A stretch of 64,000 nt of DNA from Nesterenkonia muleiensis. Lineage in GTDB: Bacteria; Actinomycetota; Actinomycetes; Actinomycetales; Micrococcaceae. Each line of letters starts with the position of its first letter. Position 1 is the first letter of the stretch. Location of the stretch: positions 248,001 to 312,000 of the forward strand of contig NZ_QWLD01000016.1 in the NCBI RefSeq assembly GCF_003600155.1, written 5' to 3'. Shown one piece after another: positions 1 through 64,000 of this stretch. The translations under genes and the position numbers were made by a program. The notes beneath the pieces were generated by a model. That model did no database searches and was not told where the DNA came from. It saw only the letters and a program-made list of their open reading frames with translations.

Positions 1-959
1 CGGCCGCCGTGTTCATCGGTGAGGTTCCCCGCGGCAGACTAGTCTGCCGGGCCCCGGCGGAGGACCCGGTCGCCGACGCCGCCCACCTGGCGCTGCCGGT
101 GATCGCCTCGGTGCTCTCCCGGGCGCTGCAACGACAGGTCGAACACCGCTTCGCGCCCAAACAGTCATCAGCAGAGCTCATCGCCCAGCTGGTGCTCGCC
201 GACTCCTCCCGGGTCGAGACTCTGGCTGCGCAAGCCTACGGCCTGGGCTTTCCGGTCCAGCATTCCCACGTGGTCGGCTGGATCAAACCCACCGCCCGCG
301 AGGACGGCTCAGGGCGTCCGCCCAGGGCGCTGCAGTCAGCGGTGGAACTCTACGCACTGGAGCTGTTCGAGTCGCGTGCGGAGCTGTGGCACATCGCCTT
401 CAGCCGCGATGACGCCATTCTGGTCTCCACGGAGCGGCCCGGCTCCGGGGATCACCAGCGCAGGCTGCGGGAAGTGGCCGCCGACATCGCCGACTATGCT
501 CAGACTCTGGCCGGCGAGGACTGGGACGTCACCGTCGGCCTGGGCACCCCGCAGACGGGAGCGGCGGGTCTTCGGCAGTCGGGGACGGAAGCGCACATCG
601 CCGTTGAGACGGCTGTGGCAGGGGGGCGGGCCGGGCATATTCAGGTCACCGATGTCACCGGACTGCGCCGGGTGCTGCTGGACTTCTATGCCTCTCCGAC
701 CAGCCGCGAACTGCTCCAGGACATGCTGCGACCGCTGGACGCCCCCGGCAGGGCCAAGGCGGACACTGCGGTGCGCACCCTGCTGGCCTATCTGAGCAAC
801 CGAGGCTCACCAGCGAAAGCAGCCGCTGAGCTCAATCTCCATCCCAACGCCGTCAGCTACCGGATCCGGAACATCGAAGACAAGCTTCAGCTCGATCTCA
901 GAGATGCGGACACGCAGTTCGCCCTGCAGCTGGCCTGCCGAGTGCGACTGCTGAGCTGA
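1..959 (+). CDS. PucR-family transcriptional regulator, C-terminal part
   Basis: The reading frame is open to the left edge, so the gene is 5'-truncated; the GTG at position 9 is only the first possible start inside the window. The last 60 residues (around LLAYLSNRGSPAKAAAELN and HPNAVSYRIRNIEDKL) form the PucR C-terminal helix-turn-helix (HTH_30), which binds DNA at the end of CdaR/PucR-type activators. The part before it resembles the GGDEF-like middle domain of that family. Such regulators usually control catabolism of purines, sugar acids or other small organic compounds. The target is unknown; the nearest downstream gene is an alpha/beta hydrolase 123 bases away. Confidence 0.8.
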   Translation, partial: AAVFIGEVPRGRLVCRAPAEDPVADAAHLALPVIASVLSRALQRQVEHRFAPKQSSAELIAQLVLADSSRVETLAAQAYGLGFPVQHSHVVGWIKPTAREDGSGRPPRALQSAVELYALELFESRAELWHIAFSRDDAILVSTERPGSGDHQRRLREVAADIADYAQTLAGEDWDVTVGLGTPQTGAAGLRQSGTEAHIAVETAVAGGRAGHIQVTDVTGLRRVLLDFYASPTSRELLQDMLRPLDAPGRAKADTAVRTLLAYLSNRGSPAKAAAELNLHPNAVSYRIRNIEDKLQLDLRDADTQFALQLACRVRLLS

Positions 960-1082
960 CTATTGTGTTCCTCACACAGATTTTGCCAATCATCTGGTGA
1001 TCAATCACAAGACTGCACCGGTGATTGCCCCTACTCTGAGGACGAATCAGGAGCACAACGCCCACCCCGAGGAGAGATCCCA

Positions 1083-1982
1083 ATGCCGTATGCGCTCATC
1101 GCCTCCGGTCAGATCTACTACGAGACCGACGGCGACCCTGACGCGCTGCCGCTTCTGCTGGTGGAGGGCGGGTTCACCCAGCTGATCGGCTGGGCGCCGG
1201 ACTTCGTCGAGCAGCTCACCGATGCCGGTTTCTTCGTCATCCGCGCAGACAACCGTGACACCGGGCTCTCCACGCACTTCGGCGGCCCGGAGGATCTCGA
1301 CGGCGGCTACCAGCTCAAAGATATGGCCGATGACATGATCGCCGTGCTCGACGACGCAGGTGTGGACTCCGCCCACTGCGCCGGTCGCTCGATGGGCGGA
1401 ATGATCAGCCAGGTGATGGCCCTCGAATATCCGCAGCGGGTACGCAGCCTGGGCCTGTTCTACTCGATCCCGGGACAGGACCCCCGGTACATCCTGCACG
1501 GACCGCGGGAGGAGCTGAGCACCCCGCAGCCCCGCTTCTCCGCCGCGGAGCTTCTGGAGCGGGCTCTGGCCGCACACCGGGCTTTCATGCCGCACGGTGA
1601 TCTCTGGGGGGAGCAGCAGTGGTATGAGGAGGAGACCCGGCGCTACATCGGCGACTCCTACGCCCGGCGGTACTCCCCCGACGGCGCCCCTCGTCAGTGG
1701 AACGCCCTCAAACGTGCGCCCGAGCGCCTGGCAAAGCTGAGGTCGGTCACCGTCCCCGCCGCAGTGGTCCATGGCCGCGAGGACCATGTGCTGCACTGGT
1801 GCGCCGCAGTGGACATCGCCGAAGCGATACCGTCGGCAGAGCTGCACGTGTATCCGGGAATGGGGCATTTCTTCCCGCCAGCGCTCATCCCGGAATTCGT
1901 GCAGATCCTGCGGCGGACCGCTCAGCTGGCTGAGCTCACCATTCCACCCGGCCGGTCGCGGCAAGCTCCCCACTGTCGTTGA
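1083..1982 (+). CDS. alpha/beta hydrolase
   Basis: A 299-residue alpha/beta hydrolase. The nucleophile elbow is visible as AGRSMGGMISQ, the oxyanion region as LLLVEGGFTQLIGW, a likely acid in VHGREDHVLHW and the catalytic His in YPGMGHFFP. The start at 1083 is preferred over the longer frame because the sequence just upstream is rich in GAGGAGAG, a good ribosome binding site, and the product then begins like its homologs (MPYALIASGQIYYETDGD). The 3' end overlaps the convergent MaoC-like gene by 47 bases, which is unusual. The substrate cannot be told; esterase, haloperoxidase-like or C-C hydrolase activity are all possible. Confidence 0.85.
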   Translation: MPYALIASGQIYYETDGDPDALPLLLVEGGFTQLIGWAPDFVEQLTDAGFFVIRADNRDTGLSTHFGGPEDLDGGYQLKDMADDMIAVLDDAGVDSAHCAGRSMGGMISQVMALEYPQRVRSLGLFYSIPGQDPRYILHGPREELSTPQPRFSAAELLERALAAHRAFMPHGDLWGEQQWYEEETRRYIGDSYARRYSPDGAPRQWNALKRAPERLAKLRSVTVPAAVVHGREDHVLHWCAAVDIAEAIPSAELHVYPGMGHFFPPALIPEFVQILRRTAQLAELTIPPGRSRQAPHCR

Positions 1983-2757
1983 CGGCAACCGCCTCAGCGG
2001 CGTCGTCGTCATCCCTGCCGGCCAGCGTGATGGTCCGGTCCACGAACAGCGGCGCCGTCGCGGTGAACCGGTATCCCGCCGGACACTGGCCCGGATGGTG
2101 TGCCAGCACCGCGTCCAACAGCAGAAGCCGGGTCAGCGGTCCGTGCACCAGCAGGTCCTCGAGCCCTTCGGCCTCCCGGGCCCACACACGGTCGTAGTGC
2201 ACACGGTGGGAGTTGAAGGTGATCGCGGAGAACCGGAAGAGGTGCCGTGAGTCAGGCGTGATGGTGGTGCTCCACCAGGAAAGGTCAATCTCAGCAGGTC
2301 TCAGCTTGGCCTCAGGTGCCTCGGCGGGCAGGAAGACGTCATGCCAGATGCTCTCCACGCAGAGCTCACCGTCGACGAGATACTGCCGGTGAATATCGGC
2401 GAAGACCAGCCGCCCGCTGGTGCCGGACTTCTCAGTGACCTGCCCCAGGCTGGTGTGCTGCGCCACCGTCTGGCCGATCTGCAGCGGTCGGTGGAAGCGG
2501 GTCTCCTCCCCGGCATACAGACGCCGCGGAAGATCAATCCCGGCAAGACCGTCGTCCTGAGGCGTTCCGTCGGGGCGCAGGCCGGCGATCGGGCTGGAGA
2601 ACGGGAAGTAGAGCCCCTCCCAGCCGGGCGGGAGCGCATCTCCTTCTGCGAGCTCCGGCCGGTCCGGAACGAAGGTGCCACGGTAGTTCTCGGCAGTCGC
2701 GGCGTCGATCTGCTGAGTGCGGGCCTGGCTCTGCCGCCCGGTATCAGCCCCACTCAT
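1936..2757 (-). CDS. MaoC/HTD2-like acyl-CoA hydratase (mesaconyl-C4-CoA hydratase type)
   Basis: A 273-residue double hot-dog protein. The C-terminal half has the hydratase-2 signature in a form typical of the FAS1-like/HTD2 branch: FSAITFNSHRVHYDR followed by LLVHGPL, with the His and Tyr of the active site. Relatives hydrate or dehydrate branched C5 acyl-CoA esters such as mesaconyl-C4-CoA. It starts 2 bases after the CoA-transferase stop, so it is the last gene of the mvaA-mvaB-CoA-transferase operon. A likely job, by inference, is hydration of 3-methylglutaconyl-CoA or a similar unsaturated ester to HMG-CoA, feeding the lyase. Itaconyl- or mesaconyl-CoA remain alternatives. Confidence 0.8.
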   Translation of the reverse strand: MSGADTGRQSQARTQQIDAATAENYRGTFVPDRPELAEGDALPPGWEGLYFPFSSPIAGLRPDGTPQDDGLAGIDLPRRLYAGEETRFHRPLQIGQTVAQHTSLGQVTEKSGTSGRLVFADIHRQYLVDGELCVESIWHDVFLPAEAPEAKLRPAEIDLSWWSTTITPDSRHLFRFSAITFNSHRVHYDRVWAREAEGLEDLLVHGPLTRLLLLDAVLAHHPGQCPAGYRFTATAPLFVDRTITLAGRDDDDAAEAVAVNDSGELAATGRVEW

Positions 2758-2759
2758 CG

Positions 2760-4004
2760 TCAGAGCACCCCCTTCTGGCGCAGCTGGGCGATCTGCTCAT
2801 CGGAGTAGCCGGCCAGGGCGGAAAGCACCTGGTCGGTGTGCTCACCCAACCGGTTGGCGGTCCGGGCCGGGTCCGCGGGAGTCTCGCTGAGCTTGACCGG
2901 CTGGCCGAACATCGTCAGCGACCCCAAGGGTCCGTAATCAGCCTCAACAAGCATCTCCCGCTCAGCAGTGCCCGGCTCCTCCACCACATCGGCAATACTG
3001 CGCAGCGCAGTCAGCGGCACGGTGTCCCCGGCCAGGTCTTCCAGCTCCTGCTGCGTGCGTCCGGCGAACCACGAGTCGACCAGGGGTTTGACCTTGCGCT
3101 GGTAGACCTCCGGGTCGAAGCGCTTGCGCATGGTGTCGATCTCCGCATCCTCCGCCGCCTCGGGCGTGCCGAAGAGCTCGCAGCTGACACGCCAGAGCTT
3201 GTCGGTGTAGCCGCCGAAGAACACCTGACCGTCGGCACAGTCGAAGAGCTCGTAGGGGCGAACCCAGGCATGGGCGTTGCCCTGGGGAGCGGCGACCTTC
3301 TTGTCCACGGTATAGTCCACAACGGCGGTCTCGGTCAGCGCGATGACGCTGTCCACCTGGGCGATGTCCACCAGCTGTCCGCAGCCGCCCTGCTCCACAT
3401 GCCGCAGCGCAGCAAGCGTGCCGATCACGGCGAACAGCGAGGCGGAGAGGTCTCCGATGGTGACCCCCACCCGCACCGGGGGCTGGTCCGGATACCCTGT
3501 CATCGACCACAGCCCCCCAGCGGCTTGGGCCGTGCTGTCGAAGGCCGGGCGGCGGCTGCGGTACCCGGTGTGGCCGTACCCGGAGATCGCGGTGTAGATC
3601 AGCTTGGGATTGATCTCCTTGAGCACCTGGTATCCGACTCCAAGCTTGTCCATGGTACCGGGCCTGAAATTCTCCACCAGCACATCCGCGCCGGCCACCA
3701 GGTCCTTCAGCACCTGCTTGCCCTGGTCCTTCGCAAGGTTGAGCGTGAGGCCCTTCTTGCCGCGGTTGTACTGGGCGTAGTAAGCACTGAACTCCTCCTG
3801 ACCGTCTTCCAGGTACGGCGGAAAGCCGCGGGAGACGTCCGGATCCGCAGGGTTCTCGACCTTGATGACGGTGGCGCCGAGGTCTGCGAGGAACTGAGCG
3901 GCATAAGGTCCGGCCAGAACCCGGGAGAGGTCCAGGACGACGACGCCGCGCAATGCGCCCTTGGCTGCGCCAAGGCTGCGGATCATCTCTTCGGTGGCGG
4001 TCAT
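2760..4004 (-). CDS. CaiB/BaiF class III CoA-transferase
   Basis: A 414-residue family III CoA-transferase. Visible hallmarks are the N-terminal VVVLDLSRVLAGPYAAQFLADLGA, then VIKVENP, VENFRPGTMDKLG and the catalytic Asp in RPAFDSTAQAAGG, as in formyl-CoA transferase. These cytoplasmic enzymes move CoA between carboxylic acids through aspartyl-CoA anhydride intermediates. It lies 15 bases after mvaB and 2 bases before the hydratase, so it is cotranscribed with the HMG-CoA enzymes. I infer that it activates an imported C5-C6 dicarboxylic acid such as 3-hydroxy-3-methylglutarate or 3-methylglutaconate using acetyl- or succinyl-CoA; the true pair is not readable from sequence. Confidence 0.88.
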   Translation of the reverse strand: MTATEEMIRSLGAAKGALRGVVVLDLSRVLAGPYAAQFLADLGATVIKVENPADPDVSRGFPPYLEDGQEEFSAYYAQYNRGKKGLTLNLAKDQGKQVLKDLVAGADVLVENFRPGTMDKLGVGYQVLKEINPKLIYTAISGYGHTGYRSRRPAFDSTAQAAGGLWSMTGYPDQPPVRVGVTIGDLSASLFAVIGTLAALRHVEQGGCGQLVDIAQVDSVIALTETAVVDYTVDKKVAAPQGNAHAWVRPYELFDCADGQVFFGGYTDKLWRVSCELFGTPEAAEDAEIDTMRKRFDPEVYQRKVKPLVDSWFAGRTQQELEDLAGDTVPLTALRSIADVVEEPGTAEREMLVEADYGPLGSLTMFGQPVKLSETPADPARTANRLGEHTDQVLSALAGYSDEQIAQLRQKGVL

Positions 4005-4019
4005 GGACTCCTCAGCTCC

Positions 4020-5012
4020 TCAGGTGGTGTCAGGGTCGGTGATTCGGCGGTGGGCGGCTCGGGCGCTGAAGGCCCGGACCACCCGGGACGGTGAGCGTCT
4101 TCCCAGGTGACCGGAGATCCAGCCGGAGGTATCGGCCAGCAGATCCAGGTCGAGACCGGTGTCCACGCCGAGCCCCTCGAGCATCCAGACCAGGTCCTCA
4201 GTGGCGAGGTTCCCGGCAGCTCCGGGTGCATAGGGGCAGCGCCCCAGTCCGCCAATCGAGGAGTCGAACTCCGTCACTCCCTCCTCCAGGGCAGCATAGA
4301 CGTTGGTGAGCGCCAGGCCGTAGGTGTCGTGCATATGCAGAGCCGTGGCCTCAACCGGCAGTCCGGCGGCGGCTGCCGCAGCGAGCACGTCCTTGGTGTG
4401 CTGCGGTGTGGCGGTGCCGATGGTGTCGCTGATGGCCACTGTCGAACACCCCAGGCGGTGCAGCCGGGCGGCGAACTCGCCGGCTTTCTCCGGAGAGGTA
4501 TGGCCTTCCCACGGATCGCCGAACGACATCGACAGATATCCCCGGACCGGTATTCCCGCCGGTCGCGCCGCTGCGACGATCTGCCCGACACGCTCGAACG
4601 CCTCCTCGGCGGTGGCATTGAGGTTCGCCCGGGCGAAGCTCTCGGTGCAGCTGGCCACCGCAGAGACCTCTCGGTAGCCGGCGGCCCGGGCACGCTCCAG
4701 CCCATGCAGGTTGGGGACCAGCGCAATGCTGCGGGTGCTCTGCGGAAAGCTCAGCGCGGCGGTGAGCTCCGCGGCGTCGGCCAGCTGTGGAACCCACCCC
4801 GGCGGGACAAAGCTGGTGATCTCCACACTCTGTGCTCCTGCGTACCACAGGCGTTCGCAGAGCTCACGCTTCACAGCACTCGGGAGCGGCTGCTGCTCCG
4901 CCTGAAGGCCGTCACGGGGGCCGACCTCGACCACACGCACCTTCTCTGTGGCCCCTGGCTGCGGCCGGCCCAGCGGTCGTGGAGACCAGAGTGCTTCCTC
5001 CGGGGTGGTCAT
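4020..5012 (-). CDS. mvaB: Hydroxymethylglutaryl-CoA lyase
   Basis: A 330-residue TIM-barrel lyase of the HMG-CoA lyase family, cleaving HMG-CoA to acetoacetate and acetyl-CoA. Signature segments are VVEVGPRDGLQAE (Arg33, Asp34), SVEITSFVPP, ISDTIGTATP, LHMHDTYG (metal-binding His residues) and the active-site cysteine loop GLGRCPYAPGAAGN. Its ATG overlaps the mvaA stop by four bases (ATGA), so the two are translationally coupled. Next to a degradative HMG-CoA reductase this is the second step of mevalonate catabolism, as in Pseudomonas mevalonii. The Arg in GLGRCPYAP, where most homologs have Gly, is a small departure. Confidence 0.92.
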   Translation of the reverse strand: MTTPEEALWSPRPLGRPQPGATEKVRVVEVGPRDGLQAEQQPLPSAVKRELCERLWYAGAQSVEITSFVPPGWVPQLADAAELTAALSFPQSTRSIALVPNLHGLERARAAGYREVSAVASCTESFARANLNATAEEAFERVGQIVAAARPAGIPVRGYLSMSFGDPWEGHTSPEKAGEFAARLHRLGCSTVAISDTIGTATPQHTKDVLAAAAAAGLPVEATALHMHDTYGLALTNVYAALEEGVTEFDSSIGGLGRCPYAPGAAGNLATEDLVWMLEGLGVDTGLDLDLLADTSGWISGHLGRRSPSRVVRAFSARAAHRRITDPDTT

Positions 5013-6280
5013 GCCTGGGCTCCACGCAGCTCCACCAGCACGTCCCGGGCGTAGTCGTCCTTGATGCGACCAGCCTGGACCAGGCGGACTGCCACCTGAG
5101 CCACCTCTGCCGGAGTGGCGCCTGCCGAGGCGGCCACGGTCCGGGCATGGAGGGTCATATGTCCGCGCTGGATGCCCTCAGCGGCCAATGCCCGGCAGGC
5201 GGCGAGGTTCTGCACCAGGCCCACCGCCGCGATGACCTGGCTGAGCTCTGTGGCGGTCTCCACCCCCAGCAGGGAGATCGCATCCCGAGCGGTGGGGTGG
5301 GCGCGTGTGGCACCTCCGACCAGTCCGACTGCCAAAGGAACCTCCATGGTTCCTTCGAGGTGGCCGGCCGCATTGTGCTCGAATCGCGACAGTGCCGAAT
5401 ATACGCCGTGACGTGCGGCGTGTGCATGACAGCCTGCCTCCACCGCACGGGTGTCATTTCCAGTGGCGAGCACCACGGCGCTGATGCCGTTCATGATTCC
5501 CTTGTTGTGGGTGGCGGCGCGGTAGGAGTCCGCGGCGGCGAGATCGCTGGCGAGCACAATGTCGCGAACCACCTCTTCTCCGCCCAGCAGTGCGGCGTCG
5601 AACTCTGCCCTGACCCGGAACAGACGGCGGTCTGCCTTATTGCTGAGAATGCGCAGCAAGGGGCGGCCACCGGCGATCTCGGCCAGGCGGGGGGCCAGGG
5701 CCTCGGCCATGGTGTTGACGGCGTTGGCGCCCATGGCGTCGCGCACATCGACCAGGATGTGCACGATGACCTGTTCGCCTGACCGCGTGGGGACTGTCCG
5801 GACCTGCACGTCCAGGGCGCCGCCACCCAGGGAGACCAGCACCTGATCCTGGAGGTTGGCCTTTTCCAGGATCTCCTCCCGGGCCTCCAGAATTTTCAGT
5901 CTGGCGGCCTCGGGGTTGTCCACCTCCACCAATTGGATCTGAGCGATCATCACTGGCGCAGTTGCCGTCGCGTGCACCCCCCCGAGTCCGCGGCAGATCC
6001 GGGCGGCATTCGAGGCGGCGGCCACCACGCTGGGCTCTTCGGTGGCCATCGGCACCAGGTAGTCACGTCCGTTGACGGTCAGATTGGTGGCCACACCTAC
6101 TGGCAGTGCGATACGGCCGATGACGTTCTCGATCATGTGATCGGCCTGGTCATCGCTTATGCCACCGGTTCCGAAAGTTCCGAGCGCGTCCTCGCTCAGT
6201 TCCGCGCTCTTGACTACTGCAGCCCGACGCTCCTGCACAGAGAGCTCACGCAGCCCAGAAATCCGGCTTTTCACCACCAC
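5009..6280 (-). CDS. mvaA: Hydroxymethylglutaryl-CoA reductase, degradative (class II)
   Basis: A 423-residue class II HMG-CoA reductase. The catalytic residues of the P. mevalonii enzyme can be placed: Glu82 in ATEEPSVVAAAS, Lys260 in HNKGIMNG, Asp276 in GNDTRAVEAG and His374 in QRGHMTLHAR; DVRDAMGANAVNTMAE is also typical. In the catabolic direction it oxidises mevalonate to HMG-CoA. The start is GTG at 6280, with GGAGG placed just upstream; three consecutive GTG codons begin the frame. An actinobacterium that makes isoprenoids by the MEP route has no need for a biosynthetic HMG-CoA reductase, and the adjoining lyase supports degradation. The HMGR-HMGL pairing is the strongest evidence for mevalonate use in this window. 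Confidence 0.93.
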   Translation of the reverse strand: MVVKSRISGLRELSVQERRAAVVKSAELSEDALGTFGTGGISDDQADHMIENVIGRIALPVGVATNLTVNGRDYLVPMATEEPSVVAAASNAARICRGLGGVHATATAPVMIAQIQLVEVDNPEAARLKILEAREEILEKANLQDQVLVSLGGGALDVQVRTVPTRSGEQVIVHILVDVRDAMGANAVNTMAEALAPRLAEIAGGRPLLRILSNKADRRLFRVRAEFDAALLGGEEVVRDIVLASDLAAADSYRAATHNKGIMNGISAVVLATGNDTRAVEAGCHAHAARHGVYSALSRFEHNAAGHLEGTMEVPLAVGLVGGATRAHPTARDAISLLGVETATELSQVIAAVGLVQNLAACRALAAEGIQRGHMTLHARTVAASAGATPAEVAQVAVRLVQAGRIKDDYARDVLVELRGAQA

Positions 6281-6412
6281 ATCTACCTCCAGTGTCTTCT
6301 CAGGCTGATCGCTGCGTGCTCAGACGCAGCCTTGGGAGAGAGCATATGGCTGACGATGTGATGACTACCATGTGCCAAGGCCCCAGAGGATCTGCCAAAC
6401 TATGTGTTGGAG

Positions 6413-8248
6413 CTACATGCTTCTGCCGAATCCTCGTTCCTGCCCCTGCACTTGTTCCCGGACCTCGTCGAGCCGGACGGCCAGGGATATCCTGAAATAG
6501 CGCTCGCCTTCCCTCCACCCTGGTTCCAGCAGGCGGTCCAGACGTTCGAGCCGCTGCAGGATGGTGTTGACGTGGTAGTTCATAGCCCGTGCGGTCTTGG
6601 TGGGGCTGGCCCCATGCGTGACGTAGGTGCGCATGGTCTGCAGCAGTTCGGTTCCGCGCTCGGTGTCGTAGCGCCTGATCTGGCCCACACATCCGTCCAG
6701 GAACATCTCCATCTCCGCTGCGGTGGTCTCGAAGATGGCCGCATAGGGCAGGTAGTCCTCAGTCTTGGCCAGTCTCGCGCGCACTCCGAGCGCTTCGAGC
6801 AGCCGCACCGTGCGCCTGGCAGCCTCGTAGCCGCGCCCGATGTCACCTGTAGGCGGAGTGACCCCGAGTACCTGGCGGCCCAGCCGCTGACTGACTGCCC
6901 GCCGGATATGCTCAGCACGCCCGGGAAGGCTCTCATCGCTCAGCACGACAACAAGACCTCGGTACTCTCCGACCAGCGCGGGCGCCTCAGCTGCGGCAGC
7001 AGCACTCCGGGCGGCCTCAGACCTGCTCTCTGACCGAACAGAGAGCACCAGCACAGAGGTGAAGTCAACCACCTCCATACCGCGTCGGCGCGCGCGCTCC
7101 AGCAGACTCCGGCGCTGCTGCTGACCCGAGGAGAGCAAGTCCGCGACCAGCTCACTCTGAGCCTTGTGCTCTGCCTGCGCCACCGCTTCCTGAGAGAGAA
7201 CCAGCAGGGCGCCGACCTGAGCAGCCCGCTCCACTGTTCGCACGTCAATGTCCTCTAAGCCGAACTCTCCCTCACCGAGCAGAATCGCGCCGAAGTGGCG
7301 GTCCCCGGCGGCCATGGCAGCCGCCCCGGTGATGTGGTGATGCACCCGGAGCCGGACGAATGTGCCGGAGACGCGGCTGCTCTCCAGCGCCGGCGGCACC
7401 TCGTTCTCCCACTCGGACCCCTGCCGACTGCCGGCCCTCCCAGCTTGGGCAAGACACCGGCCGGCGTCGTCGACGACCAGGACAGGGCGGGCGAGCTCCG
7501 AGGCCAGTGTTTCGGCGACCGTGGGAAACCCGCCACCTTTGAGCACGGCGTCGACGAGGTTCCGGTGGACGGCGTGGGCGCGGTCGCGCTGGACCACATG
7601 CTCGCGAAGGTTCTCAATGGCCGCGCGAGACTCCTCTTGAGCCACACGGAGGTCTCGCAGAGTTCTGGCGGTCTGGAGAACCACCGAGGCATGGTTGGCC
7701 AACGCGGTCATCAGGGCGAGGTCTTCGGCACCGAAGACTCGCTCCTGCCGGGTGGCCACGAAAAGGACTCCCAGCACTTCGTCATCGGCCAGCATCGGCA
7801 CCCCAGCCATGGAAACGATGCCCTCCGAGTCCACCGCGGCGTCGATCTCGGCCACGTGACGTTCGGCCTCGAAGTCCGTGTAGCGCCGCACGGCTCCGCC
7901 GACGCGCTGCTCGACCACCAGACTGGCCAGCCCCTTACCGGGCGGGACCCGCAGTGAGCGGAAGTCTGCCGAGACGGAGCCTACCGTTGTCCGCACAAAG
8001 AGCTCTTTGCTGCTGGGGTCGTACTCGGAGAGGTAGCTCAGGTCACCGGCCATCATCTGGTGCGCGCGCTGAACGATCCGCTGCAGCAGGAGATCGCTGT
8101 CCTGGATGGCCGCCAGCTCGCCGGCGCTTGAGAAGAGCACCCCTAGCTCATGCTCCCGTCGGCGGAGACGGGAGAGCTCTCTCTGAGCCTCCTCATTGTG
8201 CGCCACTGCCTGGTCCAGAGCAGTAGCGGACTCACGATACAAGGTCAT
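6413..8248 (-). CDS. GAF-domain PucR/CdaR-type transcriptional activator
   Basis: A 611-residue regulator. Residues about 30-190 form a GAF domain (segments SSAGELAAIQDSDLLLQRIV, LRVPPGKGLASLVVE and AGVPMLADDEVLGVLFVA), followed by a coiled linker and a middle domain, and residues about 535-590 form the PucR C-terminal HTH (THGASPTKTARAMNYHVNTI). It lies between the mva-type operon, which it precedes on the same strand by 132 bases, and the divergent TRAP genes, so it very likely controls both, with the GAF or middle domain sensing the imported acid or its CoA ester. Short palindromes in the divergent interval are candidate binding sites. Confidence 0.85.
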   Translation of the reverse strand: MTLYRESATALDQAVAHNEEAQRELSRLRRREHELGVLFSSAGELAAIQDSDLLLQRIVQRAHQMMAGDLSYLSEYDPSSKELFVRTTVGSVSADFRSLRVPPGKGLASLVVEQRVGGAVRRYTDFEAERHVAEIDAAVDSEGIVSMAGVPMLADDEVLGVLFVATRQERVFGAEDLALMTALANHASVVLQTARTLRDLRVAQEESRAAIENLREHVVQRDRAHAVHRNLVDAVLKGGGFPTVAETLASELARPVLVVDDAGRCLAQAGRAGSRQGSEWENEVPPALESSRVSGTFVRLRVHHHITGAAAMAAGDRHFGAILLGEGEFGLEDIDVRTVERAAQVGALLVLSQEAVAQAEHKAQSELVADLLSSGQQQRRSLLERARRRGMEVVDFTSVLVLSVRSESRSEAARSAAAAAEAPALVGEYRGLVVVLSDESLPGRAEHIRRAVSQRLGRQVLGVTPPTGDIGRGYEAARRTVRLLEALGVRARLAKTEDYLPYAAIFETTAAEMEMFLDGCVGQIRRYDTERGTELLQTMRTYVTHGASPTKTARAMNYHVNTILQRLERLDRLLEPGWREGERYFRISLAVRLDEVREQVQGQERGFGRSM

Positions 8249-8278
8249 GGAGTCTCATCTCATAGATCTTGGTGTTCA

Positions 8279-8306
8279 ATGTGCTGAATACACATACCAC
8301 AGTGTG
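8279..8306. promoter_or_regulatory. Palindromes in the regulator/TRAP divergent region
   Basis: Two small dyads lie side by side between the divergent starts at 8248 and 8379: ATGTG-N7-CACAT at 8279-8295 and the nine-base CACAGTGTG at 8298-8306. Their position suits binding of the adjacent PucR-type regulator. No clear -10/-35 pair could be fixed. This is inference from position and symmetry only. Confidence 0.35.
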
Positions 8307-8378
8307 ACGCGCAACACTAGCATTCGAAGAAGGGGCTCTGGTCCGCCCACTCGACCAACACCAAAGAGGAGAGACATC

Positions 8379-9473
8379 ATGACACAGAGATTTGGGAGCC
8401 TAGAATCCCTGTCTAACGGGCAACCGCGCAAAAAGCACTCCGTCGGGCTTCTCCGACGCACCGGAGGCGCGCTCGCAGTTGGCGCGATGCTCTCCCCCCT
8501 GGTGGCATGCAATGCGGCTCCGGATGAGGAGGAGCAGTTCACGCTGAGCCTTGCCGACTGGATCCCGCCCAGCCACGTCTTCTCGGTGGATGGCGCAGAG
8601 CATTTCATGGAGAGCGTCGAGGAGAGGTCCGATGGGGCGATCACCTTTGGCCACTATCCAGCTGAACAGCTCGGCGCCGCAGCGGAGCTGCCCGGACTGC
8701 TGGAGTCCGGAGCAACGGATATTACGTCCATCGGCCCTGCTTATCTGCCGTCCGACTACCCACTGACGAGTGTCTCAAATCTGCCAGGCCTGGGCGGTGA
8801 GTCCTGTCATGTATCTGCGGCGATCATGGAGCTTCTCTCACCAGGCGGGAGCCTCTATGAGCGTGAGTTCGAGCCGAAGGGGTTGCGGCCGCTGTTCGTG
8901 ACGATCTCGACACGGTACGAAGTATTCACCCGGAATGAACAAGTCAGAGTACCTAACGACCTCCAAGGACTTCAGCTCCGATCCGGCGGAGGGGCGCAGG
9001 ACCGTGCAGTCAGAGAACTTGGAGCCGCGCCTGTCGCGATGACCGCCTCCGAAATGTACGAGGCTATCCAGAGGGGAACAGTAGACGGAACTGCTGTGAA
9101 CGCCATTTCGGTTCTGCCGTACAACCTGCAAGAGGTCGTTGACTACGGCACTATCGGTGCCCCCATGGGAAACTTCACTGCCATATATACGATGCGGAAT
9201 GACGCATTCGAAGAACTTCCCGAAGACCTTCAGGAGATTGTCCTCGAGTCTGCAGCGGAGGCCAATCAGAACGTCTGTGAGGCCATTGAACGGGAGAATG
9301 AAGAGGCGAATGAGATCCTGCTGGAGGAAGGCACCGAGCTCTATGAGCTGACTCATGACGAGTTGGCCGAATGGCTGGAAAGGGTCGAACCGGCAGTCTC
9401 GCAGTGGGTCGAGGACCTGGATGGTGCAGACATTCTGGAGGAGTACGAGGCCGCTCTCGAGGCACATGAATAG
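8379..9473 (+). CDS. dctP: TRAP transporter substrate-binding lipoprotein (DctP family)
   Basis: A 364-residue DctP-type periplasmic-style binding protein. The start at 8379 follows AGAGGAGAG and gives a signal peptide ending in the lipobox LVAC, with Cys44 as the lipid anchor; the longer upstream frame is discarded. Family features include the early SLADWIPPSHVF segment, the ligand-region QLRSGGGAQDRAVRELGAAPV and the YEAIQRGTVDGTAVN motif, whose neighbourhood carries the carboxylate-binding Arg in this family. The mature protein is rich in Glu and Asp, as in halotolerant Gram-positives. It is divergent from the regulator and first of the three TRAP genes. By context it binds mevalonate or a related branched hydroxy acid. 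Confidence 0.88.
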   Translation: MTQRFGSLESLSNGQPRKKHSVGLLRRTGGALAVGAMLSPLVACNAAPDEEEQFTLSLADWIPPSHVFSVDGAEHFMESVEERSDGAITFGHYPAEQLGAAAELPGLLESGATDITSIGPAYLPSDYPLTSVSNLPGLGGESCHVSAAIMELLSPGGSLYEREFEPKGLRPLFVTISTRYEVFTRNEQVRVPNDLQGLQLRSGGGAQDRAVRELGAAPVAMTASEMYEAIQRGTVDGTAVNAISVLPYNLQEVVDYGTIGAPMGNFTAIYTMRNDAFEELPEDLQEIVLESAAEANQNVCEAIERENEEANEILLEEGTELYELTHDELAEWLERVEPAVSQWVEDLDGADILEEYEAALEAHE

Positions 9474-9482
9474 GATTCCACG

Positions 9483-9992
9483 ATGACACGAATATTCGTA
9501 GGTGCACGTTATCTGGACAGTCTAGGCCTATGGATTTCGTGCATCAGCCTGACCGGCATGACACTCCTGATCATTTGGAGTGTGGCGCAACGGTACATCC
9601 TCGCGAGTCCCATCGCCTGGAACATCAGCTTGATCGAGACGCATCTGATGCTCGCTTTTCTGTGCTTCTCTCTGGCCAACACCGCCCGAGCCCAGGAACA
9701 CGTCACCATCGACAGCCTGTACCGGCTGTTCTCCCGCCGCTACAAGGTGCTCGCCAATACGGTGGCTGACGCAGTGACTGCGATCGTGATCATATTGTTC
9801 ATATGGGCCAATTTCGCTGACCTTCGTTCTTCTTGGGTTACCCAGAGTGCGCCGCCACGCGGATCATCGCAGCTCTTGCTTCCGAACTGGACCTCCGACG
9901 TTCTGATCGTCGTCGGCTTCGCCATTTTCTTGGTAACCGTCGCCTGCCGGCAACTCGAACCGGATGCAAGACGTCTTATGGCTGATAGTTAG
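9483..9992 (+). CDS. dctQ: TRAP transporter small permease (DctQ family)
   Basis: A 169-residue membrane protein with four hydrophobic segments (about residues 10-30, 50-70, 90-115 and 135-160) and the DctQ-type middle ARAQEHVTIDSLYRLF. It pairs with the large permease in sodium-driven secondary uptake powered by the binding protein. It starts 9 bases after dctP and ends 8 bases before dctM, so the three form one operon. Length and topology are normal for the family. Confidence 0.85.
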   Translation: MTRIFVGARYLDSLGLWISCISLTGMTLLIIWSVAQRYILASPIAWNISLIETHLMLAFLCFSLANTARAQEHVTIDSLYRLFSRRYKVLANTVADAVTAIVIILFIWANFADLRSSWVTQSAPPRGSSQLLLPNWTSDVLIVVGFAIFLVTVACRQLEPDARRLMADS

Positions 9993-10000
9993 GTGATGAA

Positions 10001-11284
10001 TTGCAAGTTCTCCTGATAGTCCTCCTGATAGTCGTTCTCCTTGCGTTGAGGGTGCCTGTAGGCATTGCTCTCGCTGCGGGCGGTTCGCTTGGCCTGTACC
10101 TCATGGGCGGTAGCACGCTCCTGAAGGGGATTCTGCAGTCTGCCCCCAGCATGGCTGCATCGTATTCTCTGACTCCCATTCCGCTGTTCATCCTCATGGC
10201 GCAGTTTGTCTTGGCAGCCGGTGCCATGACCGGGATCTTCAAGGCGGCCCAGATCTGGGTGGGACGTGTGCGCGGAGGAACCGGAGTTGCCACGACGCTG
10301 TCTGGTGCCGTTTTCGGGGCGGTTTCGGGATCCACCACCGCTGCTGCGGCGACTCTTGCCAGGACGACCTGCAAGGAGCTGATCAATGAGGGGTACAACC
10401 CGAAGATCGCAACAGGGCTTGTCGCAGTCGCCGGCACATTGGCTGCGATGGTGCCGCCGTCGATCATTCTGATCTTTTATGCGGTTCTTGCGGAGGTGAG
10501 CGTCGCCCGTGTGCTGATAGCCGGCTTCCTGCCGGCCGTCCTGGTCACGCTGGCGATCATTGTTACTCTGGTGATTATCATGGCCATCCGGCCCGAATAT
10601 GCCCCCAGGGGCACAGCCTACAGCTTTCGGGAGAAGCTCGCTTCAGCCCCTTCTGTTCTGCCGGTGCTCTTTCTCTTCGGCATCGTCATCGGGACCATGT
10701 ACTTCGGCATCGCGACTCCGACAGAGTCCGCCGCCCTGGGCGCATTGGGGGCGTTCCTCCTCTACGCCACGACAAAGAACTTCTCGTGGCAAGGGGTCGG
10801 CAAAGCCCTTGTGGACGCGACGCGTGCGAGCGTCATGATTCTTCTGATCATCATTGGAGCTGCCATCCTCGGCTATTTCATCACCATGTCGGGAGTGGCG
10901 CAGGCTGCGGTGGATCTGGTGAGCGCCATCCAAGCTCCCGCTCTGGTCATCATCGTCGTGATCGCCATCTTCTACATCATTCTCGGGTTCTTTATGGAGC
11001 AGATGGCGATTTTGGCACTGACTGTTCCGATCGTTCTTCCTGTGATTATGGAACTCGGATACGACCCGATCTGGTTTGGCGTCTTTGTCGTACTGCTCGC
11101 TGAGATCGGTCTGGTGTCTCCACCGTTGGGACTGAACGTCTTCGTGGTCTCTCGCGCCGCTGACCGTGATGCAGGAGAGGTCTTCGTTGGGGCTCTTCCA
11201 TTCGTTGTTTCAATCCTGGCAGTTGTGGCACTGTTTGCGGTATTCCCTGAGATGGCCCTCTGGCTTCCTAACAGCCTGTCGTAA
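10001..11284 (+). CDS. dctM: TRAP transporter large permease (DctM family)
   Basis: A 427-residue DctM-type permease with about 11-12 transmembrane segments. Typical pieces are LIVVLLALRVPVGIALAAGG at the start, GAVFGAVSGSTTAAAATLA, the VPPSIILIFYAVLAEVSVARVLIAG loop and GFFMEQMAILALTVPIVLPV. The start is a TTG at 10001 with AGGTGATG just upstream; no ATG or GTG is available in frame nearby. It completes the TRAP system with the two preceding genes. After its stop the base composition drops sharply to AT-rich sequence, marking the edge of the locus. Confidence 0.88.
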   Translation: MQVLLIVLLIVVLLALRVPVGIALAAGGSLGLYLMGGSTLLKGILQSAPSMAASYSLTPIPLFILMAQFVLAAGAMTGIFKAAQIWVGRVRGGTGVATTLSGAVFGAVSGSTTAAAATLARTTCKELINEGYNPKIATGLVAVAGTLAAMVPPSIILIFYAVLAEVSVARVLIAGFLPAVLVTLAIIVTLVIIMAIRPEYAPRGTAYSFREKLASAPSVLPVLFLFGIVIGTMYFGIATPTESAALGALGAFLLYATTKNFSWQGVGKALVDATRASVMILLIIIGAAILGYFITMSGVAQAAVDLVSAIQAPALVIIVVIAIFYIILGFFMEQMAILALTVPIVLPVIMELGYDPIWFGVFVVLLAEIGLVSPPLGLNVFVVSRAADRDAGEVFVGALPFVVSILAVVALFAVFPEMALWLPNSLS

Positions 11285-11437
11285 TCTTGTTGCTCTATAT
11301 TATATTTTATGTTATTAGAAAATAGTATGTCTCAAATGGTCGTCTCCTCAGCTTGAGGGTCAAGCTGGACCAGGTGTGGTCAGCGTAGAATCAGTAACCC
11401 CAGTCGAGTCTGAAGAACCCGTGAGTAAGGACATCTG
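11285..11437. other. AT-rich stretch with two inverted repeats
   Basis: Positions about 11285-11330 are strikingly AT-rich compared with the GC-rich surroundings. Then come a perfect stem CAGCTTGA-GGG-TCAAGCTG at 11349-11367 and, directly after it, GACCA-GGTG-TGGTC at 11368-11381. The first may end dctM transcription, although it has no T-tract; the second looks more like an operator for the gene that starts at 11438. Confidence 0.4.
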
Positions 11438-11644
11438 ATGACCGCGCTGCTATCCGAGGAGCACCAGGTCCTGGCTGAATCGGTCCGCGAATTTGCCGAA
11501 CAGGTGATCGCCCCGGTCTCCGTCAAGCACGACGCTGAGCACGGCAAGACGCAGACCCAGCCGTCCGCGCATTGGTGGGGCGTTCTGCTGAAAGCCACTG
11601 TCCGCTACCACCCAGCATCGCCCAGGGGCGGGGTGAAGGTGTAG
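11438..11644 (+). pseudogene. Truncated acyl-CoA dehydrogenase (N-terminal fragment)
   Basis: The first 35 residues (MTALLSEEHQVLAES and VREFAEQVIAPVSVKHDAEH) are the N-terminal helical start of an acyl-CoA dehydrogenase of about 380 residues. After this the frame runs into unrelated sequence and stops at residue 68, so over 90% of the gene is lost. TAAGGA lies before the ATG. It sits directly after the TRAP/HMG-CoA locus and may once have supplied an isovaleryl- or methylglutaryl-type dehydrogenase to it; that link is speculation. The break point at about 11543 suggests a deletion or a lost insertion. Confidence 0.7.
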
Positions 11645-12223
11645 GCGCCCAGTCCTACTCCGCGAGGCTGAAGTCCACCATGACATCCACCTACTGGCCA
11701 CTCCTGGTGGTGAAGAGCCGCCAGGACAGCATAGACGATGGTGATCCCGCAGATTCTTATCGTCCATGATGTTAGGACGCGAAGCGGGGCCGGCCCAGGA
11801 ACTTGGCGTAGATGTCACATACCCCGGAGGCCGCCTGGGGATTCAGCTCACGCCCCGTCTCCCAGTCGAGGCCATACTCCCGCCTCCTGCGCGGGGGATG
11901 GCTCGTGAGCAAGACGCCCGAGACCGCGATCAGCGCCCGCAGCTTCTCCCGGCACTGCTCGAACTTCAGGTCCACGGCGATACTGAGCTTGCCGTCCCCA
12001 TGGAGAGCGAGGCTCCGGTGGAGCCCCGGCTGCCTCCCGGCGAAAGGGGCCATGATGACACTGGAGACCTCCAGCACTCTGACATCAGCTAGAGGGCCGG
12101 ATTCCTTGCGCGACTTCTATCCTTCCCCATCCTCTTGTGCCCGAATATGCGGACATTTGTCCTCAATAGTAGAGACATTCGGGAGTGGGGATGGGTGAAG
12201 TCAATGGATGGAGCACCCTCCTT
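11645..12223. other. Decayed region without a recognisable gene
   Basis: No convincing gene is seen in these 579 bases. The best frame is on the minus strand at 11772-12077 (101 codons, with segments such as CREKLRALIAVSGVLLTSHP); I do not recognise it and nothing upstream supports its translation. The stretch adjoins the truncated acyl-CoA dehydrogenase and is probably a deletion or insertion scar between the HMG-CoA locus and the peptide operon. Confidence 0.4.
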
Positions 12224-13711
12224 CTACTGGAGGCCGAACCATGTGAAGCGGCCGCCCAGGAGCGTTGCCGCCACCGGCATGCTGCGCAGCTGGTCGCCGC
12301 TGCAGGTGTAAGGGTCCCTGTCCACCAGAACCAGGTCGGCAGGATCGCCCACCCGCACCCCGGTACGGCCACGGGATGAGGCGGCCAGCGCTACCTCCAG
12401 CGCAATGCTCTGCTCGGGATGCCAGGGCTGGCGGTCATCGCGGCTGCGGGTCACCGCTGAGGCGATGGCACACCAGGGGTCCAGTGGGGAGACGGGAGCA
12501 TCAGAGCCCAGGTGCAGAGCCACCCCGGACTCATGGAGAGTCCGAAGCGCGAAGGCACGACCGGTACGGTCCGCCCAGTAGGCATCGGCGACATCACGGT
12601 CGTCCATGGCATGTTCGGGCTGCACGCTGGCCGCCAGTCCCAGTTCAGCGAATCTCGGGAAGTCCGCCTCGCGAATCAGCTGGGCGTGTTCGATGACTCC
12701 GGTCATTCCCAGTGACTCGAATGCATCCAGCACCGCGGTGTTGGCTCGGTCTCCGATGGCGTGGATCGCTGCGCTGAGCCCGGCGTCCCGGGCGCTGCCC
12801 ATGAGTTCCTGCAGCTGGTCAATCGGCACAGTCTCCGTCCCGCAGGCATGCGGATGGGCAGGGTCAAGGCCCGGGTAAGGATCCCAGCACCACGCCGTTC
12901 GGGTGTTCAGCGACCCGTCCACCACCACTTTCAGCGGGCCCATGGTGATGAGCCCACGTTCGTCCACAGGGTCACCGGTCTTCAGGCCCGCACTGATGGC
13001 TCCCTGGAGACGGTCCGGCCAGACGGAGATCTCCACTCTGAGCGAATCCACACCGTCGGAGACCCGATGGGGCCAGAGCGAGATATTGTCAGTGTTCTCG
13101 AAATCGACGACGCCGACCACACCTCGGCGAGCGGCGTCCCGGGCCACCCTCGCATACTGCTCGCTGGTCAGATCCGCAGGGTTCTGGACTTTCTCCAGCG
13201 CCCCGAACCATGCATCCTCGCGCACCAGTCCGTCCTGCTCTGCCTGCACCTCCAGGAGCTGCTGAGCAGCAGTGTTGATCCAGGCGCAGTGCAGGTCTGC
13301 TGAGATCAGTACCACCGGAAGTGCACCGGAAACGGCGTCCAAGGCAGCAGCCGAGGGCACATCGGGCCAGAGCCCATCCCTGAATCCGTATCCGACCAGG
13401 GGCCCGCCCTGCTGCTGCTGGACAGCACCGCGCACAAGGGTGAGGCATTCTGCGGCACTGGATGTGCTGCTCAAGTCCAGGCGCTGCTGCTGGATGGCCC
13501 ATTGGGCGAAGTGCACATGGTTGTCCCAAAGGCCCGGCAGCAGCCAGCGCCCCGCGGCGTCAAAGACTTCGACGCCTGGCGGACGTTTCGTGCTGCTGGG
13601 CGTCACAGCCTCGACGGCGCCGTCGGCCAGCAGAACGTCGACTGCGGGGCTCTGACCCTTACGGGACTTTCCTGGTAGGCGTACATCAGTCAGCAGCAGC
13701 GGCTCCGTCAC
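12224..13711 (-). CDS. YtcJ-like metal-dependent amidohydrolase
   Basis: A 495-residue amidohydrolase-superfamily enzyme of the YtcJ branch. The metal-binding HxH is in LWDNHVHFAQWA, later ligands in AAIHAIGDRAN and EHAQLI, and the C-terminal Asp in HLGSDAPVSPLDPW. YtcJ-like proteins are cytoplasmic hydrolases of uncertain substrate, often of N-acyl or cyclic amides. Its GTG overlaps the paiB stop by four bases (GTGA), so it is translated with paiB at the end of the peptide-transport gene run. It may act on a modified amino acid released from imported peptides; this is inference from position. Confidence 0.82.
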   Translation of the reverse strand: MTEPLLLTDVRLPGKSRKGQSPAVDVLLADGAVEAVTPSSTKRPPGVEVFDAAGRWLLPGLWDNHVHFAQWAIQQQRLDLSSTSSAAECLTLVRGAVQQQQGGPLVGYGFRDGLWPDVPSAAALDAVSGALPVVLISADLHCAWINTAAQQLLEVQAEQDGLVREDAWFGALEKVQNPADLTSEQYARVARDAARRGVVGVVDFENTDNISLWPHRVSDGVDSLRVEISVWPDRLQGAISAGLKTGDPVDERGLITMGPLKVVVDGSLNTRTAWCWDPYPGLDPAHPHACGTETVPIDQLQELMGSARDAGLSAAIHAIGDRANTAVLDAFESLGMTGVIEHAQLIREADFPRFAELGLAASVQPEHAMDDRDVADAYWADRTGRAFALRTLHESGVALHLGSDAPVSPLDPWCAIASAVTRSRDDRQPWHPEQSIALEVALAASSRGRTGVRVGDPADLVLVDRDPYTCSGDQLRSMPVAATLLGGRFTWFGLQ

Positions 13712-14352
13712 GGGGTGCCTCCCAGGGTGTCGGCGTTGACATGCTCCATCCGGTCAGCCAGCGCGGGGCTCTGATACGGCCCTGGTTCTCTGAGAGTCGC
13801 GATGATGTTTCGCACCGACTCCGCCGGCTTGTCCTGGTTCATCTTCTCTTTGGCCTCAATGTGCTCCACCCTCATCCGGAACCCGACCGTTCCTCTGACG
13901 ATCCGTTGTGCGTACTCGGAGTTCTGCTGGGTGGCGTGCAGCAGGTGCGGGTCGGGCAGCACCTTCTCAAAATGTTCGACCAGCCGGTCCAGCACCGCGA
14001 GATTCTCTGTATCCGGAAGAATCTCCGGGGTGCCGCGCAGATGCGCGGTCGTGAAATTCCAGGTCGGCACGTTGGGACGGTAGCCGTACCAGCTTGGCGA
14101 GATGTAGCCGTGGGGCCCCTGGATGATCACGAGCATCTCATGGCGCCCCAGCTGATGCTTCACCTCGTCCGGGCGGCCGACATGTGAGAGCAGGACGACG
14201 CCGTCCGCCTCTTCGTCCAGCAGCACAGGATAGTGCGAAGCGATCAGTCCCTCCCCCGGCACATGGCTCACGAAAGTGGCCCAGGGGTTCTCACGGACGA
14301 GGTCCTTGACGCCTTCGGGGTCGCTGAACGCATAGTCAGGGTTGTCGCGCAT
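13708..14352 (-). CDS. paiB: PaiB-type FMN-binding protein
   Basis: A 214-residue member of the PaiB family (labelled FMN-binding negative transcriptional regulator). Recognisable segments are LVRENPWATFVSH, the core MLVIIQGPHGYISPSWYG and VPTWNFTTAHLRGTPEIL, and RIVRGTVGFRMRVEHIEAKEKMNQDK near the end, which define the flavin split-barrel fold. In Bacillus subtilis paiB affects degradative-enzyme and sporulation genes, but direct DNA binding is doubtful. It follows the ABC ATPase gene after 84 bases that hold a nine-base-arm inverted repeat, and is translationally coupled to the amidohydrolase. Confidence 0.85.
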   Translation of the reverse strand: MRDNPDYAFSDPEGVKDLVRENPWATFVSHVPGEGLIASHYPVLLDEEADGVVLLSHVGRPDEVKHQLGRHEMLVIIQGPHGYISPSWYGYRPNVPTWNFTTAHLRGTPEILPDTENLAVLDRLVEHFEKVLPDPHLLHATQQNSEYAQRIVRGTVGFRMRVEHIEAKEKMNQDKPAESVRNIIATLREPGPYQSPALADRMEHVNADTLGGTP

Positions 14353-14391
14353 AGATCCACTCTTCCATGGCCGCTAGTCGGTTCCACTGTG

Positions 14392-14427
14392 CGGGCACAA
14401 CACAGAACCTCTCCGCTCTTGTGCCCG
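14392..14427. promoter_or_regulatory. Inverted repeat between the ABC ATPase gene and paiB
   Basis: Perfect nine-base arms CGGGCACAA (14392-14400) and TTGTGCCCG (14419-14427) are separated by 18 bases, 40 bases upstream of the paiB start. It could attenuate the long upstream transcript or bind a regulator of the paiB-amidohydrolase pair. There is no T-tract. Confidence 0.4.
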
Positions 14428-14436
14428 GATCACGTA

Positions 14437-16068
14437 CTACTTCGCGGCCACATGGGCGAGCCGGTGTTTGCGCTGTTGGACAGGATCCGGCACCGGAGCG
14501 GCCTCGAGGAGACGACGGGTATAACCATGCTGCGGATTCTTCAACACATCGGTGCGAAGGCCGTGTTCGATGATTTTTCCGTGGTGCATCACAGCGACAT
14601 GGTCAGCGAGTTCATCGACCACTGCCAGGTCATGACTGACGAAAAGACAGGCGAAACGCAGCTCCTGCTGGACTTTCCTGAAGAGCTCTAGGACAGTCGC
14701 CTGCACGGAGACGTCCAAAGCACTGGTGGGCTCATCGGCGATGAGTAGAACCGGGTCCAGGCTCACCGCCCGAGCAATAGACACCCGCTGCCGTTGGCCT
14801 CCGGAGAGCTCGTGAGGGAAGCGTTCGGCCCAGGCACGCGGGAGCTCGACAGAATCAAGCAGCTCGTGCACCTTGGCCTCTAACGCAGGTCCACGCAGCT
14901 TTCGGTGCACCCGCAACGGCTCTCCTGTGGCTTCGCCGATGGTCAGCCTGGGGTCGAGTGCGCCGAGGGGGTTTTGGAAGACCACGCCAATGCGCTTACG
15001 CAGCTTTCTGAGTTCCTTGCCGGATGAGTTCACCGCGTCTACACCGTCGACCCAGATGGATCCATCCCGTACAGGAGCCAGCCCGATGATGGCCTTGCCG
15101 ATCGTGGATTTTCCAGAACCGGATTCTCCGACCAGTGCAGTGACCTCCCCGGGACGGACTGTCAGACTGGCGCTGTCAACAGCTGTTACGGTGTGCAGCC
15201 GGCGCTTGTACTCCACAGAGATTCTTTCAACTTTCAGCACTGGATCCTCAGCGGAAACTGTGGGGCGCGGCTCAGCCTTCAACCGGGGCACGGCCTCCAG
15301 CAGTTCTCGCGTGTACTCGGCCCGTGGAGAGGCGAACAGGGAGCGAACCCCCTGGGTCTCTTCAACCCGGCCGTGGCGCATGACGACGACGCGATCAGCA
15401 ACGTCTGCGACCACCCCCATGTCGTGGGTGATCATCAGCACTGCGACTCCGACCTCTTCGCGCAACCGCATCAGCACGTCAAGAATCTCCCGCTGCACGG
15501 TGACATCAAGGGCAGTGGTGGGCTCATCGGCGATGAGCACTTCAGGGTCGCAGGCCAGCGCCATGGCGATGACGACCCTTTGCGCCTGCCCACCGGATAG
15601 CTGGTGCGGGTAGGAGGAGACCCGCTTGTCCGGCTCGGGCAGGTCCACTGTACGCAGCAGTTCGACAGCCCGTTCCTTACGCTCTGCCCGAGTCATCTTC
15701 GGAAAATGCCGTTTGAGCATCTCTCGCAGCTGGAAACCGACGGTGAATACTGGGTCCAGCGCACCGAAAGGGTCCTGGAACACCATGGAGATGCGTCTGC
15801 CCCGCACCTGGGAGAGCACGGACTCGTCAGCGTTGAGCAGCTCCATGTTCCCCAGCCGGATACTGCCGGAGGTCTCGGCGTTCGGCGGAAGCAGTCCCAG
15901 GACGCTCATGGCAGAGACCGACTTCCCCGATCCGGATTCACCGACAATCGCTAAGACCTCACGGTCGTACAGGTCAAGGGAAACATCTGCGACAGCCTGA
16001 ACCATACCTCCGTCGGAGGTACGAAAATTGACGCCGAGATGATCAATGGTGAGCACCGGCTCGCTCAT
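14437..16068 (-). CDS. Oligopeptide/dipeptide ABC transporter, fused double ATPase (DppD-DppF)
   Basis: A 543-residue tandem ATPase in which both nucleotide-binding subunits of a peptide importer are fused. Walker A motifs GESGSGKS are at residues 43-50 and 314-321, signature LSGGQAQR at about 157-164 and LSGGQRQR in the second half, and Walker B segments LIADEPTTALDVTVQ and LIADEPTSALDVSVQ. It energises the permeases encoded upstream in the same run (19479-21288). Its ATG overlaps the stop of the GbsR-type regulator by four bases. Such fusions are common in Gram-positive peptide and nickel systems; the peptidase neighbours favour peptides here. Confidence 0.92.
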   Translation of the reverse strand: MSEPVLTIDHLGVNFRTSDGGMVQAVADVSLDLYDREVLAIVGESGSGKSVSAMSVLGLLPPNAETSGSIRLGNMELLNADESVLSQVRGRRISMVFQDPFGALDPVFTVGFQLREMLKRHFPKMTRAERKERAVELLRTVDLPEPDKRVSSYPHQLSGGQAQRVVIAMALACDPEVLIADEPTTALDVTVQREILDVLMRLREEVGVAVLMITHDMGVVADVADRVVVMRHGRVEETQGVRSLFASPRAEYTRELLEAVPRLKAEPRPTVSAEDPVLKVERISVEYKRRLHTVTAVDSASLTVRPGEVTALVGESGSGKSTIGKAIIGLAPVRDGSIWVDGVDAVNSSGKELRKLRKRIGVVFQNPLGALDPRLTIGEATGEPLRVHRKLRGPALEAKVHELLDSVELPRAWAERFPHELSGGQRQRVSIARAVSLDPVLLIADEPTSALDVSVQATVLELFRKVQQELRFACLFVSHDLAVVDELADHVAVMHHGKIIEHGLRTDVLKNPQHGYTRRLLEAAPVPDPVQQRKHRLAHVAAK

Positions 16069-16655
16069 ACTGAATCCTCCGAGTCAGGGGTTGTCTCTCC
16101 GAGTGCGTTGTCGATCTGGTCACGATAGGTTTGCCAGTCCTCCAGCATCTTGCGGTGGTATCCGGTCAACCACGTCATGTATCGGTCGGCATTAACCAGC
16201 CGCCGCCGCGGCCCTTCGTGCTGCCCTGCCGGGGTTTGAAGGCCTCTGCGCACAACGGCTGACATTTTTCGAAGGTAGTCTCTCTCACCAGCCAGGAAGG
16301 CACCCCAGACATCGTCCTCGACCCGATAAAAATGCCTTCTGTCCCCTGGGACTGTGTGCTGATTGACAAACCCAATGGCCACAAGCTGCCGTGTCGCAGT
16401 CGAGATGGCTCCCGCGCTGGCGTGCAGGAGACGCCCTATACGGCGGGCGGACATGTACGACTCGTCGGAGATGATCAGCAGCCCGAGAACCCGTCCCTCC
16501 ATGCGTGAGCTGTTCATGCTCTCCCATGCAGTCGCAAAGTTCTCTATGAACGCAGTCGCCCCCTCATCAAGCGACTCGGGAAGCTCCTGCGGTTTATCGT
16601 CCTTCACCGAGTCCTCCTCAGTCTCAACACCGGTCGGGGCGTTCTGCACGATCAT
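16065..16655 (-). CDS. GbsR/MarR-family transcriptional regulator
   Basis: A 196-residue winged-helix protein. The HTH spans about residues 50-105 (GLLIISDESYMSARRIGRLL, then GAISTATRQLVAIGFVN and the wing PGDRRHFYRV), the layout of GbsR/MarR repressors. The C-terminal part has a helical dimerisation region. The gene lies inside the peptide operon, overlapping the hydrolase upstream and the ATPase downstream by four bases each, so it is likely an autoregulatory repressor of the whole run. The 17-base-arm palindrome at 24443-24484 is the obvious candidate operator. Confidence 0.82.
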   Translation of the reverse strand: MIVQNAPTGVETEEDSVKDDKPQELPESLDEGATAFIENFATAWESMNSSRMEGRVLGLLIISDESYMSARRIGRLLHASAGAISTATRQLVAIGFVNQHTVPGDRRHFYRVEDDVWGAFLAGERDYLRKMSAVVRRGLQTPAGQHEGPRRRLVNADRYMTWLTGYHRKMLEDWQTYRDQIDNALGETTPDSEDSV

Positions 16656-18067
16656 AGGGGAAGGTGCTCCATCGGCCTAAGAGGGTCGATGCTGCTCATC
16701 GCACGCTGAAACGTGTCGATCGGCCACACTGTCTTGGCCCCAAGGTGGACCGATTCGGCCTGCTCGCCCGCCCAGCGGATGTGTATGGGCTCTCCCGCTG
16801 TGGCAAACCCTGACCCAGGCTCGCTGATCAGTCTCCCGTCTTGCACCGTCAGACGCTGATGGGCTGAGGCGGGTTCCGGCATACGAGGCGTTATCACATG
16901 CAGAATTCCCCCAAGATCGACGATGTCCACGACTCCGCTCAGGTTCTCAAAGCGACCTGTGAGGTAGAACTCTTGGGGGTTCTCAGGACGGTCCTCCTTC
17001 GCAGCGGCCTCGGCCAGGTTGATCAGTTGAATGACTCCAGTGACGATGGCGTCCGCTGGTCCGTCGTAGTCGTTCGTCAACCCGGATACTACGAGACCCT
17101 CCTGAGGATCGATCCAGGTGCGGGTAATATGACCGGGATACCCACCGGAATGGCCAACAAGCTCTCGGTCTCCGATCGAGGACAATTCCAGACCCAGGCC
17201 GTAGTACCGCATGGCACCTCCGGGAAGCTCAACCTCAGACTCCTTGCGCTGCATAATCCGTTTAGATGCATCCGAGAGCAGGGTCTCGTTGCCGAAGACG
17301 TGCGAACTGGCGTAGTGTGCCAACTCGTCAGCGGTCGAGTACCACCCCGTGGCCGGCGCCAGGGACCGGGTATTGATGTGGGCAACTGTGCGGCGCTTCG
17401 CACCGTAACGCACCCGGCCGGTATGACCGGCGGCATATTCCAAGGTACGGGTCTCGTCGTGCTCCGGACCGGTGCGGCCCAGATGCAGCGGCCGGACGAT
17501 AAGATCTTCGGCCAGCTCGATGTAGCTCTGCCCCCGGACCCGCTCAGCGATCAGCCCCAGCAGGCCATATCCGATATTGGTGTACTTGAAGTGCGCATTA
17601 GGGGAGAAGACCGCACCCTCCTCATAGAAGACCTGAAGTAGTTCATCACGGCTGAGAAACGGTCGGCGAAGCTGCCAGAAGTCTCCCTCTATGGAGTCCC
17701 GGACGATCCCTCCTTGATGACCCAACAGCTCCCGCACGGTGACGTTCTCGACCGCGGTGTCGGCCAGCTCGGCCACGATCTCTCCGACGAGGTCATCAAG
17801 GCGCAGGTCGCCGTCTTCGACCAGGCGCAACACGATAACCGCCGTCATGGTCTTCGAATGGGAGGCGATGCGAAACAGGTGCTGGGGTGTCAAGTCTTCA
17901 CCCGTGTTCAGGTTGGCCTTGCCCCAGGCCAGGTTAAGAATGGAATCACCTTTGTACCGAACGGCAAGCTGAAGCCCGGTGGTACCTCGATAGTCAGCCT
18001 GATACGTCGCCCACTGCTCCAGGTAGGGAGCGATGGAGCGCAACAGAGCAGTATTGTCGCCGGTCAC
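16652..18067 (-). CDS. Serine hydrolase, beta-lactamase/D-aminopeptidase family (S12), copy 2
   Basis: A 471-residue serine hydrolase of the class C beta-lactamase fold. Catalytic motifs are S69-H-S-K72 in RIASHSKTMTAV, Y162-T-N164 in FKYTNIGYGLLG, and HSGG in ELVGHSGGYPGH. No signal peptide is visible, so it is cytoplasmic and unlikely to be a resistance enzyme; S12 relatives include D-aminopeptidases and esterases. It is a clear paralog of the next gene upstream (same length, catalytic residues at identical positions, many identical blocks). It starts with GTG overlapping that gene's stop. A role in cleaving imported D-amino-acid-containing or modified peptides is the best inference. Confidence 0.87.
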   Translation of the reverse strand: MTGDNTALLRSIAPYLEQWATYQADYRGTTGLQLAVRYKGDSILNLAWGKANLNTGEDLTPQHLFRIASHSKTMTAVIVLRLVEDGDLRLDDLVGEIVAELADTAVENVTVRELLGHQGGIVRDSIEGDFWQLRRPFLSRDELLQVFYEEGAVFSPNAHFKYTNIGYGLLGLIAERVRGQSYIELAEDLIVRPLHLGRTGPEHDETRTLEYAAGHTGRVRYGAKRRTVAHINTRSLAPATGWYSTADELAHYASSHVFGNETLLSDASKRIMQRKESEVELPGGAMRYYGLGLELSSIGDRELVGHSGGYPGHITRTWIDPQEGLVVSGLTNDYDGPADAIVTGVIQLINLAEAAAKEDRPENPQEFYLTGRFENLSGVVDIVDLGGILHVITPRMPEPASAHQRLTVQDGRLISEPGSGFATAGEPIHIRWAGEQAESVHLGAKTVWPIDTFQRAMSSIDPLRPMEHLPL

Positions 18068-19482
18068 AGTGCCATCCTCTCCAATGCTTCCCCGGGTTTA
18101 CGGGTAGCCATAGCCGCGCGGAACCGTTTAATCGGCCATGCACTTATAGCCCCGAGCCTCACGGCAAAGATCTCGCCGTCATCGCCGTATGTGGCCTCAA
18201 CAGCTTCGCCGGTGGTGCCGTATCCGGGCTTACGCTCATAGATGAGGGCCCCGTCCTTGACCTCAAGTTTTTGATGCACCGACAGCGGATCTGGACTGCT
18301 GGCGGGAATCACGTGCAGGACACCACCGAGGTCCGCGATGTCTGTCACACCCCAAAGCGCTCCGAACCGGCCGGTGACCTTCAGCGCATCTGGTATCGGT
18401 TCGGGCTCGGCCTCCGCTGCGTGGAAGGCGAGATTGATCAGCTGGATGACTCCGGCGACAATGGCGTCTGCCGGTCCATCGATGGCGTTCGTCAACCCGG
18501 ATACCACCAGGCCCTCCTTGGGATCAATCCAGGTGCGAGTAATGTGACCGGGATACCCACCGGAATGGCCGACCAATTCACGGTCACCGATCTTTCCCAG
18601 ATCCAGACCCAACCCGTAGTGGCGGGTTTCACCGCCGGGAAAGGTCACCGCGGACTCCTTGCGCTGCATGAGTCTTTTCGATGAATCCGTGAGCAGTGTC
18701 TCGTTTCCGAATACGTGTGCTGCCCCGTAGGTGGTCATCTCCACAGCAGTGGAGTACCAGCCGGTCGCCGCAGCCATGGCACGGGTGTCCACATGGCCGA
18801 TGGTGCGCCGTACATCGCCGTAAGCGGTACGGCCTGTGTGGCCCGCAGCATATTCCTCAGCACGTTCAGCCACGTATTCCGGCCCCGTGCGGGTCAGCGC
18901 CAACGGTCTCACGATGAGTTCCTTCGACAATTCGGCATATGTTTGGCCTGTCACCCTCTCCAGGATGAGACCGAGGAGGCTATAGCCGATGTTGGTGTAT
19001 TTGAAGTGTTCGTTAGCCTCGAAAACAGCGCCCTCAGCACGGAGGATATGCATGAGCTGCTCACGGTCCGGGAACGGGCGGCTGCGCTGCCAGAAGTCCC
19101 CGTCCGAGGAGTCACGAATCACACCTCCTTGATGCCCGAGCAGCTCACGTACAGTCAAGGAGGCTATTGGGCTGTCCAGCAGCTCGGGGACGATCTCACC
19201 GCTCTGGTCGTCAAGACGCAACGTACCCTTCTCTATGAGCTGCATCGTCAGCACAGCGGTCATTGTCTTCGAGTGGGAGGCGATCCTGAACAGATGGTCT
19301 TCTGTGAGGTCCTGGCCAGTCTCACCATTTGCCTTCCCCCACGCCAGATTGACGACAACCTCTTCGTGATAGGCGACTGCTAGTTGAAGTCCGGTAGCGC
19401 CTCGATGCTCAGCTTGGTGACTTGCCCAGCTAGCGAGGTACGGAGCAGCGGATCGCAGCACAGTCAGCTTGTCGATGGTCAT
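18064..19482 (-). CDS. Serine hydrolase, beta-lactamase/D-aminopeptidase family (S12), copy 1
   Basis: A 472-residue paralog of the following gene, with S69-H-S-K72, Y162-T-N164 and HSGG at matching places and the same C-terminal beta-rich domain after about residue 350. There is no signal sequence, pointing to action on imported substrate inside the cell. It overlaps the stop of the upstream permease arrangement by four bases (ATGA with 19479). The tandem pair has diverged enough that the two probably differ in specificity, for example peptide length or side chain. The C-terminal extension of about 120 residues is longer than in a plain beta-lactamase and resembles the extra domains of D-aminopeptidases. 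Confidence 0.87.
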   Translation of the reverse strand: MTIDKLTVLRSAAPYLASWASHQAEHRGATGLQLAVAYHEEVVVNLAWGKANGETGQDLTEDHLFRIASHSKTMTAVLTMQLIEKGTLRLDDQSGEIVPELLDSPIASLTVRELLGHQGGVIRDSSDGDFWQRSRPFPDREQLMHILRAEGAVFEANEHFKYTNIGYSLLGLILERVTGQTYAELSKELIVRPLALTRTGPEYVAERAEEYAAGHTGRTAYGDVRRTIGHVDTRAMAAATGWYSTAVEMTTYGAAHVFGNETLLTDSSKRLMQRKESAVTFPGGETRHYGLGLDLGKIGDRELVGHSGGYPGHITRTWIDPKEGLVVSGLTNAIDGPADAIVAGVIQLINLAFHAAEAEPEPIPDALKVTGRFGALWGVTDIADLGGVLHVIPASSPDPLSVHQKLEVKDGALIYERKPGYGTTGEAVEATYGDDGEIFAVRLGAISAWPIKRFRAAMATRKPGEALERMAL

Positions 19483-20369
19483 GAACGGCCCTTCGGGTCT
19501 AATGCGTCGCGGAGCGCGTCACCGAGTGCGATGAGGCTCAGCACAGTGGCTGTCAACAGGATGCTGGGGAAGATCAGAGTGTGAATCGCCGTCTGGAAGT
19601 ACCCTTGAGCGACGGACAACTGCAGTCCCCATGAAATGGATGGCTGAGTCAGCCCGACCCCCAGGAAGGTAAGAGTCGCCTCTGCCACGATGACACCACC
19701 GACCATTGTCGTAGCCACCGCCAGTGCAGGAGCCAATGAGTTGGGCAACACATGCCCCAGAATGATCCGGGCGTGCGAGAATCCCACGGCGTGTGCAGCC
19801 TGAACGAACTCCCTCTCCTTGACCGATCTCACGGAGCTGCGAACCAGTCGCGCAAGAGTCGGCCAAGCAAAGAACGCCAGAACCAGGGAGAGGATCAAAG
19901 GAGTCCGTTCAGGAACGCTGTTGAGAACGACGATGGCGCCGAGTAGGAACGGGAAGCCTAGAATGACGTCAGCCAGCCGGGCAATGATCCTGTCGGCGAG
20001 ACCCCCGAAGTAGCCAGCAATAGTTCCCAGAGTGACCGCTACCACCAGGCAGACACTGGTGGTGGCCAGCCCAATGAACAGGGAGGTTCTGGTTCCGTGC
20101 AACACGTTGGCCATCACATCGCAGCCCTGGATGTCGGTGCCGAACGGATGCCCGGCACTGGGTGGCTGATTCGACTCGACAAGGGGACATACGCGCGGGT
20201 CTGATTCTCCAAAAAAACCGGCAATCTGCCCGGGAACGGCGGCGATGAGCAGCAGCAGAATCAATGCTGCAAGGCTGATCCAGAACTGGGGACGGCGGCG
20301 TACGGTGGTCCAGACGCCGCGTCTGGAGACCGTCGTGGATATCTCTTTGGCGGCTAGCTGCTCAGTCAT
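19479..20369 (-). CDS. Peptide ABC transporter permease (DppC family)
   Basis: A 296-residue inner-membrane permease beginning MTEQLAAKEISTTVSRRG. It has the N-terminal OppC-type segment, a first transmembrane helix at about residues 30-50, HPFGTDIQGCDVMANVLHGTRTSL before the core domain, and the EAA loop REFVQAAHAVGFSHARIILGHVLPNS. The ATG at 20369 is chosen over the longer frame because it gives the usual DppC length and overlaps the dppB-type stop by only eight bases. It forms the membrane channel with the next gene upstream. Confidence 0.9.
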   Translation of the reverse strand: MTEQLAAKEISTTVSRRGVWTTVRRRPQFWISLAALILLLLIAAVPGQIAGFFGESDPRVCPLVESNQPPSAGHPFGTDIQGCDVMANVLHGTRTSLFIGLATTSVCLVVAVTLGTIAGYFGGLADRIIARLADVILGFPFLLGAIVVLNSVPERTPLILSLVLAFFAWPTLARLVRSSVRSVKEREFVQAAHAVGFSHARIILGHVLPNSLAPALAVATTMVGGVIVAEATLTFLGVGLTQPSISWGLQLSVAQGYFQTAIHTLIFPSILLTATVLSLIALGDALRDALDPKGRS

Positions 20370-21288
20370 GGCGGATCCTGGGGTCGAGAACGGAACTGAG
20401 AACATCAACAAGCACGTTGACGACCAGGAAGACAAGAATGAGGGCAGTGGCCACACCCACCACAAGGGGCCCTTGCTGTGTGCGGATGGCATCGAAGAGA
20501 AGACCGCCGACACCGTGAATGTTGAAGATTCCTTCGATCACGATCGTGCCTCCGAGGAGGAACCCGAGTTCAATCGCCAAAAAGGTCAGAACCGGCGCGG
20601 CGGAGTTGCGCATCACGTGTACGCCGACGATCTGCCTGGAGGGCATCCCCTTCGCCACCAAGGTGCGCACGAAGTCAGAGCGGAGTGTGTCGACCACACT
20701 GCCGCGCATCAGACGGGAGGCACTGGCCAGCCCGTACAGCGCGACAATCAGCGCCGGAAGGACATATGCCTGCGGCCACCCCTCGCTCGTTCCGGCGATC
20801 GGCACCCAACCGAGTTCCAGACCGAAGATGAGCTGTGCAGAGACGCCCATGACGAAGACCGGAATAGAAGTGGCCAAGACAGTCACGAAAAGGATGGTTC
20901 GATCCGTGAGAGTGCCATAGCGCAGCCCAGCAACCAACCCCAGAACCACGCCAATGAACAGCTCCAAGGCCCACGCTGTAAGGGCCAGCGCGATAGTGGT
21001 GGGCCAGCGCGCGGCTAACTGATCAGCAATCGACCTGCCGTCGTACGTTGTTCCAAGGTCAAAGGTGAGCAGACCGCCGAGATAGTGCAAGTACTGCATA
21101 ATCAGGGGCTCGTCGAGACGGTACTCAGCTCGCAGACGAGCGACGACGTTGTCCGGCAGCGGCCGGTCCCCTCCCATGGAGGCGATGGGATCCCCGGGCA
21201 GACTGAACACTGCCGCATAGATGATGAAAGTCACTCCAATAAAGACAATGACCAGCTCTATCACGCGCCGAAGGAGAAACCGGGACAT
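20362..21288 (-). CDS. Peptide ABC transporter permease (DppB family)
   Basis: A 308-residue permease with the standard DppB start (MSRFLLRRVIELVIVFIGVT), the signature FSLPGDPI, the YRLDEPLIMQYLHYLGGLLTFDLGTTYDGR region and the EAA loop SDFVRTLVAKGMPSRQIVGVHVMRN. Six transmembrane helices are expected. Its ATG shares one base with the upstream carboxypeptidase stop (TGATG), so translation is coupled. It partners the DppC-type gene downstream. Confidence 0.9.
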   Translation of the reverse strand: MSRFLLRRVIELVIVFIGVTFIIYAAVFSLPGDPIASMGGDRPLPDNVVARLRAEYRLDEPLIMQYLHYLGGLLTFDLGTTYDGRSIADQLAARWPTTIALALTAWALELFIGVVLGLVAGLRYGTLTDRTILFVTVLATSIPVFVMGVSAQLIFGLELGWVPIAGTSEGWPQAYVLPALIVALYGLASASRLMRGSVVDTLRSDFVRTLVAKGMPSRQIVGVHVMRNSAAPVLTFLAIELGFLLGGTIVIEGIFNIHGVGGLLFDAIRTQQGPLVVGVATALILVFLVVNVLVDVLSSVLDPRIRHD

Positions 21289-22793
21289 CAGGAGACCTCC
21301 GCCACGGCTGCGGCTGCCACGGCTGTTAAAGTTCCGTACTGCACGCCGACTAGCTTTTCGATGGGCCAGGTTGTCAGCCCGGTGACAGAGCGTGCCTCCT
21401 CATACCATTGGTCAAGATACGGCTTGAGGTACGCGGCCGCATTCCGCACCTGAGGAGCTGCCGTGCCAGCCAATATTTCGGTGTGAAAAGTGCGGTACAG
21501 CATAGAGCCGAAACGTAACCGGAAGCACCGGACCAGGTCGGCGTTGGAGAAGACTTCGGCTACTGTCGCCGTCCGCTGGGAGTCCACCCGCTCGGCACGC
21601 TGATCCTCTGCGTCGCTGATCTCCTGCATCATGGAGGAGAACACCGCGGCCGCTCTGCTCAGCTGAGAGTCAATGCGCAGGTGCTCAGAGCACATATCCA
21701 GTGCTGTGACCAATACTGTTCCCAGCTCGGAGAGCTCTCTTCCCTTTCTGCGGAGCACCTCTACGTAGAGCTCGTCAGCAGGGTCGGCACTGTCAGAGTC
21801 AGGATGCGACCAATAGGGCAGCTCCGCCACGAAGGTCAATGTCCCGTATGCCTCCAGGTAGTCGGCGAGGCCACCTCCCTGCACACGTCCGACCGGATCG
21901 ACGCCGACCGCCTCCATGCTGTCGTATATATCCCGTGCCCGAGGGGCAGGGAATATCGCGGTGCCAAGTGGCTCCACTCCTGAAATTTCTGGCTCGCCCT
22001 TGTCAAGTGGGAGACCCAACTGCTGAGGAATGCGTTGAAGTGCCTCCTCAAGCGCTTCGGAGAGCCTGCTGATGTAGTAGTAAACTCCGCCCAGCTCTCC
22101 GTTGTGAAGTCCCACAGCCATAATCGGGTGAATCTGGTCCACCACGCGCATGACAGCTTGGGTCTCAGGAATAGAACGATCGAAGTAGGCACGCTTGTGA
22201 TCAAGTGGAAAGGACCACTCCACCTGCTCTATGGGTGCCGGGCGATAAAAATCCTTGGCGTAGGTGACCCGGTCTCCCGGATTCTGGAACCATGACTGAT
22301 TCAGTCGAGCTCCGTCAGGATCGATGCACGGCAGGATCTCCCAGGTCACTGGAAGTTTGGCGGCCGGCCCCCTCTGGAGGGCCACATCCTCCATCAGTTG
22401 CAATGCAGTGTGAAAACCGATGGGCTCATTGGGGTGGACTCCGCCGATGACCAGGACCGCTGGCCCTGATCCCACCGTGTAACGGTAAAGCGGCTCACCG
22501 AGACGACTCGTTCCGACCCTGGTCCTCCGCACACTCCCTGAGCTCTCAGCCATTATCTGATCGGCCCGAGACCAAATCTCATCCACAGTGGGGAACTCGG
22601 TGAGGGCATCGAACTGCCGGATGTGCCTCAGCAGCTCGTCGATGAAGTCTGCGCCTACCGTCGTTCGCGTTTCGATAGCCAAAAGGGAATCTCCAGTGCT
22701 TCTCTGTACAGGCGGCAGGGAGCGAAGAAGCGTTACAGCCCTGCGGTCCCCTGTCACGTCAACTGTTGGTTCAATCCTCGTCGACGAGGACAA
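21288..22793 (-). CDS. M14-family zinc carboxypeptidase
   Basis: A 501-residue protein with an M14 metallocarboxypeptidase core. Zinc ligands are His120 and Glu123 in GGVHPNEPIGFHT and His230 in AVGLHNGELGG; DPDGARLNQSWF is the substrate-binding loop and the catalytic Glu is probably in TFVAELPYW. No signal peptide is seen, so it would trim peptides after import. The start shown is a TTG at 22793 that overlaps the binding-protein stop by 23 bases; a GTG twelve codons in is a possible alternative. The placement between the binding protein and the permeases of a peptide importer is unusual and suggests that import and hydrolysis are one unit. Confidence 0.85.
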   Translation of the reverse strand: MSSSTRIEPTVDVTGDRRAVTLLRSLPPVQRSTGDSLLAIETRTTVGADFIDELLRHIRQFDALTEFPTVDEIWSRADQIMAESSGSVRRTRVGTSRLGEPLYRYTVGSGPAVLVIGGVHPNEPIGFHTALQLMEDVALQRGPAAKLPVTWEILPCIDPDGARLNQSWFQNPGDRVTYAKDFYRPAPIEQVEWSFPLDHKRAYFDRSIPETQAVMRVVDQIHPIMAVGLHNGELGGVYYYISRLSEALEEALQRIPQQLGLPLDKGEPEISGVEPLGTAIFPAPRARDIYDSMEAVGVDPVGRVQGGGLADYLEAYGTLTFVAELPYWSHPDSDSADPADELYVEVLRRKGRELSELGTVLVTALDMCSEHLRIDSQLSRAAAVFSSMMQEISDAEDQRAERVDSQRTATVAEVFSNADLVRCFRLRFGSMLYRTFHTEILAGTAAPQVRNAAAYLKPYLDQWYEEARSVTGLTTWPIEKLVGVQYGTLTAVAAAAVAEVS

Positions 22794-24366
22794 TGTGACT
22801 CAGCCGTGGATTCCCACCGGGCTGTGTCACCAACTCTTCGACACGCTCACTGGTTGCGTACGAGTAAGTCTCGAAAAACATCGGAACAACAGGGAAGTTC
22901 TCCTGCAGGATTTCGTGCACCGCCGCATAGGCCTCGCCGGACTCATCTCCTGTCGCGTCCGCTTCTGCCAGAGCTTCCTCAATCTCAGGGAGGTACATCG
23001 GAACGCAGTTGGTACATCCACCGGTCTCAAGGTACATCTCACGTATCGTTGCCTGCTGGCTGGGATAGAGCGCACCCCAGCGGGAGAAGAACGGACCGTC
23101 GATCTCTGCGTTCTCACGTCGTTCGGCAAACTCGGCCCAGTCCACTGTAGGGGCGGCGACAGCTTCGATGCCGAGGTTCTGACGGATGTTGTTGGCGATG
23201 GCGTTGTAGTAGTCGTCTTGACCGCTGCCGCCTGGGAAGACGATCTCCATATCGCCCTCAAAGCCCCCGGCCTCCTCAAGAAGCTCAGCGGCAGCTTCGG
23301 GGTCGTATTCGCAGTATTCACCGCAGATTCCTTCCGGGGTTCCCGGCATCACGGCAGGAGTCCAGGCGGTGGCGGGCTCCCATGCGCCTCCGAAAACGAC
23401 ATCGTTGATAGTCTCGCGATCGATTGCCAAAGAGATCGCCTGACGGACCCTGATATCGTCGTACCGCTCATCCCAGAGCGGGAGTCCCAGATGATTCATC
23501 CCCGGTGCCTCGAAATTGTAGTTGCGATCTGCGCCGAAGTCGTCCTCGGCCTGGGTACGCCTATTAGCCGGGACACCTGATACATCGATATTGCCGGCCA
23601 ACGCGTCGGTGTAGGCGGTTACCTGGTCCGAGTAGGCCACGAACGTGATCTCTCCGATGTTCGGCGGATCGCCCGCATAGTCCTCGTAGGCCCGGACGGT
23701 GATGGGTTCGCTTTCCACATAGGTGTCGACCATGGCGAACTGGCCGTTGCCGATCGGATGTTCATTGTAGGCGTCGAAGTCTTCGAAAGCAGACGGCGGC
23801 ATCGGAAACAGTGCCGTCTGGGCTTGGGTGAGCTGAACGGGGAACTGACTGTCTGGACCGACCAGTTCAACCTCGAACGTCAGCTCGTCGACGAGGTTCA
23901 GCCCTTCCATCTCATCAGTCTCAGGCTCACCTTCGGCTGGGTTGAGATCATCGAAGCCAACGATATTGGCCAGCTGCCCCGAGTTCTCGAAAGCATTGGG
24001 CCCGTAAGCCACCGCATTCCATGAGTCGATGTAGTCCTGGGCAGTTACTGGTGACCCATCATGGAAAGTCCATCCCTCACGCAGAGTGATGGTCCAGGTA
24101 GTCTGGTCATCACTTTCCACCGACTCAGCCTGAATGTAGTTCAGCTCGCCGTCCAGCTCAAGGTAAATCAGCGGCGACCACACAGCCATGCCAAAGTCAA
24201 AGGCAACAGACTGGCGTCCGGGGATGAGTATCTCCGGCTCCGTGACCGCCATGCTGATCGATCCGTCAATGTCACTTGCCTCTAGCTCGTCATCTGCGCT
24301 GTCCCCGCAAGCGGTGACGGCAAATGCCAGGCCCAAACCTAACGCTACCGCGGTACGAGTGTTCAT
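22771..24366 (-). CDS. Peptide ABC transporter substrate-binding lipoprotein (family 5)
   Basis: A 531-residue solute-binding protein of the DppA/OppA family. The start at 24366 is preceded by GAGGAGGA and gives a signal peptide with lipobox VTAC, Cys20; twelve upstream codons are excluded. Family 5 features include SPLIYLELDGEL, TWTITLREGWTFHDGSPVTAQDYIDSW (here in two adjoining blocks) and RQAISLAIDRETI. The mature chain is very acidic. It is the first gene of the minus-strand run that continues through carboxypeptidase, permeases, hydrolases, regulator and ATPase, so the promoter and palindrome upstream control the whole system. Confidence 0.92.
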   Translation of the reverse strand: MNTRTAVALGLGLAFAVTACGDSADDELEASDIDGSISMAVTEPEILIPGRQSVAFDFGMAVWSPLIYLELDGELNYIQAESVESDDQTTWTITLREGWTFHDGSPVTAQDYIDSWNAVAYGPNAFENSGQLANIVGFDDLNPAEGEPETDEMEGLNLVDELTFEVELVGPDSQFPVQLTQAQTALFPMPPSAFEDFDAYNEHPIGNGQFAMVDTYVESEPITVRAYEDYAGDPPNIGEITFVAYSDQVTAYTDALAGNIDVSGVPANRRTQAEDDFGADRNYNFEAPGMNHLGLPLWDERYDDIRVRQAISLAIDRETINDVVFGGAWEPATAWTPAVMPGTPEGICGEYCEYDPEAAAELLEEAGGFEGDMEIVFPGGSGQDDYYNAIANNIRQNLGIEAVAAPTVDWAEFAERRENAEIDGPFFSRWGALYPSQQATIREMYLETGGCTNCVPMYLPEIEEALAEADATGDESGEAYAAVHEILQENFPVVPMFFETYSYATSERVEELVTQPGGNPRLSHIVLVDED

Positions 24367-24442
24367 TCGAGTCCTCCTCTGGATGCGAGCAGCACTGTCC
24401 ACTCAGTGCGCATTTTCGAACAGTAGCACCCGAAAAACACTC

Positions 24443-24484
24443 TGTATATTGAAGTTTCACTATTTAATGAAACTTCAATATACA
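24443..24484. promoter_or_regulatory. Long perfect palindrome at the peptide-operon promoter
   Basis: Arms TGTATATTGAAGTTTCA (24443-24459) and TGAAACTTCAATATACA (24468-24484) are perfect 17-base inverted repeats around an 8-base AT-only-but-one spacer. They lie 77 bases before the binding-protein ATG. On the minus strand a plausible promoter, TTACAT-N17-TAAATA (24489 to 24461), overlaps the palindrome, so a bound protein would block transcription. The lack of GC pairs and of a T-tract argues against a terminator. The GbsR/MarR-type protein encoded in the operon is the likely binder. Confidence 0.7.
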
Positions 24485-24516
24485 TGTAACACAGTGGAAA
24501 CACCTGGCTGTTGAGC

Positions 24517-24538
24517 CCCAGGAGTAAAGCCCTCCGGG
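24517..24538 (-). terminator. Possible putA terminator stem
   Basis: About 55 bases after the putA stop a stem with one bulged A can form: CCC(A)GGAG pairs with CTCCGGG around the loop TAAAGCC. There is no clear T-tract, so it may act with a termination factor. It separates putA from the promoter of the peptide operon. Confidence 0.3.
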
Positions 24539-24592
24539 ACCCTTAGCGCGGCAAAATCACCGGTATCGCCTTTTGGGTGGCGGCCCAAGATT

Positions 24593-27500
24593 TCATGACT
24601 TCAGCCGCGCGGCGAGGTCGTGGAAGGCCTGGAACGGGTTGCCGAAGCGGTGCAGTGTCATGGAGACCGCCTGTTCTTTGACCCAGTAGCGCAGCTCCAC
24701 CCTGCCGGAGGCCGTGACCGGGTCATCCAGCAGTGCGACCTCAGGACGCTCAGCCACAGCGTCCCAGACGTCTGGATCCAGCCCGCCGAGAACCCGGACC
24801 CGGACGCCGACGCCGGCGTCATGATCTCCTTCGGAGAGTGCTGCGGCGAAATCGGAGTCATTCTCCTTGGCTGGTTTGGCGCCCAGGGCCTTGAGTAGTT
24901 TGACCACAGGCTTGGGGGTTTTGGGGTGCCGGGAGATGCTCAGCGTGCTTCCGGCGGCCGCCGCTGCGGCCAGCGCCCGGGCCACCTCCTTCGGCTGCGC
25001 CCCCGGCCCCACACGCAGCAGGACCTCGGAGGGGCGGTAGCGGAAGATATTCGCCTCCGAGCTCAGACCGGTGCGGTCCTGGGCTGTGCCGAACTTCTTC
25101 TTCCACCAGCGGGCGTCGTCGGCCACAGCAATCTGCAGGAACTGCATGGCTTCACCCTCCAGCAAGCCCTTGGACTCGATGATCTCCAGCAACTCACCTA
25201 CCTCGGGAGTCGCCACCTGTGCTGGGGCAGTTCTCGTCGGATCAGTGAGTTCCTGCCAGGTGCCGAAGAGCATCACGTAGTTGGGACCGCCGGCCTTGGA
25301 TCCCAGTCCCACCGAGGATTTCTTCCAGCCGCCGAATGACTGGCGCTGGACAACCGCACCGGTGATACCGCGGTTGACGTAGGCATTGCCTACCTGGACC
25401 TCGTCCAGCCACTGGGTGACCTCTTTGGTCTCCAGGGAGTGGATCCCGCCGGTGAGCCCGAACTCCACCTGGTTCTGGTACTGGATGGCCTGCTGGAGAT
25501 CCGTGGCCTCCATGAGCCCCAGCACCGGTCCGAAGACCTCGGTGAGGTGGAAGAAGCTGCCGGGCTGCACCCCGGTTTTGATACCGGGACTCCAGAGCTT
25601 GCCGGTGTCATCCAGCGGCTTGGGCTTCAGCAGCCAGGCCTCCCCTGGTTCCAGCGTGGTCAGGGCACGCTCCAGCTTCTCCGAGGGCAGTTCGGTCAGC
25701 GGACCGATGGTGGCCGAGAGGTTCTGCGGCCAGTCCACCACCATGGACTGGGCGGCGTCGATGAGCTGGCGGCGGAAGCGCTCCGAGCGGTACACGCTGC
25801 CCACCAGAATGCCCAGGGAGGCCGCCGAGCATTTCTGGCCGGCATGGCCGAAGGCGGAGTTGACCAGGTCGGCCACCGCGAGATCACGGTCGGCGGCCGG
25901 GGTCACGATCAGCGCATTCTTTCCTGAGGTCTCGGCGTTGATGGTCATCTGCGGGTCCCAGGAGCGGAACAGTGCGGCAGTCTCTGAGGCCCCGGTGAGG
26001 ATGACCCGGTCCACACCGTGGTGGCTGACCAGCTTCTTGCCCGCCTCACCTTCGAAGGGGTAGACCCCGTGCAGCGCCTCGTGCGGTACACCGGCGTCCC
26101 AGAGCGCCTCCAGGATGGCCATGGAGCAGTGCGGTGTGGGTTTGGAGGGCTTGTGGATCACCGCTGCCCCGGCGGCGAGCGCGGCGAAGGTGCCGCCTGC
26201 CGGGATCGCCAGCGGGAAGTTCCACGGCGGGGTGATCAGCACCAGCTTGTCCGGAACGAATCGGGCGTGGTCGACAGTCTCCAGCTCCAGGGCGCTGTGT
26301 GCGTAGTAGCGGGCGAAGTCGATGGCTTCGGAAATCTCGGCGTCGGTCTGGATGATGGACTTTCCGACCTCGGCGGCGGCCAGGCTGAGCAGGTGCCCGC
26401 GGCGGGCGGCCAGAATATCGGCCGCCCGGTAGAGGATCGCCGCCCGCTCCTGAGCCGGACGGTGGGCCCAGTCATCAGCAGCGGTGCGCGCGGTCTCCAC
26501 CAGCTGGTCGATATCTGAGACACCGACGCTTTCAGGGACCGACTGCTCAGCCAGCCATTCGGGAGTGGCCCGGGCGATGATCTGCTCAGCCCAGCGCTGG
26601 TTGGCCTCCAGGGCGGGATTGGTGTCGGGCTCGTTGACGAAGGCTGGAATACCTGAACTGTAGTCGCTCGGCTCCTGGGACTCTTCGGCGAACCGGTCCT
26701 GGGTGTGGGCAGGTGAGGGGACGGCGTCGTCGTTCTCCAGGATCTCGGTCAGAGTCTCCAGCGAGGCCCGGAACCGGGCCTCCTCCCGGATGAAGATCTC
26801 CGAACCCTGCCCGTTCTCATCAACGGCAAGGTCGAAGATTCCGGACATGAAGTTCTCCCGGTGAGCGTTCTCCTCCAGCCGGCGCACCAGGTAGGAGATG
26901 GCGACGTCAAACTCGGCCGGGCGCACTGCGGGCACATAGAGCAGCAGCTGGCCGACGTCGGCGCTGATCGGTCCCTGCTGCTCAGCGGCCATTCCCTGCA
27001 GCATCTCGAACTCGAGCCGGTCGCTGACACCCTGCTCAACCCCCAACAGGTGGGCGAAGGCGATGTCGAACAGATTGTGCCCGGCCACTCCCAGCCGCAC
27101 TCCCCGCATCCGCTCAGGCGTCAGCAGCCAGTGCAGAACCAGTTTGTAGTTGGCGTCTGAGGCCTGCTTGGAGGCACAGGTGACCACCGGCCAGTCATGG
27201 ATATCGGCATGCACCTGCTCCATGGCCAGGTTGGCACCCTTGACCAGGCGGATCTTGATGCCCGCTCCTCCGGCGTCGAGGCGGGCATTGGCGAACTCGG
27301 CGAGCTCCTGGACCGCGGCCAACGCATCGGGGAGGTATGCCTGGATGACGATGCCGGCCTCGTAGTTCTTCATCTGTTCCATGGCCAGCAGCCGCTTGAA
27401 CACCGCGATGGTCAGCCGCAGATCCCGGTACTCCTCCATGTCCAGGTTGATGAACTTCGAGCCGGCCGGCGCCTGGGCGGCCTCTTCGTAGAGGGGGATC

Positions 27501-28132
27501 AGACGCTCGACCACGTAGTCCACGGTGGCCTCGAAGCCCCACATCGAAATCTGGGAGGCGATGGAGGAGACCTTGATGGACACATAGTCCACATCCGTGC
27601 GGCGCAGCAGCCGGAACGTGTCGTCCAGGTGCTTATCGGCTTCGTCCTCGCCCAGCACCGCCTCACCGAGCAGGTTGATGTTCAGCCGGTTGCCCTGCTT
27701 CTTGATCTTCGCCACGGCCTGGCCGAGCTGCTTGTCGCGGGCGTCGACCACCATATGACCCACCATAGAGCGCATCCGCTGCCGGGCTGCCGGCACCACC
27801 ACGTTCGGCAGCAGCTTGCCCAGCGCGGAGCCGGCCTGGATCTGGGCGCGGTCGAGCCGGCCGAGGGTCTCCGGGGCGAGGCCGCCGAGTTCGCTGAGCG
27901 CCTTGGCCGCAGCCTTGGAGTCCTCGGTGCGGATCACCCGGTCCACGAATCCGACGGTGAAGTCTAATCCGGTGGGGTGGGAGAGTACCGTAGCGAGCCG
28001 CTCGGCGGACTTGTGCGGCTTGGCGCCGGAGGCTTGGGTCTTCTGCAGCCACTGGGCGACCTTCTCCACCGCAGCATCAGAGAGCCGCTCCAGCTTCTGG
28101 CGGGTAGGACTGTCCTGGACGTGGGGGACCAT
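24593..28132 (-). CDS. putA: Bifunctional proline dehydrogenase / L-glutamate gamma-semialdehyde dehydrogenase
   Basis: A 1179-residue PutA that oxidises proline to glutamate. Residues to about 480 form the FAD-dependent proline dehydrogenase barrel (INLLGEAVLGEDEAD, YVSIKVSSIASQ, KFINLDMEEYRDL, RLVKGANLAMEQ). From about 540 to 1030 is the aldehyde dehydrogenase: ITPPWNFPLAIPAGG, the Glu in INAETSGKNALIV and the catalytic Cys in GHAGQKCSAASLGILVG. About 150 further residues follow. There is no DNA-binding ribbon-helix-helix at the N-terminus, so it is the non-regulatory type. GAGGAGCG precedes the ATG. The divergent regulator at 28260 is its likely controller. Confidence 0.95.
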   Translation of the reverse strand: MVPHVQDSPTRQKLERLSDAAVEKVAQWLQKTQASGAKPHKSAERLATVLSHPTGLDFTVGFVDRVIRTEDSKAAAKALSELGGLAPETLGRLDRAQIQAGSALGKLLPNVVVPAARQRMRSMVGHMVVDARDKQLGQAVAKIKKQGNRLNINLLGEAVLGEDEADKHLDDTFRLLRRTDVDYVSIKVSSIASQISMWGFEATVDYVVERLIPLYEEAAQAPAGSKFINLDMEEYRDLRLTIAVFKRLLAMEQMKNYEAGIVIQAYLPDALAAVQELAEFANARLDAGGAGIKIRLVKGANLAMEQVHADIHDWPVVTCASKQASDANYKLVLHWLLTPERMRGVRLGVAGHNLFDIAFAHLLGVEQGVSDRLEFEMLQGMAAEQQGPISADVGQLLLYVPAVRPAEFDVAISYLVRRLEENAHRENFMSGIFDLAVDENGQGSEIFIREEARFRASLETLTEILENDDAVPSPAHTQDRFAEESQEPSDYSSGIPAFVNEPDTNPALEANQRWAEQIIARATPEWLAEQSVPESVGVSDIDQLVETARTAADDWAHRPAQERAAILYRAADILAARRGHLLSLAAAEVGKSIIQTDAEISEAIDFARYYAHSALELETVDHARFVPDKLVLITPPWNFPLAIPAGGTFAALAAGAAVIHKPSKPTPHCSMAILEALWDAGVPHEALHGVYPFEGEAGKKLVSHHGVDRVILTGASETAALFRSWDPQMTINAETSGKNALIVTPAADRDLAVADLVNSAFGHAGQKCSAASLGILVGSVYRSERFRRQLIDAAQSMVVDWPQNLSATIGPLTELPSEKLERALTTLEPGEAWLLKPKPLDDTGKLWSPGIKTGVQPGSFFHLTEVFGPVLGLMEATDLQQAIQYQNQVEFGLTGGIHSLETKEVTQWLDEVQVGNAYVNRGITGAVVQRQSFGGWKKSSVGLGSKAGGPNYVMLFGTWQELTDPTRTAPAQVATPEVGELLEIIESKGLLEGEAMQFLQIAVADDARWWKKKFGTAQDRTGLSSEANIFRYRPSEVLLRVGPGAQPKEVARALAAAAAAGSTLSISRHPKTPKPVVKLLKALGAKPAKENDSDFAAALSEGDHDAGVGVRVRVLGGLDPDVWDAVAERPEVALLDDPVTASGRVELRYWVKEQAVSMTLHRFGNPFQAFHDLAARLKS

Positions 28133-28228
28133 AGATTCGCTCCTCTAGCACGGCTATTGTCTGCTGTCCTCCCAGTCTGCGAGCTGCCGGTCCATCCCGG
28201 AAGGAGAACGACGACGCCCACACCACCT

Positions 28229-28241
28229 TTTTGAGTCAAAA
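28229..28241. promoter_or_regulatory. Candidate operator between putA and its divergent regulator
   Basis: TTTTGAGTCAAAA is a perfect 13-base palindrome about its central G. It lies 97 bases before the putA start and 18 bases before the regulator start. A 12-of-13 match, TTTTGACTCAGAA, recurs inside the regulator gene at 28958-28970. Position and repetition suggest a binding site of the adjacent GntR-type protein. Confidence 0.45.
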
Positions 28242-28259
28242 TAGGGCAGACTGGTGGGT

Positions 28260-29705
28260 ATGGACACACTGACTCCTGGCCGGCCGCGAGTTCAGGAGAC
28301 TGTCGATGACATCGTGGCCTCGGTCCTGGCCACTGCCGGACCCCGGGTGGGAACCCCTGCCTACTCGACCCGCAGCATCGCCGAGCTGACCGGGCTGAGC
28401 CAGACCCTGGTCTCGCGCGCGGTCCGGCGCATTCGCCGCCCCGGCAGCATCATGGCAGCCGCGTCCGGCCCGCCTCTTGCTGCGGGTTCCTCCGCCGATC
28501 CCAAGATTCCGGCGTTGCAGTTGGCCGAGTTCGGTGTGGAGTTCCCTCAGATCACCCTGCGCTTCGAACCGGCCGACGCGGATCCTGCCTTGCGCCCCCG
28601 GGTCTTCGAGCGCCGCGCTGCGGCGGTGATGGCCGCGCTCTGGGTCTCCGGGGCGGCGTCGTGGCCCTCAGCGGCGGGTGTTTCACGCAACACGTGGACC
28701 GAAACTGTTGAAAGACCAATCGAAGACCCCGGAGTTCCCACCGTTTCAGCACACCAGTTCCTGGTTCACTGGAATCCAGCCGCGTGCCGCTGGGAGACCT
28801 TCTTGGCCCAGGTGGCCGGGATGCTGGATCACTGCGTCACCTCTCCGGAGGCGATTCCCGCCGGCCTGCTCAGGCTTCTGGCTTCCCGGGTGGGTCACGC
28901 ACTGCACGGGGTGCGCTGGGCCCGGGGGTCAGCCGAGGCGCCGGAAACTTCTTCACATTTTGACTCAGAACGGGTCACCGTCGCGGAGTTCCCCTCCCCC
29001 GGCCGCTCGGAGCACAACCGGTGGCTGCCGCGGGTGGAGCTCTCAGCCACCGAGCAGATCGCCGTGGCTCTGCGCAAGGAGATGACCGACTCGGGCTTCG
29101 CCCCAGGCGGCAGGATCAGCGCCTCGGGCATGGCTCAGCGGTTGGGCCTGGACCCCTCCACCGTGCGCACAGCCATGCGTCAGCTTGCCGATGATGGTCT
29201 GCTGGCCCGCAGTGACCGCGGGTTCCGGCTGCCGCTGCTGACCGGGGCGGATGTGATCGATCTCTATGCCTCCCGTCTGCATGTGGGAATGGTCATCCTG
29301 CGTGCCTGTGCCGCTCAGCCGAAGCATCGGCTGCTGCCTGCCCGGCTGGCACTGGGGTCCTTGGAGGCTGTGGCTGCACGGGGTTCCCGGGTTGACTCCG
29401 GAGAGGCAGACCTGCGGTTCCAGCAGGAGCTGGCCGAGGCCTCAGGGCTGCCGCAGTCAGCGCGGAGCTTCCACGCCCTGACCCTGCGGGTGCGGATGTT
29501 CATCTCAGTGCTTCAGCTGGACTACTCCCCGGCCGCAGACCGTCTGGTCAGCGACAATCGCCGGATCCTCACCGCGGTGCTGGAGGGCCGGGCCGGGGAG
29601 GCGGTGCGCATCTGGCGCAGCAAGCAGGACAATGCGGTACGCCACATGTCAGCCCTGGCACCGGACACCTTCGACGCCGCCCTCTGGGACCGCCTGGCCC
29701 ACTGA
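28260..29705 (+). CDS. Two-HTH GntR/FCD-type regulator, probably of putA
   Basis: About 481 residues, roughly twice the length of a normal GntR protein. An N-terminal HTH is seen near residues 36-60 (STRSIAELTGLSQTLVSRAV), then an unassigned region of about 190 residues, a second, GntR-type winged helix at about 262-325 (ATEQIAVALRKEMTDSGFAP, DPSTVRTAMRQLADDGLLA), and a C-terminal FCD-like helical effector domain. The ATG at 28260 and a GTG two codons earlier are both possible. It is divergent from putA with 127 bases between, so it probably responds to proline or pyrroline-5-carboxylate. Regulators of this length occur next to putA in related actinobacteria, as far as I recall. Confidence 0.75.
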   Translation: MDTLTPGRPRVQETVDDIVASVLATAGPRVGTPAYSTRSIAELTGLSQTLVSRAVRRIRRPGSIMAAASGPPLAAGSSADPKIPALQLAEFGVEFPQITLRFEPADADPALRPRVFERRAAAVMAALWVSGAASWPSAAGVSRNTWTETVERPIEDPGVPTVSAHQFLVHWNPAACRWETFLAQVAGMLDHCVTSPEAIPAGLLRLLASRVGHALHGVRWARGSAEAPETSSHFDSERVTVAEFPSPGRSEHNRWLPRVELSATEQIAVALRKEMTDSGFAPGGRISASGMAQRLGLDPSTVRTAMRQLADDGLLARSDRGFRLPLLTGADVIDLYASRLHVGMVILRACAAQPKHRLLPARLALGSLEAVAARGSRVDSGEADLRFQQELAEASGLPQSARSFHALTLRVRMFISVLQLDYSPAADRLVSDNRRILTAVLEGRAGEAVRIWRSKQDNAVRHMSALAPDTFDAALWDRLAH

Positions 29706-29735
29706 GCCAGACCAAGGGCACTGTGCGCCCCGCTG

Positions 29736-31151
29736 TCATGGTGCCAGATGCTGCTGGAGCACTTTTCCCATGATGCGTGCGGCCTGCGGGTAGTTTCCGG
29801 GGTCACGGCCGGCATAGGTGAGACGGATGCAGGGAGCCACCGGTTCGGCGGGGAAGAGCTCATCGCCCAGAACAACGCTGACGCCTTCCATCTCAGCTTC
29901 ACGGATGAACCGCCCCAGATCAGTGCCATCAGGCAGACACGCCCAGAGGTTGAGTCCACCCCGAGGCCGAGTCTCGACCTGCAGCTCTGGGGCGTGCTCC
30001 CCCAAGCTGGCAAGCAGAAGGTCTCGGCGTGAGCCGAGCTGTTCGTTGAGATTCCTCAAGTGGGTCTTCCACGCTGGCTGAGTGACCACATCCAGCGCCA
30101 CCGCCTGCAGCATTCCGCTGACGTAGATCGACTCGGACTGGGCGGCGTGCAGCAGGCGGTCGCGAACCGGGCCCCGAGCCACCACACCTGCCACCCGCAC
30201 TGCCGGGGAGACGCTCTTGGAGAGCGAGCGCAGATACACCACATGTCCGAGGTCATCATCAGCGGCAAGCGGACGGGGCTCGGAATCGATGGAGAAGTCA
30301 CAAGCCCAGTCATCCTCGATCAGGAAAGCCCGGTGCTTGCGGACCACTTCTAGGATCTTCTGCCCCAACCCGCGGCTCCACTGCGCCCCGGTGGGATTCG
30401 CATACGTCGGCTGGGCGTAGAAGGCTCGTGCGCCGGTCTGAGCGAAGGCACGCTCCACATCCATCGGGTCTGGGCCAGCGGATGAGCTCGGGATCGGCAC
30501 GATCTCCACGTTCGCCTGCGCTGCCGCCAGGATCGCACCCCAGTAGGTGGGTGACTCCATGATCAGCGGCTCACCCGGCCCGGCCAGTGAACGGAAAGCG
30601 GCGCTGAGTCCGCTCTGACTCCCAGGCAAGATAATGACATCCTCTGCCGACGGCGCAGCCAACCCGGCGGGGACACTGGCTGCGAGTTCTGCGGCAAACC
30701 ATGCACGAAGCTCAGGCATTCCTGCCGGTGAAGGGCCGGCCAGGAATGAGCGGGTACGCGCAGCCCTGGTGAAGGCTGCGCGAATCAGCCGCTCAGGCAG
30801 CAGCTGCGGGTCAGGGAAGCCGAGGCTGAGGTCGATGGTGCCTGGACGTGCCGGCCGCAAGGCTGAGGCCATCTGCACCGACCGGGACCGCCCGGCACCC
30901 AGCGCGTTGGTCTGCCAGGAGTAGTCATGAGGCCTGACATCCCGCAAGGAGCGCACGAAGCTCCCCACACCGGGCCTGCTCTCCACCAGTCCCTGCACGG
31001 CAAGGCTGCGCAGAGCCTTCTGGACGGTCACGGGACTCGCGCCGTATTCAGCGACCAGGCTACGAGTGCTGGGCAGCCGTGCACCGGGAGCCGCACCGCT
31101 GATCCAACGCGTGAGCCCCTCCACGATCCGGTGACTGCTATCCTGTTTCAT
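29736..31151 (-). CDS. MocR-type GntR/aminotransferase-fold regulator
   Basis: A 471-residue MocR protein. An N-terminal GntR winged helix (LPSTRSLVAEYGASPVTVQKAL, GLVESRPGVGSFV) is fused to a fold-type I aminotransferase domain with the ILPGSQSGLSAAFRSL segment, the cofactor-anchoring NPTGAQWS and EDDWACDF, and the PLP lysine in YLRSLSKSVSPAVR. Such proteins sense pyridoxal phosphate or an amino-acid adduct. It faces the EamA exporter gene across a shared start region (the two first ATGs overlap), so it most likely regulates that exporter. No Shine-Dalgarno is seen; the mRNA may be leaderless. Confidence 0.9.
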   Translation of the reverse strand: MKQDSSHRIVEGLTRWISGAAPGARLPSTRSLVAEYGASPVTVQKALRSLAVQGLVESRPGVGSFVRSLRDVRPHDYSWQTNALGAGRSRSVQMASALRPARPGTIDLSLGFPDPQLLPERLIRAAFTRAARTRSFLAGPSPAGMPELRAWFAAELAASVPAGLAAPSAEDVIILPGSQSGLSAAFRSLAGPGEPLIMESPTYWGAILAAAQANVEIVPIPSSSAGPDPMDVERAFAQTGARAFYAQPTYANPTGAQWSRGLGQKILEVVRKHRAFLIEDDWACDFSIDSEPRPLAADDDLGHVVYLRSLSKSVSPAVRVAGVVARGPVRDRLLHAAQSESIYVSGMLQAVALDVVTQPAWKTHLRNLNEQLGSRRDLLLASLGEHAPELQVETRPRGGLNLWACLPDGTDLGRFIREAEMEGVSVVLGDELFPAEPVAPCIRLTYAGRDPGNYPQAARIMGKVLQQHLAP

Positions 31152-31203
31152 GAGAATAGATAATAGCGCTACTGCTTATCGCTCTTCTGTGCTACTCGCT
31201 GAG

Positions 31204-32148
31204 ATGCCGTCAGCCAGAGGGATCCTGTGGGGCTTCCTAGGCGTAGCGATCTTCTCCCTGACCGTCCCCTTGACCCGTATCGCGGTATCGGACAACGGGC
31301 TCGATGCCCTCTTCGTCGGCGCCGGACGCGCCGTGATCGCCGGTGTCTTGGCCGCTCTGGCCTTGGGACTGACCCGGCAGCACCTCCCCCGAGGAGCACA
31401 GTGGGGGCGGCTGGCGGTGATCGCCGGCGGCATCGTGATCGGATTTCCGGTGCTCACCTCCTATGCCCTGACTGCCTCGACAGCAACTCATGGGGCAGTG
31501 GTGATCGCGCTTCTGCCGGCTGTCACTGCGGTGGTCGCAGTGCGGCGCATCCGGGAGCGGCCAGGCGCGGTGTTCTGGGCCGCGACTGTGTTGGGCGCCG
31601 TCGCCGCAGTGGGCTTCGCCGCGGCGCACGGAGGGGGCCTCGGCGGCCTGCACTGGTCGGACCTGCTGCTTCTGGCTGCAGTGGTTGCCGCAGCTTTCGG
31701 CTACGCAGAAGGTGGTCTGCTGGCCCGGGAGCTCGGCGCCTGGCAGACCGTCTCGTGGGCTTTGGTGATGAGCCTGCCGGTGATGCTGGTGCTGACCGGA
31801 GCCTCCGCGGTCAGCCAGCCGCCCTCAGGAGGCCCCGCGCAGTGGGCCGCATTCGTGTACCTGGGCCTGATGTCGATGTTCCTGGGGTTCTTCGCCTGGT
31901 ATCGCGGGCTCGGGATCGGGCCTGTCTCCCGGGTCAGCCAGGTGCAGCTGGTCCAGCCGGTGCTGAGCCTGGGCTGGGCCGCGCTGCTGCTGGGTGAGCC
32001 GATCACGGCAATCACTGTGCTTGGCGGTGTCGCGGTCATCGCCTGTGCTGCGGTCGCGGTGAACGCCAGACTCCTGGGCTGGGCGAGGAAGAGTCCGGTA
32101 GCTGGAACACCCGGCGGTACAGATGTCACGGCCTCGGCGGGGAAGTAG
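31204..32148 (+). CDS. EamA-family (DMT superfamily) exporter, MocR-linked
   Basis: A ten-helix drug/metabolite transporter with two EamA repeats, 314 residues from the ATG at 31204. An ATG at 31150 would add 18 residues but would overlap the divergent MocR start and leave no promoter; MPSARGILWGFLGVAIFSLT is a typical EamA beginning. MocR-linked EamA proteins usually export amino acids or related metabolites. The LysE-type exporter gene follows after 9 bases, so two exporters are cotranscribed. The interval 31152-31203 has GCTACT twice (near 31167 and 31191), possible MocR half sites. Confidence 0.82.
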   Translation: MPSARGILWGFLGVAIFSLTVPLTRIAVSDNGLDALFVGAGRAVIAGVLAALALGLTRQHLPRGAQWGRLAVIAGGIVIGFPVLTSYALTASTATHGAVVIALLPAVTAVVAVRRIRERPGAVFWAATVLGAVAAVGFAAAHGGGLGGLHWSDLLLLAAVVAAAFGYAEGGLLARELGAWQTVSWALVMSLPVMLVLTGASAVSQPPSGGPAQWAAFVYLGLMSMFLGFFAWYRGLGIGPVSRVSQVQLVQPVLSLGWAALLLGEPITAITVLGGVAVIACAAVAVNARLLGWARKSPVAGTPGGTDVTASAGK

Positions 32149-32157
32149 GTTATCCAA

Positions 32158-32781
32158 GTGACGACGTTTCTGCCACTGATCCTGTTCTTCATCGCCGGGG
32201 CCGGCACCCCGGGGCCGAACAATACGATCGCCATGGCCTCCGGCGCCAACTACGGGCTCAAGCGCACCTTCCCGTGCGTCGCCGGAGTCAATGTCGGATT
32301 CCCCGTGATGCTGATCCTCATAGGACTCGGCCTGGGCGGAGTGCTCACCCAGTGGCCCTGGGTGCTGGATGTGCTGCGGCCCATCGGCGTGCTCTATCTG
32401 CTGTGGCTGGCCTGGCGGATCGGCACCGCACTGACTGACCTTGAGACCCGCGGTCAGGGCAGGCCTCCGGGGTTCGTGCAGATGGCGCTGTTTCAGTTCG
32501 TCAACCCCAAGGCGTGGACTCTGGTGGTCGCAGCCGTTTCGACCTATACCGGGTTCTGGGACAACTTCTTGGCAGAGGTGCTGGTCCTCGCCGCATTCGC
32601 CGTGGTGTTCAGCACCCCCTGCACAGTGGCCTGGGCGCTGCTGGGGGTCGGAGCCGGCAAGGTCATCTCCACGCCGCACCATCTGCGCATCTTCAACCTG
32701 GTGATGGCGGCTCTGCTGGTGCTTTCGCTGATCCCTGCGGTGGTCGAGACCGTTGAGTCCGTCCAGCTGCTGCTCAGCTGA
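32158..32781 (+). CDS. LysE-family amino-acid exporter
   Basis: A 207-residue LysE/RhtB-type membrane protein with six predicted helices. The signature FFIAGAGTPGPNNTIAMASGAN is near the start, followed by GLKRTFPCVAGVNVGF and FQFVNPKAWTLVV. The start is GTG. It is immediately downstream of an EamA exporter and probably exports amino acids such as cysteine, threonine or a basic residue; the substrate is not readable. Its 3' end overlaps the convergent NUDIX gene by eight bases. Confidence 0.88.
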   Translation: MTTFLPLILFFIAGAGTPGPNNTIAMASGANYGLKRTFPCVAGVNVGFPVMLILIGLGLGGVLTQWPWVLDVLRPIGVLYLLWLAWRIGTALTDLETRGQGRPPGFVQMALFQFVNPKAWTLVVAAVSTYTGFWDNFLAEVLVLAAFAVVFSTPCTVAWALLGVGAGKVISTPHHLRIFNLVMAALLVLSLIPAVVETVESVQLLLS

Positions 32782-33211
32782 GCAGCCCCGCCAGACGACG
32801 GGCGACGTCGACCAGTGAGACCCTGTCCAGCTCATCGATCTCCGGCTGAGTGAACCAGGCGACGTCGTCGGTGGATCCGTCGGTCTCCACCGTCAGTTCC
32901 CCGCCGGTGATATGCGCCCGGTAGATGATCCGCAGGCTCTGCAGGGGGATTCCGTCCCGTCCGGAGGACGGGGTACGCTGCTCACCCGGAACAATCCTGT
33001 TGTCGATGCCCAGCAGTTCATCGATCGCTACGTGGTATCCGGACTCCTCGAAGACTTCGCGTACTGCGGCGTCGGCTGGGTCCTCGCCCGGGTCCAGGCC
33101 ACCGCCGGGGAGAGTCCACCCGGAGGCAAAATCCTGTAGATGCCAGTGAGGCAGCAACATCCGGCCCTCGGCGTCGGTGATGACCGCATAGGCGGCAATG
33201 CGGGTATCCAT
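32774..33211 (-). CDS. NUDIX hydrolase
   Basis: A 145-residue single-domain NUDIX protein. The NUDIX box is complete: GGGLDPGEDPADAAVREVF then EESGYHV, with the metal-binding REVFEE. It hydrolyses a nucleoside diphosphate linked to another group; family members include MutT-like and ADP-ribose pyrophosphatases, and the exact substrate cannot be assigned. It stands alone, with the EamA gene upstream on the same strand 24 bases away. Confidence 0.88.
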   Translation of the reverse strand: MDTRIAAYAVITDAEGRMLLPHWHLQDFASGWTLPGGGLDPGEDPADAAVREVFEESGYHVAIDELLGIDNRIVPGEQRTPSSGRDGIPLQSLRIIYRAHITGGELTVETDGSTDDVAWFTQPEIDELDRVSLVDVARRLAGLLS

Positions 33212-33235
33212 AGCAGTAGAACCTATCAGCGCAGA

Positions 33236-34153
33236 CTACATCGGGGACGCAGAACGACGCCGCCCGCCGCGCCTGGGCAGCCGCAGGCGCGGCGCCGCTC
33301 CGGCGGCAGACTGCGGACCAGTCAGCGTCAGCCCGTTGCTGAGCACCACCAGCAGCACCCCTGCCCAGGCGAGCAGCGGCAGCTGCTGCTGCAGCACCAC
33401 CAGACCGATGGTCGCGGCGAAGAGCGGATGCAGCGACATCCCCACCCCGAAGATCAGCGGACTGATGTGCCGCAGCACGATGAGGTCCAGGGCATAGGGC
33501 ACCGCCGTGGAGAGCAGGCCGGCCACGGCGGCGAAGAGGTAGGCCTCCAGCGGCGGTTGCGTATGCCAGATGATCATCACCAGCACCGGAAGCAGGCCCA
33601 GCGAGGAGAGGATGGTGGCCGCCGCTGTGCCTTGGACCCCGGGTACCCGCTGGCCGACCACACGGTTGGTGAGGATGTAGCCGGCCCAGCTGACGGCACC
33701 GATCAATGCGATGCCGATTCCCACGAAGTCTGTGGTGGGACCCGGTCCGGTCAGCAGAATCACTCCCAGCAGCGCCAGTCCGGCGGCGAGGATGTCCCGG
33801 CCCCGCCGGGAGGACCAGATGGCCACCGCCAAGGGGCCCAGAAACTCGATGGTCACCGCGGTGCCCAGCCCCACCCGGTCAATGGCCATGTACAGTGCAC
33901 CGTTCATCGTCGCGAAGAAGACTGCCAGCAGGATCACCGGACGCCACTGCGCGCCGGTGAAGCTGCGCAGCCGGGGCCGGGCGATGGAGCAGAGGATCAG
34001 CGCAGCGGCAATCTGCCGCACAGCGACCACACCCAGGGGGCCGAGCGTGGAGAAGGCGAAGGAACCTACTGCCGCCCCGGTTTGGGTGCTGAGCGCACCG
34101 GTGACGATGCAGGCGAACCCCCGCCCCGGTCTTCCCTCGAGTTTGCTGGTCAT
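33236..34153 (-). CDS. EamA/RhtA-like exporter
   Basis: A ten-helix transporter of about 305 residues. The start at 34153 (MTSKLEGRPGRG) gives a normal N-terminus; the longer frame adds 17 residues of non-homologous sequence. Segments such as VRQIAAALILCSIARP, FLGPLAVAIWSSRRGRDILA and VPYALDLIVLRHISP resemble the RhtA (threonine/homoserine) branch of EamA. It is divergent from a LysR gene 68 bases away, which probably regulates it. Confidence 0.85.
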   Translation of the reverse strand: MTSKLEGRPGRGFACIVTGALSTQTGAAVGSFAFSTLGPLGVVAVRQIAAALILCSIARPRLRSFTGAQWRPVILLAVFFATMNGALYMAIDRVGLGTAVTIEFLGPLAVAIWSSRRGRDILAAGLALLGVILLTGPGPTTDFVGIGIALIGAVSWAGYILTNRVVGQRVPGVQGTAAATILSSLGLLPVLVMIIWHTQPPLEAYLFAAVAGLLSTAVPYALDLIVLRHISPLIFGVGMSLHPLFAATIGLVVLQQQLPLLAWAGVLLVVLSNGLTLTGPQSAAGAAPRLRLPRRGGRRRSASPM

Positions 34154-34221
34154 ACGAGCATTCTCCAGCCACTGCGGGAAAGCGCATAATACCTCCAGCC
34201 GCACTGATATACGCTAAATAC

Positions 34222-35070
34222 ATGGACTGGGATCTTCGTCATATCCGCTGCTTGGTGGCGGTGGCTGAGGCTGGAAGCATCACCGATGCCGCCCTTGAGC
34301 TGGGCATCTCCCAGCCGCAGGCATCACGCACGCTCAAGGCGTTGGAGACGGCATGGGGTGTGAAGCTGGTCTCCAGAAGCACCCGGGACACCGTTCTCAC
34401 CGCGGAGGGACTCCGGGCCTCGGACCAGGGCCGGCACCTGCTGGCCTTCGCTCAGTCCATCGCAGATGCCGCAGGTGGCGCGCGCATCATTCGCCTCGGG
34501 TATGTCTCCACGGCAGCGGGCCGGCACACCCCGGCTGTGCAGCGGCGCTGGCGGCAGGCCCGGCCTGATGTTGACCTCAGGCTCATTCATGGCAAAGGGC
34601 CGCTGGCCGGGATGGGCGAAGGCCTCTGCGATGCGGCGGTCCTGCGGCGTGAGCCCGATCCGGCCAAGTACTCCAGCGTGGTGGTGGGCACCGAGCCGCT
34701 GGTCGCTGCCTGCGCAGACAATGATCTGTGGGGCCGCCGCCGGAGGCTGAGGCTCGAAGACTTCGCCGGACGTCCGCTGGTGGTCAACGTGCAGTCGGAC
34801 CTAAGGGTGATGCCGTGGCCCTCCGGCGTCGGTCCCGTTCCTGCCTTCGACGTGGACAGTGTGGACGCCTGGCTGGATCTGATCGCCGCGGGCCGCGGGG
34901 TGGGCATCACCACTGAGGCCACCGCACATCAGCACCGCCCCATCGGTGTGCGGTATCTGCCCGTCACTGATGCGCCGCACGTTGAGGTCCGGCTCAGCTG
35001 GCCGCGCGGCCAGGGCATCTCCGGCCTGGGGGTGCTGCAGGAGATTCTGCAGGATCTCTACAGCAGATGA
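34222..35070 (+). CDS. LysR-family transcriptional regulator
   Basis: A 282-residue LysR protein. The N-terminal HTH is DLRHIRCLVAVAEAGSITDA and ISQPQASRTLKALE, followed by a periplasmic-binding-type effector domain (RIIRLGYVSTAAG to the C-terminus). It starts with ATG 68 bases from the divergent EamA exporter gene and likely controls it in response to the exported compound. The interval contains AT-rich half sites (ATAATAC and GATATACG) that could form the LysR box, but no convincing T-N11-A pair can be fixed. Confidence 0.87.
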   Translation: MDWDLRHIRCLVAVAEAGSITDAALELGISQPQASRTLKALETAWGVKLVSRSTRDTVLTAEGLRASDQGRHLLAFAQSIADAAGGARIIRLGYVSTAAGRHTPAVQRRWRQARPDVDLRLIHGKGPLAGMGEGLCDAAVLRREPDPAKYSSVVVGTEPLVAACADNDLWGRRRRLRLEDFAGRPLVVNVQSDLRVMPWPSGVGPVPAFDVDSVDAWLDLIAAGRGVGITTEATAHQHRPIGVRYLPVTDAPHVEVRLSWPRGQGISGLGVLQEILQDLYSR

Positions 35071-35106
35071 CTGACAATTCCCGCAGCTTTTGCCATGATG
35101 GACCTT

Positions 35107-35748
35107 ATGAAGGTCACGCATCTGGGACATGCCTGCGTACTGGTCGAAGCTGCGGGAGCACGGATACTCATCGACCCTGGTGCGTTCTCTGATCTATGGC
35201 ACGGTGTCACGGGTCTGGACGCTGTGCTGATCACCCACCAGCACGCTGACCACGTGGATCCCGAACACGCTCCTGCCCTGCTGGAGGCCAATCCAGAGGC
35301 CCGGGTGTTCACCGCCGATGATGTGCACGAGGCCGTCGCCCTCCCCGGCGCCGTGCCGGTCACTGCCGGCCAGCAGGTTGCTGTGGGCAATGTGGAGGTC
35401 GAGGCAGTGGGCGGAGACCACGCGATCATCCACCAGGACATCCCGCGCATCCACAATATCGGATACCTTCTGCGCGCAGAGGAAGAGCCCACGTTCTTCC
35501 ACCCCGGCGATGCGCTCGATTCCGCCCCAGCGGGTGTGGATGTGCTGGCCCTGCCGCTGATGGGACCCTGGGCCGCGATGAAGGAGCATGTGGAGTTCGT
35601 CCGGAGCCTCGGCGCACCGCAGTTCAGCATCCCGATCCATGACGAGCTGCTCTCCGACCGCGGCCGCGGGCTGCTCTCCCGCCAGATCGGCAACCTCACC
35701 GGCACCCAGGTCATCAGTCTGCGCGGCGCCGCCTCCCGCGAGTTCTGA
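35107..35748 (+). CDS. MBL-fold metal-dependent hydrolase (UlaG-like)
   Basis: A 213-residue metallo-beta-lactamase-fold hydrolase. The metal motif is THQHADHVD near residue 41-49, preceded by the strand MKVTHLGHACVLVEAAGARI and the DPG loop; later ligands are likely in GGDHAIIH and FFHPGDAL, and the C-terminal His in PIHDELL. The ATG at 35107 is preferred to 35095 because homologs start there. UlaG-like enzymes hydrolyse lactones, phosphodiesters or N-acyl groups. It stands alone between the LysR gene and a convergent exporter. Confidence 0.85.
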   Translation: MKVTHLGHACVLVEAAGARILIDPGAFSDLWHGVTGLDAVLITHQHADHVDPEHAPALLEANPEARVFTADDVHEAVALPGAVPVTAGQQVAVGNVEVEAVGGDHAIIHQDIPRIHNIGYLLRAEEEPTFFHPGDALDSAPAGVDVLALPLMGPWAAMKEHVEFVRSLGAPQFSIPIHDELLSDRGRGLLSRQIGNLTGTQVISLRGAASREF

Positions 35749-35767
35749 ATACCTCATACGTAAGGAG

Positions 35768-36661
35768 CTATGCCGAGCGCGAGCGGCGCTGGGCTGCGGC
35801 GGTCCACCAGGCACCGGCGATGATCATGGCGCAGCCCACCACCTGCCAGAGGGTGGGGATGTCGCTGAACAGCAGCGCGCCCAGCAGGACCGCGAAGATC
35901 GGCCCGGTCAGCATCAGCGTGCTGGCCAGCACCTCACTCAGTCCGGTCATCGCGATGTTGAGGCACAGATAGACCACCACCTGGCCGACGAAGGCCAGGG
36001 CCAGCAGCCACAGCCACTCGACGCCTTGGGTTGGCACCTCGAACCGTCCTGACACCAGCGCACCCAGGCCAGCAGTGAGACCGGCCGAAAGGCACACGAT
36101 GCTCAGCACGGTGAACGGGGCCGGCCGGATGGTCTTGGGCGCTGTCCGGCGGATGATGGCCAGATACGTCGCATACCCGGCCCCGGCGATCAGACCTGCC
36201 AACACACCGAACCAGTTGAGCCCGGCGTCGTCGAAGGCCCCGGCGGCAAAGGCCACACCCAGCATCATCAGCGGCACAATGACCGCCAGCTGCCGCATGG
36301 GTCGCACGCCCTCCAGCGCCCAGGCGATCATCGGCAGGATCACGATTTGAATATTGATCAGCACCGTGGCCAGCCCCGGCCCGATCAGCCCGATGGAGGT
36401 GTTGTAGAAGCTGTAGTCCACACCGATGGCGACGCCGCCCACAGCCGCCCCGATCACCGTGATCCGCGGCAGGGCCTGGGCCCGGTCAACGCGCCTGAGC
36501 TCCCAGATCACCAGCGGCAGCAGCATCGGCACCGCCAGCAGGCAGCGGAACGCCGCCACCGTCATCGGCTCAGCGCCGAGGTTGAAGACGATCGCCGCAG
36601 ATCCGGCCATGGCCAGACTGTCCAACAGCATCAGCGCCGTCCCACGCGCGGGGGTCATCAC
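35768..36661 (-). CDS. EamA-family exporter
   Basis: A 297-residue ten-helix transporter of the EamA family (AAFRCLLAVPMLLPLVIWELR, VLINIQIVILPMIAWALEG, VLASTLMLTGPIFAVLLGAL). The start is GTG at 36661, or ATG one codon later. It lies 28 bases downstream of copA on the same strand, so it may be read from the copper promoter, but nothing in the protein suggests a metal substrate. It is the third EamA gene in 5.5 kb. Confidence 0.85.
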   Translation of the reverse strand: MMTPARGTALMLLDSLAMAGSAAIVFNLGAEPMTVAAFRCLLAVPMLLPLVIWELRRVDRAQALPRITVIGAAVGGVAIGVDYSFYNTSIGLIGPGLATVLINIQIVILPMIAWALEGVRPMRQLAVIVPLMMLGVAFAAGAFDDAGLNWFGVLAGLIAGAGYATYLAIIRRTAPKTIRPAPFTVLSIVCLSAGLTAGLGALVSGRFEVPTQGVEWLWLLALAFVGQVVVYLCLNIAMTGLSEVLASTLMLTGPIFAVLLGALLFSDIPTLWQVVGCAMIIAGAWWTAAAQRRSRSA

Positions 36662-36689
36662 TGGGACATCGTAGAACAGTCCCCGGCGG

Positions 36690-39007
<2,318 letters not shown>

Positions 39008-39011
<4 letters not shown>

Positions 39012-39229
39012 TGCACACGCTCAGCCTGGTAGCCGGCTTCGTCGACGGCCTCGACGATGGCCTGGTCGACAAGTTCGGCATCTTCGCTGAGTGTCACCTT
39101 CAGCGAGCCGGAGGCGGACGAGACCTCGATCTCTTCGATGCCGGCCAGTTCGGCCAGTTCGCCGCGCACTGCCGCCTCGCAGTGGCCGCAGGACATTCCG
39201 GTGACGTTGAAGCTCTTGGTAGTAGTCAT
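39008..39229 (-). CDS. copZ: Copper chaperone (heavy-metal-associated domain)
   Basis: A 73-residue single HMA domain with the Cu(I)-binding GMSCGHC motif near residue 11-17 and the C-terminal DEAGYQAE. It carries Cu(I) to CopA in the cytosol. It is the first gene of the copZ-copA pair, coupled by a four-base overlap and controlled from the CsoR operator just upstream. Confidence 0.92.
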
Positions 39230-39238
39230 AGCTCCACC

Positions 39239-39255
39239 ATACCCCTATAGGGTAT
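39239..39255. promoter_or_regulatory. CsoR operator
   Basis: ATACCC-CTATA-GGGTAT is a dyad with six-base perfect arms in the 36 bases between copZ and csoR. It closely fits the known CsoR recognition pattern (TACCC facing GGGTA). From here apo-CsoR would repress both copZ-copA and its own gene until Cu(I) binds. Confidence 0.8.
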
Positions 39256-39265
39256 AGTTTTGTCT

Positions 39266-39559
39266 ATGGAATCCTCCTCACACGGCTATATGAGTGACAA
39301 AGACAAGTACCTGACCCGCCTGCGTCGGATAGAGGGCCAGGCCCGCGGGGTACACCGCATGATCGATGAAGATACCTACTGCATCGATATTCTCACTCAG
39401 ATCAGCGCTATGACCTCGGCGCTGGAGAACGTGGCCCTCGCGCTTCTCGACGATCACCTCAAACACTGCGTGGCCGACGCCGCGGCCACCGGCGGCGACA
39501 CGGCCGAAGAGAAGATCCGGGAGGCCAGTGCCGCCATCCAGCGGCTGGTGAAGTCTTAG
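39266..39559 (+). CDS. csoR: Copper-sensing repressor CsoR
   Basis: A 97-residue all-helical repressor. The Cu(I) ligands follow the canonical spacing: Cys39 in EDTYCIDIL, then His64 and Cys68 in DDHLKHC. The ATG at 39266 follows a possible TTG two codons earlier. RRIEGQARGVHRMI and AMTSALENVALALL are family hallmarks. Gene order and operator leave little doubt that the signal is copper rather than nickel, sulfide or formaldehyde. Confidence 0.93.
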   Translation: MESSSHGYMSDKDKYLTRLRRIEGQARGVHRMIDEDTYCIDILTQISAMTSALENVALALLDDHLKHCVADAAATGGDTAEEKIREASAAIQRLVKS

Positions 39560-39585
39560 AAGACGGCACAGCAGCGCCGCCATGA

Positions 39586-40971
39586 TCACTGGTCATGACC
39601 ATGGTCATCGTCTCCATGACCGTGGTCATCGTCATGCTCGCCGTCGTAGTCCGCAGAGACGCTGTCCACCGGACGGCCGTCGATGACGACGATCTCATTG
39701 GGCGCGAAGTCCAGCTCGCCGGCGGCGATGATCTCACCCTCGGACAGATCAACCAGGTGGACCTCCTGGTTGTCCGGATCGGTCACATACACTAGGTCGC
39801 CGCTGGCGCGGATTGCCGGGCGGGGCTCCTGCCACTGCTCGGGCTCAGTCCACTCGTCGAGCATCTCGATATGGTCCAGGTGCTCGCCGGTCTCTGCATC
39901 GATGATATGCAGCCGACCGTCCTCGGTGAGCACGATGGCTTCACCCTCGGGGCCGCGTGCCAGATTCCGGAAGGTATAGGGAGAGCTCACCTCTGCGGTG
40001 GTGATCTCCAGGGACTCGGCGTTGACCAGTGCCACCTCGGTCATCGGCTCGTCCTCGCCGTCACGGTAATCGCCCAGGAAAATGTGTGAACCATCGGCAG
40101 CGAAGAGGTTGCCGGTACGCGCGTACTCCGGGCCGGCATCGATCTTATGGAACTCACGTCCATCCCAGATCAGCGCACCGTCCTCACACCCCACGGCGAT
40201 GATCTCATCGGGCCCGGCAGCCTCACCGTGCACACCGGGGCAGTCCTCGCTGCGGGCGATCTCCTCACCGTCAGCGTCGATGAACCGGGCGCCGGAGCGG
40301 TCTTGAAGGGTTTCGAACCGGGAACCGTCCTCCCGCACCACGGCCACACCGTGATGCGGGCCTTCGGTTTCGTCAGATTCAGTCACAATCTCAGACTCCA
40401 CATCCAAGTCGGCCAGCTCGAACCAGCGGTATTCGCCGGAGCCGTCGAAGAAGAGCGTGCCGACCCCCCGGTGGGACACCACATGGGCGGGCGCATCACC
40501 ATCCACCGTGATATCGCTGAGCAGCGGCTCGGTGGTGAAGTAATGATGGTGTCCGCCGTGCGGCTCGCCCCAGGTCCCGACGTCGATCAGCCGGAAGCTC
40601 TCGCCCTCGGTGAGGAATGCGTGGCGACCGTCGCCGGCTTCGTTGACCCGGAGGAAGCCCTGGACCTCGAAGTCACCGACGACTTCTAGGCTGACCCCGT
40701 CGAGCACCGCGACGCCGCCGTCATAGGTCACCACTGCACGGGGCTGCGGCCCGCCGGCCTCATGGGCCTCCCGGTCGGAAGGCTCTAGGCCCTCGTCATG
40801 GTCCTCGTCGTGCTCGTCATCGCCATCGGAACCGTTCTCCTCGGTTTCGGCGGCGACTGCGGTCTCGGCATCATCGGGCTCCTCTGCGTCACTGTCATCG
40901 GCTGCGCAAGCGGAGAGCGCCAGCGCAGAGATCATGATCAGGGAGGTGAGAGAGATCATTTTTTTGCTCAT
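39586..40971 (-). CDS. AztD-like metal-binding lipoprotein (beta-propeller)
   Basis: About 461 residues. The ATG at 40971 gives a signal peptide with lipobox LSAC (Cys22). Next comes a long Asp/Glu/His-rich stretch (residues about 24-65, including DGDDEHDEDHDEG), then repeated beta-strand units of a propeller (TYDGGVAVLDGVSLE, HVVSHRGVGTLFFDGSGEY and similar), with a His cluster GEPHGGHHHYF and a C-terminal tail DDDHGHGDDDHGHD. This is the layout of AztD, the secreted zinc chaperone that serves AztABC zinc importers. No aztABC genes are next to it, and csoR-copZA is on the other side, so copper or another metal is possible. Confidence 0.6.
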   Translation of the reverse strand: MSKKMISLTSLIMISALALSACAADDSDAEEPDDAETAVAAETEENGSDGDDEHDEDHDEGLEPSDREAHEAGGPQPRAVVTYDGGVAVLDGVSLEVVGDFEVQGFLRVNEAGDGRHAFLTEGESFRLIDVGTWGEPHGGHHHYFTTEPLLSDITVDGDAPAHVVSHRGVGTLFFDGSGEYRWFELADLDVESEIVTESDETEGPHHGVAVVREDGSRFETLQDRSGARFIDADGEEIARSEDCPGVHGEAAGPDEIIAVGCEDGALIWDGREFHKIDAGPEYARTGNLFAADGSHIFLGDYRDGEDEPMTEVALVNAESLEITTAEVSSPYTFRNLARGPEGEAIVLTEDGRLHIIDAETGEHLDHIEMLDEWTEPEQWQEPRPAIRASGDLVYVTDPDNQEVHLVDLSEGEIIAAGELDFAPNEIVVIDGRPVDSVSADYDGEHDDDHGHGDDDHGHDQ

Positions 40972-41001
40972 GAGACTTATTATCAAGAGTTACCTCGCAC
41001 A

Positions 41002-41020
41002 ATTGCAAACCATTCGCAAT
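41002..41020. promoter_or_regulatory. Imperfect palindrome upstream of the AztD-like gene
   Basis: ATTGC-N9-GCAAT, with further internal symmetry, lies 31 bases before the AztD-like start. Its A+T-rich, dyad form is compatible with a Fur/Zur-family site, but it does not match the actinobacterial Zur consensus closely enough to name it. Confidence 0.35.
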
Positions 41021-41156
41021 ACCGGGTTGTGTTGTGATTCTGTGCCCCTACCCGGGCAAGGTTCCGCACTGTGAGAATCTCGACACTTTCGGGTTACATA
41101 TCCGATAACGCTGGGTAACCGAGCGCATCTACGCTGATCAGCGAGGAGGTGGCCGG

Positions 41157-41480
41157 TTGGCTGACGTGACCGAACCTGTGGTGGAGGATGACCACTATCT
41201 GCGTGTCCACACACCGCAGGGCACAGTGGAGATCATCGGCAATGAGGTGCATCTGCCCGGTGCGGAGCCGGCACAGCTGGCACCCGGGCCGATGTCCGTG
41301 ATGCGGGCGCTGGTCAAGGCACAGGGCGCGGTGATCTCCCGGGAGCATTTGCTGCGCGTACTGCCGGACTGCGGATCAGCCCACGGCCTGGAGATGTGGG
41401 TCTCCCGGCTCCGCCAGTCACTTCCCAATCCGGACACCGTACAGACAGTGGTCAAACGCGGCTACCGCCTGGCGCTGTAA
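41157..41480 (+). CDS. Free-standing winged-helix protein of the HemD-associated type
   Basis: A 107-residue OmpR-type winged helix. The C-terminal GLEMWVSRLRQSLPNPDTVQ and TVVKRGYRLAL match the DNA-binding tail that many actinobacterial uroporphyrinogen-III synthases carry after the catalytic domain; here there is no HemD domain. The start is a TTG at 41157 after GAGGAGG; a GTG at 41166 is an alternative. It is divergent from the AztD-like gene and may regulate it. It could be a relic of a hemD fusion or a small independent regulator; the open frame and good ribosome binding site favour function. Confidence 0.65.
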   Translation: MADVTEPVVEDDHYLRVHTPQGTVEIIGNEVHLPGAEPAQLAPGPMSVMRALVKAQGAVISREHLLRVLPDCGSAHGLEMWVSRLRQSLPNPDTVQTVVKRGYRLAL

Positions 41481-41486
41481 TGTTCC

Positions 41487-41580
41487 GCCGGCGAGGAAAC
41501 CTCGCTCGGCTCTCGGCCGCGTGACCGCGGCCATCACGCCTAAAGTCGGTGCCATCGCTTCACTTGAGGCTCACCACCTG
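41487..41580. repeat. Structured intergenic repeat, copy A
   Basis: Hairpin 1 is GCCG-GCGAGG, loop AAA, CCTCGC, a bulged T and CGGC (41487-41510). Hairpin 2 is GGCCGCG, loop TGAC, CGCGGCC (41515-41532). Then follows the conserved ATCACGCCTAAAGTCGGTG (41533-41551) and weaker pairing GGTG/CACC. The copy lies between the winged-helix gene and the 3' end of trmB. Copies B (45895) and C (46875) keep the shape with changed sequence. Confidence 0.75.
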
Positions 41581-41587
41581 CACGAAG

Positions 41588-42427
41588 CTAGGGTTTGCGC
41601 AGGTAGTTGAGGTCGAAGATCTTCCGGCCGGCGCGCAGGGCCTTCTGCTCAAAGTCGGTCACCACCCTGGCGGCGAACCGCGGCGCCCAGCCCCCCTCAT
41701 CATCGCGGGCCTGAGGCAGCGGCAGCGGGTGAGCCGGTTTCCCCAGGCTCGCCGCATCGAGATCACCCAGCCGCACCTGGGTCAGCGGCGACTCCTCCCC
41801 TGCCAGCCGACCAGCATGAGGGTTCCAGAACGACGACGACGCCCCGATCACCTCCCGCATCTGCACGGCGTAGTCGGACCAGTCAGTGGCCAGCCGCCAC
41901 ACCCCGGTGGGTGCGATCACCTGCGCGGCCCTCTCCGCGAAGCTCGGCTGCACCAGTCGGCGCTTCTTGTGCTTGGACTTATGCCAGGGATCGGGGAAGA
42001 ACACCCACAGTTCAGCGACTGAGCCTGCCGGCAGCAGGTTGTCCATCACCTCCACCGCATCCAGGCAGGCCACCCGGACATTCGCCAGTCCCTCACGGCG
42101 GATCCGTGCTGCCAGCTGTGCGGCTCCGGGGCGGTAGACCTCAATGGCCAGGAAGTCGGTATCCGGGTTGGCCGCCGCCGCGCCGGCGATGGCCTCTCCC
42201 GAACCTGAGCCGATCTCCACGATCAGCGGAGCGGTCCGCCCGTACTCGGCGTGCCAGTCAACGCTGAACCCTGGGGCGACAGAGGTGTCGCGCTCACCAT
42301 GGGGCACATCGAGCAGCTCCTGGCCGAGAGCGGCGTCCCAGGCCCGCTGGTAACTGGGCTTGAGCCTATTGCTGCGGCGCACGAATGACAGCGGCTTGCG
42401 GTAGTGCTTCTGCGGTCTCTCAGACAT
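41588..42427 (-). CDS. trmB: tRNA (guanine-N7-)-methyltransferase
   Basis: A 279-residue TrmB, which methylates G46 of tRNA using S-adenosylmethionine. The SAM motif is IVEIGSGSGEAIAG; the catalytic/tRNA region VFFPDPWHKSKHKKRRLVQ is diagnostic. The ATG at 42427 (MSERPQKHYRKPLSFV) removes 31 unrelated residues of the longer frame. It starts 11 bases after the penicillin-binding protein stop and so is probably the last gene of the dnaK transcript. Copy A of the structured repeat lies just past its stop. Confidence 0.92.
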   Translation of the reverse strand: MSERPQKHYRKPLSFVRRSNRLKPSYQRAWDAALGQELLDVPHGERDTSVAPGFSVDWHAEYGRTAPLIVEIGSGSGEAIAGAAAANPDTDFLAIEVYRPGAAQLAARIRREGLANVRVACLDAVEVMDNLLPAGSVAELWVFFPDPWHKSKHKKRRLVQPSFAERAAQVIAPTGVWRLATDWSDYAVQMREVIGASSSFWNPHAGRLAGEESPLTQVRLGDLDAASLGKPAHPLPLPQARDDEGGWAPRFAARVVTDFEQKALRAGRKIFDLNYLRKP

Positions 42428-42438
42428 GGGGAATGCGC

Positions 42439-44364
42439 CTAACCGTCCTGCTCGTCCAGTATCTCCCGGGCGCCGATGAGGAACTCCCGCATCAGGGGAC
42501 CGTTGGTTGATGAGCCCCATTCACCCTCCTCCAGGAACACTGCCACGGCGAGGTCGTCCTGGGAGCCGATCACCCAGGTATGGGAATACGTGTCATCGTC
42601 TGCCCCGGCTTCAGCGGTGCCGGTCTTGGCGTAGACGTGCGGACCGGGGATCGGGTCCAGACCGCTCAGGGTGCCGTAGTCCACGGTGCCGTGCATCAGC
42701 TCGCGCAGCTGCTCGCCCTCCTCCTCGGTCAGGCCGCCCTCCTGGGGGTGGTCCTCGCGCTGGACCAGCCAGGGGTGGACTGTGCGCCCGTCAGCGATCG
42801 AGGCCGCCACCGCGGCCATGCCCAAGGTGGAGGTCTCCACCGTTCCCTGTCCGAAGAGGTTGGCAGCATGCAGGTTCAGCTCGGAGTCCTCCGGCACCCG
42901 TGCCTTAAGCGCTTGGATGCCGATTCCCACGTCATTGTCCATCCCGAGGTCCAGGGCGGCTTGGGCGAGGTCGGCAGAGCTGACATCCTCCCAGGCCCCG
43001 GCAAAGGTGGTGTTGCAGGAGACCGCCACAGCGGTGTTGAAGGGGATGCTGCCAACATACTGGTCCTGGAAGCCGGGCACATTGCGAAACTGCTGGCCGT
43101 GGACAGTCACCGAGTTCGGGCAGGGGACCGTGGACTCGGGGGTGAGGCCCCCGCGCAGCATCGCCAGGGCGGAGACCATCTTGAAGGTGGAGCCCGGCGC
43201 ATACGCCGACTGGGTGGCGGTGTCCACCTGGGGTGCCTCAGGGTGGTGGCTGGCAGCGGCCAGCACCGCACCGTCGGAGGGCCGGATCGCCACCAGGGCA
43301 GCATTGACCTCCTGCTCATCGACGATGCCCTGGGCAAGGTCCTGAACCCTGGGCAGCAGCCCGGTGTGTACATCACCCCCCTCCTCCGGCTCCGATGAGT
43401 AGAGGGTGGTCTCTCCCATGCTGATGCGCACACCGGGGACTCCGCGAAGCGTACTCTCATGCACCGCCTGGATGCCGGACAGTCCGACCATGTCGCCGTG
43501 ACTGAGCGTAGGGTCATCCTCCAGATGCTCGGCAGTCACCGGACCCACCCGGCCTAAGAGGTTCGGGGCGAAGTCAGAACTCTCCGCCAGCGGCAGCTGA
43601 CTGTACTGCAGGTGCACCCCGGCGATGTCCTCCACATCCTCGGCACTGACGTGGCCACCCTCGGTGCGTACGGTGATGGCTTCGACGAACGCCTCATCCC
43701 CGTAGGCCTGGACTGTTTCCTGGTAGGTCTCAGCATTGACCCCCACCACCTCGGCAAGCTCCCTGGCCGCCTCCTGCTGGTCCTGCTCCGACTCCAGCTG
43801 GGTCTTGTCCAGGCCGATGCGCACCACATCTCGGTTGTAGACCATAGCCCGTCCGCTGCCGTCTATGATGCGGCCGCGGTCCGCGGTGGTGGTGGAGATG
43901 CCGATGTTCTCATGGCCGGCGTAGTCGGGCAGGATGATCTGGGTCTCACCGTCCACAAGCCACGTGTCGGATTCCTCGTCGTAGGTGTAGTCGGCCTCGG
44001 TGGTGTAGGTCCACTCCTGGCCGTCGAGGCCGATCTCCTCCAGCTCCCAGACATGCTCGAAGGCGGCCTCCGCAGTGGGCGGGCGCACCGAGTCCTCCTC
44101 CGGCTCGTGGACCTGGACGCCGGCGACCTCGACCTCTGGTCTCAGCCCATCGAAGGGCTCCTGGAGGTTCTGGACAGCCTCCTCAAGCGCCTGGGGAGTT
44201 CCTGCGGCCAAGCTGATCCCCTCAAAGCTCCCTGTGCTGATCGCCTCAGCGGTGACCGCCGCGGCCACCGAGACATCTGCGCGCTCATCCTCTCCGCCAC
44301 ACCCGGTGAGCAGCACCAGGAGGGCACAGCAGCCGGTGAGTGCTGCGGACCTGGAAAATGTCAT
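42439..44364 (-). CDS. MecA-like class B penicillin-binding lipoprotein
   Basis: A 641-residue transpeptidase. It has a lipoprotein signal with lipobox LTGC (Cys22), an NTF2-like MecA_N domain at about residues 30-150, a dimerisation domain from about 160 to 330 and the transpeptidase domain after that: active-site S392-T-F-K395, SCN in AVSCNTTFAG and KTG in YAKTGTAEAG. It crosslinks peptidoglycan outside the membrane. Anchoring as a lipoprotein rather than by a transmembrane helix is a less common form. Its ATG overlaps the hspR stop (ATGA), placing it in the heat-shock operon. Confidence 0.9.
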   Translation of the reverse strand: MTFSRSAALTGCCALLVLLTGCGGEDERADVSVAAAVTAEAISTGSFEGISLAAGTPQALEEAVQNLQEPFDGLRPEVEVAGVQVHEPEEDSVRPPTAEAAFEHVWELEEIGLDGQEWTYTTEADYTYDEESDTWLVDGETQIILPDYAGHENIGISTTTADRGRIIDGSGRAMVYNRDVVRIGLDKTQLESEQDQQEAARELAEVVGVNAETYQETVQAYGDEAFVEAITVRTEGGHVSAEDVEDIAGVHLQYSQLPLAESSDFAPNLLGRVGPVTAEHLEDDPTLSHGDMVGLSGIQAVHESTLRGVPGVRISMGETTLYSSEPEEGGDVHTGLLPRVQDLAQGIVDEQEVNAALVAIRPSDGAVLAAASHHPEAPQVDTATQSAYAPGSTFKMVSALAMLRGGLTPESTVPCPNSVTVHGQQFRNVPGFQDQYVGSIPFNTAVAVSCNTTFAGAWEDVSSADLAQAALDLGMDNDVGIGIQALKARVPEDSELNLHAANLFGQGTVETSTLGMAAVAASIADGRTVHPWLVQREDHPQEGGLTEEEGEQLRELMHGTVDYGTLSGLDPIPGPHVYAKTGTAEAGADDDTYSHTWVIGSQDDLAVAVFLEEGEWGSSTNGPLMREFLIGAREILDEQDG

Positions 44365-44876
44365 CCGTCCAGTCTACGTGGAGGTTCAGGGGGTCTGGAT
44401 GAACGCCAGACGACCAGCTCCCTGCCGGCGGGCCTGGGACGCTGTCCTCTGGTCAGGGTGACCACATCTCCCCGGGAACCCACGGCGAAGACCCGCCTGC
44501 TGCCCGGCTCGCGCTGGGCCTCACGCAGCGCCTGCCGGAGCTCACCGACCTCTTCTTCGAGCACCTCCACCCGGTTCTGCAGCTGGATGATGCGCCGGAT
44601 GCCCTCGAGGGAGACGCCCTCCTGGCTGAGCTGCTGGATCTGCCGCAGCTGCTCGATCTCATAGGGGGAGTAGCGACGGTGACGCCCGCCTTGGCGGCGC
44701 GGACTGACCAGGCCGATCCGGTCGTACTGGCGAAGGGTCTGCGGGTGCATATCGGCCAGCTCCGCCGCCACAGAGATCACGAAGAGCGGGTCATGCCGGT
44801 GTGTGGCAGCGAGCATGCGAGGGTCGTCGTCGTACTCAGCGATATTCTCCCGAATACGAATTCTGGTGTAAGCCAC
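44361..44876 (-). CDS. hspR: Heat-shock repressor HspR (MerR family)
   Basis: A 171-residue MerR-type regulator. The HTH is FVISVAAELADMHPQTLRQY with RQGGRHRRYSPYEIEQLRQI, and a coiled coil follows (LQNRVEVLEEEVGELRQAL). HspR binds HAIR sites together with DnaK as corepressor and controls dnaK operons in actinobacteria; three such sites lie before dnaK here. It is coupled to the downstream penicillin-binding gene by a four-base overlap. The C-terminal tail after about residue 125 is long and basic. Confidence 0.93.
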   Translation of the reverse strand: MAYTRIRIRENIAEYDDDPRMLAATHRHDPLFVISVAAELADMHPQTLRQYDRIGLVSPRRQGGRHRRYSPYEIEQLRQIQQLSQEGVSLEGIRRIIQLQNRVEVLEEEVGELRQALREAQREPGSRRVFAVGSRGDVVTLTRGQRPRPAGRELVVWRSSRPPEPPRRLDG

Positions 44877-44905
44877 AGACGTTCACCTCCTTTCGCTGAT
44901 GCCTG

Positions 44906-45865
44906 TTACAACGCGGCCTGACCCTCCAGACCTTCCCGAGGATTGACTCCGGCCGTCGCGGCGGCGAAGGCACGCACGGCTTGCTCGGCCTCTTCACTGA
45001 GCTGGTCCGGCACCACGACGTCCAAAACCGCCAGCATGTCCCCGGAGCTGTTCTTCCGGCGGATGCCATGGCCTTTCAGCCGCAGCGTCTTGCCGGTGCT
45101 CGAGCCGGCGGGGATTCGTATTTTAACCTTCTCCCCGTGGATGGTGGGCACCTCGGCGGTGGCACCGAGCGCCGCCTCGTCGAAGCTGACCGGCAAATGG
45201 ACGCGGATGTTGTCGCCCTCGCGGGCGAAGAAGGGATGGTCCTGAACCGAAACCTCCACCAGCAAGTCCCCGGTACCTCCGGGACCAGGCTGGCCCTTGC
45301 CCTTGACCCGGACCTTCTGCCCCTCTTTGATCCCGGCGGGGATACGCACATCGATGACGTTGCCCGAAGGCTCGCGCAGCCCGACGGTGGTCCCACGCAC
45401 CGCTCCCTTGAAGGAGATGGTGGTCTTCGCCGTCCGGTCAGCACCCTTGGCGGGAGCGCCGCCGAAGCGTCCGCCGAAGCGCTCACCCATGCCGCCGAAG
45501 ATGTCCTCGAAGCCCCCGCCAAAGCGTCCGCCTGCGGTGCCTGGGGAGCCTCCCTGACCGAAGAGCCCGCCGAAGATGTCCTCGAAGCCCCCGCCATCGC
45601 CGCCTGGGCTTCCGGAGAACCGGGCTCCGGAGCCCATGGCTCGGATGGCGTCGTACTGCTGGCGCTGCTCCGGGTCGGCGAGCACGGAGTGCGCCTCGGA
45701 GATGTTCTTGAACTTCTGCTCGGCGGCCTCATCGCCGGGGTTCTTATCCGGGTGGTGCTGGCGCGCCAGCTGCCGGTAGGCCTTCTTGATCTCCTCGGCG
45801 GAGGCATCCTTGGCCACACCCAAGGTCTTGTAGAAATCCTTGTCGATCCAGTCCTGCGAGGCCAC
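44906..45865 (-). CDS. dnaJ: DnaJ/CbpA-type co-chaperone without zinc finger
   Basis: A 319-residue J-domain protein. The J domain occupies residues 1-70 with HPD in [14 protein letters not shown]; a Gly/Phe-rich region with several FGG repeats follows, then two DnaJ C-terminal beta domains ([40 protein letters not shown]). The four CxxCxGxG zinc repeats are absent, so it is the CbpA-like class seen in the actinobacterial dnaK operon. The start is GTG. It stimulates DnaK ATPase and delivers unfolded clients. Confidence 0.92.
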
Positions 45866-45894
45866 GGATGCCTCCTCCTTCCTCTGCTGGTCCC

Positions 45895-46006
45895 GCTGGC
45901 GGGGAAACCCCGCTCAGCTCTCGGCCAGCTTACGCTGGCCCTCACGCCTAAAGTCGGCGTGGTCGCGTCGCTCCACGCCTCACGGCCTTCGCCACGCCAA
46001 CTTTAG
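45895..46006. repeat. Structured intergenic repeat, copy B
   Basis: Hairpin 1 is GCTG-GCGGGG, loop AAA, CCCCGC, a bulged T and CAGC (45895-45918). Hairpin 2 is GGCCAGC, loop TTAC, GCTGGCC (45923-45940). The conserved CTCACGCCTAAAGTCGGCG follows (45941-45959). In this copy a third pairing is long: CTAAAGTCGGCGTGG (45948-45962) and CCACGCCAACTTTAG (45992-46006) pair with one mismatch. It fills the grpE-dnaJ interval. Stem changes relative to copy A are compensatory. Confidence 0.8.
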
Positions 46007-46843
46007 CTACTGCTCGGCGCTGCCGGTGGAGACGATCACCTGGGCTGCGCGCAGCAGCCGGTCACCGAACCGGTAGCCGGAGCGGACCACCACCACGATG
46101 TGGTCCTCCTCGACCTCCTCATCGGGCTGCTGCATGATCGCCTCATGCTCAGTGGGGTCGAACTTCTCCCCCACAGCACCCACTGGCGTGAGACCCTGCT
46201 GGGTGAGCACCTGTTCCAAACGCCCGGCGATGTGGGCGAACGGTCCGTCCTCAAGATCACCGGCAGCACGTGCTGCGGCAATATCGTCGAGCACCGGCAT
46301 CAGCTCGGAGATCAGATGTCCTTTGACACGGTCCTTCTCCAGCGTACGGTCGCGGTCGACCCGGCGCCGGTAGTTCACGTACTCGGCCTGCACCCGGCGC
46401 AGATCGTTCTCCAGCTCAGCCTCCCGGTCATACCCCTGAGCCTCGAGCTCCTCCTGTGCGGCATCAATCCGCTCAGCCGGCTCCGTCTCTCCGCCGCCGA
46501 CGGCCTCCCCAAGAGGCACTTCACGCAGTTCGGGGCCCTCAGCCACCTCGGGGTCCTCCCCCGGCGGCGGTTCGTGAAGGTCGAGTGTTGGGTCTGCCGA
46601 CTGCTCGTGAGCCTGCTGAACCTCAATCGACTCATCAGGCACATCGGCGAGGATTCGCTCGGCCTCTGCCAGCGGGTCCGCCGTCGGGTCAGTTGCTGCG
46701 GCCTCTCGGTCCTCAACGGTGGCTTCGCCCTCCGCGGGCTGGCGGGCGGCACCGGTCTCGGGGTCGATCCGGCGCTTGTCTGTGAAACGGACCGGCTCGG
46801 CCGCCTCATCACCCTGTTCGGGGTTGTACTTCTTCTCTGCCAT
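46007..46843 (-). CDS. grpE: Nucleotide exchange factor GrpE
   Basis: A 278-residue GrpE. About 140 N-terminal residues are acidic and disordered (for example EGEATVEDREAAATDPTADP), longer than usual. The GrpE core follows: YVNYRRRVDRDRTLEKDRV coiled coil, LMPVLDDIAAARAAGDLEDG and the C-terminal DHIVVVVRSGYRFGDRLLRAAQVIVS. It releases ADP from DnaK. The ATG at 46843 gives MAEKKYNPEQGDEA; the longer frame is rejected because it runs into the intergenic repeat. Copies B and C of the structured repeat flank the gene. Confidence 0.93.
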   Translation of the reverse strand: MAEKKYNPEQGDEAAEPVRFTDKRRIDPETGAARQPAEGEATVEDREAAATDPTADPLAEAERILADVPDESIEVQQAHEQSADPTLDLHEPPPGEDPEVAEGPELREVPLGEAVGGGETEPAERIDAAQEELEAQGYDREAELENDLRRVQAEYVNYRRRVDRDRTLEKDRVKGHLISELMPVLDDIAAARAAGDLEDGPFAHIAGRLEQVLTQQGLTPVGAVGEKFDPTEHEAIMQQPDEEVEEDHIVVVVRSGYRFGDRLLRAAQVIVSTGSAEQ

Positions 46844-46874
46844 CGCAGTGTCCTTCCAGTGCTGTGCTGGTCCC

Positions 46875-47035
46875 GGCGGCGGGGGGGACCCCGCTCGCCT
46901 CTGCGCACCCAAGGTGCGCAATCCTCAATCGCCTCGGAGGCTACGAGCAAGCTCACACCCTCACTCGGCTCAATCGGATCTCGGCCGCGTCACCGCGGCC
47001 ATCACACCTAAAGTCGGTGCACCGCTTCGCTGGCA
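46875..47035. repeat. Structured intergenic repeat, copy C (split by an insert)
   Basis: Hairpin 1 is GGCG-GCGGGG, loop GGGA, CCCCGC, a bulged T and CGCC (46875-46899). About 80 bases are then inserted, including a separate stem TGCGCACC-CAA-GGTGCGCA. Hairpin 2, GGCCGCG, loop TCAC, CGCGGCC, is at 46983-47000, followed by ATCACACCTAAAGTCGGTG (47001-47019) and a third stem GGTGC/GCACC. It lies in the dnaK-grpE interval. Hairpin 1 again differs from A and B by paired changes. Confidence 0.75.
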
Positions 47036-47048
47036 CCTCAGGCATCCC

Positions 47049-47078
47049 GGTCGCGCTCCCGTATCCGGCAGCGCGACC
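47049..47078 (-). terminator. Stem between dnaK and grpE
   Basis: Perfect nine-base arms GGTCGCGCT (47049-47057) and AGCGCGACC (47070-47078) enclose a 12-base loop just after the dnaK stop. There is no T-tract. It probably stabilises or attenuates the transcript between dnaK and grpE, which would help keep DnaK in excess. Confidence 0.35.
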
Positions 47079-47098
47079 CGGATCAGCCTATGCGCCCG

Positions 47099-48967
47099 CT
47101 ACTGCTTGTTCTCGGCGTCGTCGTCCTCGTCCACGACTTCGGCGTCGACGATGTCCTCGTCATCCGCCGGAGCCTCACCGGCGGGGGCATCCTCTGCACC
47201 AGGTGCGGACTCCGCGCCCTGAGCGTAGAGCGCCTCGCCGATCTTGACCTGGGAGGCCTGGAGCTTCTCGAAGGCGGCGTTGACCTCGTCGTCGTTGTCA
47301 GTGCCCTCCAGCGCCTTCTTCAGGGCATCGACGTCGGCCTGGACCTCGGTCTTGACCTCCTCGGGCAGCTTCTCGGCGTTGTCCTTGAGCAGCTTGTCCA
47401 CCGAGTAGGCGGTGGCCTCTGCCGCGTTGCGCTTCTCCGCGGCCTCGCGGCGGGCCTTGTCCTCCTCGGCGTGCTTCTCCGCGTCGGCGACCATACGGTC
47501 GATGTCCTCCTTCTCCAGCGAGGTGCCGCCGGTGATGGTCATCGACTGCTCGGTGCCGGTGCCCTTGTCCTTGGCGGAGACGTGGACGATGCCGTTGGCG
47601 TCGATGTCGAAGGTCACCTCGACCTGCGGCATGCCGCGCGGAGCCGGGGCGATGCCGGTGAGCTCGAAGGTGCCCAGCGGCTTGTTGTCGCGGGTGAACT
47701 CGCGCTCGCCCTGGAAGACCTGGATGGCCACCGAGGGCTGGTTGTCCTCTGCGGTGGAGAAGACCTCGGACTTCTTGGTGGGGATGGCGGTGTTGCGCTC
47801 GATGAGCTTGGTCATCACCCCACCCTTGGTCTCGATGCCCAGCGAGAGCGGTGTGACGTCGATCAGCAGCACGTCCTTGCGCTCACCGGCGAGCACGCCG
47901 GCCTGCAGGGCTGCGCCGACGGCCACGACCTCATCGGGGTTGACCGACTTATTGGCCTCCTTGCCGGTGAGCTCCTTGACCAGGTCGGCCACCGCGGGCA
48001 TCCGGGTGGAGCCGCCCACCAGGATCACATGGTCAATGTCAGAGATCTTGACCCCGGCCTCGGTGATGACGTCCTGGAACGGCTTCTTGGTCCGGTCCAG
48101 CAGATCAGAGGTCAGGTCCTCGAACTTCGCCCGGGAGAGGGTCTCATTGACGTGCACCGGGGCGCCGTCGTGCTGGGTCGCGTAGGGGATGTTGATGTTG
48201 GCGGTGGAGGTGGAGGAGAGCTCCTTCTTGGCGCGCTCAGCCTCCTCCTTCAGGCGGGGCACGGCGATCTTGTCCTTGGAGAGGTCCACGCCCTCCTTCT
48301 GCTTGACCTGCTCGACCAGCCAGTCGATGATCCGCTGGTCCCAGTCGTCGCCGCCGAGCCGGTTGTCACCGGCGGTGGAGCGCACCTGGATGGTGGAGAA
48401 GTCGTCCTCATCCTTGCCGACCTCCAGCAGGGAGACGTCGAAGGTGCCGCCGCCGAGGTCGAAGACCAGGATCTGCTCGTCCTCCTTGCCCTTCTCCAGG
48501 CCGTAGGCCAGGGCGGCGGCAGTGGGCTCGTTGACGATGCGGGAGACCTTCAGACCGGCGATCTCCCCGGCTTCCTTGGTGGCCTGGCGCTCGGCGTCGT
48601 TGAAATAGGCGGGCACGGTGATGACAGCCTCGGTGACGTCCTCGCCCAGGTAGGACTCGGCGTCGTGCTTGAGCTTCATCAGGGTGCGTGCGGAGATTTC
48701 CTGCGGGGTGTAGGTCTTGCCGTCCACCTCGGTGGTCCAGTCGGTGCCCATATGGCGCTTGACGGAGGCGATGGTGCGGTCCGGGTTGGACACGGCCTGG
48801 CGGCGGGCGACCTCGCCGACCAGCACTTCACCGGTCTTCGAGAACGCCACCACCGACGGGGTGGTGCGGGCGCCCTCGGCATTGGCGATGACAGTGGGCT
48901 CGCCGCCTTCGAGGACGGTGACTACAGAGTTGGTGGTTCCAAGGTCGATTCCGACTGCGCGGGACAT
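47099..48967 (-). CDS. dnaK: Molecular chaperone DnaK (Hsp70)
   Basis: A 622-residue Hsp70. The ATPase domain shows [56 protein letters not shown] and [10 protein letters not shown]; the substrate-binding domain begins near [17 protein letters not shown]. The C-terminus is acidic ([12 protein letters not shown]). The ATG at 48967 ([10 protein letters not shown]) discards 11 upstream codons. It is the first gene of the dnaK-grpE-dnaJ-hspR operon, under HAIR control. Confidence 0.97.
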
Positions 48968-49011
48968 CTGGGTTCCTTTCGTCAGGGTTCTGCGAAGCAA
49001 AGGCCTCTCGC

Positions 49012-49085
49012 ATTGAGCGAGTTCGGCTCAAGTCTGGAACTTGAGCTGACCGCTGTCAAATTGACTTGAGTCGATGACGCTCAAC
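49012..49085 (-). promoter_or_regulatory. Three HAIR (HspR) boxes and dnaK promoter
   Basis: Three dyads with the seven-base spacer of HAIR elements (CTTGAGT-N7-ACTCAAG) stand in a row: ATTGAGC-N7-GCTCAAG at 49012-49032, CTTGAGC-N7-TGTCAAA at 49040-49060 and CTTGAGT-N7-GCTCAAC at 49065-49085. Box 2 overlaps a minus-strand TTGACA (49059-49054), with a weak CAGACT 17 bases on (49036-49031). Binding of HspR would cover the promoter of the dnaK operon. Confidence 0.82.
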
Positions 49086-49352
49086 TTTGCTTTCAGGGGT
49101 CCCAACAACGCCGCCGGCGCAGCTATTCCCGCGCCGAGCCCCGGCCACAGTGGCACTCCCCACACTCTAGGACAACGCCTCGCGCGATCCGGTCGAGTCT
49201 TCATGGGCATCTTGGATTTTCACGGACCTGTGGGGGCATGATTTCGCAACATCAGCATGACTTCGCCCAGAAGACTTCGTGCGGCAGCGCAGGTTATCCA
49301 CAGATTGCAGGACCCTCTAGCGCACTAAACGTCACTCAACAAAACTATCCAC
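49086..49352. other. Interval upstream of dnaK and of the AbiEi-like gene
   Basis: Apart from the repeat at 49200, the stretch holds a perfect TTATCCACA (49294-49302) and a near copy CTATCCACA (49345-49353), which match the DnaA-box consensus. No gene is seen. The promoter of the gene at 49353 must lie here but is not clear. Confidence 0.35.
49200..49262 (+). repeat. Palindromic repeat, left copy
   Basis: This copy contains TTGGATTTTCACGGACCTG at 49212-49230, whose exact reverse complement is at 50962-50980. Similarity continues on both sides (TTCATGGG before it, GCATGATTTC after it). Its own terminal inverted repeat is more decayed than in the right copy. It lies between the dnaK promoter and the AbiEi-like gene. 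Confidence 0.7.
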
Positions 49353-50480
49353 ATGTCTACTACACGAAATGATCCTCAGCGCATTGAGCTTATCCGCAGT
49401 TCGTGGCAGGAGGACGGTGTCCATTCCAGCGCCCGCCTGGTAGGCCAGGTTGATCGAGGCGAGCTGGTGCGAATACGCCGCGGGATATACCTGCCCGCCC
49501 ACATGTGGGCGGCGGCACCGCCCTGGACCCGGTACGGGATCGCGATCTCCGCAGTGGCCATGACCCGAGAGCTGATCTTCTGCCGTGAGACCGCGCTCGT
49601 CCTTCACGGGATCCCGCTGCTGAACACTCCGTCGGTCCTCTTTGCCCGCACGGCAAATCCCGGCGAAGCGAAAACCCATGCGCCATCGCACATGACGGGC
49701 AAAGTGCCACGTCAACAGTTTCTGCAGCGCTATTCACAGTCTCACCCTGAGGCAGCTCCGCTGAGAGCGGCGCAACTGAGGAATTTTCCCACCAGACTGC
49801 TCGAGCCTGCCTGCCCCAGGAACGTCTCGCGTCCCGATCAGCGCGCTCGAATACGTACCGGGAAGTTCAGCATTCCTGAAGTCCGCCTGGCATCCGATGC
49901 TGTGGAAGCGGTCACCGGGCCCGCGCGGGGGTATCGCGCTGAACCTTTGGGGCTCTCGGCACTCGACGCCACCAGCCGAATGTCCTTCACCGAAGCTGTA
50001 GTCGTCCTGGACACGGTGAAAGCACGGGACGACGCCGCCCCGGAACCCTGGCTGCATTACTTGCGCACACACCGGCAGCAAGCACGCTGGGAAAGGGCCT
50101 GGAATTTCGCTGATGGTCGAGCTGAGTCTGCCCTGGAATCAGAATCACGCGTGGTGCTTGCCCAGGTCAACTGTCCGGCACCGACGCTCCAGAAGGTCGT
50201 CCGAACATCCATCGGCAACTTCCGGATGGATTTCTGTTGGGAGCACGAACGGGTGGCAGGCGAGGTCGATGGCAAGGCCAAGTACTTCGACCCCCAGTAC
50301 ACCAACGGCGCCGATCCTGCCGAGGTCCACTACCGGGAGAAGCAGCGCCGCGAAGCTCTTGAGGGAGAAGGGTGGCACCTGGTGCGTTGGGGCAAGGCCG
50401 AATTGAGGAACCCACGGGAACTGATCAAACGGCTCAGCAGAGCCGGCCTCCGGCCTGTCCAGACGACGCCTGGTGCATAG
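49353..50480 (+). CDS. AbiEi-like winged helix with C-terminal DUF559/PD-(D/E)XK-type domain
   Basis: A 375-residue protein. The N-terminal part (LVGQVDRGELVRIRRGIYLP, then a helix with CRETALVLHGIPLL) is the AbiEi-type antitoxin winged helix. The C-terminal 100 residues look like the DUF559 endonuclease-like fold: ALESESRVVLAQ, FRMDFCWEHERVAGEVDGKAKY with an acidic D-ExDxK pattern, then EKQRREALEGEGWHLVRW. No AbiEii nucleotidyltransferase toxin is nearby, so it is an orphan. It is the only intact gene between the two inverted palindromic repeats. Function is uncertain: nuclease, solitary regulator or defence relic. Confidence 0.7.
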   Translation: MSTTRNDPQRIELIRSSWQEDGVHSSARLVGQVDRGELVRIRRGIYLPAHMWAAAPPWTRYGIAISAVAMTRELIFCRETALVLHGIPLLNTPSVLFARTANPGEAKTHAPSHMTGKVPRQQFLQRYSQSHPEAAPLRAAQLRNFPTRLLEPACPRNVSRPDQRARIRTGKFSIPEVRLASDAVEAVTGPARGYRAEPLGLSALDATSRMSFTEAVVVLDTVKARDDAAPEPWLHYLRTHRQQARWERAWNFADGRAESALESESRVVLAQVNCPAPTLQKVVRTSIGNFRMDFCWEHERVAGEVDGKAKYFDPQYTNGADPAEVHYREKQRREALEGEGWHLVRWGKAELRNPRELIKRLSRAGLRPVQTTPGA

Positions 50481-50950
50481 TGAATCTGCCCGCAGCAACG
50501 CCGACCTCGTACACCGCATCGTTCGGATGGGTCAGCTCTCGAGCCGCACGGGCTTCAAGGCCGAACAAGACCTTCAACACCATTCTGTTGATCATCTCGT
50601 GGGCAACAATCACAGGTCGCTCGAAGTCACCAGTCGGGCCGCATGGAGAGCCGACGCGGCGCGCTCTGCCACCCCTGCATCGCTCTCTCCTCCGAGAAAC
50701 CGCCAGTGATGCCAATTCTGCGACCGCTTGTGGAGCGCTCCGGGGTATGGCTCCCCAAACTCCCCGCGGGTCAGACCGCCCATCTCCCCGAGATTGAGTT
50801 CTGCGAGGTCCTTACAGACCGCGACCAGCACGCCCAGAGCTTCAGCAATTATTGCCGCCGTTGCCCTGGCCCGTCCCAAGGGACTGACTAGGATCCCGTC
50901 GACTGAGAGGTCTCTGAGCAGCTCCGCGATTTCATGGGATTATTGGGAAA
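50434..50950 (-). pseudogene. Histidine phosphatase family protein, broken
   Basis: Two minus-strand frames together give most of a phosphoglycerate-mutase-like phosphatase. From about 50944 the frame reads HEIAELLRDLSVDGILVSPL and then GRARATAAIIAEALG, on to ALHAARLVTSSDL and a stop near 50610. The other frame continues at about 50620 with RPVIVAHEMINRMVLKVLFG and ends at 50434. The N-terminal RHG catalytic motif is missing because the gene is cut where the right palindromic repeat begins. One truncation and one frameshift make function unlikely. Confidence 0.75.
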
Positions 50951-50993
50951 TCATGCTCCTGCAGGTCCGTGAAAATCCAACAGCCCCATGAAA
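50930..50993 (-). repeat. Palindromic repeat, right copy
   Basis: A 64-bp element bounded by TTTCATGGG (50930-50938) and CCCATGAAA (50985-50993). The interior is an imperfect palindrome around CCTGCAGG. It is inverted relative to the left copy at 49200. It cuts the N-terminus of the histidine phosphatase remnant, so it probably inserted into or recombined at that gene. Confidence 0.72.
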
Positions 50994-51003
50994 ATGAGGG
51001 GAG

Positions 51004-52479
51004 TCAGTCCATTGCGATGCCGATGTACTTGGTCTCGAGGAACTCCTCGATGCCGGTCTCACCGCCCTCACGGCCCAAGCCGGACTCCTTGATGCCGCCG
51101 AAGGGTGCGGCCGGATTGGACACCACACCCTGGTTGAGGCCGACCATGCCGGACTCAATGCTCTCCGCCACCCGAAGCGCCCGGGTGAGGTCATTGGTGT
51201 AGACGTAGTTGACCAGGCCGTACTCGGTGTCGTTGACCAGATCCACCACCTCGTCCTCCGCGTCGAAGGGGGTCAGCGGTGCGACGGGCCCGAAGATCTC
51301 CTCGCTCCACATCCGGGCGCTGCGCGGCACATCCTTCAGCACGGTGGGTGGGTAGAAGAACCCTTCGCCACCTTCGGGCTCACCGCCGAGGAGCACCTCG
51401 GCGCCGGCGCCGACGGCGTCGTCGACCAGGTCGGCGACCTTGTCGCGCTGCGTGGCATCAACCATGGGGCCCACGTGGATGCCCTCGTCCACGCCGCGGC
51501 CGACTTTGAGCTCACCCATCCGCTCAGCCAGCTTCTGCGCGAATGGGCTGATCACACTGCGGTGGATGAACATCCGGTTGGCCGCGGTACAGGCTTCCCC
51601 GGAGTTGCGCATCTTGGCCAGCATCGCACCCTCGACGGCCTTGTCCAGGTCAGCGTCCTCGAACACCACGAAGGCTGCATTGCCGCCGAGCTCCATGGAG
51701 GTGCGCAGCACTTTGTCCGCGCACTGCTCCAGCAGGATTTTTCCCACGGCAGTGGAGCCGGTGAAGGAGAGCTTGCGGGCGATGCCGGAACGGATCAGCG
51801 GCTCCATGACACCTCCGGAGTTGGAGGTCACCAGAATGTTGACCACCCCTGCCGGCACCCCGGCCTCCTCGAGGATTCCCGCCAGGGCGAGCATGGACAA
51901 GGGGGTCTGCGCGGCGGGCTTGAGCACAGAGGTGCAGCCTGCGGCAATGGCCGGGCCAATCTTTCGGGTACCCATGGCCAGCGGGAAGTTCCACGGGGTG
52001 ATCAGGATGCTGGGCCCCACCGGCTCTTTGCGGATCAAGAACCGGGCATTGCCCGCCGGAGCGGTCTGGTAATTGCCGCCGATCCGTGTGGCCTCCTCGG
52101 CGAAGTGGCGGAAGAACTCAGCGGCATAGACCACCTCTCCGGCGGCCTCGGCCAGCGGCTTGCCCATCTCCAGGGTCATCAGCAGCGCGAGGTCATCCTT
52201 GCGCTGGTGCATCAGCTCGAAGGCGCGCATGAGAATCTCCGCGCGCTTGCGCGGAGCCATGGCGGCCATCTCGCCTTGGGCAGCCTCAGCGGCATGAAGC
52301 GCATCCCAACCGTCCTCCACAGAGGCATCGGCCACGCGGCACAGCACTTTCCCGGTGGAGGGGTCATGGACCTCCAGGGTGTTTCCGCTGCGCGCATCAC
52401 GCCATTCACCGTTGATGTACAGCTGCTTGGGCGCAGCGTTGACGATGCTGGTCTCTCGATCCTGAACGACAGCACTCAT
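51004..52479 (-). CDS. gabD: NAD(P)-dependent succinate-semialdehyde dehydrogenase
   Basis: A 491-residue aldehyde dehydrogenase. It has GPSILITPWNFPLAMGTRKI, the Glu in SMELGGNAAFVVFED and the catalytic Cys in SGEACTAANRMFIHRS, as in GabD. It converts succinate semialdehyde to succinate. The ATG at 52479 follows GAGGAAAG; 51 upstream codons are discarded. It is divergent from gabT, giving the complete GABA shunt exit. A minus-strand TTGACA within a palindrome at 52566 is the likely promoter element. Confidence 0.9.
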   Translation of the reverse strand: MSAVVQDRETSIVNAAPKQLYINGEWRDARSGNTLEVHDPSTGKVLCRVADASVEDGWDALHAAEAAQGEMAAMAPRKRAEILMRAFELMHQRKDDLALLMTLEMGKPLAEAAGEVVYAAEFFRHFAEEATRIGGNYQTAPAGNARFLIRKEPVGPSILITPWNFPLAMGTRKIGPAIAAGCTSVLKPAAQTPLSMLALAGILEEAGVPAGVVNILVTSNSGGVMEPLIRSGIARKLSFTGSTAVGKILLEQCADKVLRTSMELGGNAAFVVFEDADLDKAVEGAMLAKMRNSGEACTAANRMFIHRSVISPFAQKLAERMGELKVGRGVDEGIHVGPMVDATQRDKVADLVDDAVGAGAEVLLGGEPEGGEGFFYPPTVLKDVPRSARMWSEEIFGPVAPLTPFDAEDEVVDLVNDTEYGLVNYVYTNDLTRALRVAESIESGMVGLNQGVVSNPAAPFGGIKESGLGREGGETGIEEFLETKYIGIAMD

Positions 52480-52565
52480 GATCTTTCCTCCTGATGTGTT
52501 GGCGGAGCATGGCTGAACGCCTTGTGACATTCGGGGCTTTGATCGGTAGCCTAGTCGACAGTGCA

Positions 52566-52579
52566 GATTGTCAACAATC
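52566..52579. promoter_or_regulatory. Palindrome in the gabD/gabT divergent region
   Basis: GATTGT-CA-ACAATC has six-base perfect arms; its minus strand contains a consensus TTGACA for gabD. It also fits the GT...AC pattern of GntR-family operators and ends 16 bases before the gabT start. No regulator gene adjoins, so the binder is unknown. Confidence 0.45.
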
Positions 52580-52595
52580 CGAACAGGAGTTTCTC

Positions 52596-53858
52596 GTGGC
52601 ACAGCTCTCCCCCTTGCTGAAGCAGGCGACACCGGTGGTTGCGACCCATGGTGAAGGCGTGTACCTCTACGACGACGCCGGCAACCGTCATCTCGACTTC
52701 ACCGCCGGCATCGGGGTCACCAGCACCGGACACTGCCACCCGAAGGTTGTCGAGGCCGCACAGCGCCAGGTGGGCAGTCTCATTCACGGGCAGTACACCA
52801 CCATCATGCACAAGCCGCTGCAGCAGCTCACCGCCACCCTCGGAGAGGTGCTGCCGGAGGGACTGGACTCCCTGTTCTTCGCCAACTCCGGCTCCGAAGC
52901 CGCGGAGGCCGCACTGCGTCTGGCCCGCCAGGCCACCGGCAGGCCGAATATCGTGGTGTTCCAGGGCGGCTTCCACGGCCGGACCGTCGCCGCAGCCTCT
53001 ATGACCACCTCCGGCACCAAATTCAAGGCCGGCTTCTCCCCGCTGATGCCCGGCGTCGTCGTCTCCCCGTTCCCGAACCCGGCTCACTACCGGACTTACG
53101 GTTGGGACCAGGAGCAGGCCACTGACTTTGCCCTGCGCGAGCTGGACCTGGTGCTGACCACCCAGTCGAACCCGGCCGACACCGCAGCGTTCCTGGTGGA
53201 GCCGGTGCTCGGCGAGGGGGGCTACATCCCCGGCAACCAGCGGTTCTTTGCCGGACTGCGTAAGGTGGCGGACCAGCACGGGATTCTGCTGATTGTTGAC
53301 GAGGTGCAGACCGGGTTCGGCCGCACCGGGAAGTTCTGGGGCCAGGACCACTTCGGGCTGAGGCCAGATATTCAGATGTTCGCCAAAGGTATCGCCTCAG
53401 GCTTCCCCATCTCCGGGATCGCTGCCTCCCAGGACGTGATGTCCAAGGCCTGGCCGGGCTCCCAGGGCGGGACCTACGGAGCCAACGCGGTGGCATGCGC
53501 CGCTGCCCTGGCCACCCTCGAGGTGATCGAGGAGGAGGGGCTCGTGGCCAACTCTGAGGCTCGGGGTGAGCAGCTGAAGTCGGGGCTGAAGAAGATCGGC
53601 GAGAAGCACAGCCAGGTGGTTGACGTGCACGGGCTGGGGCTGATGGTTTCGGTGGAGTTCGCTGATGCCGAAGGGAAACCCGACGGTGCCACCGCTGCGG
53701 CGGTGCATAAGAAGGCCGCTGAGAACGGTCTGCTGCTGCTGACCAACGGCATGTACGGGCAGAACGTCCGGTTCATCCCTGCTCTGGTAGTCACTGAGGC
53801 CCAGGTCGACGACGCGCTGGCCATCTGGGACAAGACGCTCACCCAAGCGCTGGGCTGA
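52596..53858 (+). CDS. gabT: 4-aminobutyrate aminotransferase
   Basis: A 420-residue class III aminotransferase. Cofactor motifs are FFANSGSEAAEAALRLAR, FHGRTVAA, LLIVDEVQTGFGRTGKFWG and the PLP lysine in MFAKGIASGFPISG. It moves the amino group of GABA to 2-oxoglutarate. The GTG at 52596, after AGGAG, gives MAQLSPLLKQATPVV; the longer frame is non-homologous. gabD across the divergent promoter supports GABA over other omega-amino substrates. Its stop is only 3 bases from the convergent AbrB-type gene. Confidence 0.9.
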   Translation: MAQLSPLLKQATPVVATHGEGVYLYDDAGNRHLDFTAGIGVTSTGHCHPKVVEAAQRQVGSLIHGQYTTIMHKPLQQLTATLGEVLPEGLDSLFFANSGSEAAEAALRLARQATGRPNIVVFQGGFHGRTVAAASMTTSGTKFKAGFSPLMPGVVVSPFPNPAHYRTYGWDQEQATDFALRELDLVLTTQSNPADTAAFLVEPVLGEGGYIPGNQRFFAGLRKVADQHGILLIVDEVQTGFGRTGKFWGQDHFGLRPDIQMFAKGIASGFPISGIAASQDVMSKAWPGSQGGTYGANAVACAAALATLEVIEEEGLVANSEARGEQLKSGLKKIGEKHSQVVDVHGLGLMVSVEFADAEGKPDGATAAAVHKKAAENGLLLLTNGMYGQNVRFIPALVVTEAQVDDALAIWDKTLTQALG

Positions 53859-53861
53859 TCC

Positions 53862-54392
53862 TCAGGCCCCTGGAGGCTGGACCCACCGCCGGTAGATCCT
53901 CTCGGCGGCCCAGAGGAACAGTGGGGCCGACCAGATCACCGTGAACAGCCGGACCATATGAGCTCCAATGACCACCGCGCCGTCGTATCCCAGTGCTACG
54001 GCTGCGGCGACCATCTCGGCCACTCCTCCTGGCATCAGCGAGAAGGCGGACTCTGCCGGCTCCAGCAGGCCTAGCAGTGCAAAAATCCATGCGAAGACGA
54101 GCCCTGCGCCGAGCACCACCACCACGGCGAGTGTGCCAGGGGCGATGATTCGGATAAAGTGCCGGAAGATCTCCGGCCCAATGGTCGCCCCAATCGCTGT
54201 GCCGATCATCAGCTGAGCGAGCAGGGCGACGACGCCGGGCACCTCAACTGCCAGCTCGAAACCCAGATTCACCGCTGCAGCGCCCACCAGGCCCCCGGTC
54301 AGTGGCCACAGGGGCAGCCTGGCCCAACGGAAGAGCAGCGCGGCTGCGGCAGAGCCGGCCATCACTGCGGCGATCATCAGCACCTCCATCAC
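53862..54392 (-). CDS. AbrB-type membrane protein, C-terminal half
   Basis: A 176-residue membrane protein with about five to six hydrophobic helices and the repeat signature FSLMPGGVAEMVAAAVALGYDG followed by VIGAHMVRLFTVI. This is half of PF05145 AbrB (once annotated as ammonia monooxygenase), normally one protein of about 350 residues with two such repeats. Its ATG overlaps the stop of the other half (ATGA), so the two are probably made together and form a heteromer. Function is not established in the family; some members act in transport-like or membrane regulatory roles. Confidence 0.8.
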   Translation of the reverse strand: MMEVLMIAAVMAGSAAAALLFRWARLPLWPLTGGLVGAAAVNLGFELAVEVPGVVALLAQLMIGTAIGATIGPEIFRHFIRIIAPGTLAVVVVLGAGLVFAWIFALLGLLEPAESAFSLMPGGVAEMVAAAVALGYDGAVVIGAHMVRLFTVIWSAPLFLWAAERIYRRWVQPPGA

Positions 54393-54925
54393 GTGAGCAC
54401 CGCCAGCAGGATCGGCAGCACGATGAGCACCAAGGTGAACAGGCGGACTGCGTGCACGGTCAGCACGACAGTCACCTCAGCGCCTTTGTCCATCGCCATG
54501 GACATCACCTCGCCCAGTCCACCGGGAATCACCGCGAAGGCGGCGGTGGCGGGGTCCACCCCGTAACGCTTCATCAGCAGGGTCACCAGAGCCAGGTTGA
54601 GCACTCCCACCAGCAGATAGGCCGCCACCACTGGCAGCGCGATGATGGCTGTGCTGGTCAGCGACTCCCAGGTCAGCAGCACTCCGGTGACGAATCCCAT
54701 GGTGACCAGCCCGGACTGGCGCAGCGGCAATGGCACCTCGGCCGGACGCATACGCTCAGTCCACCGCTGGTTGACCAGGGCCGCACCGATGGTGGCGCCC
54801 AGAAGCATCCCGGCGGGGACTCCCAGCAGCTCGAAGAGTGTGCCGACCACCGCTGCGCCGGCGAACAGCCGGAGCAGGCCCCACAGATGACGTGGACGAC
54901 GCCGCGGTGCACCCTCGCTGCCCAC
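54389..54925 (-). CDS. AbrB-type membrane protein, N-terminal half
   Basis: A 178-residue membrane protein with the first AbrB repeat (PAGMLLGATIGAALVNQRW, FAVIPGGLGEVMSMAMDKGAE, VVLTVHAVRLFTLVLIVLP). It starts with GTG at 54925. The upstream interval has AGTTGC-TCAAT-GCAACT at 54949-54965, which may be part of its control region. It is translationally coupled to the C-terminal half. The clean overlap argues for a natural split gene rather than a sequencing frameshift. Confidence 0.8.
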   Translation of the reverse strand: MGSEGAPRRRPRHLWGLLRLFAGAAVVGTLFELLGVPAGMLLGATIGAALVNQRWTERMRPAEVPLPLRQSGLVTMGFVTGVLLTWESLTSTAIIALPVVAAYLLVGVLNLALVTLLMKRYGVDPATAAFAVIPGGLGEVMSMAMDKGAEVTVVLTVHAVRLFTLVLIVLPILLAVLT

Positions 54926-55035
54926 ATCCCACCCTTCAACACGTCACAAGTTGCTCAATGCAACTATTCTACCGCTCCATGCTGAACGCCCCGGGCTCAC
55001 CGGCTTACTGGTCCTGGCCGCACAGGATGCGCGAT

Positions 55036-55881
55036 TCAGCCGGCGATTCGGCGCAGCTGGTTAGCCAGATGGCGCGCGGTGCGCTCAGCGTCCAGCACCT
55101 CACCTCTCGGCACGCCCTCAGACTCACCCACACCGTCTGATTCCTTGACGTCAAGATCGAAAGTGATTAAGTCGCCGCGATGCCACGTGCAGAAAACCTC
55201 CACCACCGTGCCGTCGGAAGCCGTGGTCGTGCCCTCCAGCAGCAGCAGCGGCGCACCCTGGCGCGTGCTCAGCAGCCTGGCGAGCTCATCGTCAGCGGAG
55301 ACCGCACGAACCTGTCGTGAACCGCCTGTGAGCGCGATCCCGTGTCGGTCCTCCAATATGCGGTGCAACGAAGTGTCCGTCAGCTCTGCCTGGGTGAGGC
55401 CCTCCCCAAACCGGACCGGCAGCCAGGTTCGAATATAGGCAGCAGGTAGTCCTTCGATGCTGCGCACCCGCTCCATGTAGATGCTCCTGTCTCCTTCCAG
55501 CCCCTCAGCGTGCGCCGGCTTGAGGCTTTCCTCAAGGGCCAGGACATGAGTCTTCACCTCAACTCCGGATTCGGCGACCTGGCTAGAGAGCCCGGCGGCA
55601 CGGTGCGCCAATCGGTGATGCTGACGGCGTGGAGCGACCACCGATCCCCGCCCGCGGGATCGGGCCACTGCCCCTTCAGCGACCAGGGAGTTCATCGCCT
55701 GCCGGACCACAGAACGGGAGACTCCCAGCCTGGCCTGCATCTCGGTATCCGACGGCAGGGTCTCTCCCGGCTGTAGGCGGCGGTCGCGGATTCTGTCCCG
55801 GAGCGCAGCCGCCAGCTGAATATGAAGGGGCTCGCGAACATCTGAATCGAGGGCGACGTCGTCCAGCAGCCAAGAAGTCAT
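55036..55881 (-). CDS. GntR-family regulator with UTRA domain
   Basis: A 281-residue HutC/FarR-type repressor. The winged helix is at residues 15-85 (LHIQLAAALRDRIRDRRLQP, LGVSRSVVRQAMNSLVAEGA), and the UTRA ligand domain follows (YMERVRSIEGLPAAYIRTWL, LLLLEGTTTASDGTVVEVF). It is the last gene of the kdgT-kinase-pdxA2 operon, 30 bases after pdxA2, and most likely represses it in the absence of a sugar acid or its phosphate. Confidence 0.88.
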   Translation of the reverse strand: MTSWLLDDVALDSDVREPLHIQLAAALRDRIRDRRLQPGETLPSDTEMQARLGVSRSVVRQAMNSLVAEGAVARSRGRGSVVAPRRQHHRLAHRAAGLSSQVAESGVEVKTHVLALEESLKPAHAEGLEGDRSIYMERVRSIEGLPAAYIRTWLPVRFGEGLTQAELTDTSLHRILEDRHGIALTGGSRQVRAVSADDELARLLSTRQGAPLLLLEGTTTASDGTVVEVFCTWHRGDLITFDLDVKESDGVGESEGVPRGEVLDAERTARHLANQLRRIAG

Positions 55882-55911
55882 GGACGGCAGTCTAACGACG
55901 ACGCCAGAAGT

Positions 55912-56958
55912 TCAGGCCCCAAGCACAGATTCGGAGGCCTGAGCCTCTTTCCAGACCAGATCCCATCCCGGGGCCAGCTCCGCGGCACGCTCCATGGCCA
56001 GCACCAAGCTAGCCTCGCGGGCGATGCCCCGGCCTGCGATGTCGAAGGCGGTGCCGTGATCGACCGAGACACGAACCACCGGAAGCCCAACGGTGATGTT
56101 GACGCCGTCATCGCCGTACACTGCCTTGAACGGAGCATGGCCCTGATCGTGGTAGCAGGCGATGACGAGGTCCCACTTGCCCTTGACTGCCTGGGGGATG
56201 AGCGCGTCGGCGGCAATGGGCCCGTGGGCGTTGATGCCGCGTTCACGAGCCCGCTGAACAGCGGGGGCGAGAATCTCGCTATCCTGGTGACCGAAGAGGC
56301 CACTCTCACCGGCATGCGGGTTCAGGCCTGCCAGACCGATAGGCTCATCTGGTTTTCCCAGCGACCGCGCGAAAGCGCCCACCAGGCGCAGCACTCCGTC
56401 GACACGCTCTGGGGTGATTCCTTCGATGGCCTGCTGCAGTGACACGTGAGTGGTGAGGTGGAAGAAATAGAGGTCACCGGCAGAGAGCACCAGTGAATAG
56501 TTGCTCACTCCGAATTCATGGGCAAGCAGCTCGGTGTGCCCCGGGAAGCTGTGCCCACCTGCGTGCATTGCAGCCTTGTTCAACGGCGGAGTCACGATGG
56601 CATCGACCTCACCTGTCTTGGCCATACGGCAAGCCTCCACGACGAACCGGTGGGCGCCGTCGCCGGCTTCGGCCGAGAGCTGGCCCATGGGCAGATGGGC
56701 AAGGCTGGGCCCAGCTTGGATGACCTCGATCGTTTTCGGATCGTTAGTGGCCTCGGCAGGGGCAGAGATGGTGCGCACCGCCTCAGGATCCAGCCCGGAG
56801 AACTCGGCGCCGCGACGCATCGCGTCGGCATCTCCGATTACCACCGGCACGGCCTTTCTCCGCAGCTCGGGGTTCCTCAGCAGAGCCTTGGCGGTGATCT
56901 CCGGACCGATGCCGGCAGCATCGCCCATCGTGACAGCGAGGGTAGGGACAGCGGTCAT
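55912..56958 (-). CDS. pdxA2: PdxA2-type D-threonate/D-erythronate 4-phosphate dehydrogenase
   Basis: A 348-residue PdxA-family oxidative decarboxylase. The start is TLAVTMGDAAGIGPEITAKA; metal-binding His residues are in HSFPGHTELLA and CYHDQGHAPFKA, with VNITVGLPVVRVSVDHGTAFD near the end. Next to a DUF1537 kinase it is PdxA2, which turns D-threonate or D-erythronate 4-phosphate into dihydroxyacetone phosphate and CO2, and not the vitamin B6 enzyme. The ATG overlaps the kinase stop by four bases. Confidence 0.85.
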   Translation of the reverse strand: MTAVPTLAVTMGDAAGIGPEITAKALLRNPELRRKAVPVVIGDADAMRRGAEFSGLDPEAVRTISAPAEATNDPKTIEVIQAGPSLAHLPMGQLSAEAGDGAHRFVVEACRMAKTGEVDAIVTPPLNKAAMHAGGHSFPGHTELLAHEFGVSNYSLVLSAGDLYFFHLTTHVSLQQAIEGITPERVDGVLRLVGAFARSLGKPDEPIGLAGLNPHAGESGLFGHQDSEILAPAVQRARERGINAHGPIAADALIPQAVKGKWDLVIACYHDQGHAPFKAVYGDDGVNITVGLPVVRVSVDHGTAFDIAGRGIAREASLVLAMERAAELAPGWDLVWKEAQASESVLGA

Positions 56959-58217
56959 GCAATATTCCTTTTCAGTATTCGTCTCATGGATTCGACAGCC
57001 TGGGTCAGCGAGGTATCGGCACCGAACCCTCCGGCTTTGGTGAAGATCAGCATGCCGGCCAGTTCACCGTCAGTGGCGATGGCCAGCGGTATGCCCTCTT
57101 CAATGGCTTCGAGAACCCGCAGGGCAGTGCACCCTGCGGCGCGCAGAGCGGCGAAAGCACCATCTCCGCCCACGAAGCCAGCAGCGGCGAAGGCTCCGCT
57201 GCGCAGAAGTGTGGCAGAGATCTCTCCGAGCCCTTCCGCAATCATGCGAGCATCGCCTGCCCGGTCTCGAGGCGCGGTGATCACTGTGACGCCGTCCGGC
57301 ACCTGCCTAAGGTGGTCCTCCATCCACTCGTGCATCGCCTGTTCAGTGGCGAAATCAGCTGGCTTCGGCTCCAGCACGGTGACCCGGGTACCAGGAGCGC
57401 TCCGCAGCGCCTCGAGCTGGGCCAGCGAGACTGGATTAAGCGAACTGACCTGAACCAGGATGTTGTCTACGTCCGAAACCCGCTGCTGGGAGGAAGGCTC
57501 CATAGGCACCTGGTGGCGCTCCCAGGCGCCGGCCAGCGCTGCTGCGAGTCCCGCCGAGCCGACTGGGAGCACCCGATGGGAGGCTGTAGCGACAGCACGG
57601 GCAAGGCTGTCCAGGTCCGCCTCAGTGGAAGCGTCAGCGATCACAAGACGGTCACCCCGGGCATAGGCGGCTGCCATGGCAGCCGCGTAGCCGTCCGCGC
57701 TGTTGGCACGCGGCAGCGCTGTAGCACCGGGGACGAGCTGACGCATATCGCTGGAGCTCACCGGCGTCGTCGGGTCGTCACGCAAAGAGGTCTCGGCAAC
57801 CGGTATTCCGCCGACCAGCAGCACGGCCTCGTGCAGCGTCCTGCCCATGTGTGGATATGCGGGGCAGATCACGGCAAGAACCTCGCCGCCGAGCGCCTCA
57901 AGCGCTCCATCGACCTGCGCAGCGATACTACCGCGCACGGTGGAGTCAACCTTCAGATAGAACCTCTCCGCTCCAGCTTCCACCGCACGAGCTGCCGCAT
58001 CAGAGGTCACCCGGCGGGCGTCGTCGTAGGGCATAGGGCGGGCATCGGTGGTGGCGGCGAAGACGGTGGTCGCCTCCGAGGAGAGCTCGACCGCATTCAG
58101 CTCTGCTAAGACCAGTCGGGCATCCCAGCCCTGACGCGTGAATTGGACCGCCGTATCATTGGCGCCGGTGAGGTCATCAGCGATGATTGCGACAGGGGCG
58201 CCTGGTGCAGCCGTCAC
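56955..58217 (-). CDS. Four-carbon acid sugar kinase (DUF1537, DtnK/DenK type)
   Basis: A 420-residue DUF1537 kinase. The N-terminal signature is IIADDLTGANDTAVQFTRQG with YLKVDSTVRGSIAAQVDGAL; the C-terminal nucleotide-binding part has GFVGGDGAFAALRAAG and LAGMLIFTKAGGFGADTSLTQAV. Such enzymes phosphorylate D-threonate or D-erythronate at C4. It lies between the permease and pdxA2 with four-base overlaps on both sides. Threonate versus erythronate cannot be decided by eye. Confidence 0.87.
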   Translation of the reverse strand: MTAAPGAPVAIIADDLTGANDTAVQFTRQGWDARLVLAELNAVELSSEATTVFAATTDARPMPYDDARRVTSDAAARAVEAGAERFYLKVDSTVRGSIAAQVDGALEALGGEVLAVICPAYPHMGRTLHEAVLLVGGIPVAETSLRDDPTTPVSSSDMRQLVPGATALPRANSADGYAAAMAAAYARGDRLVIADASTEADLDSLARAVATASHRVLPVGSAGLAAALAGAWERHQVPMEPSSQQRVSDVDNILVQVSSLNPVSLAQLEALRSAPGTRVTVLEPKPADFATEQAMHEWMEDHLRQVPDGVTVITAPRDRAGDARMIAEGLGEISATLLRSGAFAAAGFVGGDGAFAALRAAGCTALRVLEAIEEGIPLAIATDGELAGMLIFTKAGGFGADTSLTQAVESMRRILKRNIA

Positions 58218-59290
58218 GGGTTGGACCGGGGGTCGGCTGGCGGGTTGGGATCACCCGGGGCTTCGGTAGAAGTGGCGGTTTCGGCTGCCTCTGCTATATC
58301 AGATGCGGGCTCTAAAGCGCCGGCACGCTTGAGGACCAGCGAGGCGATCAGCGGTGCGAGGATCGCAGTGATCAGCGCCGCAGCAGCTACCTGAGCAGTC
58401 GCAGTCTCCACGTACGGAACGAAGCTGGAGTCGACCTGGGCGATGACGGCCGGGGTAGCGATCGCATTGCCGGCAGTGGTGCCGGCGGCGAAGCCCAGCC
58501 CTGACTTAGCACCGCGTCGCAGCATGAACCTGTAGCCGAGGTAGACCAGGAAGCCCGTGAACGGCGCAGCGATGAGCCCGACGACCAAGCCCTGCACGCC
58601 CCCGGTGACCACAGCGGTCAGGTCGATGCTGGTGCCGAGCGCGAAGGCGAAGAAGGGAATGACGATGTTGGGCACCGGGACCATGATGTTCTTCCACTTC
58701 TCATCCAGGTTGCCGACCAGCATGCCCAGGAAGAACGGAAGGATCGCCGCGACCATCGCCAGCAGAGGAACGTCGGCCAGCCCGGAGACACCGAGGAAGA
58801 GCATGCTGACAAACGGACCGTCATTGATGGCCGAGGCCATATATGCCCCGCGATCCCGATGGTCGCCGTAACGTCCGGTGAAAGCCAGCCAGAGGCCACC
58901 GTTGCTGTTGTCGAGGATGACCAGCAGCGCCAGGATCGAGACTCCCAGGATGCCGTCTAGTCCCACCCAAAGACCCAGCAGGATCACCAGTGTGGCGGGG
59001 ATCAGCGACTTCATCAGCAGAATGGTTCCGGTGTGGGCAAGAACCGGCCCGGTGGAACGCATGCTGACTTGGGTGCCTGTAGCGAAGATGAGCAGTGCGA
59101 TCAGCGGCAGGGCACTGTCGACGAAGAGGGCGGTGGTGAAACTGCCGATCTCCAGAGCCGGCATGAAGAATGTGCCGATGACGGAACCTAGCACTAACGG
59201 AATGAGCATTAGCCCGCCAGGAACTTTGTTCATACCGTCGAAGAGCGGGAGGCGGAATCCGCGCCGGGGCATATGGGCATCGTTGGCCAT
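58214..59290 (-). CDS. KdgT-family sugar-acid permease
   Basis: A 358-residue membrane protein of the 2-keto-3-deoxygluconate permease family: FDGMNKVPGGLMLIPLVLGS, LLVILDNSNGGLWLAFTGRYG, INDGPFVSMLFLGVSG and AAGTTAGNAIATPAVIAQVD. About ten helices are predicted; the C-terminal tail is acidic and Pro-rich. The ATG at 59290 is used. As first gene of an operon with a four-carbon acid sugar kinase, its substrate is more likely D-threonate or D-erythronate than KDG. Confidence 0.85.
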   Translation of the reverse strand: MANDAHMPRRGFRLPLFDGMNKVPGGLMLIPLVLGSVIGTFFMPALEIGSFTTALFVDSALPLIALLIFATGTQVSMRSTGPVLAHTGTILLMKSLIPATLVILLGLWVGLDGILGVSILALLVILDNSNGGLWLAFTGRYGDHRDRGAYMASAINDGPFVSMLFLGVSGLADVPLLAMVAAILPFFLGMLVGNLDEKWKNIMVPVPNIVIPFFAFALGTSIDLTAVVTGGVQGLVVGLIAAPFTGFLVYLGYRFMLRRGAKSGLGFAAGTTAGNAIATPAVIAQVDSSFVPYVETATAQVAAAALITAILAPLIASLVLKRAGALEPASDIAEAAETATSTEAPGDPNPPADPRSNP

Positions 59291-59348
59291 GGGGGAACAC
59301 TTTCTCGTTACGGATGATCTGGTAGTTGTCAGCACCACTCGTAGAAAA

Positions 59349-59356
59349 GTACGTAC
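59349..59356. promoter_or_regulatory. Candidate GntR operator before the kdgT-type gene
   Basis: GTACGTAC, extended to AGTACGTACAA, is a short palindrome 58 bases before the permease start. It has the GT...AC core of GntR/UTRA operators. It is the only clear dyad in this promoter region. Confidence 0.35.
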
Positions 59357-59568
59357 AACATGGCAGTATCTTTACAGAGGTTTGACCGTGAGGCAAGCCA
59401 CATAAGCAAAAGGACGTTCGTGGTGGCACATCTTCCCGGGAGGCAGGGAGACCCACACCCCGGGGACTGACCTATCCATCTCCGATCAGCACGGCGACAA
59501 ATGCCTTCGGCATTGCAGAGACCAGCCTTACCACCCGAGCAATTGCCCCTGCCGAGCATCGGCTCCGC

Positions 59569-59803
59569 CTATTTCTGTCGATCCAGCGACTCCAAAGCCG
59601 CGGCCGGGCCAGCATCTACGGCAAACCTCGGGAGGGCACTGCTCTCGTCTGCCTCTTGACTGCACTCGCGGAATGCGTCAATGCGTTCAGCCGCCGCTGA
59701 GGATTCCTGGTCAACGCCGAGGAAAAGCACGCGACGGCTATCCGCCACGCAGATGCTCAAGCATCTGCGGCACCGCGGGGTCTCTTACAGAGACTTCTTT
59801 CAT
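59569..59803 (-). pseudogene. LacI-family regulator fragment
   Basis: The frame RRVLFLGVDQESSAAAERID with AFRECSQEADESSALPRF and AVDAGPAAALESLD lines up with the intact LacI protein at 61267-62259 (ERLLFLGADEESSAGGERIE). A second frame just upstream (RDPAVPQMLEHLRGG) matches the part before it, so a frameshift lies near 59750. Both ends are missing: no HTH and no C-terminal lobe. The rest of 59291-59892 holds nothing else recognisable. Confidence 0.75.
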
Positions 59804-59892
59804 GACCGATCCGCTAGTGCGCCCGCAAGAAGCAAGGGCGCTCCTGCTGCTGCAGAGTAAGGCTCCCTGGAACGCGGCGGAAACCGCGCTGA

Positions 59893-60684
59893 TCACCAGA
59901 TGCGCTGAGTCAGCTTGGGGTACTTCGGTGAGAGATCATCGCCGGAGGACTTCCGGGTCACCCGGCGCTTGACCCAGGGGTAGAGGTAGTCCTTGCTCCA
60001 GACCACCTCAGCGGCCATCCGCCCCGGAAGCGAAGAGACGGGGGGTTCCTCCATCTCGGGGAGCTCGATGTCATCCTTCTCGCCGAGGACCGCCAGGACC
60101 TCCTTGGCCATCAGGATATGTCCCTCAATGCTCAGGTGCATCCGGTCCGGGTCCCAGTAGCGCCAGTCCTGGAACTGCTTCATATGCCAGAAGTCCACCA
60201 GGTCCAGGCCAAGGTCATCGACCATCTTCCGGAGGTGCTCGTTGTAGATGGCCGTCCGGCCCCGGGTCATCCGGAACATCGGAGCCTTGCCGGAGTCGAA
60301 CCCAGTGAAGACCACCACGCGGGCACCGGTGTCAACCAGCTTCTCCAGGGCCCAGCGGTAGCGCTCCATGATCCCGTCGAGGTTGACCACCGGGCGCAGA
60401 ATGTCATTGCCGCCGGCGTAGACGGTGATCAGAGTCGGCTCTAAGCCCACAGCGGCGTCGAGCTGTTCGTCTAGGACCTGCTGGAGCTTCTTGCCCCGGA
60501 TCGCGAGGTTCGCATACCCCCAGCTGCTGTCATAGTCGATCAATTGGGCGGCTACGCGGTCGGCCCAACCGCGCACCCCGTTGGGGCTGGAGGGATCGAT
60601 GTCGCCCACGCCCTCGGTGAACGAGTCACCTAGGGCGACATAACGCCTCTCAAACGGTCCGTCGAGCTCATCACGCACTGGCAT
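59893..60684 (-). CDS. SGNH/GDSL-family hydrolase
   Basis: A 263-residue SGNH esterase. Block I is VALGDSFTEGVGD (Ser), block II includes YANLAIRGKKL (Gly), block III is TVYAGGNDIL (Asn) and block V is DRMHLSIEGH (Asp-His). There is no signal peptide, so it is cytoplasmic or released otherwise. Actinobacterial homologs of this type are single genes of unknown substrate. It lies between a LacI fragment and a transposase fragment. Confidence 0.88.
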   Translation of the reverse strand: MPVRDELDGPFERRYVALGDSFTEGVGDIDPSSPNGVRGWADRVAAQLIDYDSSWGYANLAIRGKKLQQVLDEQLDAAVGLEPTLITVYAGGNDILRPVVNLDGIMERYRWALEKLVDTGARVVVFTGFDSGKAPMFRMTRGRTAIYNEHLRKMVDDLGLDLVDFWHMKQFQDWRYWDPDRMHLSIEGHILMAKEVLAVLGEKDDIELPEMEEPPVSSLPGRMAAEVVWSKDYLYPWVKRRVTRKSSGDDLSPKYPKLTQRIW

Positions 60685-60772
60685 ATTTCCACCCTACAGG
60701 TGCCCAAGGATAAACTCTTTTGCTCACTCAAGATGTTCTTCGATCTGCTCCACGTTGAGAGGGCGTTCCCAC

Positions 60773-60790
60773 GCTCCGCTCGCGGAGCGG
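60773..60790. repeat. Short perfect inverted repeat
   Basis: CGCTCCGC-TC-GCGGAGCG lies about 90 bases upstream of the SGNH gene start. It could be a terminator stem for the decayed sequence upstream; there is no T-tract. Confidence 0.3.
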
Positions 60791-60819
60791 GGGCCAATTG
60801 TGCTGAGAGCTCCAGCTCC

Positions 60820-61146
60820 TCAGCGGCATTCATCGAGCTCTCCAAGGAATCTACTGCCACAACCGATCAGCAGTAGCCTGGCAGTGATCGTCAACCGCGC
60901 GATCCCGACTCGCAGATGACGCCACGAAGATAGCGCCTCACGAGTGTCGCATCGGAACCTGCTCAAGTAGTCGCACCGTCGGCACACTAGCCGTTTACGA
61001 CGCAACCGGACGTGAACAATCACACCTGCCGGAGCGGTGCGACACCGGTAACGCTCACCCCATCGAGTTTCAACAGCTGGTTGCATAGATGTAGTAACAC
61101 GGATGGTCTGTGGATCCCTGGGATTGTTGATGTGGGAGTTGAACAA
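60820..61146 (-). mobile_element. ISL3-like transposase remnant
   Basis: The minus-strand frame contains VIVHVRLRRKRLVCRRCDYL and SRFRCDTREALSSWRHLRVG, matching the N-terminal zinc-finger region of ISL3-family transposases (two CxxC-like pairs, then SSWRHLDLG). It then degenerates and stops; the catalytic domain is absent. Together with the LacI fragment it marks a rearranged patch. The remaining 60685-60819 and 61147-61266 hold no gene. Confidence 0.55.
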
Positions 61147-61161
61147 CTCCCAGCATCCCAG
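61118..61161 (-). terminator. Nested stem downstream of the LacI gene
   Basis: TGGGAGTTG-AA-CAACTCCCA (61133-61152) is a perfect nine-base stem, and outside it CTGGGA (61118) pairs with TCCCAG (61161). It lies about 106 bases past the LacI stop and could end that transcript; it could also be part of the end of the neighbouring IS remnant. No T-tract is present. Confidence 0.4.
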
Positions 61162-61266
61162 CCCATGCGTCTTTTCGCCCTGCCACGCCTACGATCCGAC
61201 CCGTATCCCGGTCACTACAGATCCACACTCAATACTCGGAGACCCGAAAATACTCACCCATTATCT

Positions 61267-62259
61267 TCATGTCGAGAACCTGGTGATCAGTCCGGGATCA
61301 AACCTCTGCGCCGCTGCGGGCACAGTCGCTCGACTAGCACCATCAGCTAGATCCGCTAAAGCCTCAATAGTCGCTTTGGCCATGACCGGGAGAGGCGGCC
61401 TAATAGTGGTCAATGCCGGTGTCATGAGCTCCAATAGCTGAGTGTCATCAAAGCCTGTCACAGCAACCTGCTCGGGGATTGATACGCCCTGGTGCTGCAA
61501 CGTAGAGAAAACACCCACAGCCAGAACGTCAGCACTGCACACAACTGCCCCAGGAAGCTCGCTATGCTCCATAATCTCTATCGCCGCGGCACGCCCTGCT
61601 TCCACCGAAAAACTGGGAACAACTCGAATCTCATCTCCCGAACCCTTATATACCTTGAATGCTTCAATTCGCTCTCCTCCGGCAGAAGACTCCTCATCTG
61701 CCCCAAGAAACAACAGCCGTTCGTAGCCACGACTCCGCAGATGCGTCACCATGAGCTGCACAGCGAGCCTGTTGTTAATTCCTACATACGGGGCCTCCAC
61801 TCCATCCGCATAGCGGTCCAATTGCACAACGGGCAAGCTTTCGGCAACTTCATTGATGGCAGGACCGCTATTTACACGAGAGGTCGGCACTACAACTAGG
61901 GACTCAACTATCGAATCCCTGAATCCTAATAATCGCTCTCGCTCAACTTCTGGCTGGTCTTCTGATGCTGCAACCAGCAATCCACCGCCATGATCACTAA
62001 TCTCAGAAGACAGAGAGTGTACGACATTTGCGAAATAGGCATTCTGCAATGAGGGCACCACAACACCGATCATCCTTGTGCGCTGCGTTCGCAATGCCCG
62101 GGCAACAGCATTCGTTCTGTACCCCAGTTCAGCACTCGCCTGAAACACTCGGTCGGCCAAAGCAGGGTCTACATTCCGTTTTGTCCCTGCCAGCACTCTA
62201 GAGGCAGTTGATCGCGATACGCCAGCAGCCCTCGCCACATCATTCAACGTAGTGGCCAT
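61267..62259 (-). CDS. LacI-family transcriptional regulator
   Basis: A 330-residue LacI/GalR repressor. The N-terminal HTH is TLNDVARAAGVSRSTASRVL with the hinge helix NAVARALRTQ, followed by the sugar-binding domain (MIGVVVPSLQNAYFANVVHS, ADVLAVGVFSTLQHQG, VAVTGFDDTQLLELMTPALT). It is divergent from a sugar ABC transporter and very likely represses it. Base composition is lower in GC than most of the window, suggesting later acquisition together with the transporter. Confidence 0.92.
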   Translation of the reverse strand: MATTLNDVARAAGVSRSTASRVLAGTKRNVDPALADRVFQASAELGYRTNAVARALRTQRTRMIGVVVPSLQNAYFANVVHSLSSEISDHGGGLLVAASEDQPEVERERLLGFRDSIVESLVVVPTSRVNSGPAINEVAESLPVVQLDRYADGVEAPYVGINNRLAVQLMVTHLRSRGYERLLFLGADEESSAGGERIEAFKVYKGSGDEIRVVPSFSVEAGRAAAIEIMEHSELPGAVVCSADVLAVGVFSTLQHQGVSIPEQVAVTGFDDTQLLELMTPALTTIRPPLPVMAKATIEALADLADGASRATVPAAAQRFDPGLITRFST

Positions 62260-62427
62260 ATGGGCTCCCTACTTTCACATTGTCCACTGCTCAGGTCGCA
62301 ATCTGCTCCAAACATCGAGCGAGAAACTACACCATCTCAGGGCTTAGCCGCCGTCTAATCGACCCTGACGAGCATAGTTCAAGCAACCCAGTTGGCACGG
62401 CAGAAACAGGTCACCTTTCAATGAATC

Positions 62428-62457
62428 TTGACAGAAAGTGACTGGTATCACTATTCT
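62428..62457 (+). promoter_or_regulatory. Promoter and LacI-type operator for the sugar transporter
   Basis: TTGACA (62428-62433) and TATTCT (62452-62457) are 18 bases apart, 48 bases before the binding-protein start. Between them AGTGA-CTGGTA-TCACT (62437-62452) is a dyad with five-base arms, well placed for repression by the divergent LacI protein. Confidence 0.6.
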
Positions 62458-62504
62458 CGGAAATCGATCTCCCGTGATGGGAGCCATTCTGACAAAGGAA
62501 GATC

Positions 62505-63806
62505 ATGGCTAGAACTCGCACCTCCGTCGCTGCAACATCTCTTCTGTCCACTGTACTTTTGCTCAGTTCCTGCGGAGGAGGTAACGGTGAGGATGAGGTA
62601 GTCCTAACTTGGCTCAATCCTCATGCTGGCGCTTATGAACCCGTCGTAGAGGCGTTCGAGGAACGCAATGAGGGCGTGCGCATCGAACTTCAGAGTGTCC
62701 CTTTTGACCAAGTGGTGGAGCAAACGCAAGCACGTCTAGGAGCCGGGGACACCGGCATCGACATTGTCTCGGTGGATCCACCTCGATTGGCCAACATGGT
62801 CGCCCAGGGTTTTCTCACCAATGAGAGCGAGTATCTCCCGGAGATGGAGGACCAGTTCATTGAGGCCGGAATCAACTCAGTCACCGCTGATGGCGAGCAG
62901 TGGGCATACCCCTTGTGGACGAGCAACAACTTCCTCTTCTACAACCGTGAAGCGCTGGAGAATGCCGGTGTCGAGATCCCCGGAGAATCTCATGAGGATC
63001 GACTGACTTGGGAGGACGTGCTCAAACGTGCAGAGGAAGTCGTGGACGCGGGCGAGACAACCTACGGCTTCGGCATGGACCAAGTGGACCGCTACTATGC
63101 GCTTCAGCCGATGATTGAATCGATCGGGGCCGGGAACGGATTGACTGGAGACGACAACCTAACTCCCGAGGTCAACACACCTGAATGGGTTGAGTTCGGC
63201 GAGTGGTACTCAGATATCCACAGCTCCGGCCTTGCACCCCGCGGCGTAGAGCCCGAGCAAATGGTCGACCTGTTTCGCTCAGGTCAGTCAGCATTTCTCC
63301 TGGGTGGCGCTTCGGCGATTGGACGGATGCAGGACGGGGATTTTTCAGACTCTTGGGGGATGGCTCCCCACCCCTATTTCGAAAATGGCGCTGTTGTAAC
63401 ACCTACCGATTCTTGGGCTATCGGCATTACTAGCACTACGGAGCATGAGGAACTGGCTCGCGAGTTTGTCCAATTCGCAACCCTCAACCCCGGAGGTGCC
63501 GAGCTCGCATCCAGTGTCAACACATTGCCGCCTGTTAACACGGAAGCGTTTGAAGCATATGTGGACTTTATCCAAGACCTCGCCCCGGAGCAGACTGAGG
63601 GATTTTCGGAACTCTTCCGCATAGACAGCGAGGAACATGCACGACACCGCCCAGAAAGTGTCGGTTACGTGCACTTTGAAACCCAGATGAATCAGGCATT
63701 CTCTGATATTCGCAACGGAGCGAACGTTGAGAACACCCTCAACCAGGGGCAACAGGCACTGGATCGTGAACTGGCGAACCTAGAAAACCTAGCGGCTGAC
63801 AACTAG
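62505..63806 (+). CDS. Sugar ABC transporter substrate-binding lipoprotein (family 1)
   Basis: A 433-residue solute-binding protein of the carbohydrate family. The lipobox is LSSC with Cys23. The body has typical segments: VVEAFEERNEGVRIELQSVP, QWAYPLWTSNNFLFYNREAL, and FLLGGASAIGRMQDGDF. GGAAG precedes the ATG. It heads an operon whose first permease gene begins 31 bases later and runs out of the window. The sugar cannot be named from this part. Confidence 0.9.
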   Translation: MARTRTSVAATSLLSTVLLLSSCGGGNGEDEVVLTWLNPHAGAYEPVVEAFEERNEGVRIELQSVPFDQVVEQTQARLGAGDTGIDIVSVDPPRLANMVAQGFLTNESEYLPEMEDQFIEAGINSVTADGEQWAYPLWTSNNFLFYNREALENAGVEIPGESHEDRLTWEDVLKRAEEVVDAGETTYGFGMDQVDRYYALQPMIESIGAGNGLTGDDNLTPEVNTPEWVEFGEWYSDIHSSGLAPRGVEPEQMVDLFRSGQSAFLLGGASAIGRMQDGDFSDSWGMAPHPYFENGAVVTPTDSWAIGITSTTEHEELAREFVQFATLNPGGAELASSVNTLPPVNTEAFEAYVDFIQDLAPEQTEGFSELFRIDSEEHARHRPESVGYVHFETQMNQAFSDIRNGANVENTLNQGQQALDRELANLENLAADN

Positions 63807-63837
63807 TCCAGCCACACCCCGACCCCAAGGACTACCT

Positions 63838-64000
63838 GTGACTACCATACAAGCTGAGACAGTCTCCGGATCCCCGCCCCCCACACGCCGCAAACCTAGG
63901 TTCGGCGCGCAACGCGCTAATACCTTGATGTGGGCAGGAATATTCCTGCTACCTTCGGTAATTTTGCTCATTCTTTTGCGTTTTGCCCCAATGGTCGCGG
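63838..64000 (+). CDS. Sugar ABC transporter permease, N-terminal part
   Basis: A GTG start at 63838 opens a frame to the right edge: about 54 residues. The beginning is polar and basic (TRRKPRFGAQRAN), followed by the first transmembrane helix WAGIFLLPSVILLILLRFAP, as in MalF-type permeases. Position after a family 1 binding protein supports the call. Truncated by the window end. Confidence 0.75.
   Translation, partial: MTTIQAETVSGSPPPTRRKPRFGAQRANTLMWAGIFLLPSVILLILLRFAPMVA

Follow-up and report, generated by a model that had tools for sequence, protein, structure and literature searches.

A short structured repeat, present three times in the 64,000-nucleotide stretch of Nesterenkonia muleiensis DNA analysed here (the window), is probably a family of clade-specific, non-autonomous interspersed palindromic DNA elements of the REP, BIME or MITE kind that multiplied in one Nesterenkonia branch. 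Many dispersed short palindromic copies in one genome, the general criterion for bacterial interspersed palindromic repeats, are what we found in N. muleiensis. The family is apparently undescribed, and its kind resembles that of known bacterial interspersed repeats. At the gathering score, which we used as the criterion for a known structured RNA family, Rfam gave no match in the window, and the literature searched, with partial coverage, held no published name for the repeat; the first-pass annotation had likewise presented it as a family without a known name.

That annotation placed copies at 41487, 45895 and 46875, each with two hairpins and a bulged T, and every piece it named lies at the position it gave. 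Stem 1 pairs GCCGGCGAGG with CCTCGCTCGGC in copy 1 (41487-41510), GCTGGCGGGG with CCCCGCTCAGC in copy 2 (45895-45918), and GGCGGCGGGG... with CCCCGCTCGCC in copy 3 (46875-46899), with a T bulged in the 3' arm each time; stem 2 occupies 41515-41532, 45923-45940 and 46983-47000, respectively. The segment CCTAAAGTCGG, described as conserved after stem 2, is present once per copy (at 41539, 45947 and 47007), but it ends within the 5' arm of a further hairpin, the third (TCGGCGTGG...CCACGCC-TCA for copy 2). This hairpin, which shows compensatory changes of its own, had been missed, leaving the two-hairpin description incomplete. Both hairpins of copy 3 are likewise real, but a second repeat, which had been overlooked, is nested between them. 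The resulting features are as follows.

41482..41545, + strand: two-hairpin core of copy 1 (stem 1, stem 2 and tail ATCACGCCTAAAG); covariance model, 90.6 bits
41546..41573, + strand: third hairpin module of copy 1, TCGGTGCC...GGCTCA, weakly paired in this copy
45890..45953, + strand: two-hairpin core of copy 2, in the grpE-dnaJ spacer; covariance model, 89.0 bits
45954..45982, + strand: third hairpin of copy 2, GGCGTGG/CCACGCC-TCA
46870..46902, + strand: 5' part of copy 3 (stem 1 and TCT), located between dnaK and grpE
46903..46978, + strand: module B of a second repeat family, nested in copy 3; hairpin GCGCACCC/GGTGCGC, then CCTCAATCGCCTCGG...CTCGGCTCAATCGG
46979..47013, + strand: 3' part of copy 3 (TCTC, stem 2 and tail ATCACACCTAAAG)
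47014..47040, + strand: third hairpin of copy 3, TCGGTGCACCGCTTCGCTGGCACCTCA

The 5' end of copy 1 falls 1 nt past the TAA of the ORF at 41157-41480, with the convergent trmB gene on its other side. Copies 2 and 3 do lie in the dnaK operon, as had been noted, but both are antisense to it and the family has no special tie to that operon (see below). The core of copy 2 is upstream of the dnaJ start, 24 nt away, and the copy has an alternative pairing of CTAAAGTCGGCGTGG (45948-45962) with CCACGCCAACTTTAG (45992-46006). In copy 3, module B fills the 83 nt between stem 1 and stem 2, and the covariance model scores the copy as two weaker matches (46870-46929 and 46960-47013). Module B occurs at 27 places in the N. 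muleiensis genome (E<=1); at L129, the ortholog of the copy 3 site, it sits within the stem-1 loop.

Aligned copies define a repeat unit of about 70 nt that consists of CNGTGYTGG-TYCC (5' block CNGTGYTGGTYCC), hairpin 1 with its bulged T, TCTC, hairpin 2 and WTCRCRCCTRAAG. A unit may stand alone, be followed by further units in direct tandem (about 66 nt each), or carry a third hairpin of the form TCGGnnn-TCGCTTCGCT-nnnCCTCA; in the multi-copy arrays that we inspected, the repeats are direct and share a single strand. The claim that every difference keeps pairing is true of the three window copies; across 61 copies, 93.8% of 957 cells are paired. Chance had been named as a possible source of the paired changes, and we counted 135 double-change cells against 41.6 after shuffling, with pairing conserved beyond both shuffled and slid controls. 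The set of third hairpins, chosen by eye, left out 5 of 24 candidates (L110, L113, L178, L181 and L201), a choice that favoured pairing, and the test was redone by rule with 23 of the 24 kept. The paired changes had been taken to indicate selection for structure, and conserved pairing stands; pairing alone, however, does not show a cellular function, because a mobility enzyme may need the hairpin, or template-switch repair of palindromes may produce it.

The suggested covariance-model search was run with a model built from 32 copies, including window copies 1 and 2 (E values of 1.6e-26 and 5.3e-26, respectively, for these two members of the model). Of only 150 candidates scored in the own genome, it identified 144 places at E<=0.1, and blastn with a 66-nt query identified 45 at E<=10. 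The model also found the family in 11 of 30 Nesterenkonia genomes, with 138 down to 3 copies each, and gave no match in the other 19 at E<=1e-3; one genome, G002, has a weak blastn match (E 5.3e-4) yet no covariance-model match. Outside the genus, a single weak match appeared in one of 28 genomes. When 84,980 species were scanned for the exact pattern, 46 stretches matched, 45 of them from Nesterenkonia. Viral contigs gave no match to the exact pattern, and plasmids and phages no blastn match to copy 1; we therefore rejected a phage or plasmid origin.

Most copies are extragenic. By heuristic ORF calling, 93 of 148 rows lie between two called genes and 31 inside ORFs (20 on the same strand, 11 antisense), while 24 lie at the end of a contig or locus, where a neighbour is lacking. 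Contig ends frequently fall within repeat copies. Between co-directed genes both orientations were found, in 35 and 28 of the 148 rows. Gaps of 40-600 nt contained a copy in 19 of 28 convergent, 41 of 112 tandem and 9 of 40 divergent cases (convergent versus divergent, p 0.0004).

Copies are strongly concentrated just after stop codons. When clusters are assembled strand by strand, with no separate tally of inverted neighbours, 46 follow a co-oriented gene. Of these, 40 overlap the stop codon of that gene or begin within 11 nt of it, and 16 start exactly 4 nt behind it. Where both neighbours are known, 37 of 42 clusters are near a stop, compared with 6.8 expected (maximum 16 in 10,000 simulations). 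At a spacing of 4, C-TGA-G is the reading in all 16 copies of the own genome and in all 21 of a sample that also included relatives. The stops are natural where checked, with ribosomal protein L7/L12 and Era matching their profiles to the last position. A stop codon supplied by the element was rejected for era, rplL and clpP, and is possible for those copies whose GYTAG provides a TAG.

Among the compared genomes, the element is present in the grpE-dnaJ spacer of G000, G029, G014 and G001, while G005, G007 and G010 have a spacer of 59-61 nt without it; in G015, two copies lie in frame inside grpE, whose ORF stays open and is longer. The C-terminal end and stop of era are conserved, with the element behind them only in G000, G029 and G014. 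Behind the clpP stop its orientation in G015 is opposite to that in G000 and G013, which is best explained by separate insertions. Relatives without copies retain the same genes, and copies adjoin many unrelated genes. A riboregulator of the dnaK operon was accordingly rejected, as the copies stand beside many unrelated genes and the dnaK-grpE-dnaJ spacers of some close relatives have none. Judged by these sequences, the element is evidently mobile, being present or absent between species, nested, in tandem, and in frame inside the G015 grpE; the basis for this is differences between species, as opposed to an observed transposition event. Part of the family appears old and inherited, because some copies occupy the same site in several species.

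The Y1 transposase domain PF01797 (RAYT) is in none of the 11 carrier genomes and, among all 30, only in G006, which has no copies, so we rejected membership among RAYT-driven REPs. By eye, neither a transposase nor a parent transposon between neighbouring copies was seen among the genes of seven loci. The 96 aligned borders, whose exact ends are unfixed by a clean empty site, showed no target-site duplication or terminal inverted repeats. We suggest that the element would spread by being transposed as a hairpin folded from single-stranded DNA, with the enzyme presumably a protein outside those found in this analysis. The bulged T and, weakly, the lean of A.C over G.T mismatches (below) would fit a strand-specific enzyme acting on single-stranded DNA, and copies may persist at the least damaging sites. 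As a secondary possibility, those with a first hairpin that begins about 9 nt past a stop may dampen translation or shield the 3' ends of mRNA, effects reported for E. coli REPs, the stop-proximal ones of which were reportedly the subject of a study by Liang and others in 2015. A bolder version, which we consider decidedly doubtful, is a hairpin-borne mobile element of a new kind, in which a non-Y1 single-stranded DNA recombinase would insert 3' of C-TGA or C-N-G-T, set a hairpin about 9 nt past the stops of dozens of genes, and so create a genome-wide tuner of termination.

One competing explanation is a cis-acting RNA element, located in 3' UTRs and between operon genes, whose hairpins the mRNA would need as stall or attenuation signals behind stops, as 3' exonuclease barriers, or as processing sites, including for differential expression of dnaK>grpE>dnaJ. 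The fixed spacing behind stop codons and the scarcity of copies in divergent gaps speak for it, as does the lowering of translation described for E. coli REPs that stand no more than 15 nt from a stop (PMC12306157). Mismatches offer a cheap test between RNA and DNA for such repeats when G.T and A.C are compared by transcript direction, and here the answer was mixed. In 160 well-paired copies (at least 12 Watson-Crick pairs each, with the Wenjunlia locus dropped), A.C mismatches outnumbered G.T by 89 to 52, with p about 0.002 uncorrected for shared ancestry of the copies. Tandem and intragenic sites had 25 G.T and 44 A.C with the plus strand transcribed, and 10 and 23 with the minus strand transcribed (plus versus minus, Fisher p 0.66), neither orientation favouring G.U in the strand that is transcribed. 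The pooled convergent and divergent sites reversed the lean, at 17 G.T versus 11 A.C (p 0.016 against the rest); the excess at convergent sites (11 versus 7; divergent, 6 versus 4) favours RNA. The counts weakly suggest that structure is kept at the DNA level, a step that is weak because the A.C excess ignores shared ancestry and is reversed at these sites. With both orientations between co-directed genes, copies inside ORFs, and species without copies keeping the same genes, we regard the RNA explanation as unlikely.

Amplification as bidirectional transcription terminators that insulate neighbouring genes would account for the strong GC hairpins and for convergent gaps being the class most often filled. 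It is nevertheless very improbable: the alignment reads TCTC and WTCRCRCCTRAAG after the stems, with no T run after either, copies occur within operons (dnaK-grpE-dnaJ and ectB-ectC-like genes) and within ORFs, and the conserved non-paired blocks are left unexplained. Mutation could also have produced the compensatory pairs, through template switching (quasipalindrome correction) or conversion between copies that homogenises the arms. Most changes are double, from G-C to C-G, and one-sided intermediates are few; tandem units also have a common linker but different stems. Both patterns are in line with such an origin. Most copies, however, retain the bulged base of stem 1 and the unpaired loops, which a simple drive towards perfectly palindromic hairpins would have removed, and the conserved TCTC and CCTRAAG blocks lie outside the stems; we give this origin about the same low standing as the RNA element.

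As interspersed palindromic DNA elements, the copies compare most closely with the REP, BIME and REPIN sequences of E. coli and Pseudomonas that are associated with TnpA-REP (RAYT), sharing high copy number, mainly intergenic palindromes, a fixed hairpin irregularity and tandem mosaics. Modular units with several hairpin blocks in varied combinations are also known from the BOX elements of pneumococcus; this likeness is one of modular layout, and the phylum differs. Compensatory changes across hairpins are described for REPINs in PMC3116915, and PMC12306157 places many REPs close behind stop codons, both as in the Nesterenkonia repeat. REPs, however, have a GTAG tetranucleotide before the palindrome, REP/inverted-REP pairs and a Y1 transposase in the genome, whereas the Nesterenkonia 5' block consensus has no GTAG, two or three different hairpins follow in fixed order in a direct unit, carriers have no PF01797, and the first bases of the unit are often shared with the stop (C-TGA-G). 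An unpaired T is shared with IS200/IS605-type subterminal hairpins and their MITE derivatives (T17 in IS608, PMC8266576), and that no target duplication was seen is also in line with them, but we found no related transposase or parent element by PF01797 or by eye at the seven loci. For an actinobacterial genus, the family adds a naturally replicated set of structured elements, well over 100 in number, that are present or absent at defined sites in relatives. Its placement at stop codons in genomes without a Y1 transposase makes testable what moves REP-like repeats without RAYT, and also whether stop-adjacent hairpins tune expression. Rickettsia palindromic elements, short palindromes that also occur in frame within protein genes according to PMC10969869, resemble the in-frame copies in the G015 grpE, but their host is unrelated and the Nesterenkonia copies lie mostly between genes.

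The minus strand around the repeats carries dnaK, grpE, dnaJ, hspR and trmB, together with a further gene that, judged by its sequence, is probably of the penicillin-binding type. NCBIfam matches lay above the curated cut-offs for dnaK, hspR and trmB and below them for dnaJ and grpE. Every hairpin that the first-pass annotation had claimed for three copies was found in the sequence, and no Rfam family matched within the window.

Copy 1, at 41487, plus strand: between a co-oriented ORF and the convergent trmB
Copy 2, at 45895, plus strand: grpE-dnaJ spacer
Copy 3, at 46875, plus strand: dnaK-grpE spacer

A 66-nt query found 45 places in the N. muleiensis genome (blastn, E ≤ 10). The covariance-model search that the annotation had proposed, built from 32 full-length copies aligned from extracted loci, bore the family out, raising this to at least 144 (E ≤ 0.1; 150 candidates scored) and matching 11 of 30 Nesterenkonia genomes (E ≤ 1e-3) at 138, 94, 58, 42, 25, 20, 18, 12, 5, 4 and 3 places. 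The other 19 had zero matches at that threshold, one of them (G002) giving a weak blastn match (E 5.3e-4). Because the ten other carriers all fall within the twelve relatives having the best GrpE matches, the family seems restricted to a single branch of the genus; the remaining two of the twelve, G006 and G017, gave no element match and are incomplete genomes (79% and 62%). An exact-pattern scan of 84,980 species, one genome each, returned 46 stretches, 45 in Nesterenkonia (ebinurensis, massiliensis, alkaliphila, alba and one MAG) and one in Wenjunlia; the same pattern found no match in viral contigs, nor did blastn with copy 1 in plasmids and phages. Outside the genus, blastn against 28 genomes yielded a single weak match (G051, E 8e-4). 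The N. muleiensis genome is a draft, which we read solely around located copies; its contigs C8, C13, C15, C16, C18, C25, C38, C39, C42, C47, C50 and C57 end in or near copies, and the assembly was probably broken by the repeat.

In the consensus, CNGTGYTGG-TYCC leads into a 10-pair stem 1, TCTC, a 7-pair stem 2 and WTCRCRCCTRAAG; the 3' arm of stem 1 contains a bulged base, usually T. Direct tandem units lie about 66 nt apart, and 148 de-duplicated rows, a few being cut fragments of one another, formed 118 clusters, 25 with at least two rows. In two Nesterenkonia species (loci L052 and L072), element arrays stand between genes presumed from their sequence to be ectB- and ectC-like, arranged as in the ectoine operon. 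TCGN directly follows 24 of the 139 copies with enough sequence, and 19 of those 24, picked by eye, fold into a third hairpin whose loop resembles TCGCTTCGCT and which ends in CCTCA or similar. At the fourth pair of this hairpin, A-T occurs in 5, T-A in 4, G-C in 4 and C-G in 4 of the 19. Across its first six pairs, 94 of 114 cells were Watson-Crick versus 69 in shuffles (maximum 85); when a rule selected 23 of the 24, this became 106 of 138 versus 81 (maximum 98).

The annotation had named random expectation as the yardstick for the paired changes, and these exceeded it. In the 32 copies, aligned without structure, 93.0% of cells pair and both-side changes occupy 56 cells versus 20.2 shuffled, at 7 pairs versus 5.4 (reached in 57 of 500 shuffles). 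For 61 own-genome copies, a set fitted to the model and thus leaning towards it, 93.8% of cells pair, with 135 both-side cells versus 41.6 and 15 of 17 pairs versus 7.5 (none of 500 shuffles); a shift of the partner by 1-3 columns lowered pairing to 41-50%. Whether DNA or RNA is constrained was approached through mismatches. From the own and related genomes we took 160 copies having 12 or more Watson-Crick pairs and counted 52 G.T versus 89 A.C, and 36 versus 68 for isolated mismatches (p 0.002, rough because copies are related by descent). Constraint in mRNA should favour G.U in the transcribed strand, but the two tandem and intragenic classes do not show that (G.T 25 and A.C 44 with the plus strand transcribed, 10 and 23 with the minus; Fisher p 0.66, likewise rough). 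The counts lean weakly towards a structure required in the minus strand of the element itself, weakly because sites of the convergent (G.T 11, A.C 7) and divergent (6 and 4) classes together differ from the rest (p 0.016, rough for the same reason). An unfiltered earlier count had given 20 versus 26 and 23 versus 26.

Placement was closely tied to stop codons. Of 46 own-genome clusters with a co-oriented upstream gene, 40 start within 11 nt of the stop, ten of them overlapping the stop, eight of these by a single base; 16 start exactly 4 nt behind it, although single distances may be off since genes were called with a simple codon-usage script. Among the clusters with both neighbours known, those near a stop numbered 37 of 42, versus 6.8 under uniform placement in the same gaps (maximum 16 in 10,000 simulations). 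Each of the 16 copies with spacing 4 has the sequence C-TGA-G, and at copies distant from stops the border reads CNGTGYTGG, mostly CAGTG. Of the 17 own-genome CTGAG copies outside those flagged as second tandem units, 15 have spacing 4 and one has spacing 9; for the last, no gene was called. Judged from sequence, the stops at the L7/L12, Era and ClpP genes are natural; L7/L12 and Era reach the last profile position, and ClpP nearly so. In some copies GYTAG may mean that the element itself supplies a TAG stop. Among gaps of 40-600 nt, a copy was present in 41 of the 112 between tandem genes, 19 of the 28 between convergent genes and 9 of the 40 between divergent genes. These gaps were drawn from the window and from loci selected for holding copies, which leaves the figures meaningful solely between classes.

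Related genomes offer filled and empty sites. The grpE-dnaJ spacer holds the element in N. muleiensis, G029, G014 and G001, and measures 59-61 nt without it in G005, G007 and G010. In G015 this spacer is empty, and grpE itself contains two elements (61.8 and 40.3 bits); its ORF is nevertheless open and longer, the N-terminal part of the protein being lengthened. A weak match (23.2 bits) also falls within grpE of G029.

L132:1057-1968: G015 grpE, whose frame contains two element copies

Era ends in KKLNRLGF or a close variant, and this C-terminus is kept with its stop in 29 of 30 genomes (in the remaining one the match is broken), and the element directly follows era only in N. muleiensis, G029 and G014. 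Between the first two, the flanks are common and stem 1 differs with pairing retained. Behind the clpP stop the element has one orientation in N. muleiensis and G013 and the opposite in G015. Downstream of era (loci L263-L291), most genomes have leucine codons followed by a short, strongly conserved stretch resembling CTTCTCCGCCGCAGCGGGGA; we take this to be a putative leucine attenuator leader peptide.

The element is most simply explained as belonging to an interspersed family of mobile palindromes of the REP/MITE kind. Comparable features are reported elsewhere: compensatory changes in REPINs (PMC3116915), proximity to stops in E. coli REPs (PMC12306157), recognition of an unpaired T by IS608 (PMC8266576) and in-frame insertion by Rickettsia elements (PMC10969869). 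The RAYT-linked REP family has GTAG and inverted arrays, whereas the main element lacks GTAG and its arrays are direct; as the Y1 transposase profile PF01797 also matched in none of the 11 carrier genomes, we rejected membership in that family. Selection against damage can explain the avoidance of promoters and gene interiors, but leaves the exact register at stops unexplained; that register points either to C-TGA as a preferred target or to a function at stops.

Other palindromic families are mixed with the main element. Module B, CCTCAATCGCCTCGG...CTCGGCTCAATCG, occupies 27 places (E ≤ 1) and is flanked by direct CTCAATCG; it is found by itself, within the main element and, apparently, within protein-coding stretches. 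In copy 3 it separates stem 1 from stem 2, and in the orthologous spacer of G029, read by eye, it lies within the stem 1 loop.

Window 46903-46978: module B
L157 and L160, own genome, contig C13: module B

Module C, CCCYGACGTGGCCC..., is the third family and was present as 15 distinct stretches in the extracted own-genome loci, one substitution allowed. It is a large cruciform, CCCTGACGTGGCCCGCACAAACGC...GCGTTTGCACGGGTCCCTGACGTCAGGGG, that is almost perfectly paired and shows compensatory differences.

L018, L103, L110 and other own-genome loci: module C cruciform
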